Source: Gluconacetobacter aggeris (GTDB lineage: Bacteria; Pseudomonadota; Alphaproteobacteria; Acetobacterales; Acetobacteraceae). Taken from it: a stretch of DNA of 64,000 nucleotides. A program made the translations under genes and the position numbers. The stretch is taken from positions 62,001 through 126,000 of the forward strand of contig NZ_JABEQD010000004.1 of assembly GCF_014174395.1 (NCBI RefSeq). The letters are read 5' to 3'. The notes beneath the pieces are model-generated. The model was not told where the DNA came from. It did not search any database and saw only the letters and a program-made list of their open reading frames with translations. Positions 1 to 64,000 of this stretch are shown here, piece by piece. How positions within the stretch are numbered: position 1 is the first letter of the stretch; the number at the start of each line of letters is the position of its first letter.

Positions 1-1
1 G

Positions 2-109
2 GGGACCGTGCTGGGACGGATGGGGCGGGTCCGGGTGACGCAGGACGGGGGTGGCATCTGGATCGGTGGTGAGGCCGTGACCCGGATCAGCGGGCAGGTC
101 GTGCTGTAA
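2..109 (+). CDS. PhzF-family isomerase/epimerase, C-terminal end only
   Basis: The window opens inside this gene; 35 codons and a TAA stop remain. The fragment reads as alternating glycine-rich beta strands with GRMGRVRV, then IWIGGEAVTRISG and a final VVL. This is the usual last beta hairpin of PhzF/diaminopimelate-epimerase-fold proteins, which end with a GG.A followed by a short strand. The family includes isomerases acting on small organic acids; the substrate cannot be told from this end. The assignment rests on pattern memory over a short stretch, so a different beta-rich enzyme is possible. A strong hairpin follows 25 bp after the stop, so this is the last gene of its transcript. Confidence 0.55.
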   Translation, partial: GTVLGRMGRVRVTQDGGGIWIGGEAVTRISGQVVL

Positions 110-134
110 CCATGTTCCTGTGAAAGACGATTTT

Positions 135-162
135 GCAAAGTCACCCTGCCGGGTGGCTTTGC
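135..162 (+). terminator. Hairpin terminator after the PhzF-type gene
   Basis: Arms GCAAAGTCACCC and GGGTGGCTTTGC close on a TGCC tetraloop, 12 pairs including one T-G pair. It lies 25 bp after the stop of the upstream gene. No clear T-run follows, so termination efficiency is uncertain. Confidence 0.6.
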
Positions 163-177
163 GGATGGTCCCGTAGA

Positions 178-241
178 GAGGCGTTTCAAAAGCTTCGATG
201 GTGAGTGGAAGCGTGGCTGGCGGGGCTTTTGAAACAGCCTC
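178..241. repeat. 64-bp inverted-repeat relic with IS5-like ends (MITE-like)
   Basis: Ends are GAGGC-GTTTCAAAAGC on the left and, read from the other strand, GAGGCTGTTTCAAAAGC on the right, around a 31-nt centre. The right end differs by one base over 16 from the left terminal repeat of the IS5-family element at 53,959. The element abuts the TAA stop of the LysE gene, whose complement TTA is the same trinucleotide used as target by the large element. It may be a deleted IS remnant or a miniature element; it could also simply act as the terminator of the LysE gene. Confidence 0.55.
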
Positions 242-868
242 TTATTTCGGCTCGTGCAGCAGCAGCACGCAGCCGAACAGGATGAACAGGGCGCCGCTGG
301 TCCGCTGCATGCGCCGGCGCCAGGTGGCGCGGGACAGCACCGCGGCCAGCCGGGCGCCGCTGCCGGCATAGACCATGTACCACAGGATCTCGACCACCGC
401 CGAGGTGGCGACCAGCAACGCATATTGCGGGGCCTGCGGGGCGGCAGGGTTGACGAATTGCGGCAGGAAGGACGCCGCGAAGACGATGGCCTTGGGATTG
501 CTGGCCCCGACCAGGAACGAGGTGCGCAGCGAGGCATGCCACGCCAGCGGCGGCATGACGGCGCCTTCCGCCCCTGCCGCGGGCGCATGCGACAGCCAGC
601 CGCGCACGCCAAGCTGGATCAGGTAGAAGGCACCGGCGAATTTCAGGATGGTGAACAGCAGTGGCGACGCCGCCAGCACGGCGCTGAGGCCCAGGGCCGA
701 GGCCGCCATCAGCGCGACCAGCGACAGCAGGCAGCCCGCCATGTCGGGAATGGTCCGCCGCACCCCGTAGCGGATGCTGGCGGTCATGATATGCGTCATG
801 TTCGGCCCCGGAATGGCCGACAGCAGGAACACGGCGTTCAGGTAGAGAAGCCACGATTGCAGCGTCAT
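242..868 (-). CDS. LysE/RhtB-family amino acid exporter
   Basis: A 208-residue hydrophobic protein with about six membrane segments, the normal size for LysE/RhtB exporters of amino acids such as threonine, homoserine or lysine. The family hallmark PGPN is at residues 20-23 and a second conserved stretch GASNPKAIVF begins a later helix. The start ATG at 868 lies 14 bp after the stop of the threonine aldolase gene, so the two are probably co-transcribed, which favours threonine or a related hydroxy-amino acid as substrate (inference). The gene ends directly at the inverted-repeat relic at 178-241. Confidence 0.88.
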   Translation of the reverse strand: MTLQSWLLYLNAVFLLSAIPGPNMTHIMTASIRYGVRRTIPDMAGCLLSLVALMAASALGLSAVLAASPLLFTILKFAGAFYLIQLGVRGWLSHAPAAGAEGAVMPPLAWHASLRTSFLVGASNPKAIVFAASFLPQFVNPAAPQAPQYALLVATSAVVEILWYMVYAGSGARLAAVLSRATWRRRMQRTSGALFILFGCVLLLHEPK

Positions 869-882
869 GTCGGGGCCCGGGC

Positions 883-1926
883 CTATGCCGCGTCGGCGGT
901 GGCGAGCGCGCGCAGGTCGGCCACCAGCGCGTCGATGCGGGCGATTTCGGAATCCCACGCGAACATGAAGCGGGCGCTGCCGCCGATGAAGGTGTAGAAC
1001 CGCCAGCCGCGCGCGTGCAGCCCGCCGATCAGGGCCGGCGGCAGTTTCAGGAACACGCCATTGGCTTCGACCGGGAACATGATCTCGACCTCGGGCAATC
1101 CCTCGACCTGTTCCGCGAAGTGGCGGGCGCAGGCATTGGCATGGGCGGCATGGGTGCGCCACGCGCCGGTTTCGAACATCACGGCCCAGGGGGCGGACAG
1201 GAAACGCATCTTGGAGGCCAGTTGTCCGGCCTGCTTGCAGCGATAGTCGAACCCTTCGGCCAGCGCGCGGTCGAAGAAGATCACGGCCTCGCCGATCGCC
1301 ATGCCGTTCTTGGTGCCGCCGAAGCTCATCACGTCGACGCCGGCCTGCCAGGTCATCTCGGCGGGCGCGCAGCCCAGCGTTTCGACCGCGTTGGCGAAGC
1401 GCGCGCCATCCATGTGCAGCCGCAGCCCCAGTTCGCGGCAGGTGGCGGAAATCGCGCGGATTTCGTTCAGGCTGTAGACCTGCCCGGTTTCGGTCGGCTG
1501 GGTGATGGTGACGGCCTTGGGACGCGGGAAATGGATGTCGGTGCGGCCCAGCACGAAGGCGCGGATGGTCTCCGGCGTCAGCTTGCCGTTGGTGGTGCGG
1601 CCGACCAGGATCTTGGCGCCGTTCGAGAAGAATTCCGGCGCCCCGCACTCGTCGGTTTCGACATGGGCGATATCGGCGGCGATGATGCTTTCGTACGACT
1701 GGCACAGCGATGCAAGCGCCAGCGAATTGGCGGCCGTGCCGTTGAAGACGAAGAACAGCTCGCAATCGGTTTCGAATGTCCGGCGGAAGGCGTCGGCGGC
1801 GCGCAGCGTCCACGGATCGTCGCCATAGGCGGGGGCGGAGCCGCGATTGGCCTCTTCCATCGCCCGCAGGGCTTCGGGACAGATGCCGGCATAATTGTCG
1901 CTGGCGAATTGCTGTGTATGGGGCAT
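883..1926 (-). CDS. ltaE: Low-specificity L-threonine aldolase
   Basis: A 347-residue PLP enzyme of fold type I that splits L-threonine and L-allo-threonine into glycine and acetaldehyde. HMDGAR at 171-176 supplies the PLP-facing aspartate, and SFGGTKNG at 201-208 carries the PLP lysine at K206. Length and motif order fit the bacterial threonine aldolase family. I chose the ATG at 1926 because the protein then begins with the conserved FASDNYAG segment close to the N terminus; the longer in-frame extension has no recognisable content. It is the first gene of a pair with the LysE exporter. About 240 bp of non-coding DNA separate it from dadA upstream, enough for its own promoter. Confidence 0.92.
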   Translation of the reverse strand: MPHTQQFASDNYAGICPEALRAMEEANRGSAPAYGDDPWTLRAADAFRRTFETDCELFFVFNGTAANSLALASLCQSYESIIAADIAHVETDECGAPEFFSNGAKILVGRTTNGKLTPETIRAFVLGRTDIHFPRPKAVTITQPTETGQVYSLNEIRAISATCRELGLRLHMDGARFANAVETLGCAPAEMTWQAGVDVMSFGGTKNGMAIGEAVIFFDRALAEGFDYRCKQAGQLASKMRFLSAPWAVMFETGAWRTHAAHANACARHFAEQVEGLPEVEIMFPVEANGVFLKLPPALIGGLHARGWRFYTFIGGSARFMFAWDSEIARIDALVADLRALATADAA

Positions 1927-2123
1927 CGCGATCGCGGCCTTTCCTCGCTTGCTACAGGCACCACGAGGATCGATGACACGAGGTAGCGGTCCGTTTTTTG
2001 CCGGATCGGCCACATCTTCCCGGAACGGGAACGCCACCTTGCTCGGATGCAGGTTGGTGCCGGGAAATCCCGGCTCTGGATGCGGCGCGCACCATATCGC
2101 AGCGTCCGGACGGCGGCAAGCGA

Positions 2124-2147
2124 GGCCCCCGCGCATGGCGGGGGGGC
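2124..2147. terminator. GC-rich hairpin after dadA
   Basis: GGCCCCCGC and GCGGGGGGGC face each other across GCATG. It sits 20 bp beyond the dadA stop, between dadA and ltaE. A short T-run follows it on the plus strand rather than on the transcribed strand, so it is a weak terminator candidate. Confidence 0.4.
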
Positions 2148-2166
2148 GTTTTGACGGGAGCCGTGC

Positions 2167-3423
2167 TCAGGCGCGATAGCGGCTGAGGGCCAGATCCTCG
2201 TGCGCGATGTCGGGCTTGCGGCCCGAGAGGATATCGGCCAGCACCCGGCCCGACCCGCAGGCCATGGTCCAGCCCAGCGTGCCGTGGCCGGTGTTGAGGT
2301 ACAGATTGTCGATGTCGGTGGGGCCGATGATCGGCGTGCCATCGGGCGTCATGGGGCGCAGCCCGGTCCAGAAGGTCGCGGCCGGCACGTCGCCGGCGCC
2401 GGCGAACAGGTCGGTCAGCGAATGTTCCAGCGTGGCCCGGCGCGGGGCGCGGAGCGTGGTGCTGAAGCCCGCCAGTTCGGCGGTGCCGCCGACGCGGATG
2501 CGCTCGCCCAGCCGGGTGATGCCGATCTTGTAGGTCTCGTCCATCACGGTGGAGACCGGGGCGCGCGCCGCGTTGATGATGGGCGCGGTGATCGAATAGC
2601 CTTTCACCGGATAGATCGGCAGGGCGAGCCCCAGGGCGCGCACCATGGCGGGCGAGAAACTGCCCAGTGCCAGCACATAGGCATCCGCGTTCATCCGGCC
2701 CCGGCTGGTGTCGATGCCGGTGATGCGGCCGCCCTCGCGCTGCAGGCTGCGGATGGTGGTGTCGTACAGGAAGGTCACGCCCCGTTCCGCCGCCATCGCC
2801 GCCAGGCGCTGGGTGAAGATGTGGGCGTCGCCGGTCTCGTCGCCCGGCAGGCGCAGGCCGCCGACGAGCTTGTCCTGTGCCGCCGCCAGTCCGGGTTCGG
2901 CCCGCACGCAGCCTGCGGCGTCCAGCACCTCGTACGGCACCTTGTACTGGTCCAGCACGCGCAGGTCGTCGCCGATATGGTCCAGTTGCTTCTGCTTGCG
3001 GAAGACCTGCAACGTGCCCTGCTGGCGGTCGTCATAGGCGATGCCGGTGCTGGCGCGCAGCTCGCCCATGACGTCGCGGCTATATTCCGCCAGCCGGACC
3101 ATGCGCCCCTTGTTGCGGTCGTAGGCGGCGGCCGTGCAGTTGGCCAGCATCTGCATCAGCCAGCGCCACTGGTGCGGGTCGGCCATCGGGCGGAAGACGA
3201 ACGGGCGATAGGCCATCAGCAGCCAGCGCACCGCCTTCAGCGGCACGCCCGGCCCGGCCCAGGGGGAGGAATAGCCGGGCGAGACCTGGCCGGCATTGGC
3301 GAAGCTGGTTTCCAGCCCCGCCGCCGGCTGCCGGTCGATGACCGTGACCGTGTGTCCGGCCTGCGCGAGGTACCAGGCCGAGGTCACGCCGACCACGCCG
3401 CCGCCGAGAATGATGATCTTCAT
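2167..3423 (-). CDS. dadA: D-amino acid dehydrogenase, FAD-dependent
   Basis: A 418-residue flavoprotein of the DAO family. The N terminus holds a beta-strand and the dinucleotide-binding loop [14 protein letters not shown], followed by an acidic/arginine end of the second strand (VIDR). The C terminus has the FAD-closing segment [16 protein letters not shown]. DadA oxidises D-alanine and other D-amino acids to 2-oxo acids and passes electrons to the membrane quinone pool. It is followed on the opposite side by alr, 19 bp upstream on the same strand, so alr and dadA form an operon that racemises L-alanine and oxidises the D form. A divergent Lrp-type gene beyond alr matches the known DadR arrangement. 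Confidence 0.93.
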
Positions 3424-3442
3424 GATTGGGTATCAGGTCCGC

Positions 3443-4600
3443 TCAGGTGAGGGCCGCGCCGTCCGCGACATAGGCGCGGTGGTAGCGATGGCCCAGGGAG
3501 GTCAGGATCTCGTAGCCGATGGTGCCGGCGCCGCGCGCCACGTCATCGACGCCGTGTTGTGGCCCCAGCAGGTCCAGCATGGCGCCGGGGGCGGTGAGGG
3601 GTTCGGGCGCGTCGGTGATGTCGACGGCCATGGAATCCATCGAGATGCGGCCGACGATCGGCAGGGGCTGCGTGCCCAGCCAGGCGCGGCCGTCGCGCGC
3701 GGCGTGGCGCAGGAAGCCGTCGGCATAGCCGGCGGCGATGGTCGCGATCCGGCGCGCGCTGGTCGGGCGGTAGGTGAGGCCGTAGCCCACGCCGTCCCTG
3801 GGGCCGACGGTGCGGGTCTGGAGAATCCGCGCCTGCAGGCGCACCACCGGGCGCATCGGGTTGGGCGCGCTGTCATTGGGGGCCACGCCGTAGAGCGCGG
3901 CGCCGGGGCGCACGAGGTCGAAATGGAAATCGCGCCCCAGGAAGATGCCGGAGGACGCGGACAGGCTGAGCGGCGCGGCCGGCAGGCACGCGCGCATCGC
4001 CAGCAGGCGGTCGCGCTGCCGGGCGCTGGCCGGGTCGGACGGATCGTCGGCGCAGGCGAGGTGGCTCATGACCAGGCGGCGATCGATGCCGCGCCAGCCG
4101 TCGGGTTCGGCATCGATGGAGGCGAGATCCTGTTCCGACAGGCCGAAGCGCGACATGCCGGTATCGAGCTGCACCGCCGCCGGCAGTGTGCGGCCCAGCC
4201 CGTGCGCCAGGGTGCGCCAGTCCCGAATCTGCTCGACGCTGTTCAGCACCGGGATCAGGTCGTGCCGCACGCAATCGGCTTCGGCCCCGGCCAGCGGGCC
4301 GTGCAGGACGAAGATCCGGCTGGTGGGCGCGATATGGGGGCGCAGGGCGATGCCCTCGTCCACATGGGCGACGAAGAAGGTCCGTGCGCCGGCCTGTTCC
4401 AGCGCGGGGGCGACCCGCGCCGCGCCCAGCCCGTAGGCATCGGCCTTGACCACCGCCGCGCATTCCGCGCCGGCCGCCAGGCCGCGCACGGTGCGGTAAT
4501 TGGCGCGAATGGCATCGAGGTCGATCGTCAGGGTCGCGCCCGCCCGGGCACGGGGCCAGCCGGCATCGGACAGGCGGGGGGCGGAGGTGGAGTGGGGCAT
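3443..4600 (-). CDS. alr: Alanine racemase
   Basis: A 385-residue fold-type III PLP enzyme that interconverts L- and D-alanine. The PLP lysine lies in VVKADAYGLG (K52). The second catalytic side of the active site is recognisable in GYADGF and GRISMDSM in the C-terminal barrel-closing domain, and RPGAALYG supplies the conserved tyrosine region. First gene of the alr-dadA operon, so it is more likely the catabolic (DadX-type) racemase than the sole cell-wall enzyme; a second alr elsewhere cannot be excluded. The 164-bp gap to the divergent Lrp-type gene at 4765 would hold both promoters. Confidence 0.92.
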   Translation of the reverse strand: MPHSTSAPRLSDAGWPRARAGATLTIDLDAIRANYRTVRGLAAGAECAAVVKADAYGLGAARVAPALEQAGARTFFVAHVDEGIALRPHIAPTSRIFVLHGPLAGAEADCVRHDLIPVLNSVEQIRDWRTLAHGLGRTLPAAVQLDTGMSRFGLSEQDLASIDAEPDGWRGIDRRLVMSHLACADDPSDPASARQRDRLLAMRACLPAAPLSLSASSGIFLGRDFHFDLVRPGAALYGVAPNDSAPNPMRPVVRLQARILQTRTVGPRDGVGYGLTYRPTSARRIATIAAGYADGFLRHAARDGRAWLGTQPLPIVGRISMDSMAVDITDAPEPLTAPGAMLDLLGPQHGVDDVARGAGTIGYEILTSLGHRYHRAYVADGAALT

Positions 4601-4764
4601 GGGCGGCGCGGCCTCGACCGATCAGGGCATGGGGTGTGCTGAAGCAGCTTAGGACGGTTGGGCTGATATTTCCTGCCGAATGGTCGCACGATCTGTCTCG
4701 CGCGTGCCGAATGTGCAATTCTGTGCGCCAGAATGGCATGATCTGCCGGGATGGTTGCCGAAGC

Positions 4765-5229
4765 ATGATAGATTCCGATTCGAAACAGAAAATGGGCCGG
4801 GCGACCGAGGCGATTCTGCGCCATCTGAGCCAGGACGGGCGCATGACCAATGCCGATCTGGCGCAGCGGGTCGGGCTTTCCCCCTCGGCCTGCCTGCGGC
4901 GGGTGCGGCAACTGGAACAGGCCGGGGTGATCCGCGGTTATCGCGCGATCATCGACGAACGGGCACGCGAGGGGACGACGATCGTGATCGTGCGGATCAC
5001 GCTGGAACGCCAGACCGAGGAATGCCTGCGGCGGTTCGAGGCCCGGGTCAGGACCTGCCCCGATGTGCGCCAATGTTACCTGATGACCGGCGATGCCGAT
5101 TACCTGCTGCATGTCGCGGTACGCGATGCGGCGGATTACGAGCGCATCCATAACGAGGAACTCTCGCGCCTGCCGGGCGTGGCACAGATCCAGAGCAATT
5201 TCGCCATCCGCCCCGTGGTGTGGCGATAG
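4765..5229 (+). CDS. Lrp/AsnC-family regulator of the alr-dadA operon
   Basis: A 154-residue protein with an N-terminal winged helix-turn-helix (DLAQRVGLSPSACLRRVRQL) and a C-terminal RAM ligand-binding domain (YLMTGDADYLLHV). These proteins bind amino acids and assemble as octamers that wrap DNA. I placed the start at the ATG at 4765, giving the family length; an in-frame ATG at 4738 adds nine residues with no obvious role. It is transcribed away from alr-dadA, the same arrangement as DadR of pseudomonads, so it probably senses alanine and controls that operon (inference). The CHAD gene begins 15 bp after its stop. Confidence 0.88.
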   Translation: MIDSDSKQKMGRATEAILRHLSQDGRMTNADLAQRVGLSPSACLRRVRQLEQAGVIRGYRAIIDERAREGTTIVIVRITLERQTEECLRRFEARVRTCPDVRQCYLMTGDADYLLHVAVRDAADYERIHNEELSRLPGVAQIQSNFAIRPVVWR

Positions 5230-5244
5230 GGGAGGCGTTGGCGC

Positions 5245-6195
5245 ATGGCTGATCGGGCCCAGACCATCATTCCGGACAGTCACCGTGCCATGCCGGTCGA
5301 ACTGGAGCGAGACGATACCGTGCGCCGCGCGGTGGTGCGGATCGCCCGCGTCCTGCGCGACCATCTGGAGGCCAACCGGCCGGTGGCGATGGATGGGCGG
5401 AATGTCGAGGGCGTGCATCAGGTGCGTGTGGCCCTGCGCCGCTTCCGCGCGCTGATGGGCCTGCTGCGGCGGGATTATCCCAGCGCGACGCTGGACGAGG
5501 CGGCGGCGCGGGCGCGCATGCTGGCGCGCACGGTCGGAGAGGCGCGGGACTGGGATGTCTTCATGCTGGAAACGCTGCCGGGTCTCAGCCCGCTGGGGCG
5601 GGCGGGGATCAATGTGGCCGGGCTGCTGCCGCCGCTGGCCAACCCCTTGCGCGACGCGGCCTATGAGCGGGTTCGGCAGGTGCTGGGTGGCGAGGATGCA
5701 GAATGGATCCTGCACCTGATGGACCGTCTGGCCGAAGGGGCGTTGTGGGACGAGGCCCGGTCGCCGGCGGGGCTGAAGGCGCTGGAGGAGCCGGCGGCCG
5801 ATTTCGCCGCCCGCCATCTGGCGCGGCTGCATCGCAAGGCACGGCGCACGGGGCGGGGTTTCACGCGGCTGACGCCGCCGGAACGCCACGGTGTGCGCCT
5901 GGCGCTGAAAAAGCTGCGTTATGCGTCGGAATTCTTCGTGACGCTGCATGCGCCGGGGCAGAAGGGAGGGGCCTTTCTGCGGCGCCTGGCGGCGGCGCAG
6001 GCCACCCTGGGCATGGATAGTGACGTGCTGACCACGGGGAGGCTGCTGGAGCGGTTCGACGGAGAGGCCGGCGGCGAGATGCGCCATGTCCTGGGCGCGG
6101 TCTCGGGATTTCTCTGCTGCCGCCAGGATGCCACCCGCGATGAGGCGCACAGGCAATGGCGCAGGTTTCGCCGGACCCCCGTTTTCTGGGCGTGA
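5245..6195 (+). CDS. CHAD-domain protein
   Basis: A 316-residue alpha-helical protein made almost wholly of one CHAD domain. The two conserved basic helices are visible: VHQVRVALRRFRAL near residue 56 and VRLALKKLRYASEFF near residue 215. CHAD domains use these lysine and arginine arrays to bind inorganic polyphosphate and often associate with polyphosphate granules. No CYTH/triphosphatase domain is fused here and none is next to it, so this is a stand-alone CHAD protein. The start ATG at 5245 has GGGGAGGCG upstream. It could be co-transcribed with the Lrp-type gene 15 bp upstream, though a functional link is not evident. Confidence 0.85.
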   Translation: MADRAQTIIPDSHRAMPVELERDDTVRRAVVRIARVLRDHLEANRPVAMDGRNVEGVHQVRVALRRFRALMGLLRRDYPSATLDEAAARARMLARTVGEARDWDVFMLETLPGLSPLGRAGINVAGLLPPLANPLRDAAYERVRQVLGGEDAEWILHLMDRLAEGALWDEARSPAGLKALEEPAADFAARHLARLHRKARRTGRGFTRLTPPERHGVRLALKKLRYASEFFVTLHAPGQKGGAFLRRLAAAQATLGMDSDVLTTGRLLERFDGEAGGEMRHVLGAVSGFLCCRQDATRDEAHRQWRRFRRTPVFWA

Positions 6196-6348
6196 GGGCC
6201 CGTCTGGACATGCGCGCGGGCTCGGGGGTGGGGGCCTTCATCGGACCGTCATGAAGTCTTCATCGTGCCGTCGTTGAGTCCGGCCCGGTATCGTGGTCAT
6301 GAACCTGCGTTTCTGCCGACAGGCCGCCATGGGAAGGAGAGCCATGTC

Positions 6349-6558
6349 ATGATCAAATCCGAGGTCGTCGAGATCGACGGTGTGTTCGTCGGGGTCGTCA
6401 TCCACTCTCGCCATGATGGAACGCGCGTATTTCGTGCCATTCATGAATGGCTGCGTCCGCTGAATGGACAGATCATGGCATCTCTCCATGATGCGCGGAC
6501 GCTCGCGGCCGGCCTGTTTCGCCGGCAGCGGGTCGTGGCGGCCCTCGCCGCCGCCTGA
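6349..6558 (+). CDS. Small conserved protein of unknown function (69 aa)
   Basis: The start ATG at 6349 follows GGAAGGAGA at a 9-nt spacing, a strong ribosome site, and excludes the longer upstream reading. The product begins with VVEIDGVFVGVVIHS, a strand-turn-strand, continues through FRAIHEWLRPLNG and ends with a helix LHDARTLAAGLFRRQ. I recall similar short proteins in Acetobacteraceae and related alphaproteobacteria without an assigned function. No signal peptide, cysteine cluster or membrane segment is present. It stands alone between two genes of opposite direction. Confidence 0.65.
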   Translation: MIKSEVVEIDGVFVGVVIHSRHDGTRVFRAIHEWLRPLNGQIMASLHDARTLAAGLFRRQRVVAALAAA

Positions 6559-6617
6559 CAGCCTTGACTTGTCGCTGGGCGTCAGGACTGCCGGCAGCGC
6601 TGTTTCAAAGCGGTCTG

Positions 6618-6905
6618 CTAGACGCCCTGGACGATGACGACGCGGTATGACGCGCCTTTCCAGCGGTGCTGTACGACCGTCTGGTAGGCTGGGCTGTCGT
6701 ACCAGGCGCGTGCGGCCTCGACGGTCGGGAATTCGAGGATCACGACCCCTTCCGGGGCGGTTCCTTCCAGCACTTCCTGGGTGCCGTAGGCGGCCAGCAC
6801 CTTGAGAGGGTGCCCCTCGAAGGTGGGGGCGACCGTCTGCGAATAGGCGTCGAGTTCCGCCTGGTCGCTGGTGGATTCCCGTGTGAAGACGATATAGGCG
6901 GTCAT
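6618..6905 (-). CDS. DUF1330-domain protein
   Basis: A 95-residue protein with a ferredoxin-like alpha-beta barrel half, typical of the DUF1330 family: an N-terminal strand AYIVFTRE, then VLAAYGTQEVLEG, VVILEFPTVEAARAWYDSPAYQ and a last strand YRVVIVQG. The tyrosine-rich EFPTVEAARAWYDSPAYQ segment is the family signature. Members form dimers related to dimeric alpha-beta barrel proteins; no reaction is established. The ATG at 6905 is preceded by AGGAGAAC on its strand. Monocistronic by context. Confidence 0.85.
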   Translation of the reverse strand: MTAYIVFTRESTSDQAELDAYSQTVAPTFEGHPLKVLAAYGTQEVLEGTAPEGVVILEFPTVEAARAWYDSPAYQTVVQHRWKGASYRVVIVQGV

Positions 6906-7188
6906 GGCCTGTTCTCCTGTGGATGGGCGATGGTGCCATGGCCGCCGGGTTCCGGCCAGTGCCGTCGCGCCATTGTGGTGGAAAGGGAAGGCCGCGCGGG
7001 AACGGGCGCAGCCCGGACGAATGATCGCCGCATGGTGAAAAGACCCGATCAGGCATGCAGGCTTCACGCCGGCTTCAGGCGGGGGAATGGCGTGGCGCGC
7101 ATGAGACCCGCGCAATCCGTGCCATACGCGGCGTGCCGTTTTCGCGCCATTCTGTCCGCAATCAGCTATTGCGGAAGGGTTTGCGGAT

Positions 7189-8139
7189 ATGGGCAGGGCT
7201 TCGGAGCCGTCGAGTCAGCGGGAGGGTGCGGGAAAAAGGCCCCTGGCGGCCCATATGCCGCACGTTCTGTCGCGCCTGCGCAGTCATCATGCGCTGGAAG
7301 AGCGGGGGCATGACAATATCGTGCGCGTGGGCCACGCCGACAGGGCGTGGTCCGATTTCTATCATCATGCGCTGACGATCCGCTGGAGCCGTTTCTTCTG
7401 GTATGCCCTGGCCGGCTATGTCGTGGTCAACGCCGCCTTCGCGCTGCTGTACATGATGGTGCCCCGGCAGATCGCCGGCACCCGGCCCGGTGTGTTCTGG
7501 GATTATTTCTTCTTCAGCATCCAGACCTTCTCCACCGTCGGCTACGGCGTGATGGCCCCGGTGGGCCCGGCGGCGCATGCGATCGCGTCGTGCGAGCTGC
7601 TGGCGGGCATGATCCTGAATGCGGTGGCCACCGGCCTGGTCTTCGCCCGTTTCGCCCGGCCGAGGGCCAGGGTCATGTTCAGCAACAGCGCGCTGATCCG
7701 CAAGGACAGCGAGACGTCGCACCTGAGCGTGCGCGTCGCGAACCAGCGCCTGAGCCCGATCCTGTCGGTCGATGCGGAACTGTTTCTCTCGCGCCTGATC
7801 GTCCAGCCGAACGGGCGGCTGGCCCGGCAGTTCGATCCGCTGGTGCTGGTTCAATCCCATATTCCGGTGCTGCGCTTTGCGTTCTCGCTGATGCATGTCA
7901 TCGACGCGCACAGCCCGCTGAACGGCCTGACGGCCGAGGAATTGCGCAGGGAAGAGGCGGAAATCGTCACGACCGTGAGCGGAACCGACGAGGTCTCGGG
8001 GCAGAGCGTCTTCGCCCGCACAGCCTATGGGTTCGACAGGGTGCTGTACAATCATCGTTTCGTCGATATTATCGACACGTCGGCCGACGGGCGGATTACG
8101 GTCGATTACACGCGCTTCCATGCGACCGAGGGGGAGTGA
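7189..8139 (+). CDS. Inwardly rectifying potassium channel, KirBac type
   Basis: A 316-residue channel subunit. A slide-helix region (SDFYHHALTIRWSRFFW) precedes the first membrane helix at about 68-90, a pore helix FFFSIQTFS leads into the selectivity filter TVGYG at 116-120, and a second helix follows at about 130-152. The rest is the cytoplasmic immunoglobulin-like Kir domain with the strands LSVRVANQR and FRFAFSLMHVIDAHSPL. These channels are tetrameric and pass potassium in the inner membrane under lipid or ligand control. The ATG at 7189 has GCGGAAGGG upstream; an alternative ATG at 7255 would remove a weakly conserved N terminus. No operon partner is visible. Confidence 0.88.
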   Translation: MGRASEPSSQREGAGKRPLAAHMPHVLSRLRSHHALEERGHDNIVRVGHADRAWSDFYHHALTIRWSRFFWYALAGYVVVNAAFALLYMMVPRQIAGTRPGVFWDYFFFSIQTFSTVGYGVMAPVGPAAHAIASCELLAGMILNAVATGLVFARFARPRARVMFSNSALIRKDSETSHLSVRVANQRLSPILSVDAELFLSRLIVQPNGRLARQFDPLVLVQSHIPVLRFAFSLMHVIDAHSPLNGLTAEELRREEAEIVTTVSGTDEVSGQSVFARTAYGFDRVLYNHRFVDIIDTSADGRITVDYTRFHATEGE

Positions 8140-8334
8140 TCCGGAACATCAAGAGGCATCCGGATGCCATCGCCGCGAAGGCGGGCGGGCCGATCGTCAA
8201 TGTCTTGCCCTCGCCGGCCGAGATATGGACCAGGCGGAACGGTTCGGACTGCGTCCATGGCAACATACATGATACGCTCGTTCCTCCCGTCATGGTCTGT
8301 CGGGCGTTCCTGCGGCTCCCGACGGGGTGTGAGT

Positions 8335-8353
8335 GATAATCATATCTATTATC
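8335..8353. promoter_or_regulatory. Fur box upstream of bacterioferritin
   Basis: GATAATCATATCTATTATC matches the 19-bp classical Fur consensus GATAATGATAATCATTATC at 15 positions, with perfect GATAAT/ATTATC outer arms. It ends 92 bp before the bfr start. An AT-rich stretch follows to about 8380 and would hold the promoter. A Fur-family gene is encoded at 62,866 in this window. Confidence 0.7.
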
Positions 8354-8445
8354 ATGCTGATATATATGTGTTTTTATGTTTGCAATCGGGGCGCGGCAGG
8401 GTGTAGGTCGATGATCGAAGCGTTCCAACCAAGCGGAGGCGGCTC

Positions 8446-8934
8446 ATGGCCATCAAGGATCCCAAGGTTATCGAGCATCTGAACACGCAGCTCACCAACG
8501 AGCTGACGGCGATCAACCAGTATTTCCTGCACGCCCGCACGCTGCGCCATTGGGGGGTCACCCTGCTGGGGAAGAAGGAATACGAGGAATCAATCGAAGA
8601 GATGCGCCATGCCGACTGGCTGATCGAGCGCATTCTCTATCTCGGTGGCCTGCCCAACGTGCAGCGGCTGAACACCATCCTGGTCGGCCAGAACGTCCAG
8701 GAGATCCTGGAATGCGACCTCAAGCTCGAGGAAAAGGCGCTCGACGACCTGCGTGAGGGCATCGCCTATTGCGAGAGCGTGCGGGATTACGTGTCGCGCG
8801 ACCTCCTTCTGAAGATCCTCGATAACGAGGAAGAGCATGAGGATTTCCTCGATCGTCAGTTCGACCTGATCAAGCTGGTCGGGATCGAGCGCTACATTCA
8901 ACTGAACTCGGCCCCGGCCCCCGAGCAGGACTGA
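8446..8934 (+). CDS. bfr: Bacterioferritin
   Basis: A 162-residue four-helix-bundle subunit of the 24-meric iron-storage protein. By alignment to the E. coli protein the ferroxidase ligands are present at E19, E52 and H55, then a glutamate in ECDLKLE and the pair in NEEEHEDFL; the haem-ligand methionine is M53 in EEMRHAD. It oxidises ferrous iron and stores it as a mineral core. The ATG at 8446 follows GCGGAGGCGG. A Fur-box match lies upstream, implying iron-dependent control, probably together with other iron regulators. A palindromic repeat of the dispersed family follows 14 bp after the stop and separates it from the convergent gene. Confidence 0.96.
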   Translation: MAIKDPKVIEHLNTQLTNELTAINQYFLHARTLRHWGVTLLGKKEYEESIEEMRHADWLIERILYLGGLPNVQRLNTILVGQNVQEILECDLKLEEKALDDLREGIAYCESVRDYVSRDLLLKILDNEEEHEDFLDRQFDLIKLVGIERYIQLNSAPAPEQD

Positions 8935-8947
8935 GACCCTGTCGGTC

Positions 8948-8978
8948 AATGCGCGCTGGTGGCGATCCGGCGCGCGTT
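8948..8978. repeat. Dispersed palindrome, copy 1 (after bfr)
   Basis: AATGCGCGC and GCGCGCGTT pair around TGGTGGCGATCCG. It lies in the 64-bp gap between bfr and the convergent gene ending at 8999, so it can end transcription from both sides. Core shared with the copies at 17,820, 44,055, 45,159 and 48,313. Confidence 0.75.
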
Positions 8979-8998
8979 TCCAATCAGGTTCCGAGCGT

Positions 8999-9568
8999 TC
9001 AGGACGCGGCGTGTTCCGGCTTTGTCCGGGGCCACAGGACGCGGGTCGTTCCGATATCCAGCCCGTGCCAGCGGGACATGGTCAGCAGGCAGGCGCCACC
9101 GAGAACCAGCCTTTCCTCCGCCGGCAGGTGTGGCCGCGTATAGGGGAGGTGGTATCCGGTGCTGGCCAGATACGCGCCCAGCATCTTCACCGCCGCCACG
9201 AACCGGGCATGGACCGAGGGACGGGAAATGACGCGGTGCAGCGCGGTGCCGATTTCCGGCATCCGTCCCTGCTGGGCGGCGGCCGTGGCGCGCAGGAAAC
9301 TCTGTTCGGTCGCTGTGAGCCGGGCGGTGCCGGACGTGCCGACGGCCAGTCCCGGCAGGCACAGATGCGCCATGCGGCTGAACGCGTCATGGAAGGCGAG
9401 CGCCATGGTCGCGTGAGCGGCACGCGGTCGCGCCGGGGCGGGCAGCAGGGTGGCGTGTCTGATCGTGCCTTGCCCGGTCGTCCATTGTGCGGACAGGCGC
9501 CGGAGGAGTCGGACCGTCAGTCTCTCGCTGGGGGACAGGTCGTAAAGGCGGGGCATTGCGTCAGTCAT
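8999..9568 (-). CDS. Hypothetical protein (189 aa)
   Basis: Not recognised. The product is mostly alpha-helical, rich in alanine, arginine and leucine, with no signal peptide and no membrane segment. The N-terminal part RLYDLSPSERLTVRLLRRL looks like a helical pair, and a central histidine/threonine-rich run follows. Near the C terminus is RLVLGGACLLTMSRWHGLD, a helix of moderate hydrophobicity. Codon use and third-position GC are like the neighbours, so it is a real gene rather than a shadow, but no catalytic motif stands out. Its promoter would be in the 305-bp AT-richer gap upstream. Transcription converges on bfr. Confidence 0.6.
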   Translation of the reverse strand: MTDAMPRLYDLSPSERLTVRLLRRLSAQWTTGQGTIRHATLLPAPARPRAAHATMALAFHDAFSRMAHLCLPGLAVGTSGTARLTATEQSFLRATAAAQQGRMPEIGTALHRVISRPSVHARFVAAVKMLGAYLASTGYHLPYTRPHLPAEERLVLGGACLLTMSRWHGLDIGTTRVLWPRTKPEHAAS

Positions 9569-9873
9569 GGGACACTCCCGATCGGCTGTTGCGCATCGTG
9601 CGTGGGGATGACCTTAGTTAAGAACGCCTCGCAATTGCAATAATAAACCGACTGTTTCATCATGCCGTCATGACGCGTGAGGACATGAAGGGTTTCCAGA
9701 AAACCTGTGGTTTTTTGAAGAAGAATCAATTTCATCAAGGGTAATGGACTTCTGTGCGTCCGGGGACGTCCATCACCGGCCGCCCCTATCACGCTTGCGT
9801 GAAAAGACGATGCCCCGGTTCCGTCATCCGAAATCGGGGCGCGCCATCCGTCCGTAAGCTTCTCAGGCTGGTG
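9569..9873. other. 305-bp intergenic stretch
   Basis: Clearly less GC-rich than its surroundings around 9610-9740. It should contain the promoter of the gene starting at 9568 and the end of the aminopeptidase operon transcript. A short reading frame on the minus strand covers part of it but has no ribosome site and unusual composition, so I do not call it a gene. A weak AAAACC/GGTTTT hairpin is present near 9700-9716. Confidence 0.5.
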
Positions 9874-10365
9874 TCAGTTCATCGCCTGCAGCAGGGCGTC
9901 GGCCTCCTGCTGGTGGGCGCGCAGCAGGGCCACGTTGGCCGGGTTGGGGGTGGGGGCATGGGCACCCGCCGGCGGCGGCTGGCGGATCAGGGACTCGGTG
10001 ATGCCGAACGCGCTGATCCCCAGCACGAAATCGCGGGCCGAGAAGCCGTGGGCCGACAGGATCTGGGACAGGCCCGGAACGGCGGCGGTCTGGTCGATGG
10101 TCTGGGCCAGCGACAGGGTCTGGGCATTCGGCGGGTTGATGCCGGCGGCCTGGATGGCGCGGAGAGTCGCCGTCATGCGCGGCAGGAAATCGGCGGGCAG
10201 CGGATATTGCACGGCCGTCTGCACGTCGCGCTGGAAGGCCGCGACCTCGGCCGGCGAGGGCTGGCGTGCCTGCTGGGCGGGCTGAGGCTGCGGCTGCTGG
10301 GCGAGTGCTGCGGCAGGCAGGGCGGCGGCCAGGACGGCCGCTAGGATCGTCAGTCGTGTCGTCAT
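9874..10365 (-). CDS. Exported hypothetical protein, helical
   Basis: A 163-residue protein with a cleavable signal peptide (TTRLTILAAVLAAALPAAALA, residues 2-22, broken here by the AxA site before QQPQ) followed by a Q/P-rich linker. The mature part is helical, with AFQRDVQTAVQYPLPADFL and a later LGISAFGITESLIRQ. No enzyme motif is seen. The ATG at 10365 overlaps the stop of the aminopeptidase gene by four bases (ATGA), which indicates translational coupling; the alternative ATG at 10380 would put extra residues before the signal sequence. Function unknown; the coupling suggests joint expression with the peptidase. Confidence 0.72.
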   Translation of the reverse strand: MTTRLTILAAVLAAALPAAALAQQPQPQPAQQARQPSPAEVAAFQRDVQTAVQYPLPADFLPRMTATLRAIQAAGINPPNAQTLSLAQTIDQTAAVPGLSQILSAHGFSARDFVLGISAFGITESLIRQPPPAGAHAPTPNPANVALLRAHQQEADALLQAMN

Positions 10366-11624
10366 ACTCTGTTGACCCATTCACCGTGTTTCATCAGGGG
10401 TTCGCGGGCGCCATCCTGGGTGATGGCGGTCACGTCGATTTCGGCCGAGCCGATCATCCAGTCGATATGGATGAAGCTGGTATTGGCACCTCGGGCCTCG
10501 AGCTGTTCCGGCGTCTGGCCCTCGGTCTCCACCATGCATTTCGTGTAGGCCTGCCCCAGCGCGATGTGGCTGGAGGCGTTCTCGTCGAACAGCGTGTTGC
10601 GGAACAGCACCCCGCTCTGCGAGATCGGCGAGGAATGCGGCACCAGCGCGACCTCGCCGAGGCGGCGGGCGCCGTCGTCGGTGGCCAGGATACGTTCCAG
10701 CACCGCCTGGCCCTGGGTGGCATGGGCCTCGGTGATGCGGCTGCCTTCGAAGCGCACCGCGATGCCGTCGATCAGCGTCCCCTGGTGGAACAGGGGCTTG
10801 GTGGCGCGGACGAAGCCCTCGACCCGCCGCGCATGCGGGGTGGTGAAGACTTCCTCGGTCGGGATGTTGGGATTGCACACGATGCCGTTGCGCGCGGGTT
10901 CCGACCCGCCGGCCCAGGCATGGCCGTCGGCGAGGCCCACCGTCAGGTCGGTGCCGGGGCCGGTGAAGTGCAGCGCCGCGAAGCGCCGGTCGTTCAGCCA
11001 GTCGGCGCGCCGGTGCAGGGTTTCGTTATGGGCGCTCCAGGCCGCCACCGGGTCGTCGACCGTGACGCGCGAGGCCTGGAAGATCGCGCTCCACAAAAGC
11101 TCCAGCGCCCGTTCCGGCGTCTCGTCCGGGAAGACCTGCGCCGCCCAGGCAGGGGTGGCGCAGGCGACGATGTTCCAGTTCACGGCGAAACTGGTGATCA
11201 GTTCCATCGCCGGGCGGCCGGCCAGCGACGCGGCCTTGTTGGCGCGCGCGACATGGTCGGGATTTTCCTGGCTCAGCAGCACGGGATTGCCGCCGGTAAT
11301 GGCCATGCGCGCCGCACCCTGGCGATAGGCATTGGCCATGCCGTCATGCAGCCAGTTCGGCGCGATGTCGAATGCCGCGTCGGGCGCATGATGGAAGCGC
11401 GCCAGCGTGACCGCGTCGTCCGTATAGAACGGGGTCACGAGCGACGCGCCGGCCCGATAGGCATGTTCGGCGATCTTGCGTACCAGCGGCACGGCGTCGA
11501 GCGGCGCCGTGATCAGCACCTGCTGGCCCGGCGCGACGTTCAGCCCGATGCGAACCGCGACTTCGCCCAGCCGGTCCAGAAGCCTGTCATGGGACAACCC
11601 GTCAGGGGACGATGAGGATGTCAT
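10362..11624 (-). CDS. M29-family metal-dependent aminopeptidase
   Basis: A 420-residue protein of peptidase family M29 (AmpS/aminopeptidase T type), cytosolic dimers with a two-metal site that remove N-terminal residues. Likely metal ligands are visible in IPTEEVFTTPH, in GEVALVPHSSPIS, in ASSHIALGQAY and in HIDWMIGS, the same order as in the family. Length fits the usual 400-420. The ATG at 11624 is the first of the operon; a downstream exported protein is coupled by a 4-bp overlap. The gene is separated from the divergent Rieske gene by about 100 bp, room for two promoters. Confidence 0.9.
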   Translation of the reverse strand: MTSSSSPDGLSHDRLLDRLGEVAVRIGLNVAPGQQVLITAPLDAVPLVRKIAEHAYRAGASLVTPFYTDDAVTLARFHHAPDAAFDIAPNWLHDGMANAYRQGAARMAITGGNPVLLSQENPDHVARANKAASLAGRPAMELITSFAVNWNIVACATPAWAAQVFPDETPERALELLWSAIFQASRVTVDDPVAAWSAHNETLHRRADWLNDRRFAALHFTGPGTDLTVGLADGHAWAGGSEPARNGIVCNPNIPTEEVFTTPHARRVEGFVRATKPLFHQGTLIDGIAVRFEGSRITEAHATQGQAVLERILATDDGARRLGEVALVPHSSPISQSGVLFRNTLFDENASSHIALGQAYTKCMVETEGQTPEQLEARGANTSFIHIDWMIGSAEIDVTAITQDGAREPLMKHGEWVNRV

Positions 11625-11722
11625 TGAAACCGGATATCCTGCTCATAGTGATCCGCGAACCCTAGCCTGATCGCTCCGGACCGGATAGGCAACCGCCCCG
11701 GAAGGATCGGAGCGGGACACAA

Positions 11723-12088
11723 ATGGACGAGGATTGCGGCCGAAGCATGGAGGGCTGGGTGCTTCTGTGCGAAATGGAGGCGGCCCGCGGGGGCCCGCAC
11801 CGGGTGGTTCTGGACGGCACGGGGCTGGTGGCGTGGCTGGCGGCGGACGGCAGGCCGCGCGTGTTCGCCGATCGCTGCCCCCATCGCGATGCAAGGCTGT
11901 CGGCTGGATATGTCGAGGATGGGCGCCTGATCTGCCCGTTCCATCTCTGGGCCTTCGACGAATCGGGCCATTATGTCGGCCCCGATGGCGTGGCCGACCC
12001 GGAATGCGCGGTGGCGCGCTATCCCGCCCGCGCGCAGGATGGCGGGATCTGGGTCAGGGACGTTCCCGCTCCAGCCACGTCCGGATGA
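11723..12088 (+). CDS. Rieske 2Fe-2S domain protein
   Basis: A 121-residue single-domain ferredoxin. The cluster ligands are C52 and H54 in DRCPHRDA and C71 and H74 in ICPFHLW, spaced as in Rieske-type ferredoxins and the N-terminal domains of ring-hydroxylating oxygenases. There is no oxygenase domain, signal or membrane anchor, so it should be a soluble electron carrier or a stand-alone sensor-like domain. No partner enzyme is adjacent. Its last 35 bp overlap the end of the convergent DUF4186 gene, a compact arrangement that leaves no room for a terminator. Confidence 0.85.
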   Translation: MDEDCGRSMEGWVLLCEMEAARGGPHRVVLDGTGLVAWLAADGRPRVFADRCPHRDARLSAGYVEDGRLICPFHLWAFDESGHYVGPDGVADPECAVARYPARAQDGGIWVRDVPAPATSG

Positions 12089-12449
12089 CCGTCAGGACGT
12101 AGGCGCGGCCGGTCGAATCCAGTGCCTGCCCCTTGGCGAATCCATGCCATTTCTCCAGGCAGCCTCGGCAGCAGGTGGCGGTGGCGTGCTGGGCTACGAA
12201 GACCGGGTGGCCGCGCCAGGGCGTCTGGCGGCCGTCGCGCGCGGGTTTGGCCGGGGCGAGGCGGCGGGCGATGAAATCCGCCGCATGTTCCATGATCGTG
12301 GGCAGGCCCCTATCGTCCAGATAGGCGCGATCCTTCGCATCCAGATGGAAGCGCGCGCGGAAGGCCGAGCGGGCCAGCGCCTGCCACAGCGCGTCGGGAA
12401 TGGGCGGGGGCGGGCTGTCGTCGGCCCCTGTGTCCCCCGGCCCGGTCAT
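12054..12449 (-). CDS. DUF4186-domain protein
   Basis: A 131-residue protein of the DUF4186 family. Conserved blocks are SAFRARFHLDAKDRAYL, the block around GRQTPWRGHPVF and QHATATCCRGCLEKWHG, in which three cysteines and two histidines are close enough to bind a metal. No function is established for the family. The ATG at 12449 overlaps the tyrS stop by one base (TGATG), so it is co-transcribed and probably translationally coupled to tyrosyl-tRNA synthetase. The first 15 residues are acidic and proline-rich and probably disordered. Confidence 0.85.
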   Translation of the reverse strand: MTGPGDTGADDSPPPPIPDALWQALARSAFRARFHLDAKDRAYLDDRGLPTIMEHAADFIARRLAPAKPARDGRQTPWRGHPVFVAQHATATCCRGCLEKWHGFAKGQALDSTGRAYVLTVIRTWLERERP

Positions 12450-13690
12450 CAGGCCGGCCGCACCAGCAGATGATGCTTGCGCCCCGATGACAGCTTGATC
12501 GCGCCGTCCACCAGGTCCGCCGGGGTGACCATGAGGGATTCGTCCTGAATTGCGACATCGTTGATTCGCGCGCCGCCGCCACGGATCAGGCGCCGTGCCT
12601 CGCCATTGCTGGCGGCCATGCCGCTTTCGGCGAACAGGCGGAAGGCGGGGATGCCGGCGGCCAGCAGGTCGGCCGGGATCGTCGTCGCGGGCAGGGCGGC
12701 GGGGGATTCGCCGTCCTCGAACGTGCGGCGCGCGGTTTCGGCGGCTTCCTCGGCGGCGGCCCGGCCATGGCACAGGGCGGTGACCTCGGTCGCCAGGATC
12801 TTCTTGGCTTCGTTGATCTCGGCACCGCCCAGCGCGGCCAGGCGGTCGCACTCTTCCAGCGGCAGGTCGGTGAACAGGCGCAGGAAGCGGCCGACATCGG
12901 CATCTTCCACATTGCGCCAGAACTGCCAGTATTCGAACACCGGCAGCCGCGCCGCCGACAGCCAGACCGCGCCGCGCGCCGACTTGCCCATCTTGGCGCC
13001 CGAGGCGGTGGTGAGCAGCGGCGTCGTCAGGCCGAACACCTGCTTCTGGTCGGTGCGGCGGACCAGGTCGATGCCCGAGACGATGTTCCCCCACTGGTCG
13101 GAGCCGCCCATCTGCAGCGTCACGCCCATCGTGCGGTTCAGTTCGCGGAAATCGTAGGATTGCAGGATGGAGTAGTTGAACTCCAGGAAGGTCAGCCCCT
13201 GTTCGCGCTCCAGGCGCGAGCGCACCGAATCGAAGGCCAGCATGCGGTTGACCGAGAAATGCACCCCGACATCGCGCAGCAGGTCGATATAGGACAGCCG
13301 GTCCAGCCAGTCCGCATTGTTCGCCAGCCGGGTGCCGGTGTCGCCTTCGAAGGTCAGGAACTGGCGCAGGCAGCCTTCGATCCCGCGCAGGTTGGCGGCG
13401 ATCGTCTCGCCGGTCATCAACTGGCGGGCTTCCTCACGGAAGGAGGGGTCACCGATCCGCGCGGTGCCGCCGCCCATCAGGGCCACCGGCCTGTGCCCGT
13501 GCTTCTGCAACAGGCGCAGCATCATGATCTGGATCAGGCTGCCGACATGCAGGCTGTCGGCCGTGGGGTCGAAGCCGATATAGCCGGCCACCGGGCCGGC
13601 CATGAGGGCGGCGTCCAGTCCATCGATGTCGGTGCACTGGAAGATGAAGCCGCGGGCCTCGGCTTCCTGGAGGAATTCGCTTTTCGGCAT
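12449..13690 (-). CDS. tyrS: Tyrosyl-tRNA synthetase
   Basis: A 413-residue class I aminoacyl-tRNA synthetase of TyrRS type. The ATP-binding HIGH-type signature appears as LHVGSLIQ after the conserved FDPTADS, and the KMSKS loop as [12 protein letters not shown]. The tyrosine pocket [11 protein letters not shown] is intact. The C terminus carries an S4-type RNA-binding domain ([19 protein letters not shown]). It charges tRNA-Tyr in the cytoplasm. DUF4186 is coupled downstream. The start ATG at 13690 gives the standard N terminus; about 150 bp upstream separate it from the hydrolase gene end. Confidence 0.96.
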
Positions 13691-13798
13691 GGTCGGGTCA
13701 CTCTGGTCTCGTGGCGGCCCGGCCGGATGAAAGGGTGCCGGACAGGGAGCGGCGATGCTCTAGCATGCCCGCCCGGCGACATGAACCCGTCGTGAACC

Positions 13799-13835
13799 TG
13801 CCGGTGCGCCGGGCACTACGCCCGGCGCACCGGCA
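13799..13835 (-). terminator. Long GC hairpin after the alpha/beta hydrolase gene
   Basis: TGCCGGTGCGCCGGGC and GCCCGGCGCACCGGCA pair perfectly over 16 bp around ACTAC. It starts 8 bp after the stop of the minus-strand gene at 13844. No T-run follows, as is common in this genome. Confidence 0.75.
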
Positions 13836-13843
13836 ATTGAGGA

Positions 13844-14509
13844 TCAGTCGGCGGCCAGGGCCAGCGCGCCGCGCGTCATGATGGTGCCCACATGGTCTTC
13901 CAGGGCTTCGGCCACCTGGTCGGCATGGTTGGCGAAGACATGGTCGGCGCCGGCGAAGATGCGATAATCCACCGAAACGCCCTTCTGGGTGTTCAGCTTG
14001 TCGACCAGCTTGCGGATGGCGGGTTCGGGAACCAGCTCGTCGGAATCGCCGGCAATCATCAGCCCGCCGCAGGGACAGGGGGCGAGGAAGCCGAAATCGT
14101 AATGGTTGGCCGGAGGGGCCACGCTGATCCATCCGGTGATTTCCGGCCGGCGCATCAGAAGCTGCATGCCGACGAAGGCGCCGAACGAATAGCCGGCGAT
14201 CCACAGCCCGCCGGCGTTCGGGTTGACCATCTGCATCCAGTCCAGCGCCGCAGCGGCGTCCGAAATTTCGCCGATGCCGCCGTCATAGCGCCCCTGCGAA
14301 CGGCCGACCCCACGCGAATTATATCGCATGACCGAGAAACCCATCTTCTCGAACGAGCGATACATCGCATAGGTGATGCGATTGTTCATGGTGCCGCCAT
14401 GCAGCGGGTGCGGATGAAGGACCAGGGCGAGCGGCGCATTCGGCTCGCTTGAATGGTGATAACGTCCCTCAAGGCGGCCGTCGGGGCCGGCGAACATGAC
14501 CTCAGGCAT
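13844..14509 (-). CDS. Alpha/beta hydrolase of the dienelactone hydrolase-like group
   Basis: A 221-residue single-domain alpha/beta hydrolase. The nucleophile elbow is GYSFGA with S108, the acid is in AGDSDELVP and the histidine in GADHVF near residue 190. The segment LHPHPLHGGTMNN (31-43) is the signature of the small conserved group often labelled alpha/beta superfamily hydrolase COG2945, whose substrate is not established. No signal peptide, so cytosolic. The ATG at 14509 is the only reasonable start. Monocistronic: a strong hairpin follows it and a 600-bp gap lies upstream. Confidence 0.85.
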   Translation of the reverse strand: MPEVMFAGPDGRLEGRYHHSSEPNAPLALVLHPHPLHGGTMNNRITYAMYRSFEKMGFSVMRYNSRGVGRSQGRYDGGIGEISDAAAALDWMQMVNPNAGGLWIAGYSFGAFVGMQLLMRRPEITGWISVAPPANHYDFGFLAPCPCGGLMIAGDSDELVPEPAIRKLVDKLNTQKGVSVDYRIFAGADHVFANHADQVAEALEDHVGTIMTRGALALAAD

Positions 14510-15118
14510 TCGTATCCCGCAATATGCTTCCCGCGCTCCCAGGCATGGCGTCGGGATCGTTACTGTGGCGGCCGGTGGACGACGATGCCCCGTCGCCTGC
14601 CGGCGGATATGATAAGGGCGGCTGAACTTCGCCCTGGACAGATGGGCGCGCGGCCCTTGCGATTCACGCTTGCTTCCTGGTCATACCGACAGCGCCGATC
14701 CGATCGGACGGGAGCACGCCGACATTGCATCATCGTTAGAGTGACGCAACGCGGGGGCAGCGCGAAATGCCGGTTTGTCAGGCGTGGATTGCATTTCCGG
14801 CAGTCATGGACCCCTTGGAGGGCCAGCTTCCGGCAGGCCGGTTGACTTCCTCCCTGGTGTGGCCATAGTCCAACATCCCTTCATTGCATCAGGGCGGCAG
14901 CCACCGTCCATGACATCCGCGCGGACGCTGCTGTTCGCCCGGCATTGACAATACTCATCGCGCTTTCGGCGGTTCATGGGCCGACCGCCTTGCTGTGGGG
15001 ATGTATATAGCGATCCGGAATCACCAATTGCCACATAATTCGTGTTTACACTGGCAGGCGGGCGCCGCGACCGTCCGGTCGCGGGACAGGCGGGCAGCGG
15101 GGGCGGGGAGAAAGCGGC
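14510..15118. other. 609-bp stretch without a gene I can support
   Basis: Lies between two divergently transcribed genes, so it should carry both promoters. TATATA near 15004 could be part of a promoter for the cysteine desulfurase operon. Several frames are open but none has a ribosome site plus a recognisable protein; the plus-strand frame to 14845 and the minus-strand frame to 14804 look like random high-GC openings. A decayed gene is possible. Confidence 0.45.
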
Positions 15119-16279
15119 ATGGATCGTGACGGGATCTATCGTGACTGGATCTATTTCGATGCCAACGCCACGGAGCCGGCACGGCCGGCGGCGCTGGAGG
15201 CCCTGGCGCGCGCGGCTGCGGCGACCGGCAATCCGTCATCGGTGCATCGGGCGGGACGGCAGGCCCGCGCGGTGCTCGAATCGGCGCGGGAGCGGCTGGC
15301 GGCCCTGTTCGGCGCCGGGGCCGGCAATTGCGTCATGACCTCCGGCGGGACGGAGGCCAATCTGCTGGCCGTCGCCGGATTGGGCGCCGGGCGGCGCGTG
15401 CTGGCCTCTGCCGTGGAGCATGACGCGGTGCGCGCGGCCGCCACGGCGGAGAGCATTGCGGTCGATGGTGACGGTGTCGTCCGGCTGGATGTGATGGAGC
15501 GGATGCTGGCCGAGGGGGATGGCCGGCCGGCGCTGGTCTGCCTGATGCTGGCGAATAACGAGGTCGGGACGATCCAGCCGGTGGCCGAGGCCGCGCGGAT
15601 CTGCCGCCTGCATGGCGCGCTGCTGCATGTCGATGCCGTGCAGGCGGCGGGGCGGATCGCGGTCGATCTGCGCGCCCTGGGGGCCGACAGCATGGCGGTG
15701 TCGGGGCACAAATTCGGCGGGGTGAAGGGGGCGGGGGCGCTGCTGCTGGCCGGCGAGGCGACGCGGACGCTGCCGCCGGTCATGGCGGGCGGCGGGCAGG
15801 AAATGGGCCGGCGCGGCGGTACGCCCGCCCTGCCGGCGATTGCCGCGATGGCCGAGGCGGCGCGTGAAGCTGTTGGGGCATTGCCGGCCGAAGGTGCCGC
15901 ATCGGCGATGGCGGGCTGGCGCGATGCGATTGACGAAGCGGCGGTGGCGGTGGGGGCTGTGGTCTGCGGTGGCGCGGCGCGGCGCCTGCCCAATACCACC
16001 TGTCTGGCACTGCCGGGGCGGGCTGCCCAGACCCAGCTTATTGCGCTGGACCTCGCGGGGTTCGGCGTGTCCGCCGGGTCGGCCTGTTCGTCGGGCAAGG
16101 TCGCGCGGTCGCATGTGCTGGAGGCGATGGGGCTGGGGCCGTTGGCGGGCGAGGCGATCCGGGTCTCGCTGCCCTGGACGGCGCGGGAGGAAGAGGTGAT
16201 GCGGTTCATCGATGCCTATCGCACGATGGCGACGCGGCTGCCCGCGCGTCGCGCGACGCTGGAGGAGGCCGGGGCATGA
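15119..16279 (+). CDS. Cysteine desulfurase family protein (first of two)
   Basis: A 386-residue PLP enzyme of the NifS/IscS class V aminotransferase fold. The PLP lysine is K198 after H197 in SGHKFGG, and the persulfide-forming cysteine is C323 in the flexible loop SAGSACSSGK. Family features YFDANAT, NPSSVHRAG and ANNEVG are present. It removes sulfur from cysteine as a protein-bound persulfide. The ATG at 15119 has GGGGAG 8 bp upstream. It overlaps the second cysteine desulfurase by four bases, so the two are coupled. The active-site loop is shorter than in IscS of E. coli, and the two paralogues share only general motifs. Confidence 0.9.
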   Translation: MDRDGIYRDWIYFDANATEPARPAALEALARAAAATGNPSSVHRAGRQARAVLESARERLAALFGAGAGNCVMTSGGTEANLLAVAGLGAGRRVLASAVEHDAVRAAATAESIAVDGDGVVRLDVMERMLAEGDGRPALVCLMLANNEVGTIQPVAEAARICRLHGALLHVDAVQAAGRIAVDLRALGADSMAVSGHKFGGVKGAGALLLAGEATRTLPPVMAGGGQEMGRRGGTPALPAIAAMAEAAREAVGALPAEGAASAMAGWRDAIDEAAVAVGAVVCGGAARRLPNTTCLALPGRAAQTQLIALDLAGFGVSAGSACSSGKVARSHVLEAMGLGPLAGEAIRVSLPWTAREEEVMRFIDAYRTMATRLPARRATLEEAGA

Positions 16280-17517
16280 CACGGGATCTCTCTGACGCGG
16301 ATATGCGTCCGCTCTATCTGGACTATCAGGCCACGACGCCTTGCGACCCGGCGGTGGTGGCGGCGATGATGCCATGGTTCGCCGAGGAATTCGGCAATCC
16401 GCACAGCGTGGACCACGCGATGGGCCGGCAGGCGCGCGATGCGGTCGAGGTGGCGCGGGCGGAGGTCGCGGCGCTGCTCGGGGCCGATGTGCGGGAAATC
16501 GTGTTCACCTCCGGCGCCACCGAGGCCAACAACATCGCCATCAAGGGCGCGGTGCGCCATCTGGCGGCGCGGGGCGATACCAGGCGGCGCGTCATCACCG
16601 TGGCGACCGAGCATAAATGCGTGCTGGAATCGGTGCGTGACCTGGCGGCGGAAGGGTTCGAGCCGGTGATCCTGCCGGTTAGGGCCGATGGACGGCTGGA
16701 CCCGGCGGTGCTGCGCGCGGCGCTGGCGGTGCCGACCTTGCTGGTCAGCATCATGGCGGCGAACAACGAGACCGGCGTGTTGCACGACATGGCCGCCCTG
16801 GTGCCGGAGGTGCGTGCGGCGGGCGCGCTGCTGCATAGCGACCTGGCCCAGGCGGCGGGCAAGGTGGCGGTGGATGTGCGGGCGATGGATCTCGACCTGG
16901 CATCGGTCTCCGCGCACAAATTATATGGGCCGAAGGGCGTGGGGGCACTGTATGTCCGCCGGCGGCCGCGCGTGCGGCTGGCGCCGCTGTTCTCGGGCGG
17001 CGGGCAGGAGCGGGGACTGCGCTCCGGCACGCTGGCGACGCCGTTGCTGGTCGGGTTCGGTGTCGCCTGCCGCATCGCACGGGAGGTGCGGGTGGAAGAG
17101 GCGCGGCGGATGGCGGCGCTGCGCGACGGTTTTCTGGACCGCATGATGGCGGCCATCCCGGGCCTTGCGGTCAACGGCTCCATGACGCATCGGCTGCCGG
17201 CCAACCTCAACCTGCGTCTCCCCGACGTGCGGGCGCTGGACGTGATCGCGCGGGCACCAGACCTGTGCGTCTCGACCGGATCGGCCTGTTCTTCGGCCGA
17301 ACTGGTACCCTCCTATGTGCTGAGCGCGATGGGGCTGGATGCGGGCGCGGCCGCGCGGAGCTTGCGTCTGGCAGTGGGACGCTATACCTCAGCCGCCGAT
17401 ATGGATCGCGCGGCGGCGATCCTGTGCCGGGCGGTGGCGGATGCGCGCGCGGCGGGGAACGCCGCCGCGCGCGCCGCTGATGATGACACGGCCAGGATAG
17501 CAGAATGCCGCATATGA
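16276..17517 (+). CDS. Cysteine desulfurase, IscS-like (second of two)
   Basis: A 413-residue PLP enzyme. [13 protein letters not shown] opens the protein as in Isc[11 protein letters not shown] and [11 protein letters not shown] follow, the PLP lysine is K215 in [10 protein letters not shown] and the catalytic cysteine C338 in STGSACSS. The ATG at 16276 overlaps the previous stop (ATGA) and its own stop lies inside the start of the ferredoxin gene, so the three are one operon. No IscU, IscA or HscAB gene is adjacent, so sulfur could go to cluster assembly encoded elsewhere or to tRNA thiolation by MnmA just downstream (inference). Confidence 0.92.
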
Positions 17518-17819
17518 TTTTCATCGAGCATGACGGAACCCGTCGCGAGGTCGACGCCCCGGTCGGCCTGTCGGTGCTTGAGATCGCCCACAAGCATGGC
17601 GTCGATCTGGAAGGCGCGTGCGAGGGATCGCTGGCCTGCGCCACCTGCCATGTCGTGGTCGACCCCGAATGGGCGCCGAAGCTGGCCGAGCCGACCGAGG
17701 ACGAGGAAGACATGCTGGATCTGGCCTTCGGGCTGGAAAAGACCTCGCGCCTGGGCTGCCAGATCGTGATGACCGACGCGTTGGATGGGCTGGTCGTGCG
17801 TCTCCCTCGCACAGCCTGA
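17505..17819 (+). CDS. fdx: 2Fe-2S ferredoxin, ISC/adrenodoxin type
   Basis: A 104-residue ferredoxin with cluster ligands C39, C45, C48 and C85 (C-x5-C-x2-C, then a distant cysteine in RLGCQIV), the adrenodoxin/Isc pattern. It should donate electrons in Fe-S cluster assembly. The start ATG at 17505 overlaps the last 13 bases of the cysteine desulfurase gene; a second ATG at 17514 would remove three residues. Gene order desulfurase-ferredoxin supports an Isc-type role. It ends right at a long palindromic repeat that probably terminates or attenuates the operon before mnmA. Confidence 0.93.
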
Positions 17820-17877
17820 GTGTCGGCCCGGAAACGCGCGCTGGTGGCGATCCGACGCGCGTTTCCGGGGCCGACAC
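17820..17877. repeat. Dispersed palindrome, copy 2 (after fdx)
   Basis: The longest arm of the family: GTGTCGGCCC-GGAAACGCGCG pairs with CGCGCGTTTCCGGGGCCGACAC over about 21 bp with a single bulged base, around the core CTGGTGGCGATCCGA. It begins at the base after the ferredoxin stop and ends 23 bp before mnmA. Confidence 0.8.
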
Positions 17878-17900
17878 GTGATACCAGAGGGGTATGATTG

Positions 17901-19022
17901 ATGCGGATCATGGTCGCTATGTCGGGCGGCGTGGACAGCAGCGTGGTTGCCGCGCGCCTGGTGGCCGAGGGCCATGAGGTGGTGGGCGCGACGTTGCAGC
18001 TCTATGATTCGCGGGCCAGCGCGCGCAAGGGCGCGTGCTGTGCGGGGCGCGACATCCATGACGCGCGTCGCGTGGCCGACAGGCTGGGCATTCCGCACTA
18101 TGTGATCGACGCCGAAAGCCGGTTCCGCGAGAGCGTGATCGAGACCTTCGCCGATGCCTATGCCGGGGGCGAGACGCCGGTGCCCTGCGTGGCCTGCAAC
18201 CAGGGCGTGAAGTTTACCGACCTGCTGGGCATGGCGCGCGATCTGGGGGTGGATGCGATGGCGACCGGCCATTATGTCCGCCGGATCGAAGGGGCGGAGG
18301 GGCCGGAACTGCATCGCCCGGTCGATGCCTCCCGCGACCAGTCCTGGTTCCTGTTCGCGACCACGCGTGAACAACTGGATTTTCTGCGCTTTCCGCTGGG
18401 CGACATGCCGGACAAGGCGGCTGTGCGGGCCGAGGCCGAGCGGTTCGGGCTGGAGGTGGCGTCCAAGCCCGACAGCCAGGATCTGTGCTTCGTCTCCGAC
18501 GGGTCTTATGCCGAAATCGTCGAGAAGCTGCGGCCCGAGATGGCGGGCAGCGGCGAGATTGTGGACGAGGCCGGCCGGGTGGTCGGCCGGCATGATGGCG
18601 TGACCCGCTTTACGGTCGGGCAGAGCCGCCGGCTGGGCAATGCCGCGATGCGTGACGGCGAGCGCCAGATGGTGGTCGGGATCGAGCCGGCGGCGCGCCG
18701 TGTGGTGATCGGGCCCCGCGCGGGCGGGGCCGTGCATGATCTGTCGTTGCGCAACATGAACTGGCTGATCGCCCCGCCTGAGGGTGAACTGCGCTGCATG
18801 GTGCAGATCCGCGCGCGGGAAGCGGTGCGGGCGGCGACCGTGCGGCGGACGGCGGATGGTGCCAGCGTGACGCTGGACGAGCCGGCGATGCCGGCGCCGG
18901 GGCAGGCCTGCGTGCTGTATGATGGCAGCCGGGTGCTTGGTGGCGGGTTTATCCGGCGGCGGGACCCCGCAGTGGCTCAAGCATCTTCTTTTTCTGAAGA
19001 AAAAGAAGCAAAAAGACTTTGA
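17901..19022 (+). CDS. mnmA: tRNA 2-thiouridine(34) synthase MnmA
   Basis: A 373-residue ATP-dependent enzyme that puts sulfur on U34 of tRNAs for Lys, Glu and Gln. The PP-loop SGGVDSS is at 8-14; the catalytic pair is C96 in PVPCVACN and C196 in [11 protein letters not shown]. The ATG at 17901 follows CAGAGGGG; a TTG just before it is less likely. Placement next to two cysteine desulfurases fits the sulfur relay. The last dozen residues ([12 protein letters not shown]) are encoded by an AT-rich hairpin repeat and do not look like the family C terminus, so the natural stop has probably been overrun by a repeat insertion. Confidence 0.95.
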
Positions 19023-19103
19023 TTCGTTAGGGGTATCGTATGCCCCAGGCACAAGGCTGCTGAACGGATCAGAAGTTTTTTGGTTCTTTTTTCAAAAAAG
19101 AAC
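18985..19103. repeat. Paired AT-rich hairpins at the mnmA end
   Basis: Two perfect 10-bp hairpins of the same style: CTTCTTTTTC/GAAAAAGAAG at 18985-19008 (loop TGAA) and GTTCTTTTTT/AAAAAAGAAC at 19083-19103 (one-base loop). Both stand out against the high-GC background. I recall similar paired A/T hairpins dispersed in acetic acid bacteria. The first lies inside the end of mnmA, the second 27 bp before the GST gene, so they may act as terminators in either direction. Confidence 0.6.
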
Positions 19104-19130
19104 GATCTTTCGCGCGAAAGGGGACGCACC

Positions 19131-19799
19131 GTGGCTGACGGCAAACTGTATATCGGCACCAGGCGATATTCGTCCTGGTCGCTGCGGGGCTGGCTGGTGG
19201 TGCATCTGGCCGGACTGGATGTCGAGGATGTGGTGATTCCTCTTGCCGGGGGTGGTGGCACGACGGCGATCAAGGCTGTGTCGCCCAACGGGATGGTGCC
19301 TTATCTGGAGCATCGCGGCGCGCTTGTGTGGGAAAGCCTGGCGATCGGCGAATATTGCGCCGAGATCGCGCCCGCCCTGTGGCCGGCGGACCGGCTGGCG
19401 CGGGCGCATGCGCGCAGCATCGCCGCCGAGATGCATGCCGGCTTCCGGCCGCTGCGCATCGCCCTGCCGATGAATCTGGGCCGCCATGGGCGCGCGCTTG
19501 CGGGTGGACTGGCCGAGGATGTGAAGGCCGACGTGGCGCGGATCGATGCGCTGCTGTCGGAAACCCGTGCGGCCTATGGCCAGGGTGGCCCGTATCTGTT
19601 CGGTGCCGATCTGACGGTGGCGGATGCGATGTTCGCGCCGGTGATCGCCCGCTTCCTGTCCTATGACGTGAAATTGTCGCCTGTGGTGGCCGATTACGCG
19701 GTGCTCCTGCGGGCGCATCCGCTGATGGCGCGCTGGTATGAGGACGCGGCCGGCGAACCGGAAGCGTGGCATCTGGAGCGGTACGAAACCCTCGCCTGA
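19131..19799 (+). CDS. Glutathione S-transferase family protein
   Basis: A 222-residue protein with an N-terminal thioredoxin-like domain (LYIGTRRYSSWSLRG, VSPNGMVPYLEH with the cis-proline, VWESLAIGEYC) and an all-helical C-terminal domain ending in DLTVADAMFAPVIARF. The start is probably the GTG at 19131, preceded by AAAGGGGA; no ATG is available near. It resembles the YfcF/maleylacetoacetate isomerase-like group with a serine as the likely catalytic residue in YSSWS. Substrate unknown. It lies just after the AT-rich hairpins and 10 bp before a glycosyltransferase gene, with which it may be transcribed. Confidence 0.85.
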   Translation: MADGKLYIGTRRYSSWSLRGWLVVHLAGLDVEDVVIPLAGGGGTTAIKAVSPNGMVPYLEHRGALVWESLAIGEYCAEIAPALWPADRLARAHARSIAAEMHAGFRPLRIALPMNLGRHGRALAGGLAEDVKADVARIDALLSETRAAYGQGGPYLFGADLTVADAMFAPVIARFLSYDVKLSPVVADYAVLLRAHPLMARWYEDAAGEPEAWHLERYETLA

Positions 19800-19809
19800 C
19801 CGGTCGGCG

Positions 19810-20901
19810 ATGCCCATGGCGCCCGTCCTGACCGTGCTGCCGCCGCGTGAGCGGTTTGCGCCGGGGCATGCGGGTGCGATCAGCCTGCTGGTCCATCGGC
19901 TGGCGGCGCCCGGCGATATCGTGGTCGGCCAGCCGGTCGAGGCGCCCTTCGCCGATGTGGCATTCCAGGCGGTGCATCCCGCACGATGGGCGCTTTGGCC
20001 CCGTAGCGCGGCGGGTCGTTATGCGGTCGCGGTGGCGAAAATCGTGCGTGAAGTGCGGCCCGCGCTGGTCGAAATCCATAACCGGCCCGATATCGCCCTG
20101 GCACTGGCACGGCGCTTTCCCGGCCTGCCGATGACTTTGACGCTGCATAACGATCCGCGGGCGATGCGGGGCGCGGCATCGCCGGCCCAGCGGGCGGCGC
20201 TGGTGGGGCGCATGAAGGTGATCGCGGTATCGGACTGGGTACGCCGATGTTTTGCCGAGGGGCTGGACGGCGCAGTGGCGGCGGTGATGCCGAACTGCAT
20301 CGACATGGCGTCCCTGCCGCCGCCCGTACCGGCGGCGGCGCGTGACCGGACGATCCTGTTTGTCGGCCGGGTGGTGGCGGACAAGGGGGCCGACGCGTTT
20401 GTCGCTGCCTGCGGTGCGCTGCTGCCGCATCTGCCGGGCTGGCGGGCACGCATGATCGGGGCCGATCGTTTCGGCGGGGATTCGCCCGAGACGCCGTTTC
20501 TCCGGGCGCTGCGGCCTGCCGCGCGAGCGGCTGGTGTGGAGATGGTGGGCTATCGGCCGCATGAGCAGGTGCTGGCCGCGATGGCGCGGGCCGCGATCGT
20601 CGTGGTGCCCAGCCGCTGGCCCGAACCGTTCGGCCTGACGGCGCTGGAGGCGATGGCCTGCGGCGCCGCGCTGGTCGCCTCGCCCGTTGGCGGGCTGCGG
20701 GAGGTCGTGGGCGATGCCGCGATCCTGGCGCGTCCGGACCCGGTGACGGAACTGGCGGCGGCGATCGGCGAACTCGCCGCCTCGCCGGAGCGGCGCGCCG
20801 CGCTGTCGGACGCGGGGCGGGCACGGGCGGCGTCGTTCGATTGCGCGGCCACGCGTGCCGGATTGGGCGATCTGCGCCGGGCCGTCATTGCAGCCCGTTG
20901 A
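19810..20901 (+). CDS. Glycosyltransferase, GT4-like
   Basis: A 363-residue GT-B fold protein. The C-terminal Rossmann half is clear: TILFVGRVVADKGADAFV opens it, and EPFGLTALEAMACGAALV with the EX7E-type signature binds the sugar nucleotide. The N-terminal half is short for the family, with MTLTLHNDPRAM and VIAVSDWVRRCF in the usual order. It transfers a sugar to an unknown acceptor in the cytoplasm, probably for surface polysaccharide or glycolipid. I use the ATG at 19810, eleven bases after the GST stop. No other envelope genes are adjacent, so the pathway cannot be inferred. Confidence 0.85.
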   Translation: MPMAPVLTVLPPRERFAPGHAGAISLLVHRLAAPGDIVVGQPVEAPFADVAFQAVHPARWALWPRSAAGRYAVAVAKIVREVRPALVEIHNRPDIALALARRFPGLPMTLTLHNDPRAMRGAASPAQRAALVGRMKVIAVSDWVRRCFAEGLDGAVAAVMPNCIDMASLPPPVPAAARDRTILFVGRVVADKGADAFVAACGALLPHLPGWRARMIGADRFGGDSPETPFLRALRPAARAAGVEMVGYRPHEQVLAAMARAAIVVVPSRWPEPFGLTALEAMACGAALVASPVGGLREVVGDAAILARPDPVTELAAAIGELAASPERRAALSDAGRARAASFDCAATRAGLGDLRRAVIAAR

Positions 20902-20998
20902 CGAGGCGGAGGCTTCCCTCACGCGGGGGGGGGGATGGGATGGCGGCGCCGGGACGCCTATATGCTGGGACGACTATCGACGATGGACAGGAGACGAC

Positions 20999-21985
20999 AT
21001 GTCTGAGACCCAAGCGGCGACCGGCGACGGGCTGGTGCCGGTCACGGTGCTGACCGGCTTTCTCGGTGCCGGCAAGACGACGCTGCTCAATCATATCCTG
21101 ACGGCCGAACACGGGCGGAAATACGCCGTTGTGATCAATGAGTTCGGTGAGTTGGGCGTGGACAACGACCTCGTGGTGGATGCCGACGAGGAAGTGTTCG
21201 AGATGAACAATGGCTGCATCTGCTGCACCGTGCGGGGCGACCTGATCCGCATCCTGGGCAGCCTGATGAAGCGGCGCACGAAGTTCGACGGCATCATCGT
21301 CGAGACCACCGGCCTGGCCGATCCGGCCCCGGTGGCGCAGACTTTCTTCGTCGACGAGGATGTGCGGGGCAAGACGCGGCTGGATGCGGTGGTGACCGTG
21401 GTCGATGCGCTGAACGTGGTGCAGACCCTGGAAGAGAGCCCCGAGGCGGTGAACCAGATCGCCTTCGCCGACGTGATCATCCTCAACAAGACCGATCTGG
21501 CGGACGAGGCGACGCTGGAGTCCATCGAGGCCCGCATCCGCACCATCAACCCGGTGGCGCGCCTGCATCGTGCCCAGCGCGGCAATGTGGCGCTGGCCGA
21601 GGTGCTGGACCAGGGCGGGTTCGACCTGGCGCGGGCGCTGGAACACGCGCCGCATTTCCTGGAGGATACCAGCCATTCGCATGAGGAGAATGTGAGTTCG
21701 GTCTCGTACGTGGTGGAAGAGCCGCTGGATGCCGCGAAGTTCCAGGCCTGGATCGGCGCGGTGCTGCAGGAGCAGGGGCCGGATATCCTGCGGGCCAAGG
21801 GTATCATGAACTATGAGGGCGAGGACCGGCGCTTTGCCTTCCAGGCCGTGCACATGATGGCCGATGGCGGTTTCATCGGGCCGTGGAAAGAGGGCGAGAA
21901 GAAGGAATCCCGCCTGGTGATGATCGGCCGCAACCTCAACCGCCCGCGCCTGCGTCGCGGTTTTGAAAGCTGCCGCGCGCGATGA
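20999..21985 (+). CDS. COG0523/CobW-family GTPase, putative zinc metallochaperone
   Basis: A 328-residue G3E GTPase. Walker A GFLGAGKTT is at 20-28, the metal motif CxCC is at C73, C75, C76 in GCICC, and ILNKTD is the guanine-specificity motif. A short HSHEE stretch sits in the linker, and the C-terminal CobW domain has FAFQAVHMM. Family members deliver zinc (ZigA/YeiR/ZNG type) or cobalt. No cobalamin genes are adjacent, so zinc is more likely (inference). The ATG at 20999 follows AGGAGA. Its stop overlaps the WD40 gene start by four bases, showing tight coupling. Confidence 0.88.
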   Translation: MSETQAATGDGLVPVTVLTGFLGAGKTTLLNHILTAEHGRKYAVVINEFGELGVDNDLVVDADEEVFEMNNGCICCTVRGDLIRILGSLMKRRTKFDGIIVETTGLADPAPVAQTFFVDEDVRGKTRLDAVVTVVDALNVVQTLEESPEAVNQIAFADVIILNKTDLADEATLESIEARIRTINPVARLHRAQRGNVALAEVLDQGGFDLARALEHAPHFLEDTSHSHEENVSSVSYVVEEPLDAAKFQAWIGAVLQEQGPDILRAKGIMNYEGEDRRFAFQAVHMMADGGFIGPWKEGEKKESRLVMIGRNLNRPRLRRGFESCRAR

Positions 21986-23058
21986 CGGGGATGAGGACCG
22001 AGAGCGGGGCTCCGACCGGCCTGCTCGAACGACGGGGTGCCACGCGCACGATCGATGGCCATGTCATCGCCTGTGTGGCGTCGCGCGACAGCAACCAGTT
22101 CGCCTTCGCGACCGCCGAGGGCGATGTGGTGCTGGCGGCCCGCGACGATTTTGGTGATGCGGCGGCGTGGCAGGTGCAGACGGTGCATGATGGCGCGATC
22201 CTGTGCCTGGCGCCCGATGCCGCGCCGACCGGCTTCCTGACCGGCGGCGACGATTCCACGCTGCGCCGGATCGGCGCGGACGGTGCGGTGACCGACCTGG
22301 TGCGCGGCCGCCGGTGGATCGAGCATGTCACGACCTGGATCGACGCGAAGAGCACCCCGAAATCGGGTGTGATCGCCTTTGCCTCCGGCAAGCAGGTGGA
22401 ACTGCGCGATGCCGCCGGCGCGACGACGCTGAAGGTGCTGGAGCATCCGTCCACCGTCAGCGGCGTGGTATTCGACGCCAAGGGCAAGCGGGTGGCGGCG
22501 TCGCACTATAATGGGGCGTCGGTATGGTTCGTGCAGGCCAAGGTCGACACGCCCCGGCGGCTGGACTGGAAGGGCAGCCATACCGGCATCGCCATCCATC
22601 CCGGCGGCGACGCGCTGGTGACCAGCATGCAGGAGAACGAACTGCATGGCTGGCGGCTGGCCGACGGACACAATATGCGCATGAGCGGCTATCCGGCGAA
22701 GGTGCAGTCCATGGCCTTCTCGCGCACCGGCAAATGGCTGGTGACCGGCGGGGCGGACAGCGTGGTGATGTGGCCGTTCTTCGGCGGCGGCCCGATGGGC
22801 AAGGCGCCCGTGGAACTGGCCGGGATGCCCGGCGTGATCTGCCGGCGGGTGGCGTGCCATCCGGTGCATGAGATCGTGGCGGCCGGCTTTGCCGACGGCA
22901 CCATCCTGCTGGAGGACGCGGCGGCGCAGAAGGTCCTGCCGGTGCGTGGTGCCGGTGGCGGTGCGATCTCGGCGCTGGCCTTCAGCCCCGACGGCACCGG
23001 CCTGGCATTCGGGACCGAGGATGGAGCGATCGGGATCGTGGACCTGGCGGCGCGGTAG
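21982..23058 (+). CDS. WD40-repeat protein coupled to the metallochaperone
   Basis: A 358-residue beta-propeller of about seven WD40-like blades; repeats are visible as GFLTGGDDSTLRRIG, VSGVVFDAKGKRVAASHYNG, MAFSRTGKWLVTGGADSVVM and LAFSPDGTGLAFGTEDGAIG. There is no signal peptide, so it is cytosolic, and it has no catalytic domain. WD40 propellers work as protein-docking platforms. The ATGA overlap with the GTPase gene suggests the two proteins work together, perhaps with the propeller presenting client proteins to the metallochaperone; that is inference from gene order. It converges on the ClC gene. Confidence 0.88.
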   Translation: MTGMRTESGAPTGLLERRGATRTIDGHVIACVASRDSNQFAFATAEGDVVLAARDDFGDAAAWQVQTVHDGAILCLAPDAAPTGFLTGGDDSTLRRIGADGAVTDLVRGRRWIEHVTTWIDAKSTPKSGVIAFASGKQVELRDAAGATTLKVLEHPSTVSGVVFDAKGKRVAASHYNGASVWFVQAKVDTPRRLDWKGSHTGIAIHPGGDALVTSMQENELHGWRLADGHNMRMSGYPAKVQSMAFSRTGKWLVTGGADSVVMWPFFGGGPMGKAPVELAGMPGVICRRVACHPVHEIVAAGFADGTILLEDAAAQKVLPVRGAGGGAISALAFSPDGTGLAFGTEDGAIGIVDLAAR

Positions 23059-23069
23059 GCGTCGCCCAT

Positions 23070-23089
23070 CGGGGCCTGAATGGGCCCCG
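23070..23089. terminator. Bidirectional hairpin between WD40 and ClC genes
   Basis: CGGGGCC and GGCCCCG pair around TGAATG in the 37-bp gap between the two convergent stops. Confidence 0.6.
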
Positions 23090-23095
23090 GTCCGA

Positions 23096-24499
23096 TTACG
23101 CGCGCTCGGACGCGGCCGGGGCGGGCAGGGCGCCGCTGCCGGAGCCGGAGGGCTCGGCCGGCGGCGGCGCATGTTCGACCACCGAGAGGAATTTCTCGGC
23201 CAGCGCGCTGTAGAGCGAGCGGGAGCAGATCATGCGCGAGACGCCGTAGGCGAGGAACGAGGTCGCCAGCAGCGCCAGCGTCACCTGCTGGTTGTCCGAC
23301 ATTTCCATCACGATCACGCTGGCCGTCAGCGGTGCCTGCACCACGGCCGAGAAATAGGCCACGGTGCCCAGCAGCACCACCGCGCCCGGCGTGGTGTGCG
23401 GCAGGAACTGCGCCACCCAGCCGCCGATCCCCGCTCCGATGGCGAGCGAGGGCGCGAACAGCCCGCCCGGAATGCCGGAGCAGTAGGACACGATGGTGGC
23501 GATGTATTTGAGGATGAAGAACGAGGCCGGGTAGTTGGTCTGCCCGGCGATGATCTCGCGCGCCTGAAGATAGCCCGTGCCATAGGTAATGCCGCCCGAA
23601 GCCAGGCCCAGAATGGCCAGCACCAGCCCGCAGCACGCGGCGAAGGCGATCGGCCGGTGCACCACGAACCGGCCCAGAACGCCCGGCAGGCCATATTGCG
23701 AGGTCCGGATCAGGATCGCCGAGAATACGCCGCCGCTGATGCCGCCCAGGATACCGCAGGTCAGTACCGCGATCCAACTGATGCCGATCGGCACCACGAC
23801 GTCGGTATGGCCGAAATAGGTATAGTTGCCGACCAGCGCGATGGCGGTGACGCCCGACAGGATCACACCCGTCAGCATCGTGCCGCTGGTGCGCTGTTCG
23901 AAGGAATGGCTGAGTTCCTCGATCGCGAACACGATCCCGCCCAGCGGCGTGTTGAAGGCAGCCGATACGCCCGAGGCGCCGCCCGCCAGGATCAGCCCGC
24001 GACGGACGCTGACGGTGGACAGGTTCAGCCGCCGGCCGAAGGCATGCATGATGGCCGCGCCGACCTGCACCGTCGGGCCCTCGCGCCCGATCGAGGCGCC
24101 GGCCAGCAGGCCCAGCGTCGTCAGCATGATCTTGCCGAAGGCGATGCGCAGCGACAGCAGCCGGTCGACGATGGTGAAATTTTCCAGGTGCAGGGCGGCG
24201 ATCGTCTGGGGAATGCCCGAGCCCTGGGCGCCCCGGAACCATGTCCGTGTCAGCCAGGTCGACAGTGCCAGTCCGGCCGGCGTGAGTGCCAGCATGATCC
24301 ACGGGTCCCAGGCGATCAGCCGGGTGCGCAGCGCGGCGGCCGTGTCGGCGGCGGAGGCAAAGCCGACCGCGACCACGCCCACGAGGACCGCCGCCGTCCA
24401 GTAGACGATCTTGCGGCGCCATTGCGCCGTCGTAACCCGGGCGGAACGGCGCAGATGTCGCATATGGCGGATGCGCAGTTCAGTCAGGTCGGTCTTCAT
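23096..24499 (-). CDS. ClC-family chloride channel or Cl-/H+ antiporter
   Basis: A 467-residue membrane protein with about ten transmembrane segments. The three anion-selectivity motifs are intact: GSGIPQ at 93-98, GREGP with the gating glutamate E140, and GIPGGLFAPSLAIGAGIG later. IVFAIEEL retains the glutamate that marks proton-coupled antiporters such as EcClC, which favours exchange over a passive channel. The C terminus is proline/serine-rich and there is no CBS domain. The ATG at 24499 is the natural start. It would help with acid resistance or charge balance in an acid-producing organism (inference). Downstream it meets the WD40 gene at a shared terminator. Confidence 0.93.
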   Translation of the reverse strand: MKTDLTELRIRHMRHLRRSARVTTAQWRRKIVYWTAAVLVGVVAVGFASAADTAAALRTRLIAWDPWIMLALTPAGLALSTWLTRTWFRGAQGSGIPQTIAALHLENFTIVDRLLSLRIAFGKIMLTTLGLLAGASIGREGPTVQVGAAIMHAFGRRLNLSTVSVRRGLILAGGASGVSAAFNTPLGGIVFAIEELSHSFEQRTSGTMLTGVILSGVTAIALVGNYTYFGHTDVVVPIGISWIAVLTCGILGGISGGVFSAILIRTSQYGLPGVLGRFVVHRPIAFAACCGLVLAILGLASGGITYGTGYLQAREIIAGQTNYPASFFILKYIATIVSYCSGIPGGLFAPSLAIGAGIGGWVAQFLPHTTPGAVVLLGTVAYFSAVVQAPLTASVIVMEMSDNQQVTLALLATSFLAYGVSRMICSRSLYSALAEKFLSVVEHAPPPAEPSGSGSGALPAPAASERA

Positions 24500-24661
24500 C
24501 GTCTTGTGTCCGGGACAATGGCGCCCCGGGCCGGCGGCCGGGGGGCGATTACGATATGTACCCGCCCTTTACTCCGTAAGGACCCGGCATTGCCACAGGA
24601 ACCGCTCACTTATCCCCGACCGGCTGCGGATGCTGGGTTGTCCCTGAAACAACGGAACTTT

Positions 24662-25594
24662 TTAGACAGTTTCTTCAAAGGCATAAGGTGGGATCGCGAT
24701 CCCGCAATGCTTGGCCTTGCGGTCCGGTTCGACGTGGATGTGAATCAGCGCATCGCCGATGCGGGCCCGCAGCGCGGCCTCGATCCGGTCGCAGATCTCG
24801 TGCGCGGCACTGACGCTCATGGCGCCGGGGACGACGAGGTGGAATTCCACGAAGGCCATGGCGCCGACGATGCGGGCGCGCAGATCGTGCGCCTCGATCG
24901 CGCCGTGCCCGCTGGCGGCGATGACCTGGCGGATCGCCTCCAGCGTGTCCGGATCGGGGGCCTCGTCCATCAGGGCCGCGATGGATTCGCGCATCATGCC
25001 CCAGCCCACCCGCAGCACGTTGAGCGCGATCAGGCCCGCCAGCAGGGGGTCGATCCACGGCCAGCCGGTCAGCGGGATCAGGATGAAGCCGCCTACCAGC
25101 CCGATGGTGGTCCAGACATCGGACATCACATGCTGGCCGGCCGCGACCAGGGTAGGCGAGCGCTTGGTCCGCCCGGCGCGCAACAGCGTCAGCGCCCAGG
25201 CCAGGTTCAGCACGCCGGCCGAGCCGTTGAGCGCGATGCCGGACAGGGGCGCGGTGGGCAGGCTGGGATGCTGCCAGTCGATCCAGGCCTCGCGGCCGAT
25301 GGCCAGCGCGGTCATCAGCACCAGCACGCCCTCGGCCACGGCCGAGAGATATTCGGCCTTGTAATGGCCGTAGGTATGGTTCTCGTCCGGCGGCAGGCTG
25401 GCGATATGCAACGCCCACAGGCCGGTCAGGGCCGCGACGACGTTGATGATTGTCTCGATCGCGTCGGAATAGAGCGCGACGGAGTCGGTAACGCGCCAGG
25501 CCGCATATTTCAGGCCCAGCGCGGCGATGCTGACGCCCAGGCTGGTCCAGGCCAGCGCGGTCTTGTTGATGTCGGGCATCCTGATCGCGGCCAT
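24662..25594 (-). CDS. Cation diffusion facilitator transporter (second of pair)
   Basis: A 310-residue CDF protein with six membrane helices and a cytoplasmic C-terminal domain (VEFHLVVPGAMSVSAAHEICD). Metal-site residues are in YSDAIETI on helix 2 and in the HxxxD of QHVMSD on helix 5; the helix-2 motif has E where FieF-type zinc/iron exporters have D, so the metal is uncertain. It exports divalent metal ions against protons. I use the ATG at 25594, five bases after the stop of the upstream CDF gene; the ATG at 25579 is an alternative. The two CDF genes form an operon. Confidence 0.88.
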   Translation of the reverse strand: MAAIRMPDINKTALAWTSLGVSIAALGLKYAAWRVTDSVALYSDAIETIINVVAALTGLWALHIASLPPDENHTYGHYKAEYLSAVAEGVLVLMTALAIGREAWIDWQHPSLPTAPLSGIALNGSAGVLNLAWALTLLRAGRTKRSPTLVAAGQHVMSDVWTTIGLVGGFILIPLTGWPWIDPLLAGLIALNVLRVGWGMMRESIAALMDEAPDPDTLEAIRQVIAASGHGAIEAHDLRARIVGAMAFVEFHLVVPGAMSVSAAHEICDRIEAALRARIGDALIHIHVEPDRKAKHCGIAIPPYAFEETV

Positions 25595-25598
25595 CGGG

Positions 25599-26606
25599 TC
25601 AGGGCACGCTGGCGTCGGCCAGCACGCAGCGCGCGGCATAGGAAAGGGTTTCGATCTGGAAGGTCGGGTGGCCGATGCCGAAGCGGGTCCGCAGTGCCTC
25701 GGTCGCATCGCCCAGCAGCATGTCGTCCGCCGGGGTGGCGCGAACCAGATGGACGGTCAGCGCGGTCTCGGTGGTGCTGATCGGCCAGATGTGCAGGTCG
25801 TGCAGGTCCTGCACGCCGGGCAGGGTGCGCAGATAGGCCTCCACCCCCGCGCGGTCGATCGTGCGGGGCACGCGGTCCAGCGCCATGTCCAGCGAATCGC
25901 GCAGCAGCGACCATGTGCTGGCGACGATGGCGCAGGACAGGACCAGGCCCATGATCGGGTCCAGCCGGGCCCAGCCGGTATAGAAGATGATCCCCCCCGC
26001 GATCACCACCCCGGCGGACATGACCGTATCGGCCAGCATGTGCAGGAAGGCGCCGCGAATGTTCAGGTCGCCGCCGCCCCGCGCGAACAGCAGGGTCGTG
26101 GCGCCATTGACCAGGATGCCCAGTCCGGCCACGGCCATGACCGTGCCGCCCGGCACAGGGGCGGGTGCGATCAGGCGCAGGACCGATTCCCAGACGATGC
26201 CGCCCGTGATCAGGAGCAGCGCCACGGCATTGCCCAGGGCGGCCAGGATGGAGGACCGGCGCAGCCCGTAGGTGAATTCTGCGCTGGGCGCGCGCTTCGA
26301 CAGCGTGTGCGCCAGCCACGCCGCGCCAAGTGCCATCACGTCGGACAGGTTGTGCCCGGCATCGGCCAGCAGGGCCAGCGCGTGGGATGTGACGCCCCAG
26401 GTGGCCTCGGCGATCACATAGACCAGATTGAGCCCGATTCCCCAGGCAAAGGCGGCACCGAACGATGCCGGCGCATGGACATGTCCGTGCCCGTGATGTC
26501 CATGATGGTCATGGTCATGGTCATGGTCATGGTCATGGCCGCAGCCATGCGCCGTGTTCTGCCCTTCATGCCCATGCGCGGATGAGGGATCGTGCGAATG
26601 GGCCAT
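25599..26606 (-). CDS. Cation diffusion facilitator transporter, CzcD/ZitB type (first of pair)
   Basis: A 335-residue zinc-type CDF exporter. Residues 20-45 form a His/Asp-rich N-terminal tail (alternating HDHDHD then GHHGHGH) that should bind metal. The transport site is the textbook HNLSD on helix 2 and HMLAD on helix 5. The C-terminal cytoplasmic domain is HDLHIWPIS and following. The ATG at 26606 has GAGGAGA upstream on its strand; a longer reading would start in non-conserved sequence. It leads a two-gene operon with the second CDF. Zinc, cobalt or cadmium are the expected ions from family knowledge. Confidence 0.92.
   Translation of the reverse strand: MAHSHDPSSAHGHEGQNTAHGCGHDHDHDHDHDHHGHHGHGHVHAPASFGAAFAWGIGLNLVYVIAEATWGVTSHALALLADAGHNLSDVMALGAAWLAHTLSKRAPSAEFTYGLRRSSILAALGNAVALLLITGGIVWESVLRLIAPAPVPGGTVMAVAGLGILVNGATTLLFARGGGDLNIRGAFLHMLADTVMSAGVVIAGGIIFYTGWARLDPIMGLVLSCAIVASTWSLLRDSLDMALDRVPRTIDRAGVEAYLRTLPGVQDLHDLHIWPISTTETALTVHLVRATPADDMLLGDATEALRTRFGIGHPTFQIETLSYAARCVLADASVP
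26505..26538. repeat. Hexanucleotide repeat in the CDF His-rich tail
   Basis: The unit ATGGTC (CAT-GAC on the coding strand, His-Asp) is repeated five times plus a partial unit. Copy number could vary by slippage without breaking the frame. Confidence 0.8.
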
Positions 26607-26755
26607 GAATGCGGGGTCTCCTCGAATGGCGGCTCTCTGTATCAGAAGCATCGCGCCGGGGGCCAGTCCCGCGTTCTTTCGTCATGGCGGGCGGTCGTGA
26701 TAAGGCACGGCGCGTGAACAGTCCCGTACCCCCGCACACGGATGCCTCGCCCCGC

Positions 26756-28441
26756 ATGATCCGATTGACCGAAATCAGGCTTCCCCTCGACCACCCGCCC
26801 GAGGCTCTGGTGGCAGATATCGTGCGCCGGCTGGACATCGCGCAGGACGACCTGCTGGCGCATACGGTCTTCCGGCGCGGCTATGACGCGCGGCGGCGCG
26901 GTGCGATCATGCTGGTCTATACGGTCGATTGCACGGTACGGGACGAGGATGCCGTGCTGGCGCGGCTGGCCGGCACGCCGCATGTCGGCCCGGCGCCCGA
27001 CACCGATTATCATTTCGTGATGCGCGACGGCGCGGCGTTTGCGGACCGGCCGGGCTATCGGCGCCCGGTCGTGATCGGGGCCGGGCCATGCGGCCTGCTG
27101 GCGGGGCTGCTGCTGGCGCAGATGGGGCTGCGGCCGCTGATCCTGGAACGGGGCAAGGTGGTGCGCGAGCGCACTGTCGACACCTTCGCCCTGTGGCGCA
27201 AATCGGTACTGACGCCCGAGAGCAACGTGCAGTTCGGCGAGGGCGGGGCGGGCACGTTCTCGGACGGCAAGCTGTACAGCCAGGTCAGCGATCCGCGCCA
27301 TTACGGGCGCAAGGTACTGCATGAATTCGTCAAGGCGGGCGCGCCGGAAGAGATCCTGTACCTCTCCAAGCCGCATATCGGCACCTTCCGCCTGGTCTCG
27401 ATGGTCGAGCATATCCGGGCCGAGATCGAGGCGCTGGGCGGCAGCTACCGGTTCGATACCCGGGTCGAGGATATCGTGCTGGCGACCGATGCCGACGGCA
27501 TGCGGCGGGTGGCGGGGCTGCGCCTGGCGGATGGCGAGGAGATCGCGGCCGATCACGTCGTGCTGGCGGTCGGCCACAGCGCGCGCGACACGTTCACGAT
27601 GCTGCATGCGCATGGCGTGGCCATGGAGGCCAAGCCCTTTTCCATCGGCGTGCGGATCGAGCATCCGCAATCGGTCATCGACGCGGCGCGCTTCGGCCCG
27701 CAGGCGGGCAATCCGCTGCTGGGGGCGGCGGATTACCGCCTGGTGCATCATGCCACCAACGGGCGGGCGGTCTATTCCTTCTGCATGTGCCCCGGCGGTA
27801 CAGTGGTGGCCGCGACCTCGGAGGAAGGACGCGTGGTCACCAACGGCATGAGCCAGTATTCGCGGGCCGAGCGGAACGCCAATGCCGGCATCGTGGTCGG
27901 CGTGACGCCCGAGGCCGATTATCCCGGCGGCCCGCTGGCGGGCATCGCCTTCCAGCGCCATTGGGAGCGGCAGGCCTTTCTGGCGGGCGGCGGCGATTAT
28001 CGCGCGCCCGCGCAGCGTGTGGGCGATTTCCTCGCCGGCCGGCCTTCCACCCATCTGGGCGCGGTCGAGCCCAGCTACCGGCCCGGCGTGACGCCGACCG
28101 ACCTGTCGGCCTGCCTGCCGGATTTCGTGGTGCTGGCGATGCGTGAGGCGCTGGCGGCATTCGGCCGGGAGCTGAATGGTTTCGACATGGCGGACGCGGT
28201 GCTGACGGGGGTGGAGACGCGTACATCCTCCCCGCTGCGAATCCCGCGTGGTCCCGATGGGCAGTGCACCAATGTCGCCGGCCTGTATCCGGCGGGCGAG
28301 GGCGCGGGCTATGCCGGCGGCATCCTGTCGGCGGCGATCGACGGCATCCGCGTGGCCGAAGCGGTGGCCCTGACCATGGCGGGCCGGCCCGTGGACGGGC
28401 TGATCCGCCAGACCATGACCCGGAGCGCGCAGGCGCAATAG
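26756..28441 (+). CDS. FAD-dependent dehydrogenase, COG2509 type
   Basis: A 561-residue flavoprotein. The first 95 residues form a small alpha-beta domain (MIRLTEIRLPLDHPPE, ILVYTVDCTVR-like strand). The FAD loop VIGAGPCGLLAGLLLAQMG starts near residue 103 and is followed by GEGGAGTFSDGKLYSQV, a hallmark of this uncharacterised family. The C terminus has YPAGEGAGYAGGILSAAIDG. The substrate is unknown. I use the ATG at 26756 because the conserved N-terminal domain begins there; upstream the frame stays open but is not conserved in character. It is divergent from the CDF operon and convergent with the diguanylate cyclase gene. Confidence 0.82.
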   Translation: MIRLTEIRLPLDHPPEALVADIVRRLDIAQDDLLAHTVFRRGYDARRRGAIMLVYTVDCTVRDEDAVLARLAGTPHVGPAPDTDYHFVMRDGAAFADRPGYRRPVVIGAGPCGLLAGLLLAQMGLRPLILERGKVVRERTVDTFALWRKSVLTPESNVQFGEGGAGTFSDGKLYSQVSDPRHYGRKVLHEFVKAGAPEEILYLSKPHIGTFRLVSMVEHIRAEIEALGGSYRFDTRVEDIVLATDADGMRRVAGLRLADGEEIAADHVVLAVGHSARDTFTMLHAHGVAMEAKPFSIGVRIEHPQSVIDAARFGPQAGNPLLGAADYRLVHHATNGRAVYSFCMCPGGTVVAATSEEGRVVTNGMSQYSRAERNANAGIVVGVTPEADYPGGPLAGIAFQRHWERQAFLAGGGDYRAPAQRVGDFLAGRPSTHLGAVEPSYRPGVTPTDLSACLPDFVVLAMREALAAFGRELNGFDMADAVLTGVETRTSSPLRIPRGPDGQCTNVAGLYPAGEGAGYAGGILSAAIDGIRVAEAVALTMAGRPVDGLIRQTMTRSAQAQ

Positions 28442-28457
28442 GCCGTACGGATCGGCG

Positions 28458-31400
28458 TCAGTCTTCCACACAGACCCTGTCGCGGCCGGTGTTCTTGGCC
28501 CGGTACAGCGCGGCATCCGCTCGTTGGAGCAGCAGTGCGGCGCTGGGCTCGCCCGGGTGGGAACTGACTAGCCCGGCGCTGAAGGTCACGCGCAGGGCGA
28601 GCGCGCCGCCCCAGTCCTTTTTCTCATGGAAGGCAGTGCGCAGGCGCTCGCAGGCGGCTTCGGCGTCCCGCAACGTGGTCATCGGCATCAGGAGCGCGAA
28701 TTCCTCGCCCCCGATGCGGGCCACGATGTCGGGTGCGCGCGTGCTGGCCCGCAGCACATCGGCGATTCCCTGCAGCACCTCGTCGCCCGTGGCGTGGGAA
28801 TGGCGGTCGTTGATCTGCTTGAAATGGTCGGCGTCGATCAGGGCCAGGCAGAAATCGGGCTGGCCGGCCATGATCCCCTCCAGCGCCGCGGCAAGCTGTT
28901 CGTTGAAGGCCCGGCGGTTCGGCAGCCCGGTCAGCGGGTCTTCCCGGGCCTGGCGCGTTGCCAGATCGGCCTGCTGGCGCAGGCGTTCGAGCAGGCGGGT
29001 CTTGTCGCGGTCGGCGGTCTGCAGCCGTTCGGCCGTCCGCGTCAGTTCTCCCGTCCGTTCCGCGATGATGCGCGACAGGAAACGCGCCTGACGCCGATAG
29101 TAATAGGCGATGCCGAGATACAGCGCGGCCAGCAGCACGCCCAAGGTCGCAAGGGCGCCGATCCACACGTCCCGACGCTGCCACCATCTGGGATCGACCA
29201 CGATGGGCACGTCCATGTCGCGGGTGGACCATGCGCCGCCGGGATGGGCGGCGGAGACGCGCAGCGTATAGGACCCCGGCGGCAGGCCCATCAGGCGGAT
29301 GCTGCGCGTGTTGCCCTGAAGGCTCCAGGATGGGTCCATGCCTTCGATCATGGTGCGGTAGACGATCCGGTCCGGCAGCAGATAGCTCAATGCCGCATAG
29401 CGCACCGTCAGGCCGTGACCCGCCGGAATGTGAACGGGCGCGCCGCCCGACGGCGCGGGAAGCGGATTGCCGTCGAGATCGAGCGAGCCGAGCGCCACCG
29501 GCGGCGGGGGCGGGCGCGTGACGAACATATGGACCTGGGCCGGATCGGCATGCGCGACGCCGGCGGCGGTGGCGATCCAGATCGTGCCGTCCTGGCGCAG
29601 GATCGCCGAAGGGGCCGAACTGCCGCTCGCCTGGCTGCTGAGCAGGCCGTCGGCCTCGTCGAAATGCAGGAATGACACGCGTGTCGCCCTGCCGTCGGCC
29701 ACGGCCTCGATATCGGGCAGGGCCACGCGCATGATGCCCCGATTGCTGGTCAGCCAGACATGGTCCTGCCGGTCGGGCAGCATGGCGAAGATCGAATCGA
29801 CGGGCAGGCCCTGTTCGCGCGCGACCTGCACGATCGTCCCCGCCCGGTCGCGGTACAGGCCCCGGTCGCTGACGAACCATATCTCGTGACCGACCGGCGT
29901 GAAGCCGAAGATCGTGTGCGCCCCTTGCTGGCCATGGAAACGGATCGACCGGATGGAGGCGCCGTGCACATGGCGCACACCATCCAGCGTGCCGATCCAC
30001 AGCTCGCCGTCCTGTGCCCTCAGCGCCGTGATCAGGCCATGCGGCGCACCCGGCATGTCGAACGGGCGGAGCGTGCCGTCGCCAAGGCTGAAGACGCCAT
30101 GCTGGGTCCCGATCCAGACCGTGCCGTCCGCGGCGACGCTGATCGCCCGGATATTGCCGGCCGGCAATCCTTCCATGGTGCCGAAATGGCGGCACGATCC
30201 ATCCGGCAGGCGTTCGTACAGCCCCTGGGAATACGTACCGATCCACATATGGCCGTCCTTGCCTTCGGCAAGGCTGAGAACGGCCGGATGGTGGTCGTGT
30301 TCGGTGGACAGGGGCACGGCACCGATCGTGCCGTCCGGCCCCTCGCGCGACAGGCCGATATCCGTGCCGATCCATAGCCGGCCGTCGTGATCTTCCAGCA
30401 CTGTGCGGGTGAAATCGTCGGGTAGGCCATCCTGCCGGGTGAGGGTGCTGAACAGGCCTTCGCGCAGGCGATACAGGCCGCCGTTCGAACCGATCCAGAG
30501 ACTGCCCTCGGTATCTTCCATCAGGCTGAGGATTCGGCCGGAAGACGGTTCCGTGTGGTCGTGCAGGCGTTCGATACCCGAGGAGGAAAGCCTGAACAGC
30601 CCGTGATCCTCGGTGCCCACCCAGAGCGCGCCGTGCCGGTCCTGCACCAGGGCCGTGATGCGCCCGATGTCGTGCAGGTCGTATTGCAGGATGGCCCCTG
30701 CTTCGCTGATCCGGAAGATCCGGCTGCCCGCGACGATCCAGAACCGGCCATCCGGCCCGCGATAGGGCCATGCCAGCCCGGGCGGCAAATGCCAGTCGGC
30801 CGGTGCGGCGTGGACCTTTCCCCCCGCGTCCTGGACGACCACGCCGTCATATGTGCCCAGCCAGAGCGCGCCGGTGCTGTCGAACGCCATCCGGCGATAA
30901 ACGTTCAGCATCGGCGATTTCGGGGGCGGCCGGACATAGCGGAAGGCGCCGTCCGCCGTCATGCTGCCCAGGCCGTTGCCCTCATAGAGCATCCACAGCC
31001 GGCCGGTCTGGTCGGTCTGCAGGGACTGGACGATGATCGAGGGGGCGTTCGCGGGATGCGGCCACAGACGCCAGCCTCCGTCGGCCGACCGCCGGCCGAT
31101 ATTGCCGCGGGAATCGCTGAACCACAGGGTGCCCGCCGGGTCGGTGACGATCGTCCCGATCCCGTTATCGAGCAGGGGAACGCGGCTGCCGCGATCATAG
31201 ACGGTGAACTCTATGCCGTCATAGGAGGCCAGCCCTTCCCATGTCGCGAACCACAGGCGTCCATCGGGCGTCTGCGCGATGTCGCGGATCGAATTCTGGG
31301 GCAGGCCGTCCCGCGTGGTCCAGTGATCGATGACGTAGTTGGCCAGCGGGGGTGGAGGGAGGCCCGCCCGGGCCGGAAGCGGCAGGCTGACGATGCCGCA

Positions 31401-31514
31401 CAGCAGGACGATCAGCACATGCCACGGCGCCACGCTTCCGGTGGAAGGCGAAAGGGGGGCGATGTGCCTCCGAGGCCCTGACGGTGGCATCGGGGAGGGC
31501 TTGCCGGAATCCAT
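28458..31514 (-). CDS. Periplasmic-propeller sensor diguanylate cyclase
   Basis: A 1018-residue membrane sensor. A signal/anchor helix (about 32-50) is followed by some fourteen two-component-regulator propeller repeats, each with a LWIGT or LWFAT strand (for example DGRLWFATWEG, EDTEGSLWIGSNGG), then a Y_Y_Y domain near 720-780, a membrane helix (about 795-815), a coiled coil and a C-terminal GGDEF domain. The active site is GGEEF, and RAPD five residues before it is the inhibitory I-site. It should make cyclic di-GMP in response to a periplasmic ligand. I start at the ATG at 31514, just before the signal helix; an ATG at 31619 is also possible. Confidence 0.9.
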   Translation of the reverse strand: MDSGKPSPMPPSGPRRHIAPLSPSTGSVAPWHVLIVLLCGIVSLPLPARAGLPPPPLANYVIDHWTTRDGLPQNSIRDIAQTPDGRLWFATWEGLASYDGIEFTVYDRGSRVPLLDNGIGTIVTDPAGTLWFSDSRGNIGRRSADGGWRLWPHPANAPSIIVQSLQTDQTGRLWMLYEGNGLGSMTADGAFRYVRPPPKSPMLNVYRRMAFDSTGALWLGTYDGVVVQDAGGKVHAAPADWHLPPGLAWPYRGPDGRFWIVAGSRIFRISEAGAILQYDLHDIGRITALVQDRHGALWVGTEDHGLFRLSSSGIERLHDHTEPSSGRILSLMEDTEGSLWIGSNGGLYRLREGLFSTLTRQDGLPDDFTRTVLEDHDGRLWIGTDIGLSREGPDGTIGAVPLSTEHDHHPAVLSLAEGKDGHMWIGTYSQGLYERLPDGSCRHFGTMEGLPAGNIRAISVAADGTVWIGTQHGVFSLGDGTLRPFDMPGAPHGLITALRAQDGELWIGTLDGVRHVHGASIRSIRFHGQQGAHTIFGFTPVGHEIWFVSDRGLYRDRAGTIVQVAREQGLPVDSIFAMLPDRQDHVWLTSNRGIMRVALPDIEAVADGRATRVSFLHFDEADGLLSSQASGSSAPSAILRQDGTIWIATAAGVAHADPAQVHMFVTRPPPPPVALGSLDLDGNPLPAPSGGAPVHIPAGHGLTVRYAALSYLLPDRIVYRTMIEGMDPSWSLQGNTRSIRLMGLPPGSYTLRVSAAHPGGAWSTRDMDVPIVVDPRWWQRRDVWIGALATLGVLLAALYLGIAYYYRRQARFLSRIIAERTGELTRTAERLQTADRDKTRLLERLRQQADLATRQAREDPLTGLPNRRAFNEQLAAALEGIMAGQPDFCLALIDADHFKQINDRHSHATGDEVLQGIADVLRASTRAPDIVARIGGEEFALLMPMTTLRDAEAACERLRTAFHEKKDWGGALALRVTFSAGLVSSHPGEPSAALLLQRADAALYRAKNTGRDRVCVED

Positions 31515-31703
31515 CGGCGTCAGCTCAGGACGCCGTTCACGATACGCATCGGGATTCAGGCTCCGCGTCCGACGAGATCCAGGATCTGCACTAAGCGCAT
31601 GGCACAGATGTTCCATCATTGGGAGATGCGTCAAGACCACATCGCGCGGGCGCGTTCGCATTCCCGTCCGGTCGCCATGTCGATGGGTGATGGCGCCGTG
31701 TTT

Positions 31704-32063
31704 TCAGGCGGGCGTGAGCCTGCGCGGGTGATCCCCGGCGGCAGATTGGCCGGTCTCGCCCAGGATCGCGGCCATCAGGCCGGGGAAGCGCCGGTCCAGC
31801 ATATCGCGGCGCAGGCTGTTCATATGTTCCACGCCCTGGCTGGTCGTGTGCAGCACGCCCGCGGCACGCAGGATGCGGAAATGGTGCGACATGCTCGATT
31901 TCGGACGGCCGAAGCTCAGGTCGCCGCAATTCATGGGGACGGCGCTGGCGGCCAGGGCGCGGACGATCCGCAGCCGGTAAGGGTCGGACAGCGCGTGGAA
32001 GATCGCCTCCAGGGATAATGTCCCCTCATCCGGATGAGAAAAGCCGCTTTCGTCTCTTGCCAT
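31704..32063 (-). CDS. ArsR-family transcriptional regulator
   Basis: A 119-residue winged helix protein. HALSDPYRLRIVRAL opens the DNA-binding domain and RPKSSMSHHFRILRAAGVL is the recognition helix region. The metal cysteines of classical ArsR/SmtB are lacking apart from one cysteine (NCGDLSF), so it probably responds to redox state or an organic ligand. It is divergent from the flavin oxidoreductase gene at 32155 with only 91 bp between starts, and a palindrome there is the likely operator. It is expected to repress that gene and itself (inference). Confidence 0.88.
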   Translation of the reverse strand: MARDESGFSHPDEGTLSLEAIFHALSDPYRLRIVRALAASAVPMNCGDLSFGRPKSSMSHHFRILRAAGVLHTTSQGVEHMNSLRRDMLDRRFPGLMAAILGETGQSAAGDHPRRLTPA

Positions 32064-32089
32064 GGCGCCAACTCTACCCGAGATTTCAT

Positions 32090-32112
32090 TTGTTCGATAA
32101 GAATGGAACTAA
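32090..32112. promoter_or_regulatory. Putative ArsR operator between arsR-type and OYE genes
   Basis: TTGTTCGATAAGAATGGAACTAA contains the arms GTTC and GAAC within near-symmetric TTnGTTC/GAACnAA. It is 26 bp before the arsR-type start and 42 bp before the flavin oxidoreductase start, where a shared repressor would bind. Confidence 0.5.
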
Positions 32113-32154
32113 TCCTTCCCCCGCGGGGAAGGGCGGAAGGACAGGGAACACGGC

Positions 32155-33249
32155 ATGGCTCATCTCTTTACGCCATACACGCTGGGCGACGTGACGCTGC
32201 GCAACAGGATCGCCGTTTCGCCCATGTGCCAGTATATGGCCCATGACGGCGTGGTGAACGACTGGCATCATGGACATCTGGGCGCGCTGGCCCGGGGCGG
32301 TGCGGGGCTGGTGGTGGTCGAGGCCGCCGCCGTCTCGCCCGAGGGCCGGATCACGCCCGGCGATGTCGGCATCTGGCGCGACGATCAGGCCGAGGCCCTG
32401 GCGCCGATCGCACGCGCGATCACCGCGGCCGGATCGGTGCCCGGTATCCAGATCGCCCATGCAGGGCGCAAGGCCAGTGCCAATCGGCCATGGGAAGGCG
32501 ACGACCATCTGCCGCCCGGCGATCCGTGCGCGTGGCAGCCGATCGCGCCATCGGCCGTGGCCTTCGGCGCAAACCTGCCGCGCCAGCCGCGCGAGATGTC
32601 GATCGGGGACATTGAGCGGGTGCGGCAGGATTTCGTATCGGCTGCCATCCGCGCGCGTGAGGCCGGGTTCAAATGGCTGATGCTGCATTTCGCGCATGGG
32701 TATCTGGCGCAGAGTTTCTTTTCTCCCTTCGCCAATCAACGGACGGACGCCTATGGCGGTTCCGCCGAAAATCGGGCGCGCTTCCTGGTCGAAACCCTGC
32801 GCGCGGTGCGCGCGGTATGGCCGGAAGCCCTGCCGCTGTCGGTCCGGCTGGGCGTCGTCGAATTCGCGGGCGATGATGCCGCGATGCTGGCCGAGGCGCT
32901 GACCATGCTGCGCGTGATGAAGGAGGACGGGCTGGGCTTCGTGGATGTGTCGATCGGCTTCAATACGCCGATGGCGCAGATTCCGTGGGGGCCCGGTTTC
33001 CTGGGCGCGATCGCGGGGCAGGTCCGGCGCGAGACGGGTCTGCCGACGGCGACAAGCTGGAATGCCGCCAGTGCGCCGCAACTTGCCGACGCGATGGTGC
33101 GTCAGGGCGAGGTGGATCTGGTCATGGTCGGGCGCCCGCTGCTGGCCGATCCGCACTGGCCCTATGCGGCCGCGAAGGCGCTGGGCCGTGACGACGCGGC
33201 GTCGGTGCTGCCGCCGCCCTATGCGCACTGGCTTGCCCGCTACCGCTGA
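32155..33249 (+). CDS. NADH:flavin oxidoreductase, old yellow enzyme of YqjM type
   Basis: A 364-residue TIM-barrel FMN protein. The N terminus LFTPYTLGDVTLRNRIAVSPMCQY is the classical OYE opening, with C-type YqjM feature PMCQY. IAHAGRKAS supplies the substrate-binding histidine region, HFAHGYLAQSFFSP and DAYGGSAENRARF the conserved barrel centre, and VMVGRPLLADP the FMN-phosphate site near the end. The usual second histidine motif is HFAHGYL rather than SAHGYL. It reduces activated C=C bonds such as enones, quinones or nitro-compounds with NAD(P)H. Controlled by the divergent ArsR-type gene (inference). The ATG at 32155 follows GGAAGGA. Confidence 0.92.
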   Translation: MAHLFTPYTLGDVTLRNRIAVSPMCQYMAHDGVVNDWHHGHLGALARGGAGLVVVEAAAVSPEGRITPGDVGIWRDDQAEALAPIARAITAAGSVPGIQIAHAGRKASANRPWEGDDHLPPGDPCAWQPIAPSAVAFGANLPRQPREMSIGDIERVRQDFVSAAIRAREAGFKWLMLHFAHGYLAQSFFSPFANQRTDAYGGSAENRARFLVETLRAVRAVWPEALPLSVRLGVVEFAGDDAAMLAEALTMLRVMKEDGLGFVDVSIGFNTPMAQIPWGPGFLGAIAGQVRRETGLPTATSWNAASAPQLADAMVRQGEVDLVMVGRPLLADPHWPYAAAKALGRDDAASVLPPPYAHWLARYR

Positions 33250-33263
33250 GAGAGGGGGTTCAA

Positions 33264-33300
33264 GGCATCGATGCCCGGCATCTTCGGGGCACCGGTGCCC
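33264..33300. terminator. Two perfect palindromes between convergent genes
   Basis: GGCATCGATGCC (33264-33275) and GGGCACCGGTGCCC (33287-33300) are perfect 12- and 14-bp palindromes in the 146-bp gap between two convergent stops. They may form cruciform-like hairpins that end transcription. Confidence 0.4.
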
Positions 33301-33395
33301 ATGGCTGGAGAACATTCCCGTGCCGGTGATGCGCGCCACGGAAAACCTGGAGACGGCGCTGCGTCTTCGCCCGCGCGCATTTCCGGTCAGGCTCC

Positions 33396-34559
33396 TCAGG
33401 TCTGGTCTTCCCGGATCGGGGGCGTGATCGGTGCGCGCACCAGCAGATAGGGCGGCTGGCGCAGATCCGTGCCGCCATTGAAGCCCGCAAGGCGGTTCCA
33501 TTGGCCCAACGTGCAATAGACATGCGTACGGGTGGCGAAAATACCGTCCGGCCAGACGATGCGCGGGTCCCGGACCACGATCTCGATCGTGCCGTCCGGT
33601 ATCCAGCGCATGATCGCATCATGCTCGCTCGCCGTCAGATAGATCCGGCCCTGGGCATCGGTGGCCAGCCCATCGGTCATGACTTTCTCGCCATGGTCGG
33701 TGATGCCGGCCGCAAGCTGTTCCTCGGTCGCGTCGAAATTCGACAGCAGCGCCGTGGGGATACTGTAGAGCCGGCGGCTGGTCAGCGGCGAATAATAGAG
33801 CAGCGAACTATCCGGGCTGAGCGTGATGCTGTCCACGCCGCCGATCGGGAAGGTCGGATGCTTGGGGTCGTAGCGCAGCGGGCGCCCTTCCAGGACGGTC
33901 AGGAACCCTTTCTCGGCGTGGATCGACGGATGATCGGCGAGGACCCGCCGCTGGCGGCCGGTGGCGATATCGACCACGACCAGCGCCGGCGAGGTGCCGA
34001 ACGAGGAATCCGCCACATAGGCGGTGCCGCGTGCGCCATGGGTCAGGTCGACGCGCAGATCGTTCATGTGGCTGTCGGGCCGCATGGCGGGGGGATTCAG
34101 CACCACGCTGGCGATCGGCCGGTCGGTCGCGGGATCGATGCCGATGATCTTCGCCGCACCCGGTGCGATGGGGCGGCCGACGATCTTGCCGTCATCGATG
34201 GCCCAGAGCCGGCCACGGCTGTCCGTCGTCATGCCGTGGATCGAGATCAGCCTGCGGTCCGGCGCGGCGGATGAGGGCAGGCTGAGTGCCGCGTCGGGGT
34301 ATGGGACCAGCACGTCGCCCTTCAGTTCGGCCAGGGTCGCCTTGCCGTGGTTTTCGGCATGGCGCGGAAAGCCGATGAAAATGCGGTTATCGGGCGTGAC
34401 GGCGATCCCGGACGGTCCGGGACCATAGAATTCGGCAACGACTTCCAGCGATCCGGTGGGGGCCGTATCGCCCGATACCGTGCCGGCGCGTGCGGAGGCG
34501 GCCAGGACGGGCAGAAGGGTGGCGCCAGCGGCGGCGGCGAAAAGGTCGCGACGATTCAA
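33396..34559 (-). CDS. Exported MRJP/yellow-type beta-propeller protein
   Basis: A 387-residue exported protein. The N terminus NRRDLFAAAAGATLLPVLA followed by ASARA has the twin-arginine style and a cleavage site near residue 25. The mature part is a six-bladed propeller of the major royal jelly/SMP-30-like group, with LISIHGMTTDSRGRLWAID, HMNDLRVD, GGVDSITLSPD and MTDGLATDAQGRIYLT in order. These resemble sugar-lactone hydrolases and L-dopachrome-tautomerase-related proteins; the reaction is unknown. The start is a TTG at 34559 with GGGAGAG 8 bp upstream, since no ATG fits. Confidence 0.82.
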   Translation of the reverse strand: MNRRDLFAAAAGATLLPVLAASARAGTVSGDTAPTGSLEVVAEFYGPGPSGIAVTPDNRIFIGFPRHAENHGKATLAELKGDVLVPYPDAALSLPSSAAPDRRLISIHGMTTDSRGRLWAIDDGKIVGRPIAPGAAKIIGIDPATDRPIASVVLNPPAMRPDSHMNDLRVDLTHGARGTAYVADSSFGTSPALVVVDIATGRQRRVLADHPSIHAEKGFLTVLEGRPLRYDPKHPTFPIGGVDSITLSPDSSLLYYSPLTSRRLYSIPTALLSNFDATEEQLAAGITDHGEKVMTDGLATDAQGRIYLTASEHDAIMRWIPDGTIEIVVRDPRIVWPDGIFATRTHVYCTLGQWNRLAGFNGGTDLRQPPYLLVRAPITPPIREDQT

Positions 34560-34864
34560 TGGAAATCTCTCCCGTGTGCGGGTTCAGGGCGGCTGGTGTC
34601 GGCGTGCCTCCTGACCTCATGCGGAAAATGCCGATCCGGTCGGCAGGCCATGCTTCACCAGACCGAAGGTGGTTGCAACTTTCGATGTCGAATATATTCT
34701 CGCCAGTCGCAACCCTTTGATCGTTGTCGCGTCTCTTGGAAAAATGGCTTATTTTTTCAAGAGAAAAATCATATATATATTGTGGATTGAATATACCATG
34801 ACGGCCCTGTGTGCCGTTGGTCCGGGTCGCGGGTTTCGGATTGGTTCGGCCTTCCATCAGTCTC
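34560..34864. other. 305-bp gap with an AT-rich block
   Basis: Positions about 34720-34800 are strongly AT-rich, including TATATATAT, in an otherwise GC-rich region; this should be the promoter of the MRJP-type gene starting at 34559. The flank at 34800-34864 follows the priA stop. No gene is seen. Confidence 0.45.
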
Positions 34865-37117
34865 CTAGAGGAACGAGACGGGATCGATATCGACATCGAT
34901 CCGCGCGCCGCGTTCCGGTGCCACCCGCTCCAGCCATTGCCGCACGATCGGTTGCAGCGCGATCTCGCGCCGCGCGCGCAGCAGCAGCCGCCGGCGGTGG
35001 CGGCCGCGCAGGATGGCCAGAGGGGCCGGCGCCGGGCCCAGGACCTGCATGCCCTCGCCGCGCGGGGCGCTGGCCCCCAGGGCGCGGGCGGTAGCGTCGG
35101 CGGCTTCCGGCGTGTCGGCACTGACGATCAGTGCCGCCAGGCGCCCGAACGGGGGCCAGAAGCCGGGGCGGCGCTGCTCGGCCTCCTGCCGCATGAAACT
35201 GGCGAAATCGCCCGAGACCAGGGCCTGCATCACCGGATGTTCGGTGCAATAGCTTTGCAGCAGGACCGTGCCCGGCGCCTCGGCACGGCCGGCGCGGCCG
35301 GCGACCTGATGCAGCAACTGCACCGTGCGTTCCGCCGCGCGCAGGTCGCCGCCGCCCAGCCCCAGATCGGCATCGACGACGCCGACCAGGGTGAGGTGCG
35401 GAAAATGCCAGCCCTTGGCCACGATCTGGGTGCCGATCACCAGATCGACCTCGCGCCGGGCGATCTGCGCTACCGCGTCGGCGGTCGCCGCGGGGCCGGG
35501 TAGCGTGTCGCTGGCCATGACCAGCAGGCGGGCATCGGGGAAGGTGGCGCGGGCTTCCTCGGTGATGCGTTCCACGCCGGGGCCGATCGGGGTCAGGCTG
35601 GCTTCGGCATGGCAGGAGGGGCAAGTGGGCGGTGTGGGTTCCTGATAACCGCAATGATGGCAGGTGATCACCCGGCGCGCGCGATGTTCCACCAGCCAGG
35701 CGGTGCAGTTGGGGCATTGCAGGCGATGGCCGCAGGTGCGGCACAGCGTCAGCGGCGCATAGCCGCGACGGTTGAGGAACAGCATGGCCTGTTCGCCGCG
35801 CGCCATCGTCGCCTGCATGGCCTCGGTCAGCACGGGCGACAGGAACAGTCCGCGTTCGGGCGGATGGGCGCGCATGTCCACGGTGCGCACCGCGGGCATG
35901 GCCGCCCCGCCATGCCGTGCGGTCAGCGCCAGATGGCGGTAGCGGCCGGCGCCGACATTGGCCAGCGTCTCCAGGCTGGGCGTGGCGGACACCAGGATGA
36001 TCGGGGCGTGGTCCATGCGCGCCCGCACCACCGCCATGTCGCGCGCATGATAGGTCACGCCGTCTTCCTGCTTGAAGGCGCTTTCATGCTCCTCGTCGAC
36101 GATGATCAGGCCCAGTTCCGCGAAGGGGAGGAACAGGGCCGAGCGCGCGCCCACCACCACGCGTGCGCTGCCCTCGGCCACCGCGTGCCAGGTGACGCGG
36201 CGCAGGCGCGGGCTCAGGTCGGAATGCCAGAGCGCGGGTTCGGCCCCGAAGCGGCGGGCAAAGCGGCCGGTCCATTGCGCCGACAGGGCGATTTCCGGCA
36301 GCAGCACCAGCACCTGCCGGCCGCGTTCCAGGCAGGCGGCGATGGCTTCCAGATAGATCTCGGTCTTGCCCGATCCGGTGACGCCTTCCAGCAGCGTGAC
36401 GGAGAAGCCGCCCGCGCCGGCGAGGTCGCGCAGGCTTTGCGCCGCCTCCCTCTGGCCGTCGCCCAGGGTCGGCGGGCAATAAGCGGGGGCGGGCGTGGCG
36501 AATGGGGGGGCGGGTTTCAGCACCACGGCACGCAGCGCGCCGGCATCGGCCAGTCCGCGCACGACGCCGGCCCCAACACCTGCGCGCCGCGCCAGTTCGG
36601 CGCCCGGGAGCGGGCCGTCGCTGGTGGCAACGTCCAGTACCCGGCGGCGGGCGGGGGTTTCGCGCAGGTCGGGCGGCGCTTCGGCGGCGGCCCAGCCCGT
36701 CGCGGGAGTGATGGGGGTGGTGGCCGCGGTGCGCAGCGCCATCGCCAGTACCATGCCCGGCGGCGAGAGCGTATAGGCCGCGACCCAGTCGACGAAACGG
36801 CGCAGCGCGCCGGGCAAGGGCGGCTGGTCCAGGCGGGTGAGCACCGGTTTCAGCCGTCCGTCGGCGACGGGCTTCATCGGTGGCGGTGTGAATTCGGGCG
36901 GCAGGGCGGGGGCCGGGTCCCAGACCACGCCGGTTTCGGTCCGGCGGCCCAGCGGCACGCTGACGATGTCGCCCGGTTGCAGGTCGGCCAGCGCGGGGGG
37001 CACGGCATAGTCGAACGGGCCGGGAAAGGGCAGCGGCAACAGCACCGCGACGCGCGGTCGGCCGGCGCTTTCCGGCTTTCGCGCGGGGGGGCGTTTGTCT
37101 AGACTCGCGTTTACCAT
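34865..37117 (-). CDS. priA: Primosomal protein N', replication restart helicase
   Basis: A 750-residue superfamily 2 DNA helicase. The N-terminal 3'-end-binding domain begins VAVLLPLPFPGPFDYAVP. Walker A is GVTGSGKTE, the Walker B/DEAD equivalent is VDEEHESAFK, and motif V reads VIGTQIVAKGWHFP. Between them the zinc domain has eight cysteines in four pairs (CRTCG, CPNC, CHHCG, CPSC). PriA reloads the replisome at stalled forks. The ATG at 37117 is preferred because the conserved domain begins soon after; the frame stays open for 1 kb upstream but that is the antisense of xerC. Divergent from xerC. Confidence 0.95.
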   Translation of the reverse strand: MVNASLDKRPPARKPESAGRPRVAVLLPLPFPGPFDYAVPPALADLQPGDIVSVPLGRRTETGVVWDPAPALPPEFTPPPMKPVADGRLKPVLTRLDQPPLPGALRRFVDWVAAYTLSPPGMVLAMALRTAATTPITPATGWAAAEAPPDLRETPARRRVLDVATSDGPLPGAELARRAGVGAGVVRGLADAGALRAVVLKPAPPFATPAPAYCPPTLGDGQREAAQSLRDLAGAGGFSVTLLEGVTGSGKTEIYLEAIAACLERGRQVLVLLPEIALSAQWTGRFARRFGAEPALWHSDLSPRLRRVTWHAVAEGSARVVVGARSALFLPFAELGLIIVDEEHESAFKQEDGVTYHARDMAVVRARMDHAPIILVSATPSLETLANVGAGRYRHLALTARHGGAAMPAVRTVDMRAHPPERGLFLSPVLTEAMQATMARGEQAMLFLNRRGYAPLTLCRTCGHRLQCPNCTAWLVEHRARRVITCHHCGYQEPTPPTCPSCHAEASLTPIGPGVERITEEARATFPDARLLVMASDTLPGPAATADAVAQIARREVDLVIGTQIVAKGWHFPHLTLVGVVDADLGLGGGDLRAAERTVQLLHQVAGRAGRAEAPGTVLLQSYCTEHPVMQALVSGDFASFMRQEAEQRRPGFWPPFGRLAALIVSADTPEAADATARALGASAPRGEGMQVLGPAPAPLAILRGRHRRRLLLRARREIALQPIVRQWLERVAPERGARIDVDIDPVSFL

Positions 37118-37119
37118 GA

Positions 37120-40126
<3,007 letters not shown>

Positions 40127-40163
40127 CGGGCATGGCGGGATGTGCCGCCATGCCCGGTCCGGT

Positions 40164-40685
40164 TCAGCCCTTCAGATGGGCATTGCAGACGCTGTAATAG
40201 CCGCCGCCCTTCTGGATCCATTTCAGGCCGCCATTGGCGTTGGTCGCCTTGTTGGCGTTGTACTGGTCCAGGCAGGTATGCATGCGGGCCTTGCCGGGGC
40301 TTTCGCTGGAATATTTCGGCGAAAGCGCGGTGGGCAGTACCGCACTGCCGGCGGCGGCGGTGGCCGCGATGCTGGCCGGATTCTTGGACGGCGTGACCGG
40401 CGCCTGCGGCGGTGCCGCGGTCACCGACGGGGTCGCCTGCTCGGCGGGTGTGGTGGCGGCCGGTGCGGCAGCGGCGGCGGCCGGTGTCGTGTCCGTCGCG
40501 CACTGTGCCGCCTTGAAGTCCTTGTAGGTCTGGCCCTTGATCGTGCCGGCTTTCCGCTCGGCATTGAATTTCTTGTAGCAGGCCTGCGCCGGGCTGTCGG
40601 CGTGGGCTGCCGGAGCGGCGAGCGGGATGGCCGGCGTGGCGAGAAGCAGGGCAGCGGCGATTCGGCCGCGAAGTGCGAGAGCCAT
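40164..40685 (-). CDS. Exported cysteine-containing hypothetical protein
   Basis: A 173-residue protein with a signal peptide (LRGRIAAALLLATPAIPLA, cleavage after AHA near residue 34). The mature part has two short helical units, SPAQACYKKFNAERKAG and ARMHTCLDQYNANKA, each carrying one or two cysteines, joined by an alanine/proline/threonine-rich linker. Such small periplasmic repeat units are common in alphaproteobacteria but have no known role. The ATG at 40685 is preceded by GGAAAGGA at a normal distance; a longer in-frame reading is antisense noise. Convergent with the aspartic protease. Confidence 0.7.
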   Translation of the reverse strand: MALALRGRIAAALLLATPAIPLAAPAAHADSPAQACYKKFNAERKAGTIKGQTYKDFKAAQCATDTTPAAAAAAPAATTPAEQATPSVTAAPPQAPVTPSKNPASIAATAAAGSAVLPTALSPKYSSESPGKARMHTCLDQYNANKATNANGGLKWIQKGGGYYSVCNAHLKG

Positions 40686-40796
40686 GGCTAGGGCGATCCT
40701 TTCCGTTTTCGGAATGGCCCGATGCCGCGCCATGCGGCAGGGCCGTTCAGTCTGGACGGAATCCCATAACATCATGACTTGAATACGGAAAGAAAA

Positions 40797-40824
40797 AGGC
40801 CGAACCGCGTCCGCGGTTCGGCCT
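40797..40824 (-). terminator. Rho-independent terminator of glnK-amtB
   Basis: AGGCCGAACCGCG and CGCGGTTCGGCCT pair over 13 bp around TC, followed on the minus strand by TTTTTC. It starts 20 bp after the amtB stop and is the clearest intrinsic terminator of the window. Confidence 0.88.
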
Positions 40825-40844
40825 GAGAAGGCGGAGCGGACGGA

Positions 40845-42784
<1,940 letters not shown>

Positions 42785-42803
42785 CTATCACAGGACCACA
42801 GGC

Positions 42804-44039
42804 ATGACCGCAGGCATGACGTCCCACCCCCAGACCGGCGCCGGGCATGACGATGTGGATGTCTGCATCGTGGGGGCGGGGCCGGTCGGCGCCACGCTGG
42901 CCTGCCGGCTGGCGGTGGCGGGCCTGCGCGTGGTCATTGTCGATCGCGCTTCCCTGCCGCCCATGGAAGACCCGGCATTCGACGGCCGCGCCTATGCCAT
43001 CGCCGCCGGCCCGCGCCGGCTGCTGGAAGAGGCCGGGGTATGGGACCTGCTTCCCCTGGAGGCCTGTCCGATCGAGGAGATCCGCGTCTCCGACGGCCGG
43101 CCGGGCGAGGCCCCGTCGCCTTTGTTCCTGGAATTCGGGCGGGAGGATGCCGACCAGCCCTTCGGCTGGATGATCGAGGCGCGGGCGCTGCGTGTGGCGC
43201 TGAATCGGGCGCTCTATGCCCATGACCTGATCACGGTGCTGGCGCCCGACGAGGTGACGGTGACCCGCACGGAAGAAGGCGCGCGGGTGCGGACCCACTC
43301 GGGCCGGACATTCGGCGCGCGGCTGGTCGTGGCGGCCGAGGGGCGGCGGTCCGCGCTGCGCGACCAGGCACGGATCGGCATCACCCGCCTGCCATACCAT
43401 CAGAGCGGCATCGTCTGCGCCGTGGCGCACGAACACCCGCACAACAACCGGGCATTGGAGCATTTCCTGCCCGCCGGGCCGTTCGCGCAGTTGCCGATGG
43501 CCGCGACGCCCGACCATCCGAATCTTTCGGCCATCGTCTGGTCCGAAAGCGACCAGCTTGCGCAGCGCATGGTGGGGCTGCCGCACGATGCCTTCGCCCA
43601 TGAGATCCAGCGCCGCATGGGCGACTGGCTGGGGCGGGTCACGCCGGTCGGGCGGCGCTGGGTCTATCCGCTGTCCGCGCAATATGCCCAGCGTTATTTC
43701 GATACGCGGATGGTGCTGGTGGGGGATGCGGCCCACGGCATCCATCCCATCGCCGGGCAGGGGCTGAATCTGGGCTTCCGCGACGTGGCGGCGCTGTCCG
43801 ATGTGCTGATCACCGCCCATGCACGGGGCGAGGATGTGGGGGCGCCCTCCCTGTTGCGCCGCTATCAGGCGCGTTGCCGGCCCGCCAACATGCTGATGCT
43901 GGCCGCGACCGACATGCTGGAGCGGCTGTTCGGCAACGACAATCCGGTTCTGCGCCGCGCCCGCGACCTGGGCCTGGCCGGGGTGCACCGGATGCCCGCG
44001 CTGAGGCGGGCCTTCGTACGCCACGCCATGGGCCTCTGA
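42804..44039 (+). CDS. UbiH/UbiF-family FAD-dependent hydroxylase
   Basis: A 411-residue aromatic-ring monooxygenase. The FAD loop is VCIVGAGPVGATLA near residues 17-30, the middle signature is the DG-type AEGRRSALRDQ, and the C-terminal FAD-ribose motif is LVGDAAHGIHPIAGQGLN with FRDVAALSDVL following. It hydroxylates the quinone ring during ubiquinone synthesis; which ring position (C5, C6 or C1) cannot be read from sequence. The ATG at 42804 is preceded by ACAGGACC; an ATG at 42816 is possible. It is divergent from glnK and is followed at once by a 159-bp inverted-repeat element. Confidence 0.87.
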   Translation: MTAGMTSHPQTGAGHDDVDVCIVGAGPVGATLACRLAVAGLRVVIVDRASLPPMEDPAFDGRAYAIAAGPRRLLEEAGVWDLLPLEACPIEEIRVSDGRPGEAPSPLFLEFGREDADQPFGWMIEARALRVALNRALYAHDLITVLAPDEVTVTRTEEGARVRTHSGRTFGARLVVAAEGRRSALRDQARIGITRLPYHQSGIVCAVAHEHPHNNRALEHFLPAGPFAQLPMAATPDHPNLSAIVWSESDQLAQRMVGLPHDAFAHEIQRRMGDWLGRVTPVGRRWVYPLSAQYAQRYFDTRMVLVGDAAHGIHPIAGQGLNLGFRDVAALSDVLITAHARGEDVGAPSLLRRYQARCRPANMLMLAATDMLERLFGNDNPVLRRARDLGLAGVHRMPALRRAFVRHAMGL

Positions 44040-44198
44040 GCGTGGGCGGACATGCGCGCTGGTGGCGATCCGACGCAGGTTCCCTGTGCTCCGGTGCTCA
44101 CGGCCAATAAGGCCGCTCCGCTCCGGTGCTCGGAAACGCACGCCGGGCGCGACCCTTTCGGGCCGCTCTCGCTCACCAGCCCACATGTCCGCCCACGC
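44040..44198. repeat. 159-bp element with 15-bp perfect terminal inverted repeats, palindrome copy 3
   Basis: GCGTGGGCGGACATG (44040-44054) and CATGTCCGCCCACGC (44184-44198) are exact inverse complements. Inside them GCTGGTG (44058) and CACCAGC (44174) extend the stem. The left arm holds the core GCGCGCTGGTGGCGATCCGACGC of the dispersed palindromes. The centre contains CTCCGGTGCTC twice (44090 and 44130). It starts at the base after the Ubi hydroxylase stop. Confidence 0.75.
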
Positions 44199-44284
44199 TT
44201 GGGATGATTCACTTGTCTCCACCGCCTCTGGTTGAGGAGACGGTGCATTCCCATATGGTTCCTTCTGCTGACAGGACCGGTTTC

Positions 44285-45148
44285 ATGCCTGAACTCTCTC
44301 CGACTTCGCTGGCCTCGGCCCGGGGCGCGCGCGCCGTGGCCGATCCGACCTTGCTGCCCATCGACCAGGAACGGCTGTGGACCGATATCGCGGCGGGGTG
44401 CGAGGGCTGCGACGATCCGCTGGTGCGTGGATTGCTGGCGACCGGCATCCGCAATCATGCCACCTTCGCCAATGGGCTGGCCGCACTGATCGGGCGCAAG
44501 CTGGGCGACCGGTCGGTAGCCGATGACGCATTGTCGGAACTGGTGGCCGAGGCCTTCGCCGCCGATCCGGAAATCGTCGCCGCCGCCGCCGCCGACCTGG
44601 TGGCGATCCGCGAGCGCGATCCGGCGACGGCGAACTACGCGACGCCGTTCCTGTTCTTCAAGGGCTATCACGCGGTGCAGAGCTACCGCGTGGCTCACTG
44701 GCTGTGGAACAACGGCCGGCGCTATCTGGCGCTGCATCTGCAAAGCCGCACGTCGGAACTGTTCGCCGTGGATATTCATCCGGCGGCGCGGCTGGGGCGG
44801 CGCATCCTGTTCGATCATGGAACGGGAATCGTGATCGGCGAGACCTCGGTGCTGGAAGATGATGTATCGCTGTTGCAGGGCGTGACGCTGGGCGGCACCG
44901 GCAAGAATGTGGGGGATCGCCACCCGAAGGTGCGGCGCGGGGTGCTGATCGGTGCCGGCGCCAAGATCCTGGGCAATATCGAACTGGGCGAGGGCGCCAA
45001 GGTCGGCGCCGGGTCGATCGTGCTGGAATCGGTGCCGCCCTTCACCACCGTGGTCGGCAATCCGGCGCGCCCGGTCGGCACGCGCCACAGCGCGCTGCCG
45101 GCCTTCACCATGGATCAGATGCTTCCCCCCATCGACTACATGATCTGA
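44285..45148 (+). CDS. cysE: Serine O-acetyltransferase
   Basis: A 287-residue trimer-of-dimers acetyltransferase, first step of cysteine synthesis. The N-terminal helical domain is followed by hexapeptide-repeat turns of a left-handed beta helix: AVDIHPAARLGRRILFDHG with the catalytic histidine region, GIVIGETSVLEDDVSLL, VTLGGTGK and VLIGAGAKILGN. GDRHPKVRRGV is the conserved active-site loop. I start at the ATG at 44285, preceded by AGGACC; upstream in-frame ATGs give a longer variable tail. Downstream lies a copy of the dispersed palindrome. Confidence 0.93.
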   Translation: MPELSPTSLASARGARAVADPTLLPIDQERLWTDIAAGCEGCDDPLVRGLLATGIRNHATFANGLAALIGRKLGDRSVADDALSELVAEAFAADPEIVAAAAADLVAIRERDPATANYATPFLFFKGYHAVQSYRVAHWLWNNGRRYLALHLQSRTSELFAVDIHPAARLGRRILFDHGTGIVIGETSVLEDDVSLLQGVTLGGTGKNVGDRHPKVRRGVLIGAGAKILGNIELGEGAKVGAGSIVLESVPPFTTVVGNPARPVGTRHSALPAFTMDQMLPPIDYMI

Positions 45149-45158
45149 CAAGCCCGAC

Positions 45159-45199
45159 CGGCGAACGCGCGCTGGCGGCGATCCAGCGCGCGTTCGCCG
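45159..45199. repeat. Dispersed palindrome, copy 4 (after cysE)
   Basis: CGGCGAACGCGCGCTGG and its exact complement CCAGCGCGCGTTCGCCG form a 17-bp stem around CGGCGAT. It begins 10 bp after the cysE stop, between cysE and the convergent Lrp-type gene. Confidence 0.8.
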
Positions 45200-45254
45200 G
45201 GCAAGTCCTTGCGGCAGGGACCGGAAGTCCGAGCGCACCGGCCTGGAATGCGGG

Positions 45255-45722
45255 TCAGAAATGCAGGTAGGTCCGCTGGACGACCTCTTTCATGGAGAAG
45301 AACGTCCTGGTCATGCGAATCCCCGGAAGCGAGACCAGCCAGTCGCCATAGATCGCGTTGAATTCGTCGATCGACGACGCCCGGATCGTGACCAGGTAAT
45401 CGAATTCACCGGACACGAGGTAGCACGAGACGACCAGCGGGTGATCGCGGATCGCGGCTTCGAATTCCGCGAAAGCCAGCTTATTCAGTCGGTCCAGGCA
45501 GACGCCCATGACGATGACCGCGCTTCGTCCCACCGCGGTCGGGGCGACGTCGGCCCTGAAGCCGGTGATGATGCCGTCCTCGGTCAGGCGCTGCACGCGC
45601 CGGAAACAGGTTGCGGTGCTGGTCACGGCATGGCGCGCCAGGTCGGTAATCGAAATCCGCCCGTCGATGCTGAGAACCCGCAGGATTCGCTTGTCGATTT
45701 CGTCTATGTCAAACTGTTTCAC
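45255..45722 (-). CDS. Lrp/AsnC-family regulator next to a TonB receptor
   Basis: A 155-residue protein: helix-turn-helix SITDLARHAVTSTATCFRRV in the first 50 residues, then a RAM domain with VSCYLVSGEFDYLVTI. The start is a GTG at 45722; no ATG is available near it. It is divergent from the TonB receptor gene with a 143-bp AT-richer gap, so it most likely controls receptor expression in response to an amino acid or peptide (inference). It is clearly different in sequence from the other Lrp-type gene at 4765. Confidence 0.87.
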   Translation of the reverse strand: MKQFDIDEIDKRILRVLSIDGRISITDLARHAVTSTATCFRRVQRLTEDGIITGFRADVAPTAVGRSAVIVMGVCLDRLNKLAFAEFEAAIRDHPLVVSCYLVSGEFDYLVTIRASSIDEFNAIYGDWLVSLPGIRMTRTFFSMKEVVQRTYLHF

Positions 45723-45865
45723 TTTTCAGTAGTCCAGGAAAAATTGGAAAAATCGTTCATTTGCACCTCCGCAACAACGCCATCCGCCTTCATTTTGATG
45801 TAAAAACGAATGCACCGATCATAACGGACTGGATATGTTTTGCCCTCCTATTTTGAGGGTCTGAT

Positions 45866-48298
45866 ATGCAAAAAACTGATGGCTCCGGTTTGAAGGCGAC
45901 GATTCCCGTGCGGGCGGAAGGGGTTGCGCGCCCCGTCGACCGCCGTCGCCGGCTGATGCTGGCGACGGCCCTGGGGGCAATGGCGCTGGCACCTGTGGCG
46001 CTCCTGGATGCTCATGCGCAGGCCGCCCCACTGACGCCCACGCCGGCCCACGGCACGCGGGCCCCGGCGCGGCATGCGGCCGTAAAGCCGGCCGTGCGCA
46101 GCGCGCAAACCGCGGAACCCCGCTCGGCCGAGGCATTGTCAGTCGTAGGGTCGCACGAGACGTCCCACGGCATGGAGCAAACCGTCACGCGCAAGATGCT
46201 CAACCGCTTCGTGGCGGGGACCAGTCCGCTTCAGGTCCTGGGGGCGACGACGCCGGGCGTCAGTTTCGCCACGGCAGATGCGCTGGGCCTCGATACCTAT
46301 GCCAATTCGCTCTACATTCGTGGCTATAACCAGAGCCAGTTGGGCGTCACGCTGGATGGAATTCCTCTAGGCGACCAGGGATTCATCAACACGAATGGTC
46401 TGGATATCAACGAGGCCGTCACGCCCGACAACATCGCGCGGATCGACATGTCCCAGGGCGGTGGCGCGCTGGACGTCGCGTCGACCGCGAACCTGGGCGG
46501 TGCGCTGCAATATTACACGCAGGACCCGCGCGACACGTTGGGCGCCGATGTCGCGCAGACCTTCGGCAGCAACAGCACCTATCGCACGTTCGGGCGGTTC
46601 CACAGTGGCGTGTTGAACCAAACCGGCACGAAATTCATGGCGTCCTATGCGCGTACCGACGCGCAGAAATGGAAGGGCCATGGTGACCAGTACGAACAGC
46701 AGGCGAATTTCAAGTTCGTTCAGCCCCTGGGCGAGCGTGGGCAGTTGACGGGATTTTTCGATTATTCGGAATTCAACCAGTATAATTATGGAAATATCAG
46801 CCTGGAGATCAAACGGAAGCTGGGATCGAGGACGGATTATTTCTATCCGGACTACAAGGGCGCCTATCTGGCTGCGCAGGGCATCTTTCCCGCCGGATGG
46901 GATCAGGTGTCCAGCCCCACGGACATTGCGTATTACGATGCCGCGCAGGATCAGCGGAATTATCTGACCGGGCTGAACGGGAATTACGACCTGACATCAC
47001 GGTTGCGGCTGAAGAGCGTGTTATACGCGCAGGTATCCGGCGGGGACTATGAATTCACCAATCCGTACGTGTCGTCACCCAACGGCGCGCCGATGATCCA
47101 GCAGGCCGACCACCAGTGGTTCCGCCGCGTCGGCGGCACGTTGGCGCTGCAATACCGGCTGGGCCATCATGACCTGGAATCCGGTGTCTGGTACGAAAAC
47201 AACGATTTCACATATTCGCAGCGGTTGTATAGCCAGCCCCTTCTGGGCGAGGGCGCGCCGCGCAAGGGCACCGGCCCTTACGAGGATTCGTTTGCCACGC
47301 GCTATGGTGTGCAGATGAATACCAATACCTTCCAGTACTATCTGCAGGATGCCTGGCACATCCTGCCCAGCCTGCGCCTGCATGCCGGATTCAAGTCGCT
47401 GCTGGTCACGACGGCGGGCGGCGCGTTCGAGAACAACGAGACCTATACCGGGCAGAGCGCGTTGCCCAGCGGCAGCCTGACGACGGCGGGCGCCTTCCTG
47501 CCGCATGTCAGCCTGAACTGGACGTTCCTACGGCATCATGAGCTGTTCTTCGACGTGTCGCGCGACATGCGCGCCTATTCCTATGGCGGGTGGAATTCAC
47601 CGGTCGCCTGGGGTGTCGACAACCAGACCATTTTCTCGCAGCTGCGCAAAACGCTTAAGCCCGAGAGTACCTGGAATTACCTGATCGGCTATCGCTACAA
47701 CTCGAAATATGTCGATGGCGTGCTGAACCTGTATCATTCGGATTATTCGAACCGCCTGGCGCCGATTACCAGCGGTACACTGGTCAACGCCAACCAGACC
47801 TTCCTGAATGTCGGGTCGATGGCGATGTGGGGTATCGATGCCGGAGTCACCGTCCGGCCCCTGCCGCATTTGGAAATCTTCAACAGCATCAGCTACAATC
47901 ATTCGACTTATGGTCAGGGAATCTATAATGCGGGGGTCTATTACGATCTGAAGGGCAAGCTTGAAGTCAATTACCCGTCCGTCATGTACAAGTCGAACGT
48001 AGCCTATACCTACGGGAACGCGACGCTGAACTTCAACGTGTATTACATGGGACGACGGTATCTGTCCTACATGAACGATACGTCGGTCGACCCTTACTGG
48101 AACGCGAACCTGACGGCGTCGTATGATTTCAAGCATGTCCCGCATGTGGCGGATCTGAATTTCTCCCTTGGTATCTACAACCTGTTCAATCAGGAATATA
48201 TCAGCTCGATCGGCGCCAATCCGATTTCGGGTGACCGGCAGTCCATGTTCGCTGGTGCGCCGCGCCAGTTCTTCGGAACGTTGCGCGCACGATTCTGA
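45866..48298 (+). CDS. TonB-dependent outer-membrane receptor
   Basis: An 810-residue receptor. Residues 1-51 are an extended signal peptide (RRRLMLATALGAMALAPVALL, cleavage near AHA). An Ala/Pro-rich linker is followed by a plug domain with SLYIRGYNQSQLGVTLDGIP and GGALDVASTANLGGAL, then a 22-strand barrel rich in aromatic girdles ending in the terminal phenylalanine of RARF. The TonB box is not obvious; EALSVVG is a candidate. The ligand is unknown. The divergent Lrp-type gene and the amidohydrolase downstream suggest a peptide or amino-acid conjugate rather than iron. The AT-rich upstream gap holds its promoter. Confidence 0.9.
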   Translation: MQKTDGSGLKATIPVRAEGVARPVDRRRRLMLATALGAMALAPVALLDAHAQAAPLTPTPAHGTRAPARHAAVKPAVRSAQTAEPRSAEALSVVGSHETSHGMEQTVTRKMLNRFVAGTSPLQVLGATTPGVSFATADALGLDTYANSLYIRGYNQSQLGVTLDGIPLGDQGFINTNGLDINEAVTPDNIARIDMSQGGGALDVASTANLGGALQYYTQDPRDTLGADVAQTFGSNSTYRTFGRFHSGVLNQTGTKFMASYARTDAQKWKGHGDQYEQQANFKFVQPLGERGQLTGFFDYSEFNQYNYGNISLEIKRKLGSRTDYFYPDYKGAYLAAQGIFPAGWDQVSSPTDIAYYDAAQDQRNYLTGLNGNYDLTSRLRLKSVLYAQVSGGDYEFTNPYVSSPNGAPMIQQADHQWFRRVGGTLALQYRLGHHDLESGVWYENNDFTYSQRLYSQPLLGEGAPRKGTGPYEDSFATRYGVQMNTNTFQYYLQDAWHILPSLRLHAGFKSLLVTTAGGAFENNETYTGQSALPSGSLTTAGAFLPHVSLNWTFLRHHELFFDVSRDMRAYSYGGWNSPVAWGVDNQTIFSQLRKTLKPESTWNYLIGYRYNSKYVDGVLNLYHSDYSNRLAPITSGTLVNANQTFLNVGSMAMWGIDAGVTVRPLPHLEIFNSISYNHSTYGQGIYNAGVYYDLKGKLEVNYPSVMYKSNVAYTYGNATLNFNVYYMGRRYLSYMNDTSVDPYWNANLTASYDFKHVPHVADLNFSLGIYNLFNQEYISSIGANPISGDRQSMFAGAPRQFFGTLRARF

Positions 48299-48312
48299 TG
48301 AATGCGGGAACC

Positions 48313-48337
48313 GCGCGCTGGATCGCCCCCAGCGCGC
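48313..48337. repeat. Dispersed palindrome, copy 5, inverted (after TonB receptor)
   Basis: GCGCGCTGG and CCAGCGCGC pair around ATCGCCC; the loop is the reverse complement of the GGCGAT core, so this copy is in the opposite orientation. It begins 15 bp after the receptor stop. Confidence 0.75.
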
Positions 48338-48570
48338 ACCCCAATGATCTGATCGCGAATGGGTTTCCAAGGGGCGATTGCCCTTTGGCGGCTCAAGGGC
48401 AAAGTCCTCGTTGACGATATCTCGCGCGTTGATCTCGCGGCGCATGGAAAAATGAGGTGGTGCCGGTCGCCCTGGCCAAGTGTAATGATAGACGGTCGAT
48501 CTGGACATCCCGGCTATCGCACTGAACACTGTGCGGGACAGTGGAATAGGGGCAGGAAAGGGCGGCCGAC

Positions 48571-49992
48571 ATGAAGATCGCATCACGGATTGGCGGGAAG
48601 TGCGTCCGGTTCCGGACGGCTCCATTCTGGGCAGCCCTGTCGCTGGGGACATGGCTGGCCGGCGCCGCATCGGGGGCGCTGGCGGCGCAGCCCGTGCTGC
48701 TGGAACATGCGACGATCATCGACGGTACCGGCCGGGCACCATTGGCCGATGGCGCGCTGCTGATCCGCGACGGGCGGATCGTGTCTGTGGGGGCCGCGGG
48801 CACGGTGGCAGCGCCGGGTGCGAAACTGGTCGACCTGACCGGACGGACGATCCTGCCGGGCCTGATTTCCGATCATAGCCATACCGGGCTGGTGAAGGGC
48901 ACGAAGAACGACAGCGCCAACTATACGCGTGACAATATCCTGGCGCAGTTGAAGCAGTACGAGCGCTATGGCGTGCTGACCGTGGTGTCGCTGGGCCTGA
49001 ACAAATCGCCGCTGTTCGACCAGTTGCGGCAGGAACAGCATGCGGGGCGCAATCCGGGTGCCGACCTGTTCGGGGTCGATCAGGGAATTGGCGCGCCCGA
49101 CGGCGTGCCGCCGCAGGGCATGTTCCATCTGGGACCGGACCAGGTCTATCGCCCCACCAGCGTGGCCGAAGCGCAGGCCGCCGTCGATCGCATGGCCGAC
49201 GAGGGCACGGATCTGGTGAAGATCTGGGTGGACGATTTCCGCAATGGCGTTCCGGGGGCCAAGGGCTATCCCAAGATCGACCCGGTGATCTATCGCGCGG
49301 TGATCGAACGGGCCCATGCCCGCGGGCTCCGCGTCGCGGCACACATCCACGATCTCGCTGACGCCAAGGCGCTGGTGACGGCCGGGGCCGACATCATCGC
49401 CCACGGCGTGCGGGACCAGCCGGTCGATACCGATTTCGTCATGCTGATGGAACAGAAGGGGACCTGGTACATTGCCACCCTGGACCTGGACGAGGCGAAC
49501 TATATCTTCGCCGAACATCCGGAATGGCTGGACGATCCTTTCCTCTCGGCGGGGCTGAATCCCGATCTGCGGGCGCAGTTCGCCGACCCGGCCTGGCGGG
49601 CGAAGATCCTGGCCGCCCCCTTGACGGCGGCGGCGAAGAAGGCGCTGGCCCTGAACGCGCGCAATCTGGTCACGCTCTACCGGGCGGGCATCCATATCGG
49701 CTTCGGCACCGATTCCGGGGCGTCCGCCACCCGCATCCCCGGCTTTGCCGAACATCGCGAACTGAAGCTGATGGTCTCGGCCGGCCTGACGCCCATGGAG
49801 GCGCTGGCGGTGGCGACCGGCAATGCGGCGGCCCTGATGCATCTGGACGACCGGGGGATTCTGCTGCCGGGCCGCTGGGCCGACCTGATGGTGGTCTCGG
49901 GCGATCCGGCGGCGGACATCAATGCGGTCGACAGGATCGAGCAGGTCTGGCATCGCGGTGCGCGGACCGAAGGGCCGTTGGTACCCCGTTGA
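48571..49992 (+). CDS. Exported metal-dependent amidohydrolase
   Basis: A 473-residue TIM-barrel hydrolase of the amidohydrolase superfamily with a signal peptide (about 1-38, ending GALAA). The composite domain opens with VLLEHATIIDGTG. Metal ligands are recognisable as HSH in SDHSHTG, the lysine in LVKIWVDD, histidines in AAHIHDLA and IIAHGVRD and the aspartate in GFGTDSGA. The family includes imidazolonepropionase-like and Xaa-Pro dipeptidase-like enzymes, so a periplasmic peptidase or amidase is plausible. The ATG at 48571 follows AGGAAAGG. Context with the TonB receptor suggests digestion of an imported compound. Confidence 0.85.
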   Translation: MKIASRIGGKCVRFRTAPFWAALSLGTWLAGAASGALAAQPVLLEHATIIDGTGRAPLADGALLIRDGRIVSVGAAGTVAAPGAKLVDLTGRTILPGLISDHSHTGLVKGTKNDSANYTRDNILAQLKQYERYGVLTVVSLGLNKSPLFDQLRQEQHAGRNPGADLFGVDQGIGAPDGVPPQGMFHLGPDQVYRPTSVAEAQAAVDRMADEGTDLVKIWVDDFRNGVPGAKGYPKIDPVIYRAVIERAHARGLRVAAHIHDLADAKALVTAGADIIAHGVRDQPVDTDFVMLMEQKGTWYIATLDLDEANYIFAEHPEWLDDPFLSAGLNPDLRAQFADPAWRAKILAAPLTAAAKKALALNARNLVTLYRAGIHIGFGTDSGASATRIPGFAEHRELKLMVSAGLTPMEALAVATGNAAALMHLDDRGILLPGRWADLMVVSGDPAADINAVDRIEQVWHRGARTEGPLVPR

Positions 49993-50048
49993 GTCCGGCT
50001 GCCCTCGCGCGCCGGTTGGCCGGGAGCGCGCGAGGGAGCAGGAGCAGC

Positions 50049-51287
50049 ATGGCCCATATCGTGGTGATCGGCGCCGGACCGGCCGGTCTGGCCGCCGCCG
50101 AGGCATTGGCCGCCGGCGGATGTGCCGTGACGGTGCTGGAGCGCATGCCGACCATCGGCCGCAAGATGCTGATGGCCGGCCGGGGCGGGCTGAACCTGAC
50201 CCATTCCGAACCGCTGGACCTGTTCCTGACCCGCTATGGTGCCGCGCGCCCGTGGCTGGAAGACGCCGTGCGGGCATTTTCCCCCGATGATCTGCGGGCG
50301 TGGGCGGCGGCGCTGGGCCAGCCCTGTTTCGTCGGCAGCAGCGGGCGGGTGTTCCCACAGGCGATGAAGGCCTCGCCGTTGCTGCGGGCATGGGGGGCGC
50401 GGCTGGCGAAACAGGGGGTGACGATCCTGACACGCCATGACTGGACCGGCTGGGACGGGCCGGGACGGGTGCGTGTGGTCTCGCCGCAGGGTGAGCGCGT
50501 GCTGGTCGCCGACGCGGTGGTGCTGGCCCTGGGCGGGGCAAGCTGGGCCCGGCTGGGTGCCGATGGCACGTGGGCCGGCAGGCTGGCCGGGGAGGGGGTG
50601 GATCTGGCACCGTTCCGCCCGGCCAATTGCGGCTTCCGTACCAATTGGAGCGACACGCTGCGTGATCGTTTCGCCGGCACGCCGCTACGCGGCATCGCGC
50701 TGACGCCCCAGGGCGGCGGCCCGACCGTGCGGGGCGAGGCGGTGGTAACGGCGCAGGGGCTGGAAGGCGGGGCGGTCTATGCCCTGTCGGCCCTGCTGCG
50801 CGACCGGATCGTCGCGGACGGGCAGGCGCGGCTGCTGGTGGATCTGCGCCCCGACATGGCCGAGGCGGCGCTGGCCGAGCGGCTGGCGCGGGTGCGGGGG
50901 CGGGAGAGCCTGTCGAACACGCTGCGCAAGGCGTTGCGCCTGCCACCGGTCGCGGTGGCCTTGCTGCGCGAGGGGCCGGATGCGCCGCCGCGTGACGCGG
51001 CGTCGCTGGCGCGCCTGATCAAGGCAGTGCCCGTGACGCTGACGGCTCCCGATTCGCTGGACCGGGCGATCTCCGTGGCTGGCGGCGTGCGGGCCGATGC
51101 GGTGGATGCGCGCTTCATGCTGCGCGCGCTGCCCGGCGTGTTCGTGGCGGGCGAGATGCTGGATTGGGAAGCGCCGACCGGCGGTTATCTGTTGCAGGCC
51201 TGCTTCGCGACCGGTCGGGCTGCGGCGCGTGGCGTGCTGGACTGGTTGCAGGAGGGGGGCAAGGAACGGTATCCGTCCTGTCCATGA
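50049..51287 (+). CDS. HI0933/BaiN-type flavoprotein
   Basis: A 412-residue NAD(P)/FAD-dependent oxidoreductase. HIVVIGAGPAGLAAAEALA opens it, and GRKMLMAGRGGLNLTHSE is the family signature, with two later blocks: VVLALGGASWARLGADG and the C-terminal VFVAGEMLDWEAPTGGYLL. The family has no firmly assigned reaction except for the bile-acid BaiN case. The ATG at 50049 has GGGAGCAGGAGCAGC upstream. Its stop overlaps the start of the ATPase gene by four bases, so the two form an operon. Confidence 0.88.
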   Translation: MAHIVVIGAGPAGLAAAEALAAGGCAVTVLERMPTIGRKMLMAGRGGLNLTHSEPLDLFLTRYGAARPWLEDAVRAFSPDDLRAWAAALGQPCFVGSSGRVFPQAMKASPLLRAWGARLAKQGVTILTRHDWTGWDGPGRVRVVSPQGERVLVADAVVLALGGASWARLGADGTWAGRLAGEGVDLAPFRPANCGFRTNWSDTLRDRFAGTPLRGIALTPQGGGPTVRGEAVVTAQGLEGGAVYALSALLRDRIVADGQARLLVDLRPDMAEAALAERLARVRGRESLSNTLRKALRLPPVAVALLREGPDAPPRDAASLARLIKAVPVTLTAPDSLDRAISVAGGVRADAVDARFMLRALPGVFVAGEMLDWEAPTGGYLLQACFATGRAAARGVLDWLQEGGKERYPSCP

Positions 51288-52777
51288 CGGTTTCGATCAC
51301 GATTGGGGATATGCGGGGTGGCGGCCCGGCGGTCATGGACCTGGCAGAATTGCTGTCCACGCGGCTGCTGGTGCAGGGCAATTCGGGTTCGGGCAAGTCC
51401 CACCTGCTGCGGCGCCTGCTGGAGCAGTCGGCGACGCTGGTGCAGCAGGCGATCATCGACCCGGAGGGCGATTTCGTCAGCCTAGCGGAACGGTTCGGCC
51501 ATCTGGTGATCGACGGCGCCACCCATACCGAGGCCGAGTTGCAGGCGGCCGGCGAACGGATGCGCGTGCATCGGGCCTCGGTGGTGCTGAACCTGGAAGG
51601 CGCGGATGCCGAGGTGCAGATGCGCCGCGCGGCGGCCTTCCTGGGCGGGATGTTCGAGGTCGGGCGCGAATATTGGTATCCGGTGCTGGTGGTGGTGGAC
51701 GAGGCGCAGCTTTTCGCGCCAGCCGCCGCGGGCGAGGTGACGGACGAGGCACGGCGTGCCTCGCTGGGCGCCATGACCAACCTGATGTGCCGCGGGCGCA
51801 AGCGCGGACTTGCGGGCGTGATCGCCACCCAGCGCCTGGCCAAGCTGGCCAAGAACGTGGCCGCCGAAGCGTCGAATTTCCTGATGGGGCGTACCTTCCT
51901 CGATATCGACATGATGCGCGCCGCCGATCTGCTGGGCATGGAACGCCGGCAGGCCGAGAGTTTCCGCGACCTGGAACGAGGATATTTCGTGGCGCTGGGG
52001 CCGGCGCTGTATCGCCGGCCGGTGCCGGTGCGCATCGGCGAGGTGGAGACCGAGAGCCGGTCCGCCGGCCCGTCGCTGCTGCCCATGGCGCCGGCCGCGC
52101 CGCCCGAGGATATTCGCGACCTGATCCTGGCCAAACTGCCGGAGCGCGAGAGCCTGCCGAGGCCGGTCCGGCCGGCCGCCCCGCCGCCGCCCGATATCCT
52201 GGCGCAGCTTGCGGCCCACGCGGCCTCGGCGGCGGTGGAGGCAGAGACGGAGGCGCCGGTAGTGGAAACGCCGGCCGACAAGGCCGAGCAGCGCCGCCGC
52301 TTTCTGGCGATCCTGACCGAAATCCTGCGTGACGAGGATGCGGGCTTCCGGCCGCCGCCCGTGCTGTACCAGGATTTCCTGGTCCGCTGCCGGATCGAGG
52401 GCATGGGGCGCGAGGCGTTGGACATGCCGCGTTTCCGCCGGCTTCTGGCGACCGCGCGGGCCGGTGTGGATGCCGAGACCGCCGAATCCGACCGCTGGAT
52501 GCAGGCGGAACGTATGGCCGTCCCGCTGCCGGAGGATGTGCGGAGCATCTTCCTGCTGATCGCGCGCGCCGCGATGGAAGGCGAACCCTGCCCGTCGGAC
52601 GCAGCGGTCGCGCGCGTCTACGGCACGCATTCGCTGGGTCGTGCCCGCCGCCAGCTGACCTATCTGGAAGAGCAGAACGTCATTGTCCTGCGCGTGGACG
52701 GCATGGGGCGGCGGAGTGCCGCCGTGATCGGGCCGGGATGGGAGACTGCTCCCTCGGACCCGAACGAGGCGGCATAA
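51284..52777 (+). CDS. HerA-like (COG0433) ATPase
   Basis: A 497-residue ATPase. Walker A is GNSGSGKSH at 32-40 and Walker B VLVVVDEAQLF, with IATQRLAKLAKNVAAEA as the following sensor-like helix. The C-terminal half (from about 230) holds a proline-rich linker and an alpha-helical domain. HerA-type ATPases pump DNA in repair or conflict systems, but there is no NurA nuclease or other DNA gene next to it, and bacterial single-copy members are uncharacterised. It is coupled to the flavoprotein gene by ATGA. Confidence 0.85.
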   Translation: MTVSITIGDMRGGGPAVMDLAELLSTRLLVQGNSGSGKSHLLRRLLEQSATLVQQAIIDPEGDFVSLAERFGHLVIDGATHTEAELQAAGERMRVHRASVVLNLEGADAEVQMRRAAAFLGGMFEVGREYWYPVLVVVDEAQLFAPAAAGEVTDEARRASLGAMTNLMCRGRKRGLAGVIATQRLAKLAKNVAAEASNFLMGRTFLDIDMMRAADLLGMERRQAESFRDLERGYFVALGPALYRRPVPVRIGEVETESRSAGPSLLPMAPAAPPEDIRDLILAKLPERESLPRPVRPAAPPPPDILAQLAAHAASAAVEAETEAPVVETPADKAEQRRRFLAILTEILRDEDAGFRPPPVLYQDFLVRCRIEGMGREALDMPRFRRLLATARAGVDAETAESDRWMQAERMAVPLPEDVRSIFLLIARAAMEGEPCPSDAAVARVYGTHSLGRARRQLTYLEEQNVIVLRVDGMGRRSAAVIGPGWETAPSDPNEAA

Positions 52778-53153
52778 TCCGCGCCGAATTGATGTCCCGT
52801 TGTTTCGCTTTAAATTCGAGGTTTTCAAACCTGTTTTAGAAGCGCGAAGGCGGACGCGTGCGACTTGCCGCTGCAACCGCGTCCGGACGCTCCGGCGGGC
52901 CAGCCCTGTTTCCGGCACGAATCATGCAAATATAAGCCCTGAAAAACACGTTCAAGAAGGCCGTCCTTTCCGGCCCGGATCGAAGATGGTGCGCCAAACG
53001 CATTTCATGCTGAAGTCTCATAAGTAAAATTTATCATAAGATATAAAGAGATAAGATTTTATTTTTATCTCACAATTATTTAGATGTTTGATCGAAATGA
53101 CGTGATGGCGGGGCGGTGGCGCCCGAATTGATTCAATCGGAGGGAGGCGAGAG
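52778..53153. other. 376-bp promoter region of the split TonB receptor
   Basis: From about 52990 the sequence becomes AT-rich. It includes the palindrome GAGATAA-N10-TTATCTC at 53048-53071, an operator candidate that does not fit the Fur box well. GGAGGGAGG at 53141-53149 is the ribosome site for the ATG at 53154. No gene is seen in 52778-52990. Confidence 0.5.
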
Positions 53154-53958
53154 ATGCCGCAGGGAAATCTGTTTTGTTCAACATTTCTAAGTCGAAATGT
53201 TGTCCTGCGCTCATGCTGCGCTGCGGTCGCGCTCCTGGGTATGCAGGCCCAGTCCTTCGCGGCAGCTTCGCATGGAACCGGTGGCAAGGCAAAGGCCAAT
53301 GTCGCAGCAGGCAAAGCGTTGCCTTCCGTTCAGCCCGCTGGCGAAGTGCGGAAGGCTCGTCAGGCATCCGCTCCGATGATTGCGCGAGCGAATGAAGATA
53401 TCGCGGTCCAGGGAACGCGTCTGGCCAATTCAGTGCTTTCTCCGTCCACGCGCGAGCATAGTACCGTACAGGTCTTCCGTTATGGCGCGGATCAACTCCG
53501 GGAAACGGGACAGACGAACATCCTTGCCGCGATCGCACAGATTTCACCGGCCGTCACGTCGTCCCCCTTTGGTGGAATTGGCGGAAACGGCCTGAACAAG
53601 ACTATGCAGCTTCGCAATCTGGGAGCTGATCAGACGTTGATGCTGGTGAATGGCAAGCGCCGCCATGTCGATGCCAATTTCAATTATTTCCAGTCCGGTC
53701 CGAATTATGGAACAGATCCTGCCGACCTGTCTCTGATCCCGATCAGTGCCATCGACCATGTCGAGATCATTACCGAAGGCGCGACCGCGCTATACGGACA
53801 GGATGCCGAGGCCGGCGCGGTCAATATCGTCCTGAAGCGCGATACGAAAGGGGGCTCGATCAATCTCCAGAACAGCGGATATTATCTTGGAGATGGCCAG
53901 GCCTTCGACGGAAATGCCAATTACGGCCTCGCCCTTGGGCATGACGGAGGTTATTTTA
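53154..53958 (+). pseudogene. TonB-dependent receptor, 5' part, split by an IS element
   Basis: Codes for about 268 residues of an outer-membrane receptor: signal peptide (SCCAAVALLGMQAQSFAAA), an N-terminal linker, a plug domain with TMQLRNLGADQTLMLVNGKR and ALYGQDAEAGAVNIVLKRD, and the start of the first barrel strands. The reading then runs 14 residues into the mobile element and stops. The 3' part resumes at 56359: joining TTT-A with AC-GTC across one TTA copy restores the frame (GYFNVAAQ), giving an intact 860-residue receptor before insertion. Unless the element leaves, the receptor is not functional; a truncated plug protein may be made. Confidence 0.9.
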
Positions 53959-53974
53959 GAGGCTGTTTGAAAAG
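53959..53974 (+). repeat. Left terminal inverted repeat of the IS
   Basis: GAGGCTGTTTGAAAAG, preceded by TTA (53956-53958). Differs from the right end at two positions. Confidence 0.85.
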
Positions 53975-54118
53975 CCTAAAAACAGCTTAAGAACTTGAGT
54001 CATACCAAGGTAACTTGGTCAGATTTATAATGTAACGAAATGTATCTTTCGTTAGTGCAGCTATCATGTTCTATGTTTGTTCACCATTGAGCCGAAGGCC
54101 GTTGTTGGGCCAAATAGC

Positions 54119-54170
54119 AACGGGGCCGGGTGTAGCAGCACCCGGCCCCGTTAGGGGAGAAGACTCCCCT
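54119..54170 (+). promoter_or_regulatory. Two tandem hairpins in the leader of the 53-aa gene
   Basis: AACGGGGCCGGGTG/CACCCGGCCCCGTT (54119-54152, 14 perfect pairs, loop TAGCAG) is followed after no gap by AGGGGAG/CTCCCCT (54153-54170, loop AAGA). The first could be a terminator that blocks outside transcription from entering the element; the pair could also be a structured leader for the gene at 54210. Confidence 0.6.
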
Positions 54171-54209
54171 GATGGATTCCACCCAACTCAATCACAGGAA
54201 CCCAACCTC

Positions 54210-54371
54210 ATGACCGCGAGAGACTTGGCCCAAGCGGAAATCGAAAGGTGCGCTGCCACCTTTTACGCTACAGGAAGAATTATCATTCCCAGCCCGAGCA
54301 TAATACAGGCAGCACAACGCGAGGATATGCAAATGGCGGCTTCTCGCATTTTGAAAAGTCTTCAGAAATAA
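54210..54371 (+). CDS. IS passenger, small protein of 53 aa
   Basis: Begins MTARDLAQAEIERCAATFYA and ends in DMQMAASRILKSLQK; the whole is likely two helices with one cysteine. Not recognised. It is framed on one side by two tandem hairpins and on the other by a strong intrinsic terminator 7 bp after the stop, which argues it is a real transcription unit rather than a chance opening. The ATG at 54210 has CACAGGAACC upstream. It is too short for a confident function; antitoxin or small regulator is possible, without evidence. Confidence 0.55.
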   Translation: MTARDLAQAEIERCAATFYATGRIIIPSPSIIQAAQREDMQMAASRILKSLQK

Positions 54372-54377
54372 TTTGCA

Positions 54378-54410
54378 GGGGTGACGGTTTTTCCGTCACC
54401 CCATTTTTAC
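54378..54410. terminator. Intrinsic terminator after the 53-aa gene
   Basis: GGGGTGACGG and CCGTCACCCC pair over 10 bp around TTTTT, then ATTTTTAC. It lies between two facing small genes and ends the plus-strand transcript. Confidence 0.85.
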
Positions 54411-54427
54411 CAAAACACTATTAATTA

Positions 54428-54583
54428 TCAACGAACCTCTTTGGGTTCAGCGAAAAATCTTGGGTTTCCGTACTGCATTTTTATGAGTTCTTTTGCATTG
54501 AACACATTACTTGCCGTCACAGAGACCTCTTGAATGCTACCGTTTTTCAGGACGATCTTCGCTTTGAAAAGCTTCTCAGCCAT
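54428..54583 (-). CDS. IS passenger, small protein of 51 aa on the opposite strand
   Basis: Reads MAEKLFKAKIVLKNGSIQEV, then SVTASNVFNAKELIKMQYG, then NPRFFAEPKEVR. The pattern strand-strand-helix with VxASNxFxAKELIxMQYG resembles short accessory proteins found on plasmids and phages, where the helix ends in a conserved aromatic-glycine; I cannot name a family. Codon use is natural for a coding region, and the start ATG at 54583 comes right after the repeated motif TTGGCAGGGCAATGAAACACGG, which may be its operator or leader. The opposed orientation to the 53-aa gene and the shared terminator suggest two small regulated units. Confidence 0.6.
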   Translation of the reverse strand: MAEKLFKAKIVLKNGSIQEVSVTASNVFNAKELIKMQYGNPRFFAEPKEVR

Positions 54584-54591
54584 CTTTGTCA

Positions 54592-54810
54592 CCGTGTTTC
54601 ATTGCCCTGCCAAGGGCATAGCTACGCCACCGACACCTCCTGGCGTCGGGCGGTTGGCAGCGTGTGAAACAAGGTGAACGCACGCCCTGCCTATTTCCCA
54701 GACGATGAACAGCTTTCACCGTTCACCGCTGGACCATAGGTCCGGGTGTTGTATTCGGCAGGCCACCCGACATAGGGGCCGCCTTGTTTCAATCGCGCTG
54801 CCAAGCGCAC
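54592..54810. ncRNA. Structured non-coding stretch with a three-copy motif in the IS
   Basis: TGTTTCA-(3-5 nt)-GCnCTGCCAA occurs at 54595 and 54786 in direct orientation and, reverse-complemented, at about 54652-54674 (TTGGCAGCGTGTGAAACAAGG). The TGCCAA is the loop of small hairpins whose stems differ but stay paired: GCCC/GGGC in copy 1, GCGC/GCGC in copy 3. Copies 2 and 3 could close a stem of about 18 bp around a 110-nt region that includes GGACC-ATA-GGTCC. Either an RNA or tandem protein-binding sites for the divergent genes; the sequence cannot decide. Confidence 0.4.
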
Positions 54811-54951
54811 GGGCAGCCTAGCACATGACCGGCCATGCGGCTACAGCACACGCTAATAGACTGATATATAACAACATTACAAAAATTTTAATTGATTTTT
54901 CTGCCCGATTTATTACCATTACGGAATGGTATTCGCGTTGTGCCCGTAGCC

Positions 54952-55746
54952 ATGGCGTATGACACAGACCTCACTGATGACCAGTGGCGGTTAATCAGGC
55001 GTCATATCCCACGCGCCAAAAAGGGCGGCAGGCCCCGCGAAACCAGCATGAGGCGGGTTATTGACGCCATCATGTATGTGGTGACGCACGGCTGCAAATG
55101 GCGTGGGTTGCCCAAGGACTTCCCGCCGTGGCGCACGGTGTACGGCTATTTCTCTGAATTGCAGGAGCGTGGCCGGTGGCGACGCATACACTACGCCCTG
55201 TATGAGATGGTGCGTGATGAAGCAGGTAGGCAACCCGACCCTACTCTGCTGATTATCGACAGCCAAAGCGTGAAAACCGGCAAATGCGCCGAGGCTCCTA
55301 CCAAGGGCTATGATGGTGGCAAGCGCGTCAAAGGGCGCAAGCGCCACGTTCTGGTCGATAGTATGGGCCTGCTGGTGGACGTGGCCGTCACCCCGGCCAA
55401 CGTGCATGACACCAAAGGCGCCGTGAAGGTCCTCAAAAAGTATCAGAAACGGGTGAAACAACCCCGCGTGAGGAAGATCATCGGGGACAAGGGCTATCGT
55501 GGCGAGATGCTGAAAGGCTTCGTTCGCAAAGCGTTCAAAGCCGTAGTAGCCATAGGCCAGAACCACACCAGCACCGCCAACGGTTTCGTTCCCGACGAGA
55601 AGAGATGGCTGGTAGAACGTGGCTTCGCTTGGTTGGGCGACTATTGGCGCCTATCCATTGATAGAGAACGCCTCATGGCGCATAGTTGTGCCATGGTGAG
55701 ACTGGCCTTCATCAGGTTGATGCTGAGAAGGCTAGTGCCTATGTAG
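54952..55746 (+). CDS. IS5-family DDE transposase
   Basis: A 264-residue single-frame transposase. LTDDQWRLIRRHIP opens the N-terminal DNA-binding domain, CKWRGLPKDFPPWRTVYGYF is the conserved IS5 signature, and the RNase-H-like catalytic residues are D103 in IIDSQSVK, D179 in IGDKGYRG and E222 in VERGFAWL, in the order and spacing of the family. It cuts and joins the element's ends at TTA targets (from this insertion). The ATG at 54952 is preferred; the reading is open a little upstream but starts in AT-rich leader DNA. An AT-rich gene follows 21 bp later, probably in the same transcript. Confidence 0.93.
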   Translation: MAYDTDLTDDQWRLIRRHIPRAKKGGRPRETSMRRVIDAIMYVVTHGCKWRGLPKDFPPWRTVYGYFSELQERGRWRRIHYALYEMVRDEAGRQPDPTLLIIDSQSVKTGKCAEAPTKGYDGGKRVKGRKRHVLVDSMGLLVDVAVTPANVHDTKGAVKVLKKYQKRVKQPRVRKIIGDKGYRGEMLKGFVRKAFKAVVAIGQNHTSTANGFVPDEKRWLVERGFAWLGDYWRLSIDRERLMAHSCAMVRLAFIRLMLRRLVPM

Positions 55747-55767
55747 GGATATAGGAGGGGGAAAGTA

Positions 55768-56103
55768 GTGAAGTTGGCAAATTTGATAAAACAAAATCAT
55801 ACGAATAATTTCATGGTTTCATTTAGACTTAAAAAAATAAGCCGTCCTGACTATAGTGATGTCTATGAGAATCTCCGAAAAAAACTAAAAGAGTACGACA
55901 ATTTTAACCATACAACATCATGCTATATTATTAAGACCGAAGAGGGCATTTTTGACATTTCGTCAGAATTGAAAAAGTTTATTAATCCAGATATTGATAG
56001 AATAATCGTAAAGAATTTAGACGTAGTTGAAGCTACTTTTATTGGTCCGGAAAAATTTTATAAGGAGTTAATCCGATTTATCAAACATATCGAATGGGTA
56101 TAA
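55768..56103 (+). CDS. IS passenger, AT-rich gene for a SinR/Cas2-like small protein (111 aa)
   Basis: A 111-residue product whose gene is about two-thirds A+T, unlike the host genes. It begins with a strand (NFMVSFRLKK), then a helix after PDYSDVYENLRKKLKEYDNF, a strand with TTSCYIIKTEEG, a helix ISSELKKFIN and a strand RIIVKNLD. The order beta-alpha-beta-beta-alpha-beta and the pattern S-F-R-L-K-K near the start, hydrophobic-S-C-Y-I-I-K in the middle and D-x-hydrophobic-I-V-K near the end recall SinR-like and Cas2-like proteins of the ferredoxin fold. That is fold-level resemblance only. GTG start at 55768 with AGGAGGGGG 7 bp upstream. Confidence 0.6.
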   Translation: MKLANLIKQNHTNNFMVSFRLKKISRPDYSDVYENLRKKLKEYDNFNHTTSCYIIKTEEGIFDISSELKKFINPDIDRIIVKNLDVVEATFIGPEKFYKELIRFIKHIEWV

Positions 56104-56187
56104 ACCTACATCAATATCTATACCAAGCTGTTGAGCAACAAGAAATATAATTCTACATTTCCATTTATTGTTCAGCCATTTTAGCAT
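56068..56187 (-). CDS. Possible 39-aa antisense protein at the right end of the IS
   Basis: Reads MLKWLNNKWKCRIIFLVAQQ then LGIDIDVGLYPFDMFDKSD. The ATG at 56187 has GGAGG 5 nt upstream, an excellent ribosome site. It overlaps the last 36 bp of the AT-rich gene on the other strand. In AT-rich DNA such openings are more meaningful than in the host background, but the length is too small for certainty. Confidence 0.3.
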   Translation of the reverse strand: MLKWLNNKWKCRIIFLVAQQLGIDIDVGLYPFDMFDKSD

Positions 56188-56287
56188 TTCATCCTCCATT
56201 TGTGACAAATAGGGCGCAATTAGCCCACCCTAACTTTACCCAAATGGCAGAAATTATCTTCTTACCGGAAATTACCCGTGTAACGGT

Positions 56288-56324
56288 AAACCCACCCAAG
56301 TCGGCTTGTGCCGACTCAGGGTTT
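56288..56324 (+). terminator. Hairpin near the right end of the IS
   Basis: AAACCC and GGGTTT enclose AGTCGGC-TTGT-GCCGACT. It lies between the passenger gene and the right terminal repeat and would end transcription leaving the element. Confidence 0.65.
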
Positions 56325-56339
56325 CAGCCCGTTTGGAGC

Positions 56340-56355
56340 CTTTTCAAACAGTCAC
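56340..56355 (-). repeat. Right terminal inverted repeat of the IS
   Basis: CTTTTCAAACAGTCAC on the plus strand, followed by TTA (56356-56358), the second copy of the target duplication. Confidence 0.85.
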
Positions 56356-58136
56356 TTAACGTCGCGGCACAGATCTCCAACCAGCTTTCTACGAATCGTT
56401 CGGGCGATTATCCGGGCAATCTCTATTTTTCGGGCGATCCCCGCAACAAGACGGCGAGCAAGGACGTGCAGCGCATCGCCGGCACGCCACGGACGTTGCT
56501 CGAGACAGTCAGCACCAATGCGGCCTATCCCGTCGGTGCCGGCTTTGAGGTCTATAATACGTCTACTTTCGCCCATAAGGACATGGTCCAAGCCCAGACC
56601 TATCGTGCGCCGTCGAACGATACGGTCGTGCGGGCATTGTATCCTGACGGAATGCAGCCCCTGGCCCTGGCTGAGGAATATGATTTTCAGGTCGATAATG
56701 GTATTCGGGCCCATAATTTTCTGGGAATGCAATGGGACGCCTATGTCAATTACGGGCGCGATTCTATGAAGACCCTCATTGCCAATACGGATAATCCCAC
56801 CCTGGGCGTCGAAAGTCCCCGGACCTTTAAGACCAGCCTGTTCATTTCAACGGAACTTGCAGCCGGTCTGCGAGCGACCAAATTCTTTCATCCTTCGGCG
56901 CTCCCCAAGCCGCTGAGCCTGTCCTATGGTTTCGAATATCGTTTCGATACTTACCAGGTCGGTGCGGGCGACCTGGGATCGGTCATCGATGGCGGCATGC
57001 CGATCCTGGATGGCCCCAACGCCGGAAAGCCCGCGGCTGCCGGCGCGGTAGACAAGTTCGGTGTGCCCGCCATGGCAGGAAGCATCAACAATCGAGGTAT
57101 CTACGACGGTTACGTCAATATGGACCTGTATCTGACGAAGCGGTGGGAATGGACATTCGGGGGGCATGTCGCCGGTTATGACGATGTCGGCATCCACCCG
57201 ACCGGGTCCATTGGAACGCGTTACGATATCAATAGCAGGCTGGCCGTCAGAGCGAATGCCAACACAGGCTACCGAGCCCCGACGCTGGGTGAGGAGGCGT
57301 TCTTCGCCGAGACGACCTATCCGACCTATCGCACGGCGCAACTCCCGGTGAATTCAACCTGGGCGAAATCGCTGGGTGCCAGCAGGCTCAAGGGCGAGCA
57401 GTCGCGCAGCTTCAGCGTGGGCGTGGATGCTACGCTTCTGCCGGACTGGACGCTGACGGCCAATCTGTATCGTATTTCGATCAACGATCGCCTGTTCAAT
57501 ACATCCCAGTTCGGGGGCAACGAGATCGAAAATCTTCTGGCCGGCGCGGGCCTGCCGGGTGTCTATTATGCGTCTTATTACAGCAATCCGGTCAATACGA
57601 CGACCAGCGGAGGCGATATCGCGACATCCTATACCTGGCGGACAGCGCGGGCCGGGACATTTCAATTCAGGTTTTCGGTCAATATCGGCGATACGCAGAT
57701 CAGCCACTATAATGCGACGCCGGCTCTCCTGTCCGGGATGGGCCTGAGTACCTTCAATCGTACAAACGAGGAATATCTTCTTCACTCCTCACCGAGGAAT
57801 GTCGAGAACCTGACCGTTCTGTGGAACAAGGGTCCTTATTCCATCAGGGTGGAAGAGCAGCGGTTCGGCGCCTACACCTGGGTTGCCTCGCCATCCCTGC
57901 AACAGACGCAATGGACTTACGCCGGCCCGTCCTACATCACCAACCTCGAAATCGGTTACGACATCTTCAAGAGATGGCATGTGGCTGCGGGCGCCTATAA
58001 TGTCGGCAACCATTATCCGGCACGCGCCAATGCGGCCTCCAGAGCCGCGTTGCAGAATTCGTTCCTTTATGCCGGAAATTCACCCTATGGATTTAATGGC
58101 GGCATGTATTACGTGAAGACGTCCCTGCGTTTCTGA
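56356..58136 (+). pseudogene. TonB-dependent receptor, 3' part, split by an IS element
   Basis: Encodes about 592 residues, the whole outer-membrane barrel: SLSYGFEYRFDTYQVGAG, GYRAPTLGEEAFFAETTYP with the conserved RAP motif, and a terminal SLRF ending in the aromatic residue needed for barrel assembly. No stop or frameshift is seen in it, so the split is the only visible lesion and is recent. The reading continues upstream into the element without a useful start. It belongs with the fragment at 53154-53958. It is followed by an MFS gene after 79 bp. Confidence 0.9.
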
Positions 58137-58215
58137 TCCCACGTTTCTGGTCCAGGATGGCGGGCGCGCACGGCCGCGCCCGTCGTTTCGGACGGTCTCA
58201 ATCTGGCGGAATTTT

Positions 58216-59514
58216 ATGACAGTCCTGTCTTCCGAAGATCATATTGCCCGTCATTCCATGACGCATGTCGCCATTGCCAGCATGATTGGAACTGCGCTGG
58301 AATGGTATGATTTCATGATTTACAATACCATGTCAGCGCTTGTCTTCGGTCGGCTGTTCTTCCCGGCCAGTTCGCCGATGACAGGGACGCTGATGGCATT
58401 TTCCACATATGCCGTCGGTTATCTTTCCCGTCCTCTGGGGGGGATACTCTTCGGGCAGATGGGCGACAGGATCGGACGGCGCGCGGTCCTGACTTTGACG
58501 CTGCTGCTGATGGGGATCAGCACCGGACTCGTCGCGTTTCTTCCGACTTACCAGATGGCTGGTGCGCTCAGCCCCATCATCTTGGTGCTTCTCAGATTTT
58601 TACAGGGCATTGCATTGGGCGGGGAATGGGCCGGCGCGGTCCTGCTTGGCGTGGAGCATGGCTGCGCCGGTCGCCGCGGGCTCAATGCCTCCTGGGCACA
58701 GATGGGGCCGGGGGTAGGGACGCTTGCGTCCTCCGCCGTGATTGCCTCCGTTGCGACCCTGACGGACGGAGCGCAGTTCCTTGATTGGGGCTGGCGTATC
58801 CCGTTCGTCCTCAGTGGAGGCCTGGCGATCGTCGGGCTGTGGTTGCGGCACGGGGTGCGCGAAACGCAAACCTTCGAGACGATGCAACGGAAGGGGAGAA
58901 CGCTGCGTTCTCCGATCCGGCACCTGCTGCGATACCACGGGCGCTCGCTGGTCATCGCCTCGTTATCGCGGATCGGCCCCGATGTGTTGTATGCACTGCT
59001 CGTCGTGTTCAGTCTTACCTATGTCACGCAGGTCGTCGGGCAATCCCGCGTCATTGTCCTGACGGCTCTTCTGGTCGGGTCGACCCTCAGCGTGCCTGCG
59101 ACGCTCGGGTTTGCCCTGCTTGCCGACCGTATCGGCGTCAGGATGGTCTATCTTGGCGGTCTTTTCATGGCGATACCCTTCGCGTGTGTTTTCTTTCCAT
59201 TGATGCGAACCGGACATGAGGCGGCGATCATCGCCACGGTCGCGGCGGGGCTGGTCGTTCACGCCTCGATGTATGCCGTTCAGGGAGCCTTCATCACCGC
59301 CTGTTTCCCCGCCGAGATTCGATATAGCGGCTCATCGATTTCTTACACGTTCGGCAGTCTGGCAGGCGGGGGGGCATTCGCTCCGTTGATCATGACGGTC
59401 CTTTACCGCACGACCGGTTCAACCCTCTCACTTTCGCTTTACGTCGTGGTGGCGGCAGCCATTACGGCACTGGCTCTCTTGCGGGCAGATCGTGCCGGCA
59501 AACAGGAATACTGA
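58216..59514 (+). CDS. MFS transporter, metabolite:H+ symporter (MHS) type
   Basis: A 432-residue protein with twelve membrane helices. SMIGTALEWYDFMIYNTMSA is the typical MHS opening, GQMGDRIGRRAVL is the loop 2-3 motif, and LRFLQGIALGGEWAGAVLL the helix 4 signature shared with ShiA, ProP and KgtP-like symporters. It would take a small organic acid or zwitterion across the inner membrane. Stop-to-start distance to the DUF2848 gene is three bases, so it is the first gene of an operon with DUF2848 and the amidase. Confidence 0.92.
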   Translation: MTVLSSEDHIARHSMTHVAIASMIGTALEWYDFMIYNTMSALVFGRLFFPASSPMTGTLMAFSTYAVGYLSRPLGGILFGQMGDRIGRRAVLTLTLLLMGISTGLVAFLPTYQMAGALSPIILVLLRFLQGIALGGEWAGAVLLGVEHGCAGRRGLNASWAQMGPGVGTLASSAVIASVATLTDGAQFLDWGWRIPFVLSGGLAIVGLWLRHGVRETQTFETMQRKGRTLRSPIRHLLRYHGRSLVIASLSRIGPDVLYALLVVFSLTYVTQVVGQSRVIVLTALLVGSTLSVPATLGFALLADRIGVRMVYLGGLFMAIPFACVFFPLMRTGHEAAIIATVAAGLVVHASMYAVQGAFITACFPAEIRYSGSSISYTFGSLAGGGAFAPLIMTVLYRTTGSTLSLSLYVVVAAAITALALLRADRAGKQEY

Positions 59515-59517
59515 AGA

Positions 59518-60186
59518 ATGGAACTGCAACTCAGCATCGACAGCACGATTTCGACGGTCATTATCGCCGGATGGGCCGGCCGGGATCGGGAGGACGTGGA
59601 GCATCATATACGCGAACTGGCGGCGCTTGGTGTGGCCCCGCCGTCGGCGACACCGCTTTTCTATCGTGTCTCCGTCGACCGGGTGACTCAGCAGGAGATG
59701 ATCACTGTGGTGGGGGAAAATACGTCCGGCGAGGCGGAGCCCATTCTCGTCCGTACCGAGGACGGCCTGTTTGTGGGGGTCGGATCGGATCATACGGACC
59801 GGACATGCGAGAATTTCAGCGTGGCCTTGTCCAAACAAGTCTGCCCGAAGATCGTCGGGCGTCGGTTTTGGCGATATGAGGATGTGATCGACCATTGGGA
59901 CGATCTTGTGCTGCGTTCCTACCGCCATGTCGGCACGGAACGCATCCTTTATCAGGAAGGTGCGCTTTCCTCGTTGATTCGACCGGAGCGGTTGATGGAG
60001 CAGGGACCGGCAACGGCGCCGTCGGATCGGCGATTGGCGACAGGCGCGCTCATGTTCTGCGGCACCACACCCGCGATCGGCGGAATCGTACCTTCGGAAG
60101 GATTGACGGTCTCGTTATCCGATCCTGTCTCTGGCCGGACCCTCACGCATGCCTATCGCGTGAATTGCCTGCCGGCCGTGGCATGA
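59518..60186 (+). CDS. DUF2848-family protein
   Basis: A 222-residue protein of the DUF2848 family. EPILVRTEDGLFVGVGSDHTDR and KIVGRRFWRYEDVIDHWDD are the conserved blocks, and the C terminus holds TGALMFCGTTPAIGG. The fold is expected to be similar to fumarylacetoacetate hydrolase-like proteins, with a possible metal or carboxylate site in GSDHTD. No reaction is known. It recurs next to amidases and transporters, supporting a hydrolytic or isomerising step in breakdown of an amide. The ATG at 59518 is three bases after the MFS stop; its stop overlaps the amidase start. Confidence 0.85.
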   Translation: MELQLSIDSTISTVIIAGWAGRDREDVEHHIRELAALGVAPPSATPLFYRVSVDRVTQQEMITVVGENTSGEAEPILVRTEDGLFVGVGSDHTDRTCENFSVALSKQVCPKIVGRRFWRYEDVIDHWDDLVLRSYRHVGTERILYQEGALSSLIRPERLMEQGPATAPSDRRLATGALMFCGTTPAIGGIVPSEGLTVSLSDPVSGRTLTHAYRVNCLPAVA

Positions 60187-61538
60187 ATGAACTGGATAAC
60201 GCGCGCATGAAAGCGGCGGCATCGGCGGCCGAACAGATCTCATGTGAGCGGCGCGTGCATGAGATCATCGAGCGTCTGGAACGGGGGGCACGGGAGACCC
60301 GCCATGTCTTTCGCGTTGTCCATGCCGATACGGCACTGGAGGCGGCACGAGCCTCCGATCGGAGGCTCGCTGCAGGCTGTCCGCTCGGGAGGCTTGATGG
60401 ACGAATCGTCTCGGTCAAGGATCTGTTCGACGAGAAAGGAAGTGTAACGGTAGCAGGTTCCCGAATTCTTGAAAATGCGGGTAAGCCTGCGCAGGCGGAT
60501 GCCATGGCGGTGGGCCTTCTCCGGGCGGCAGGCTGTGTTGTGATCGGCCGGACGGCAATGTCCGAACTGGCCTTTTCGGGAGTCGGGATCAATCCACATT
60601 TCGGCACTCCCGATAATCCAATTGATTCATCCCGCATTCCCGGCGGGTCTTCATCGGGGGCGGCGGTCTCGGTAGCAACGGGACTGGCCGATATAGGTCT
60701 GGGGAGCGATACGGGAGGATCGCTGCGTATTCCAGCCGCTTTGTGCGGGCTGACCGGCTTCCGCCCTAGTTCTGATTTTGTTTCGACAAAAGGGGCATTT
60801 CCACTTTCCACCACTTTGGACACGATCGGGCCGATCGCGTCGGATGTCGTGACATGCCGAGAGGCGTTCGCTGTTCTCAGCAATTTGGTTCCGGCGTCGC
60901 ATGACGGCATTGAGGGTGTCGCCGGCCGAAAGATCGGGCTGATCGACGATCCGCGCCTCATGGCCGAAATGGATGAGACGGTTTCGCGCGCTTACGCAAG
61001 AAGTTGCCGCCTGCTGCGTGACGCCGGCGCGGAATTGGTCGGGATTGATCTGGGGCCGTTATTGGACAGTATCGCCAGGATTGACGCGATCGGGCTTTTC
61101 CCGGGTATCGAACTCGCCGCTCGGCTCGGATCGTTGACCGACGCCGAATGTGAACTGCTTGATCCGATGATCTGGGAGAGGGTGCGCGCGGGATATGATG
61201 TCCGCGCGACCGGCTACCTGAACATGTGTCGCATGCGCGCCTGCGCGACCGAGCAAATGCAGGATCGCATGGTGGGCCTCGACGCGATCATGTTGCCGAC
61301 GGTTCCGATTGTCGCCCCACGGCGTGATGCATTGCAGGATGCCGATGCATTCCGGCGGGCCAACGGATTGCTCTTGCGGAACACGCGGGTCGCAAACATG
61401 CTCGACCTTCCTGCCCTGTCGTTGCCGATACCTGGTCCCGGCCTGTCGGTGGGGTTGATGCTCTGGGGGCACAGGGGCGGAGACTGGCCGTTGCTCGCAT
61501 TTGCCGAGGCAGTGGAGGGCATATTAAAGCATCAATGA
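60183..61538 (+). CDS. Amidase-signature hydrolase
   Basis: A 451-residue amidase-signature enzyme. The Ser-cisSer-Lys triad is visible: K79 in IVSVKDLFD, the cis-serine in IPGGSSSGAAV (156-158) and nucleophile S180 in GSDTGGSLRIP. FRPSSDFVSTKGAFPLSTTLDTIGPI is the usual region after the active site. It hydrolyses a carboxamide; substrate unknown. The ATG at 60183 overlaps the DUF2848 stop (ATGA). With the MHS transporter and the split TonB receptor it forms an uptake-and-hydrolysis cluster. Confidence 0.92.
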   Translation: MNELDNARMKAAASAAEQISCERRVHEIIERLERGARETRHVFRVVHADTALEAARASDRRLAAGCPLGRLDGRIVSVKDLFDEKGSVTVAGSRILENAGKPAQADAMAVGLLRAAGCVVIGRTAMSELAFSGVGINPHFGTPDNPIDSSRIPGGSSSGAAVSVATGLADIGLGSDTGGSLRIPAALCGLTGFRPSSDFVSTKGAFPLSTTLDTIGPIASDVVTCREAFAVLSNLVPASHDGIEGVAGRKIGLIDDPRLMAEMDETVSRAYARSCRLLRDAGAELVGIDLGPLLDSIARIDAIGLFPGIELAARLGSLTDAECELLDPMIWERVRAGYDVRATGYLNMCRMRACATEQMQDRMVGLDAIMLPTVPIVAPRRDALQDADAFRRANGLLLRNTRVANMLDLPALSLPIPGPGLSVGLMLWGHRGGDWPLLAFAEAVEGILKHQ

Positions 61539-61657
61539 CCGGATCGGGTTTCTGATGCAACAGGGGTAGCCGGGCCAAGGAGCGGGCCCTCCGATTCCTT
61601 GGCTCCTGCCATTCTGGCCACAGTTCTCGACAGGTTCTGAAAGGATGCGTCGATCCA

Positions 61658-62596
61658 ATGGATTTCAAGAGCCTCGAAGCGGTGATCTGGGTGGACCGTC
61701 TTGGCAGCTTCAAGGCTGCGGCCGAGGCCTTGCGCATGACGCAGCCAGCGGTCTCGGCTCGGATTTCCCAACTGGAGGCGATGCTTGATGCCCGAATCTT
61801 CTATCGTTCCGGTAAAAGAGTTTCCCTTACGCCCGTCGGTGTAACCCTGGTCAATTATGCGGAACGGATACTCTCCCTCCGGGAAGCCGCCGTCGCCACG
61901 ATCAAGGGGCATAATGAAGAGCACGGAATCATCCGGATCGGTACGATGGAAACCGCCGTACATACATGGCTTCCTTCCTTGATGTGTGTTATTTCTGATA
62001 AATATCAGCAAGTTACAGTCGATCTTGATGTCAATGTATCCGATGAGATCCAGCGCAAGATTCTCAAGGGAATGCTGGATGTCGGCTTCTATATCGGTGC
62101 GACCAATTCCCCCATGCTGACAGAGACACATCTTTGCGATTTCGAGATGGCTCTGGTCTGTTCCGGCCATCTGGTTTCGGGTCAGGGTGGTCGGGTCGAT
62201 TTGAAGACCATGCCATCCATGCCGATCATGACGTTCAGCCGCAATACGGTTCCTCATGCGATCTTGTGCAGCCTGCTGTCCCGTGAAGGAATCGTGCATC
62301 ATCGCGTCTGTGCCATGAATTCGGTGCCGACCATCGTTGACATGATCTGTAAAGGGGGTGGCCTGGCGTTGCTTCCCGTCGAGGTCGTGCGTCGCCAACT
62401 CGAGCAGGGCGTGCTCCGGATCATGGATATTGGATTGAGGCTGCCGGCGATGGAATGTATCGCCGGACGCCTGGCCAAACACGGTTCCAACGTCGTTGAG
62501 GACATCGTGACGCTCGCTGGCGAGTTTATCGAACTGGCGGGAAGTGGAAGAGCGGTGGACCCGCTTCCGGGAAACGGAAAGTCGTCTTTGCTGTAA
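61658..62596 (+). CDS. LysR-family transcriptional regulator
   Basis: A 312-residue regulator. The winged helix-turn-helix is at 5-62 (GSFKAAAEALRMTQPAVSAR and TPVGVTLVNYAERIL). The C-terminal two-lobed effector domain follows (IIRIGTMETAVHTWLP onwards, with GGGLALLPVEVVRRQL near 235). It is in the same direction as the amidase operon with a 119-bp gap, so it probably controls the operon in response to the imported compound or a product (inference). Confidence 0.9.
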   Translation: MDFKSLEAVIWVDRLGSFKAAAEALRMTQPAVSARISQLEAMLDARIFYRSGKRVSLTPVGVTLVNYAERILSLREAAVATIKGHNEEHGIIRIGTMETAVHTWLPSLMCVISDKYQQVTVDLDVNVSDEIQRKILKGMLDVGFYIGATNSPMLTETHLCDFEMALVCSGHLVSGQGGRVDLKTMPSMPIMTFSRNTVPHAILCSLLSREGIVHHRVCAMNSVPTIVDMICKGGGLALLPVEVVRRQLEQGVLRIMDIGLRLPAMECIAGRLAKHGSNVVEDIVTLAGEFIELAGSGRAVDPLPGNGKSSLL

Positions 62597-62865
62597 GCTG
62601 GCCGGCTTTCGGAGCCGATACCCGGTTGTCGGACTATTCCGACATCTCGCTGTCGACCTGGCCATCGGACAGCATGGCTGCCCCGCGTGCGATACCACGG
62701 GTCCCTGTCGCCGATCTACTGCCGTATCGTCTCATAATATGAGAACGAATATTACTTGCAAATATAAGCCGGTCACATCCATCTCGATTTCCGACCGGCC
62801 TGCAGGCTCGCGCCTCGCCAATCTGTTGGACGCGATTCGTGGGATCGGGTTATGCTGCCGTTGCA

Positions 62866-63312
62866 ATGAAAACAGACGATAGACTGGATTCCCCGATCGC
62901 TGCGGTGTGCCGCGAGAAAGGGATGAAATTGACCGGACAACGGCGCACCATCGCGCACGTACTGTCCGAATCCGATGATCATCCGGATGTCGAGGAACTT
63001 TATCGTCGGGCTGTGGCGGTCGATCCGCGCATCTCCATCGCGACCGTCTACCGGACGGTCCGGCTGTTCGAAGAGAATGGCATCCTGCGACGGCGGGATT
63101 TTGGTGGGGGCCGGGCACGTTACGAGACGACCGACCACGGCGATCATTTCCATCTGATCGATGTTGATACCGGCACTGTCATGGAGTTCGACGACGAGGA
63201 TCTGAAGGCGCTTCTGGCTGGAATCGGGGCCCGGATGGGCTATGAAGTCGCGACGACCCGCCTGGAACTTTATGGACGCCGGCTCAAGAAAAAGAGTCGC
63301 CAGGCGATCTGA
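62866..63312 (+). CDS. fur: Fur-family iron/manganese regulator
   Basis: A 148-residue regulator. KGMKLTGQRRTIAHVL opens the winged helix, DPRISIATVYRTVRLFEENG is the recognition helix, and DHGDHFHLIDVDTGTVMEF carries the metal-binding histidine cluster of Fur/Mur. The C-terminal CxxC zinc motif is absent, which is common in alphaproteobacterial Fur/Mur. It could regulate iron or manganese genes; the Fur-box match before bfr is a candidate target. The ATG at 62866 gives the standard N terminus. It is not close to the amidase operon in function. Confidence 0.9.
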   Translation: MKTDDRLDSPIAAVCREKGMKLTGQRRTIAHVLSESDDHPDVEELYRRAVAVDPRISIATVYRTVRLFEENGILRRRDFGGGRARYETTDHGDHFHLIDVDTGTVMEFDDEDLKALLAGIGARMGYEVATTRLELYGRRLKKKSRQAI

Positions 63313-63765
63313 CGCCCCGCCGGTCTCACAACCTGGCACCCTGATTTTGTCAGCGCATGGTTGGAGGCATGGACCTGTCATTGTCCGGCTGGCCATGTCT
63401 GCGCGAATATGCGCAAGCATCTGGCTGCCGAGCGTGAACACGGCCGGGCGCGGAACCGGCACCGGCGGTATTTTCGTCGCACGAGCAGGAAACCTGCCTG
63501 GTCGGCTCTAACTGGATGCGATGAGGCAACTTTCGGCGCGTCAGTCCCGTTTCGGCCGGGTGGAGTTTGAGTCCATCGTGAACGCCATCGTCTTCAAGAT
63601 GGTGCGGCACGCGGCCGATGAGTCAGCGCGTTGTCGGTGTCGTCAGGCAGCGGGCGCGCCTGTATGTCGGCCGATCGATCGATTCGCTCCAGCGCCCGAA
63701 ACTGGCGGCCTGATCGAGCAGTGCCTCCCATGGTCCATGACCGCCTCACCGGCGGGGGGAGGGCA
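63313..63765. other. 453-bp stretch without a supported gene
   Basis: Lies between fur and the convergent gene at the window end. Short open frames on both strands are incompatible with one another and none has a ribosome site or recognisable content. I see no tRNA, repeat or clear hairpin. Confidence 0.45.
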
Positions 63766-64000
63766 TCAGATCGGCAGCGCGGCCTTGTCGGGCTCGACCC
63801 AGCGTGATCGTGCGTCGGGGCTGAATAAGGTTTCCTGATTCCAGTAGGTGAGCAGCCAGTCGCTTCTGCCGGAAGGTCCGGCCATCAGAGCGTCCAGGAC
63901 GCGCAAAAGCGGCGTATTGGGCGGGTAGGTTTCGAGGAAGGACTTCGCGGTACGCATCGAGGCGATTGTGATCGTTTCGTGGTAGCCGCTGGAGGACGTA
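63766..64000 (-). CDS. Partial gene, hypothetical protein, C-terminal end
   Basis: The gene enters the window from the right; 77 codons and the TGA stop are visible. Content: SGYHETITIASMRTAKSFLE, then LLRVLDALMAGPSGRSDWLL, then YWNQETLFSPDARSRWVEPD. The order YHETIT, RYY/TYW-E-LFSxxARxxxVEPDxAPL is familiar to me as the C-terminal signature of a widespread small protein of unknown function. The upstream part and start are outside the window. Confidence 0.55.
   Translation of the reverse strand, partial: TSSSGYHETITIASMRTAKSFLETYPPNTPLLRVLDALMAGPSGRSDWLLTYWNQETLFSPDARSRWVEPDKAALPI

Follow-up and report, generated by a model that had tools for sequence, protein, structure and literature searches.

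A transporter IS (tIS) combines one transposase with passenger genes that are unrelated to transposition. C4, an antisense RNA of phage P1, and its relatives are complementary to the ribosome-binding site (RBS) region of the gene they regulate. sRNA-Xcc1 (RF02221) was reportedly called trans-acting by Chen et al. in 2011. The term tIS is used in a figure legend of PMC9330008, and C4-Ant regulation is described in a passage of PMC8201110. In the relevant published passages, sRNA-Xcc1 is an 88-nt transcript mapped by RACE (PMC2996969), occurs in mobile contexts (PMC12444791, PMC12189769), and is treated as a trans-acting, virulence-linked sRNA. One such passage places the RNA ahead of symE and proposes ‘a divergent regulatory mechanism’ (PMC12444791), so that a connection with the following gene has in part been published. 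Pairing between its loop and the RBS is not stated in the passages on sRNA-Xcc1 considered here. We describe an IS5-family element which, with a probability of about 0.72 judged from sequence, is a transporter IS whose exchangeable cargo would be under the translational control of a C4-like antisense leader.

Boundaries of the element

The element spans positions 53959–56355 of the window (the whole 64,000-nucleotide stretch of DNA analysed). The following features define it.

53956–53958, no strand: TTA target-site duplication, left copy
53959–53974, plus strand: left terminal inverted repeat GAGGCTGTTTGAAAAG, from end-motif comparison
54119–54152, no strand: perfect 14-bp hairpin with a 6-nt loop, between the left end and a 53-aa ORF
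54952–55746, plus strand: IS5-family transposase, with NF033580, DUF4096, and DDE_Tnp_1 matches
56340–56355, minus strand: right terminal inverted repeat CTTTTCAAACAGTCAC, from end-motif comparison
56356–56358, no strand: TTA target-site duplication, right copy

The transposase scores 229.8 bits against NF033580 (cut-off 110; E = 3.9e-68), as an IS5-type DDE enzyme, and its Pfam matches are DUF4096 and DDE_Tnp_1. The inverted ends and the short TNA target duplication are likewise those of the IS5 family, and we take the subgroup to be IS1031-like. The first-pass annotation had proposed matching ends and a TTA duplication around 2.4 kb, and these are confirmed at a length of 2,397 bp. The hairpin is possibly a terminator.

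The element splits a TonB-receptor gene that has uninterrupted orthologues in the same genus. With the element and one TTA removed, an open receptor frame of 860 codons runs from position 53154. The two receptor flank matches are 1–4 bases apart in four same-genus genomes (G002, G009, G004, and G012), and are separated by 9 bases in a fifth (G011). Nested ends near the transposase had been named beforehand as counter-evidence to a single unit; the 16-base end motif, at three mismatches or fewer, gave the outer two ends only and no nested pair. The shorter 12-base motif gave two inner matches with two mismatches each, both in the same direction.

Related units and their passengers

Nine complete units were delimited, including that of the window. 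They are 2,212–3,627 bp long, and eight have an exact 3-bp TNA duplication (TAA, TCA, or TTA), the exception being L047. Further transposase-bearing loci have one end or none (G251/L294, L048, G426, G004, and L222). The ends, the transposase, and a structured RNA are common to all units while the passengers vary, and in each of the nine the RNA and the transposase point in divergent directions. Hence, the gene order, which the first-pass annotation had thought unusual, is ordinary for this clade. Inspection by eye of the ORFs in the nine complete units revealed no integrase. Genome contigs were also scanned with the transposase alignment, and the best 80 of 156 matches were analysed. Among these 80, the RNA is present in all six loci with a transposase identity of at least 64% (one of them, L294, counted from a partial 82% match) and in none of the remaining 74. 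We tested 27 of the 74 RNA-less loci, and 19 have inverted ends 0.89–1.05 kb apart, seven of these being flanked on either side by the same 3-base TNA. In this analysis, the transposase clade is seen only in Acetobacteraceae.

Three open reading frames of the window element had been taken as passengers.

54210–54371, plus strand: 53-aa ORF, not supported as a gene
54428–54583, minus strand: 51-aa cargo gene behind the leader RNA, with relatives in G359, G008, and L218
55768–56103, plus strand: 111-aa cargo gene downstream of the transposase, with a same-place relative in the G359 unit

The 53-aa ORF does not hold up as a gene. Neither a relative among the compared loci nor a Pfam match over cut-off or any NCBIfam match was found for it, and it shows no codon bias, its GC content by codon position being flat (0.48/0.48/0.50). 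The 51-aa protein shares 71% identity with that of the G359 unit and 60% over 45 aa with that in G008; the substitutions relative to G359 are distributed 15/10/30 over the three codon positions. The relative of the 111-aa protein in the G359 unit has 29% identity over 62 aa (tblastn E = 1.5e-6, among compared loci), and G359 is the one other unit in which the two genes occur together. Neither protein has a Pfam match over cut-off or an NCBIfam match, and several of the cargo proteins lack any family match. A weak match of the 111-aa protein to Cas2 (E = 0.14) is not trusted. As in a transporter IS, the passengers lie between the ends, and the ORFs and their Pfam matches include no accessory transposition gene.

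Across 1,156 bp spanning the transposase and the RNA, the G072 and G345 units share 90% identity. Their similarity ends 5–8 nt ahead of the cargo start codon; one unit carries a PH-domain protein as cargo, the other a relative of the L047 FkbM methyltransferase. This comparison shows, at the level of sequence, that cargo is exchanged while the RNA stays. As relatives retain the ends, RNA, and transposase yet change passengers, a fixed passenger set is rejected.

The leader RNA

The structured stretch reported in the first-pass annotation is a conserved RNA of regulatory type, forming the minus-strand leader of the 51-aa gene. Its parts are as follows.

54623–54825, minus strand: structured leader RNA (model R1), a distant relative of sRNA-Xcc1
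54815–54825, minus strand: extended −10-like element TGTGCTAGGCT, aligned across copies
54782–54809, minus strand: 5′ pairing segment (P0-5′)
54654–54678, minus strand: pseudoknot 3′ strand including the P4 loop UUCACCUUGUUUCACACGCUGCCAA, able to pair with 54782–54809 or with the RBS region at 54584–54616
54584–54616, minus strand: second copy of the 5′ segment, a hairpin with loop UUGGCA followed by UGAAACACGGUG, placed partly by eye

Because the minus-strand fold has a z-score of −5.6 and the stretch ends just ahead of the 51-aa gene, the two probably form one transcription unit. From the aligned consensus, TGTGCTAGGCT is likely the promoter of the leader RNA. The second copy of the 5′ segment overlaps the Shine-Dalgarno (SD) region of the 51-aa gene. 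In the alignment of 22 sequences, six of the nine pairs in the pseudoknot helix are changed on both sides and 96% of the cells are paired; these pairs were counted on a hand-written structure, used instead of the RNAalifold structure, which placed a short 3′ helix at the pseudoknot strand. Invariant bases are abundant in the unpaired core of the structure used, in all 22 sequences. The conserved core motifs are AAUA..AACACCCGG and GGAAAUA, and a similar motif is found in the RF02221 consensus.

The window RNA aligns to positions 1–87 of the 87 positions of RF02221 (E = 0.0006) with 35.8 bits, under the gathering cut-off of 53, and the L035 RNA reaches 37.2 bits, also under it. RF02221 exceeded its cut-off in none of 21 genomes. 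Its core and closing helix are matched as well in all 11 other loci (13 matches), most of them weak singly, given E values of 0.007–0.86. No known Rfam family passes its cut-off inside the unit. Stand-alone RNAs occur in multiple copies in the same genus.

Predicted antisense pairing with the ribosome-binding site

A strand of about 36 nt within the RNA is complementary both to its own 5′ segment and to the SD/start region of the gene behind it, and in sequence this pairing follows the cargo. Complementarity to the RBS region of the putatively regulated gene is the C4-type feature. In 17 of the 23 IS/cargo-type loci, picked after the RBS copies had been seen and with the start codon in some being the first ATG, unverified, duplexfold gave −29 to −43 kcal/mol for the 3′ strand with the 5′ segment and −21 to −40 kcal/mol with the RBS region. 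The near-duplicate L048 and five loci without a visible or placeable copy were omitted. By division of the output values, 13 of the 17 RBS duplexes lie at least 2 sd below mononucleotide shuffles. The default state may be ON, since the 5′ duplex is predicted to be the stronger one in all 17 loci, if nearly equal in G359 and G290.

In the 23 loci of cargo type, with 18 distinct loops, the P4 loop matches its own downstream region better than mismatched pairs do (0 of 20,000 permutations); this set was chosen by transposase or by a missing usual chromosomal ORF after some RBS copies had been seen. The fairer runs are therefore the one on the full set of 69 loci (1 of 20,000; 45 distinct loops) and the one restricted to the 11 transposase loci (63 of 20,000; 9 distinct loops). 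The 46 loci of the other type, having no transposase, keep the pseudoknot with little loop–RBS match (632 of 20,000). Taken by themselves, the final 9 nt of the strand show only a weak match to the downstream region in the cargo type (338 of 20,000; 10 distinct).

RF02221 has matches in 54 of the 398 genomes sampled from the phylum. The test on this family covered 62 places: 61 of the 66 listed above the cut-off, plus one that fell short of it. Its loops matched their own downstream region with 0 of 20,000 permutations, after the target had been shortened and the mismatches eased in view of the first test's outcome. Three other RNA segments (5,790, 6,598, and 7,582 of 20,000) and a reversed target (2,294) were null as controls; a further control, matching the loop to upstream sequence, likewise exceeded chance (8 of 20,000), and the own target ranked within the top 10% in only 24 of 61 loci. 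The first test, with long targets and strict mismatches, was weaker and also positive for segments near the 3′ end of the RNA (56–78, 64–86, and 72–94), which may reflect local hairpins and overlap. Genes behind the RF02221 RNAs include SymE and phage antirepressor types (nine clients, picked by eye from 57). On the best reading, sRNA-Xcc1, called trans-acting in print, would be a cis-encoded regulator.

Discussion

Since one strand complements both the 5′ segment and the RBS copy, the RNA is most likely a translational gate. In the proposed mechanism, the transposase would move everything between the ends and duplicate its TNA target, as the compared units indicate. The leader RNA, divergent and situated between the transposase and the main cargo, would be transcribed from its own likely promoter; it folds into a conserved core joined by the pseudoknot, as the covariation shows. 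The pseudoknot strand with the P4 loop could then pair with either of its complements, the 5′ segment or the second copy over the SD/start codon. The cargo would be off with the strand on the ribosome-binding site, and on with the strand on the 5′ segment. By analogy with P1 C4 RNA, which represses ant, the processed RNA may also act in trans.

That the element is a plain IS5 beside chromosomal genes, its ends and duplication being coincidental, is barely credible. Transposases outside the clade do often reside in elements of about 0.9 kb (19 of 27 tested), but the empty-site orthologues, the exact duplications in eight of nine units, and the single pair of ends contradict it. Units of this kind at differing TNA sites, the check proposed with it, uphold the earlier view of one unit moved as a whole. 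Gating by antisense pairing must also be weighed against a ligand-sensing riboswitch, whose core would bind a metabolite or protein and whose loop–RBS helix would be merely the expression platform. Such a switch would suit the many invariant unpaired core bases in all 22 sequences, the like motif in the RF02221 consensus, and the two mutually exclusive pairings, which are a usual switch layout. However, the downstream genes inspected (antirepressor domains, SymE, small membrane proteins, and FkbM) suggest no common pathway, and we consider it rather doubtful. The core has no known ligand. A trans-acting sRNA lying only incidentally upstream of the cargo is quite unlikely, for the loops fit the sequence just following their own RNA better than the corresponding sequence of other loci, a result not expected from incidental placement. 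Its basis is the title of Chen et al. 2011, where the RNA is described as trans-acting, the RACE-mapped transcript of 88 nt (in the passage of PMC2996969), and the stand-alone multi-copy RNAs in the genus.

The preferred reading, a transporter IS with an antisense-gated cargo, offers a testable function for sRNA-Xcc1, an RNA of 54 of the 398 sampled genomes in the phylum, and suggests how a small IS could carry foreign genes without mistimed expression. If it is true, loop–RBS pairs predict the gene controlled by each copy. As judged from the sequences, related elements keep the RNA and swap the gene, as a jumping element with RNA-controlled, exchangeable cargo would. More tentatively, the sRNA-Xcc1/R1 superfamily might be a mobile expression module, that is, a bistable leader with its own barcode (loop and matching RBS copy). 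The gene behind it, whether in an IS, prophage, or integron, would be kept silent by its own antisense strand until freed by a shared signal that the invariant core senses.

The units resemble IS5-family IS in their NF033580 transposase, similar ends, and 3-bp TNA duplications, but are 2.2–3.6 kb long with cargo and leader RNA, whereas IS5-family IS measure about 0.9 kb. They share with tIS a transposase accompanied by passengers, and differ in that a conserved leader RNA precedes the cargo, which is exchanged near its start codon. C4 RNAs (RF01695; c4-2, RF02944) are alike in RBS complementarity, and RF02221 clients include antirepressor types. The C4 covariance models gave no match up to E = 5 in 53900–56400 and none at the 20 RF02221 RNAs scanned, with one c4-2 match elsewhere in L161. 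The leader RNA differs from sRNA-Xcc1 in falling below the family cut-off and in having an extra hairpin, a 5′ pseudoknot segment, and different cargo. The core and long-range helix of sRNA-Xcc1 align end to end with the leader RNA, and the sRNA-Xcc1 loop likewise complements the sequence that precedes the following gene.

Boundaries of the element and its coding content

The TonB-dependent receptor gene starting at 53154 (an identity read off the sequence, not from a family search) is broken after 53958 by a 2,397-bp IS5-family element. The element has 16-bp ends and a TTA target duplication, and in silico rejoining of the receptor gives 860 open codons. The matches to its flanks lie 1–4 bases apart in the same-genus genomes G002, G009, G004, and G012, and 9 bases apart in G011. 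At the level of sequence, these junctions establish the boundaries of the unit and its duplication.

Features of the element
53959–56355: whole element, also with a 53-aa ORF, a 51-aa gene (minus strand), a transposase gene (plus), and a 111-aa gene (plus)
54119–54152: perfect 14-bp hairpin
54623–54825, minus strand: leader RNA

A 41-base stretch resembling the hairpin is seen in a same-genus genome (G001:C5:170056-170096). The 51-aa gene has a third-position excess of substitutions, with 15/10/30 by codon position against G359 and 11/9/22 against G008, and its protein is matched in 6 of 299 family genomes, the window's own included. Four of the six are more distant relatives, at loci L214 (G200), L215 (G351), L216 (G158), and L217 (G168). 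None of these four loci has a match to R1, the covariance model of the leader RNA; hence, 51-aa relatives also occur without the RNA nearby. The plus-strand 53-aa gene of the first-pass annotation is reduced to an ORF without support as a gene.

Recurrence of the unit and exchange of its cargo

The entire 2.4-kb unit is single-copy in its own genome (4.32 Mb, 61 contigs), and DNA searches of 147 relatives and of plasmids found only partial relatives of it. We read the flanks around these relatives and around R1 matches, and then located the ends, which delimited nine complete units.

Complete units (G, compared genome; L, single locus)
Window: 2,397 bp
G359: 2,280 bp
G072: 2,704 bp
G345: 3,627 bp
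G068: 2,212 bp
G210: 2,850 bp
L047, Komagataeibacter saccharivorans plasmid: 2,954 bp
L218, Acetobacter sp. UBA5411: 2,514 bp
L219, K. xylinus NBRC 15237: 3,338 bp

All but L047 have an exact 3-bp TNA duplication (8/9). At other transposase-bearing places (G251/L294, L048, G426, G004, and L222), no more than a single end was recognized within the mismatches allowed. Judged by these ends and duplications, the recurrence of the unit is established. Common to the units are the ends, the transposase, and, in divergent orientation to the latter, the RNA; a whole or broken transposase relative lies 121–201 bp upstream and divergent at 9 of the 67 R1 places in family genomes. The cargo directly 3′ of the RNA differs.

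Cargo directly 3′ of the RNA
51-aa family: window, G359, L218, G008 (no transposase relative found adjoining the RNA in G008)
PH-domain protein: G072 (Pfam)
FkbM methyltransferase: L047 (Pfam); G345, G251, G366, G292 (sequence likeness)
SHOCT-domain protein: G068 (Pfam); G236 (sequence likeness)
TM2 protein: G426 (Pfam)
105-aa protein: G210

The slot behind the transposase varies too: the 111-aa protein of the window is related to one in G359 (29% over 62 aa), and G345 and G210 share another related pair (29% over 65 aa). G359 and L218 share 92% identity across the transposase, the RNA, and the greater part of the 51-aa gene, while the remaining cargo differs. The 90% identity between G072 and G345 ends 5–8 nt before the cargo start codon; past that point only the last 23 bp are similar, and at the transposase-side end about 190 bp are 79% identical. 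These alignments demonstrate cargo exchange.

The G345 unit (L108) contains a second, different IS5-like transposase gene at unit positions of about 2300–3136, which is 41% identical to the window transposase and appears to split the FkbM cargo gene.

A search of genome contigs with the transposase alignment matched 156 loci, of which the best 80 were kept. Among these, every locus with at least 64% transposase identity has an R1 match (six loci, each from Acetobacteraceae); the remaining 74 have no such match. One of the six, L294, aligns with the transposase over part of its length (82%, residues 2–112), and three (L220, L221, and L294) are probably genomes already counted under G handles. 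Inverted ends lie near the transposase, 0.89–1.05 kb apart, in 19 of the 27 tested among the 74 RNA-less loci, and equal TNA flanks both sides in seven of these 19 compact elements. This pattern suggests that the cargo-bearing form branched off from compact IS5 elements.

Structure of the leader RNA

The minus strand of 54583–54830 folds with a z-score of −5.6, and 22 copies of the RNA align well. In the pseudoknot helix (alignment columns 25–34 with 181–189), both sides changed in six of nine pairs while 96% of cells are paired. Sliding the partners of the whole structure lowers the paired cells from 97% to 34–50%. The closing helix and the P2 helix are nearly invariant and therefore outside what covariation tests; for the pseudoknot, the compensatory changes establish covariation.

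The full length of the Rfam sRNA-Xcc1 model (RF02221) aligns with the window RNA and with 11 of 11 other loci, interrupted by an insertion; every one of these matches falls short of the cut-off, and taken singly most are weak. R1 has matches in 41 of 397 family genomes; among 337 class genomes there are 13 with a match, including two members of the family. Multi-copy versions without transposase occur at L042, L043, L040, L041, and others (G000 and relatives); many precede a ~75-aa ORF family or a gene that by eye resembles a GST. They retain the pseudoknot, the match to the ribosome-binding site (RBS) region being mostly gone, and are possibly domesticated or trans-acting.

Alternative pairings at the cargo start codon

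By eye, most copies at cargo-type loci have a hairpin right before the start codon whose loop repeats that of the 5′ hairpin exactly or almost exactly, followed by a similar A-rich and purine stretch. The repeated loops vary with the unit (e.g. UUGGCA, UUGGUC, and GUCGUA); no such copy was seen in G256, G185, G024, and G301. Both the 5′ segment and the copy preceding the start codon are complementary to the pseudoknot's 3′ strand. In the window, UGAAACACGGUG ahead of the 51-aa gene stands opposite the loop CACCUUGUUUCA, with 11 of 12 pairs by hand count. In 17 of 23 cargo-type loci, the duplex of the 3′ strand is −29.3 to −43.0 kcal/mol with the 5′ segment and −21.2 to −39.9 kcal/mol with the RBS region; at 15 of these 17 loci the RBS duplex takes in start-codon bases.

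The loop fits its own downstream region better than those of other loci (matched 27.6, mismatched 23.3; 0/20,000 permutations) at cargo-type loci, as it does over all 69 loci (1/20,000) and the 11 transposase-bearing ones (63/20,000); its fit to its own 5′ segment gives 0/20,000. At the 46 other-type loci the pseudoknot is retained, the strand fitting its 5′ segment at 0/20,000 (13 distinct), with hardly any RBS match (632/20,000). Sequence and comparison together establish that the strand has two alternative partners and that the pairings change along with the cargo. In the gate that these pairings suggest, a putative promoter would express the leader RNA, which would control translation of the cargo in a direction that is likewise predicted; the RNA may also be processed or act in trans, and its core may read a signal, if any.

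Comparison with sRNA-Xcc1 and C4 RNA

RF02221 matched 54 of 398 phylum genomes at E ≤ 1e-4, 39 of them above the cut-off, and 0 of 14 control genomes. Across 62 places, comprising 61 of 66 above the cut-off and a single one below it, the loop segment fits the region 3–63 nt downstream (matched 24.2, mismatched 20.9; 0/20,000). Permutation controls with segments 0–26, 10–36, and 20–46 gave nothing, and the reversed target gave 2,294/20,000. A further control, 5–75 nt upstream of the own RNA, is above chance (8/20,000), a pattern that would arise if a 5′ partner segment were present in some canonical copies too. The own downstream region is the best fit for 10 of 61 loops and in the top tenth for 24 of 61. 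In some good cases, complementary bases flank the Shine-Dalgarno sequence on both sides, immediately before the ATG. A by-eye selection of nine client proteins contains SymE (two), Bro-N (three), KilA-N (one), P22_AR_N (one), and Rha (two). Two papers place sRNA-Xcc1 upstream of symE within an integron cassette in Xanthomonas (PMC12444791) and five copies inside about 1.6 kb of an island in Xylella (PMC12189769). G987, G807, G1089, and G899 have nine, six, five, and three sRNA-Xcc1 places, respectively, some a few kb apart.

The nearest known logic to the leader RNA and its cargo is that of P1 C4 RNA and ant. The C4 model did not place the leader RNA among its members, so we describe it as working like C4 and do not call it C4; by analogy, this is most likely how it works.
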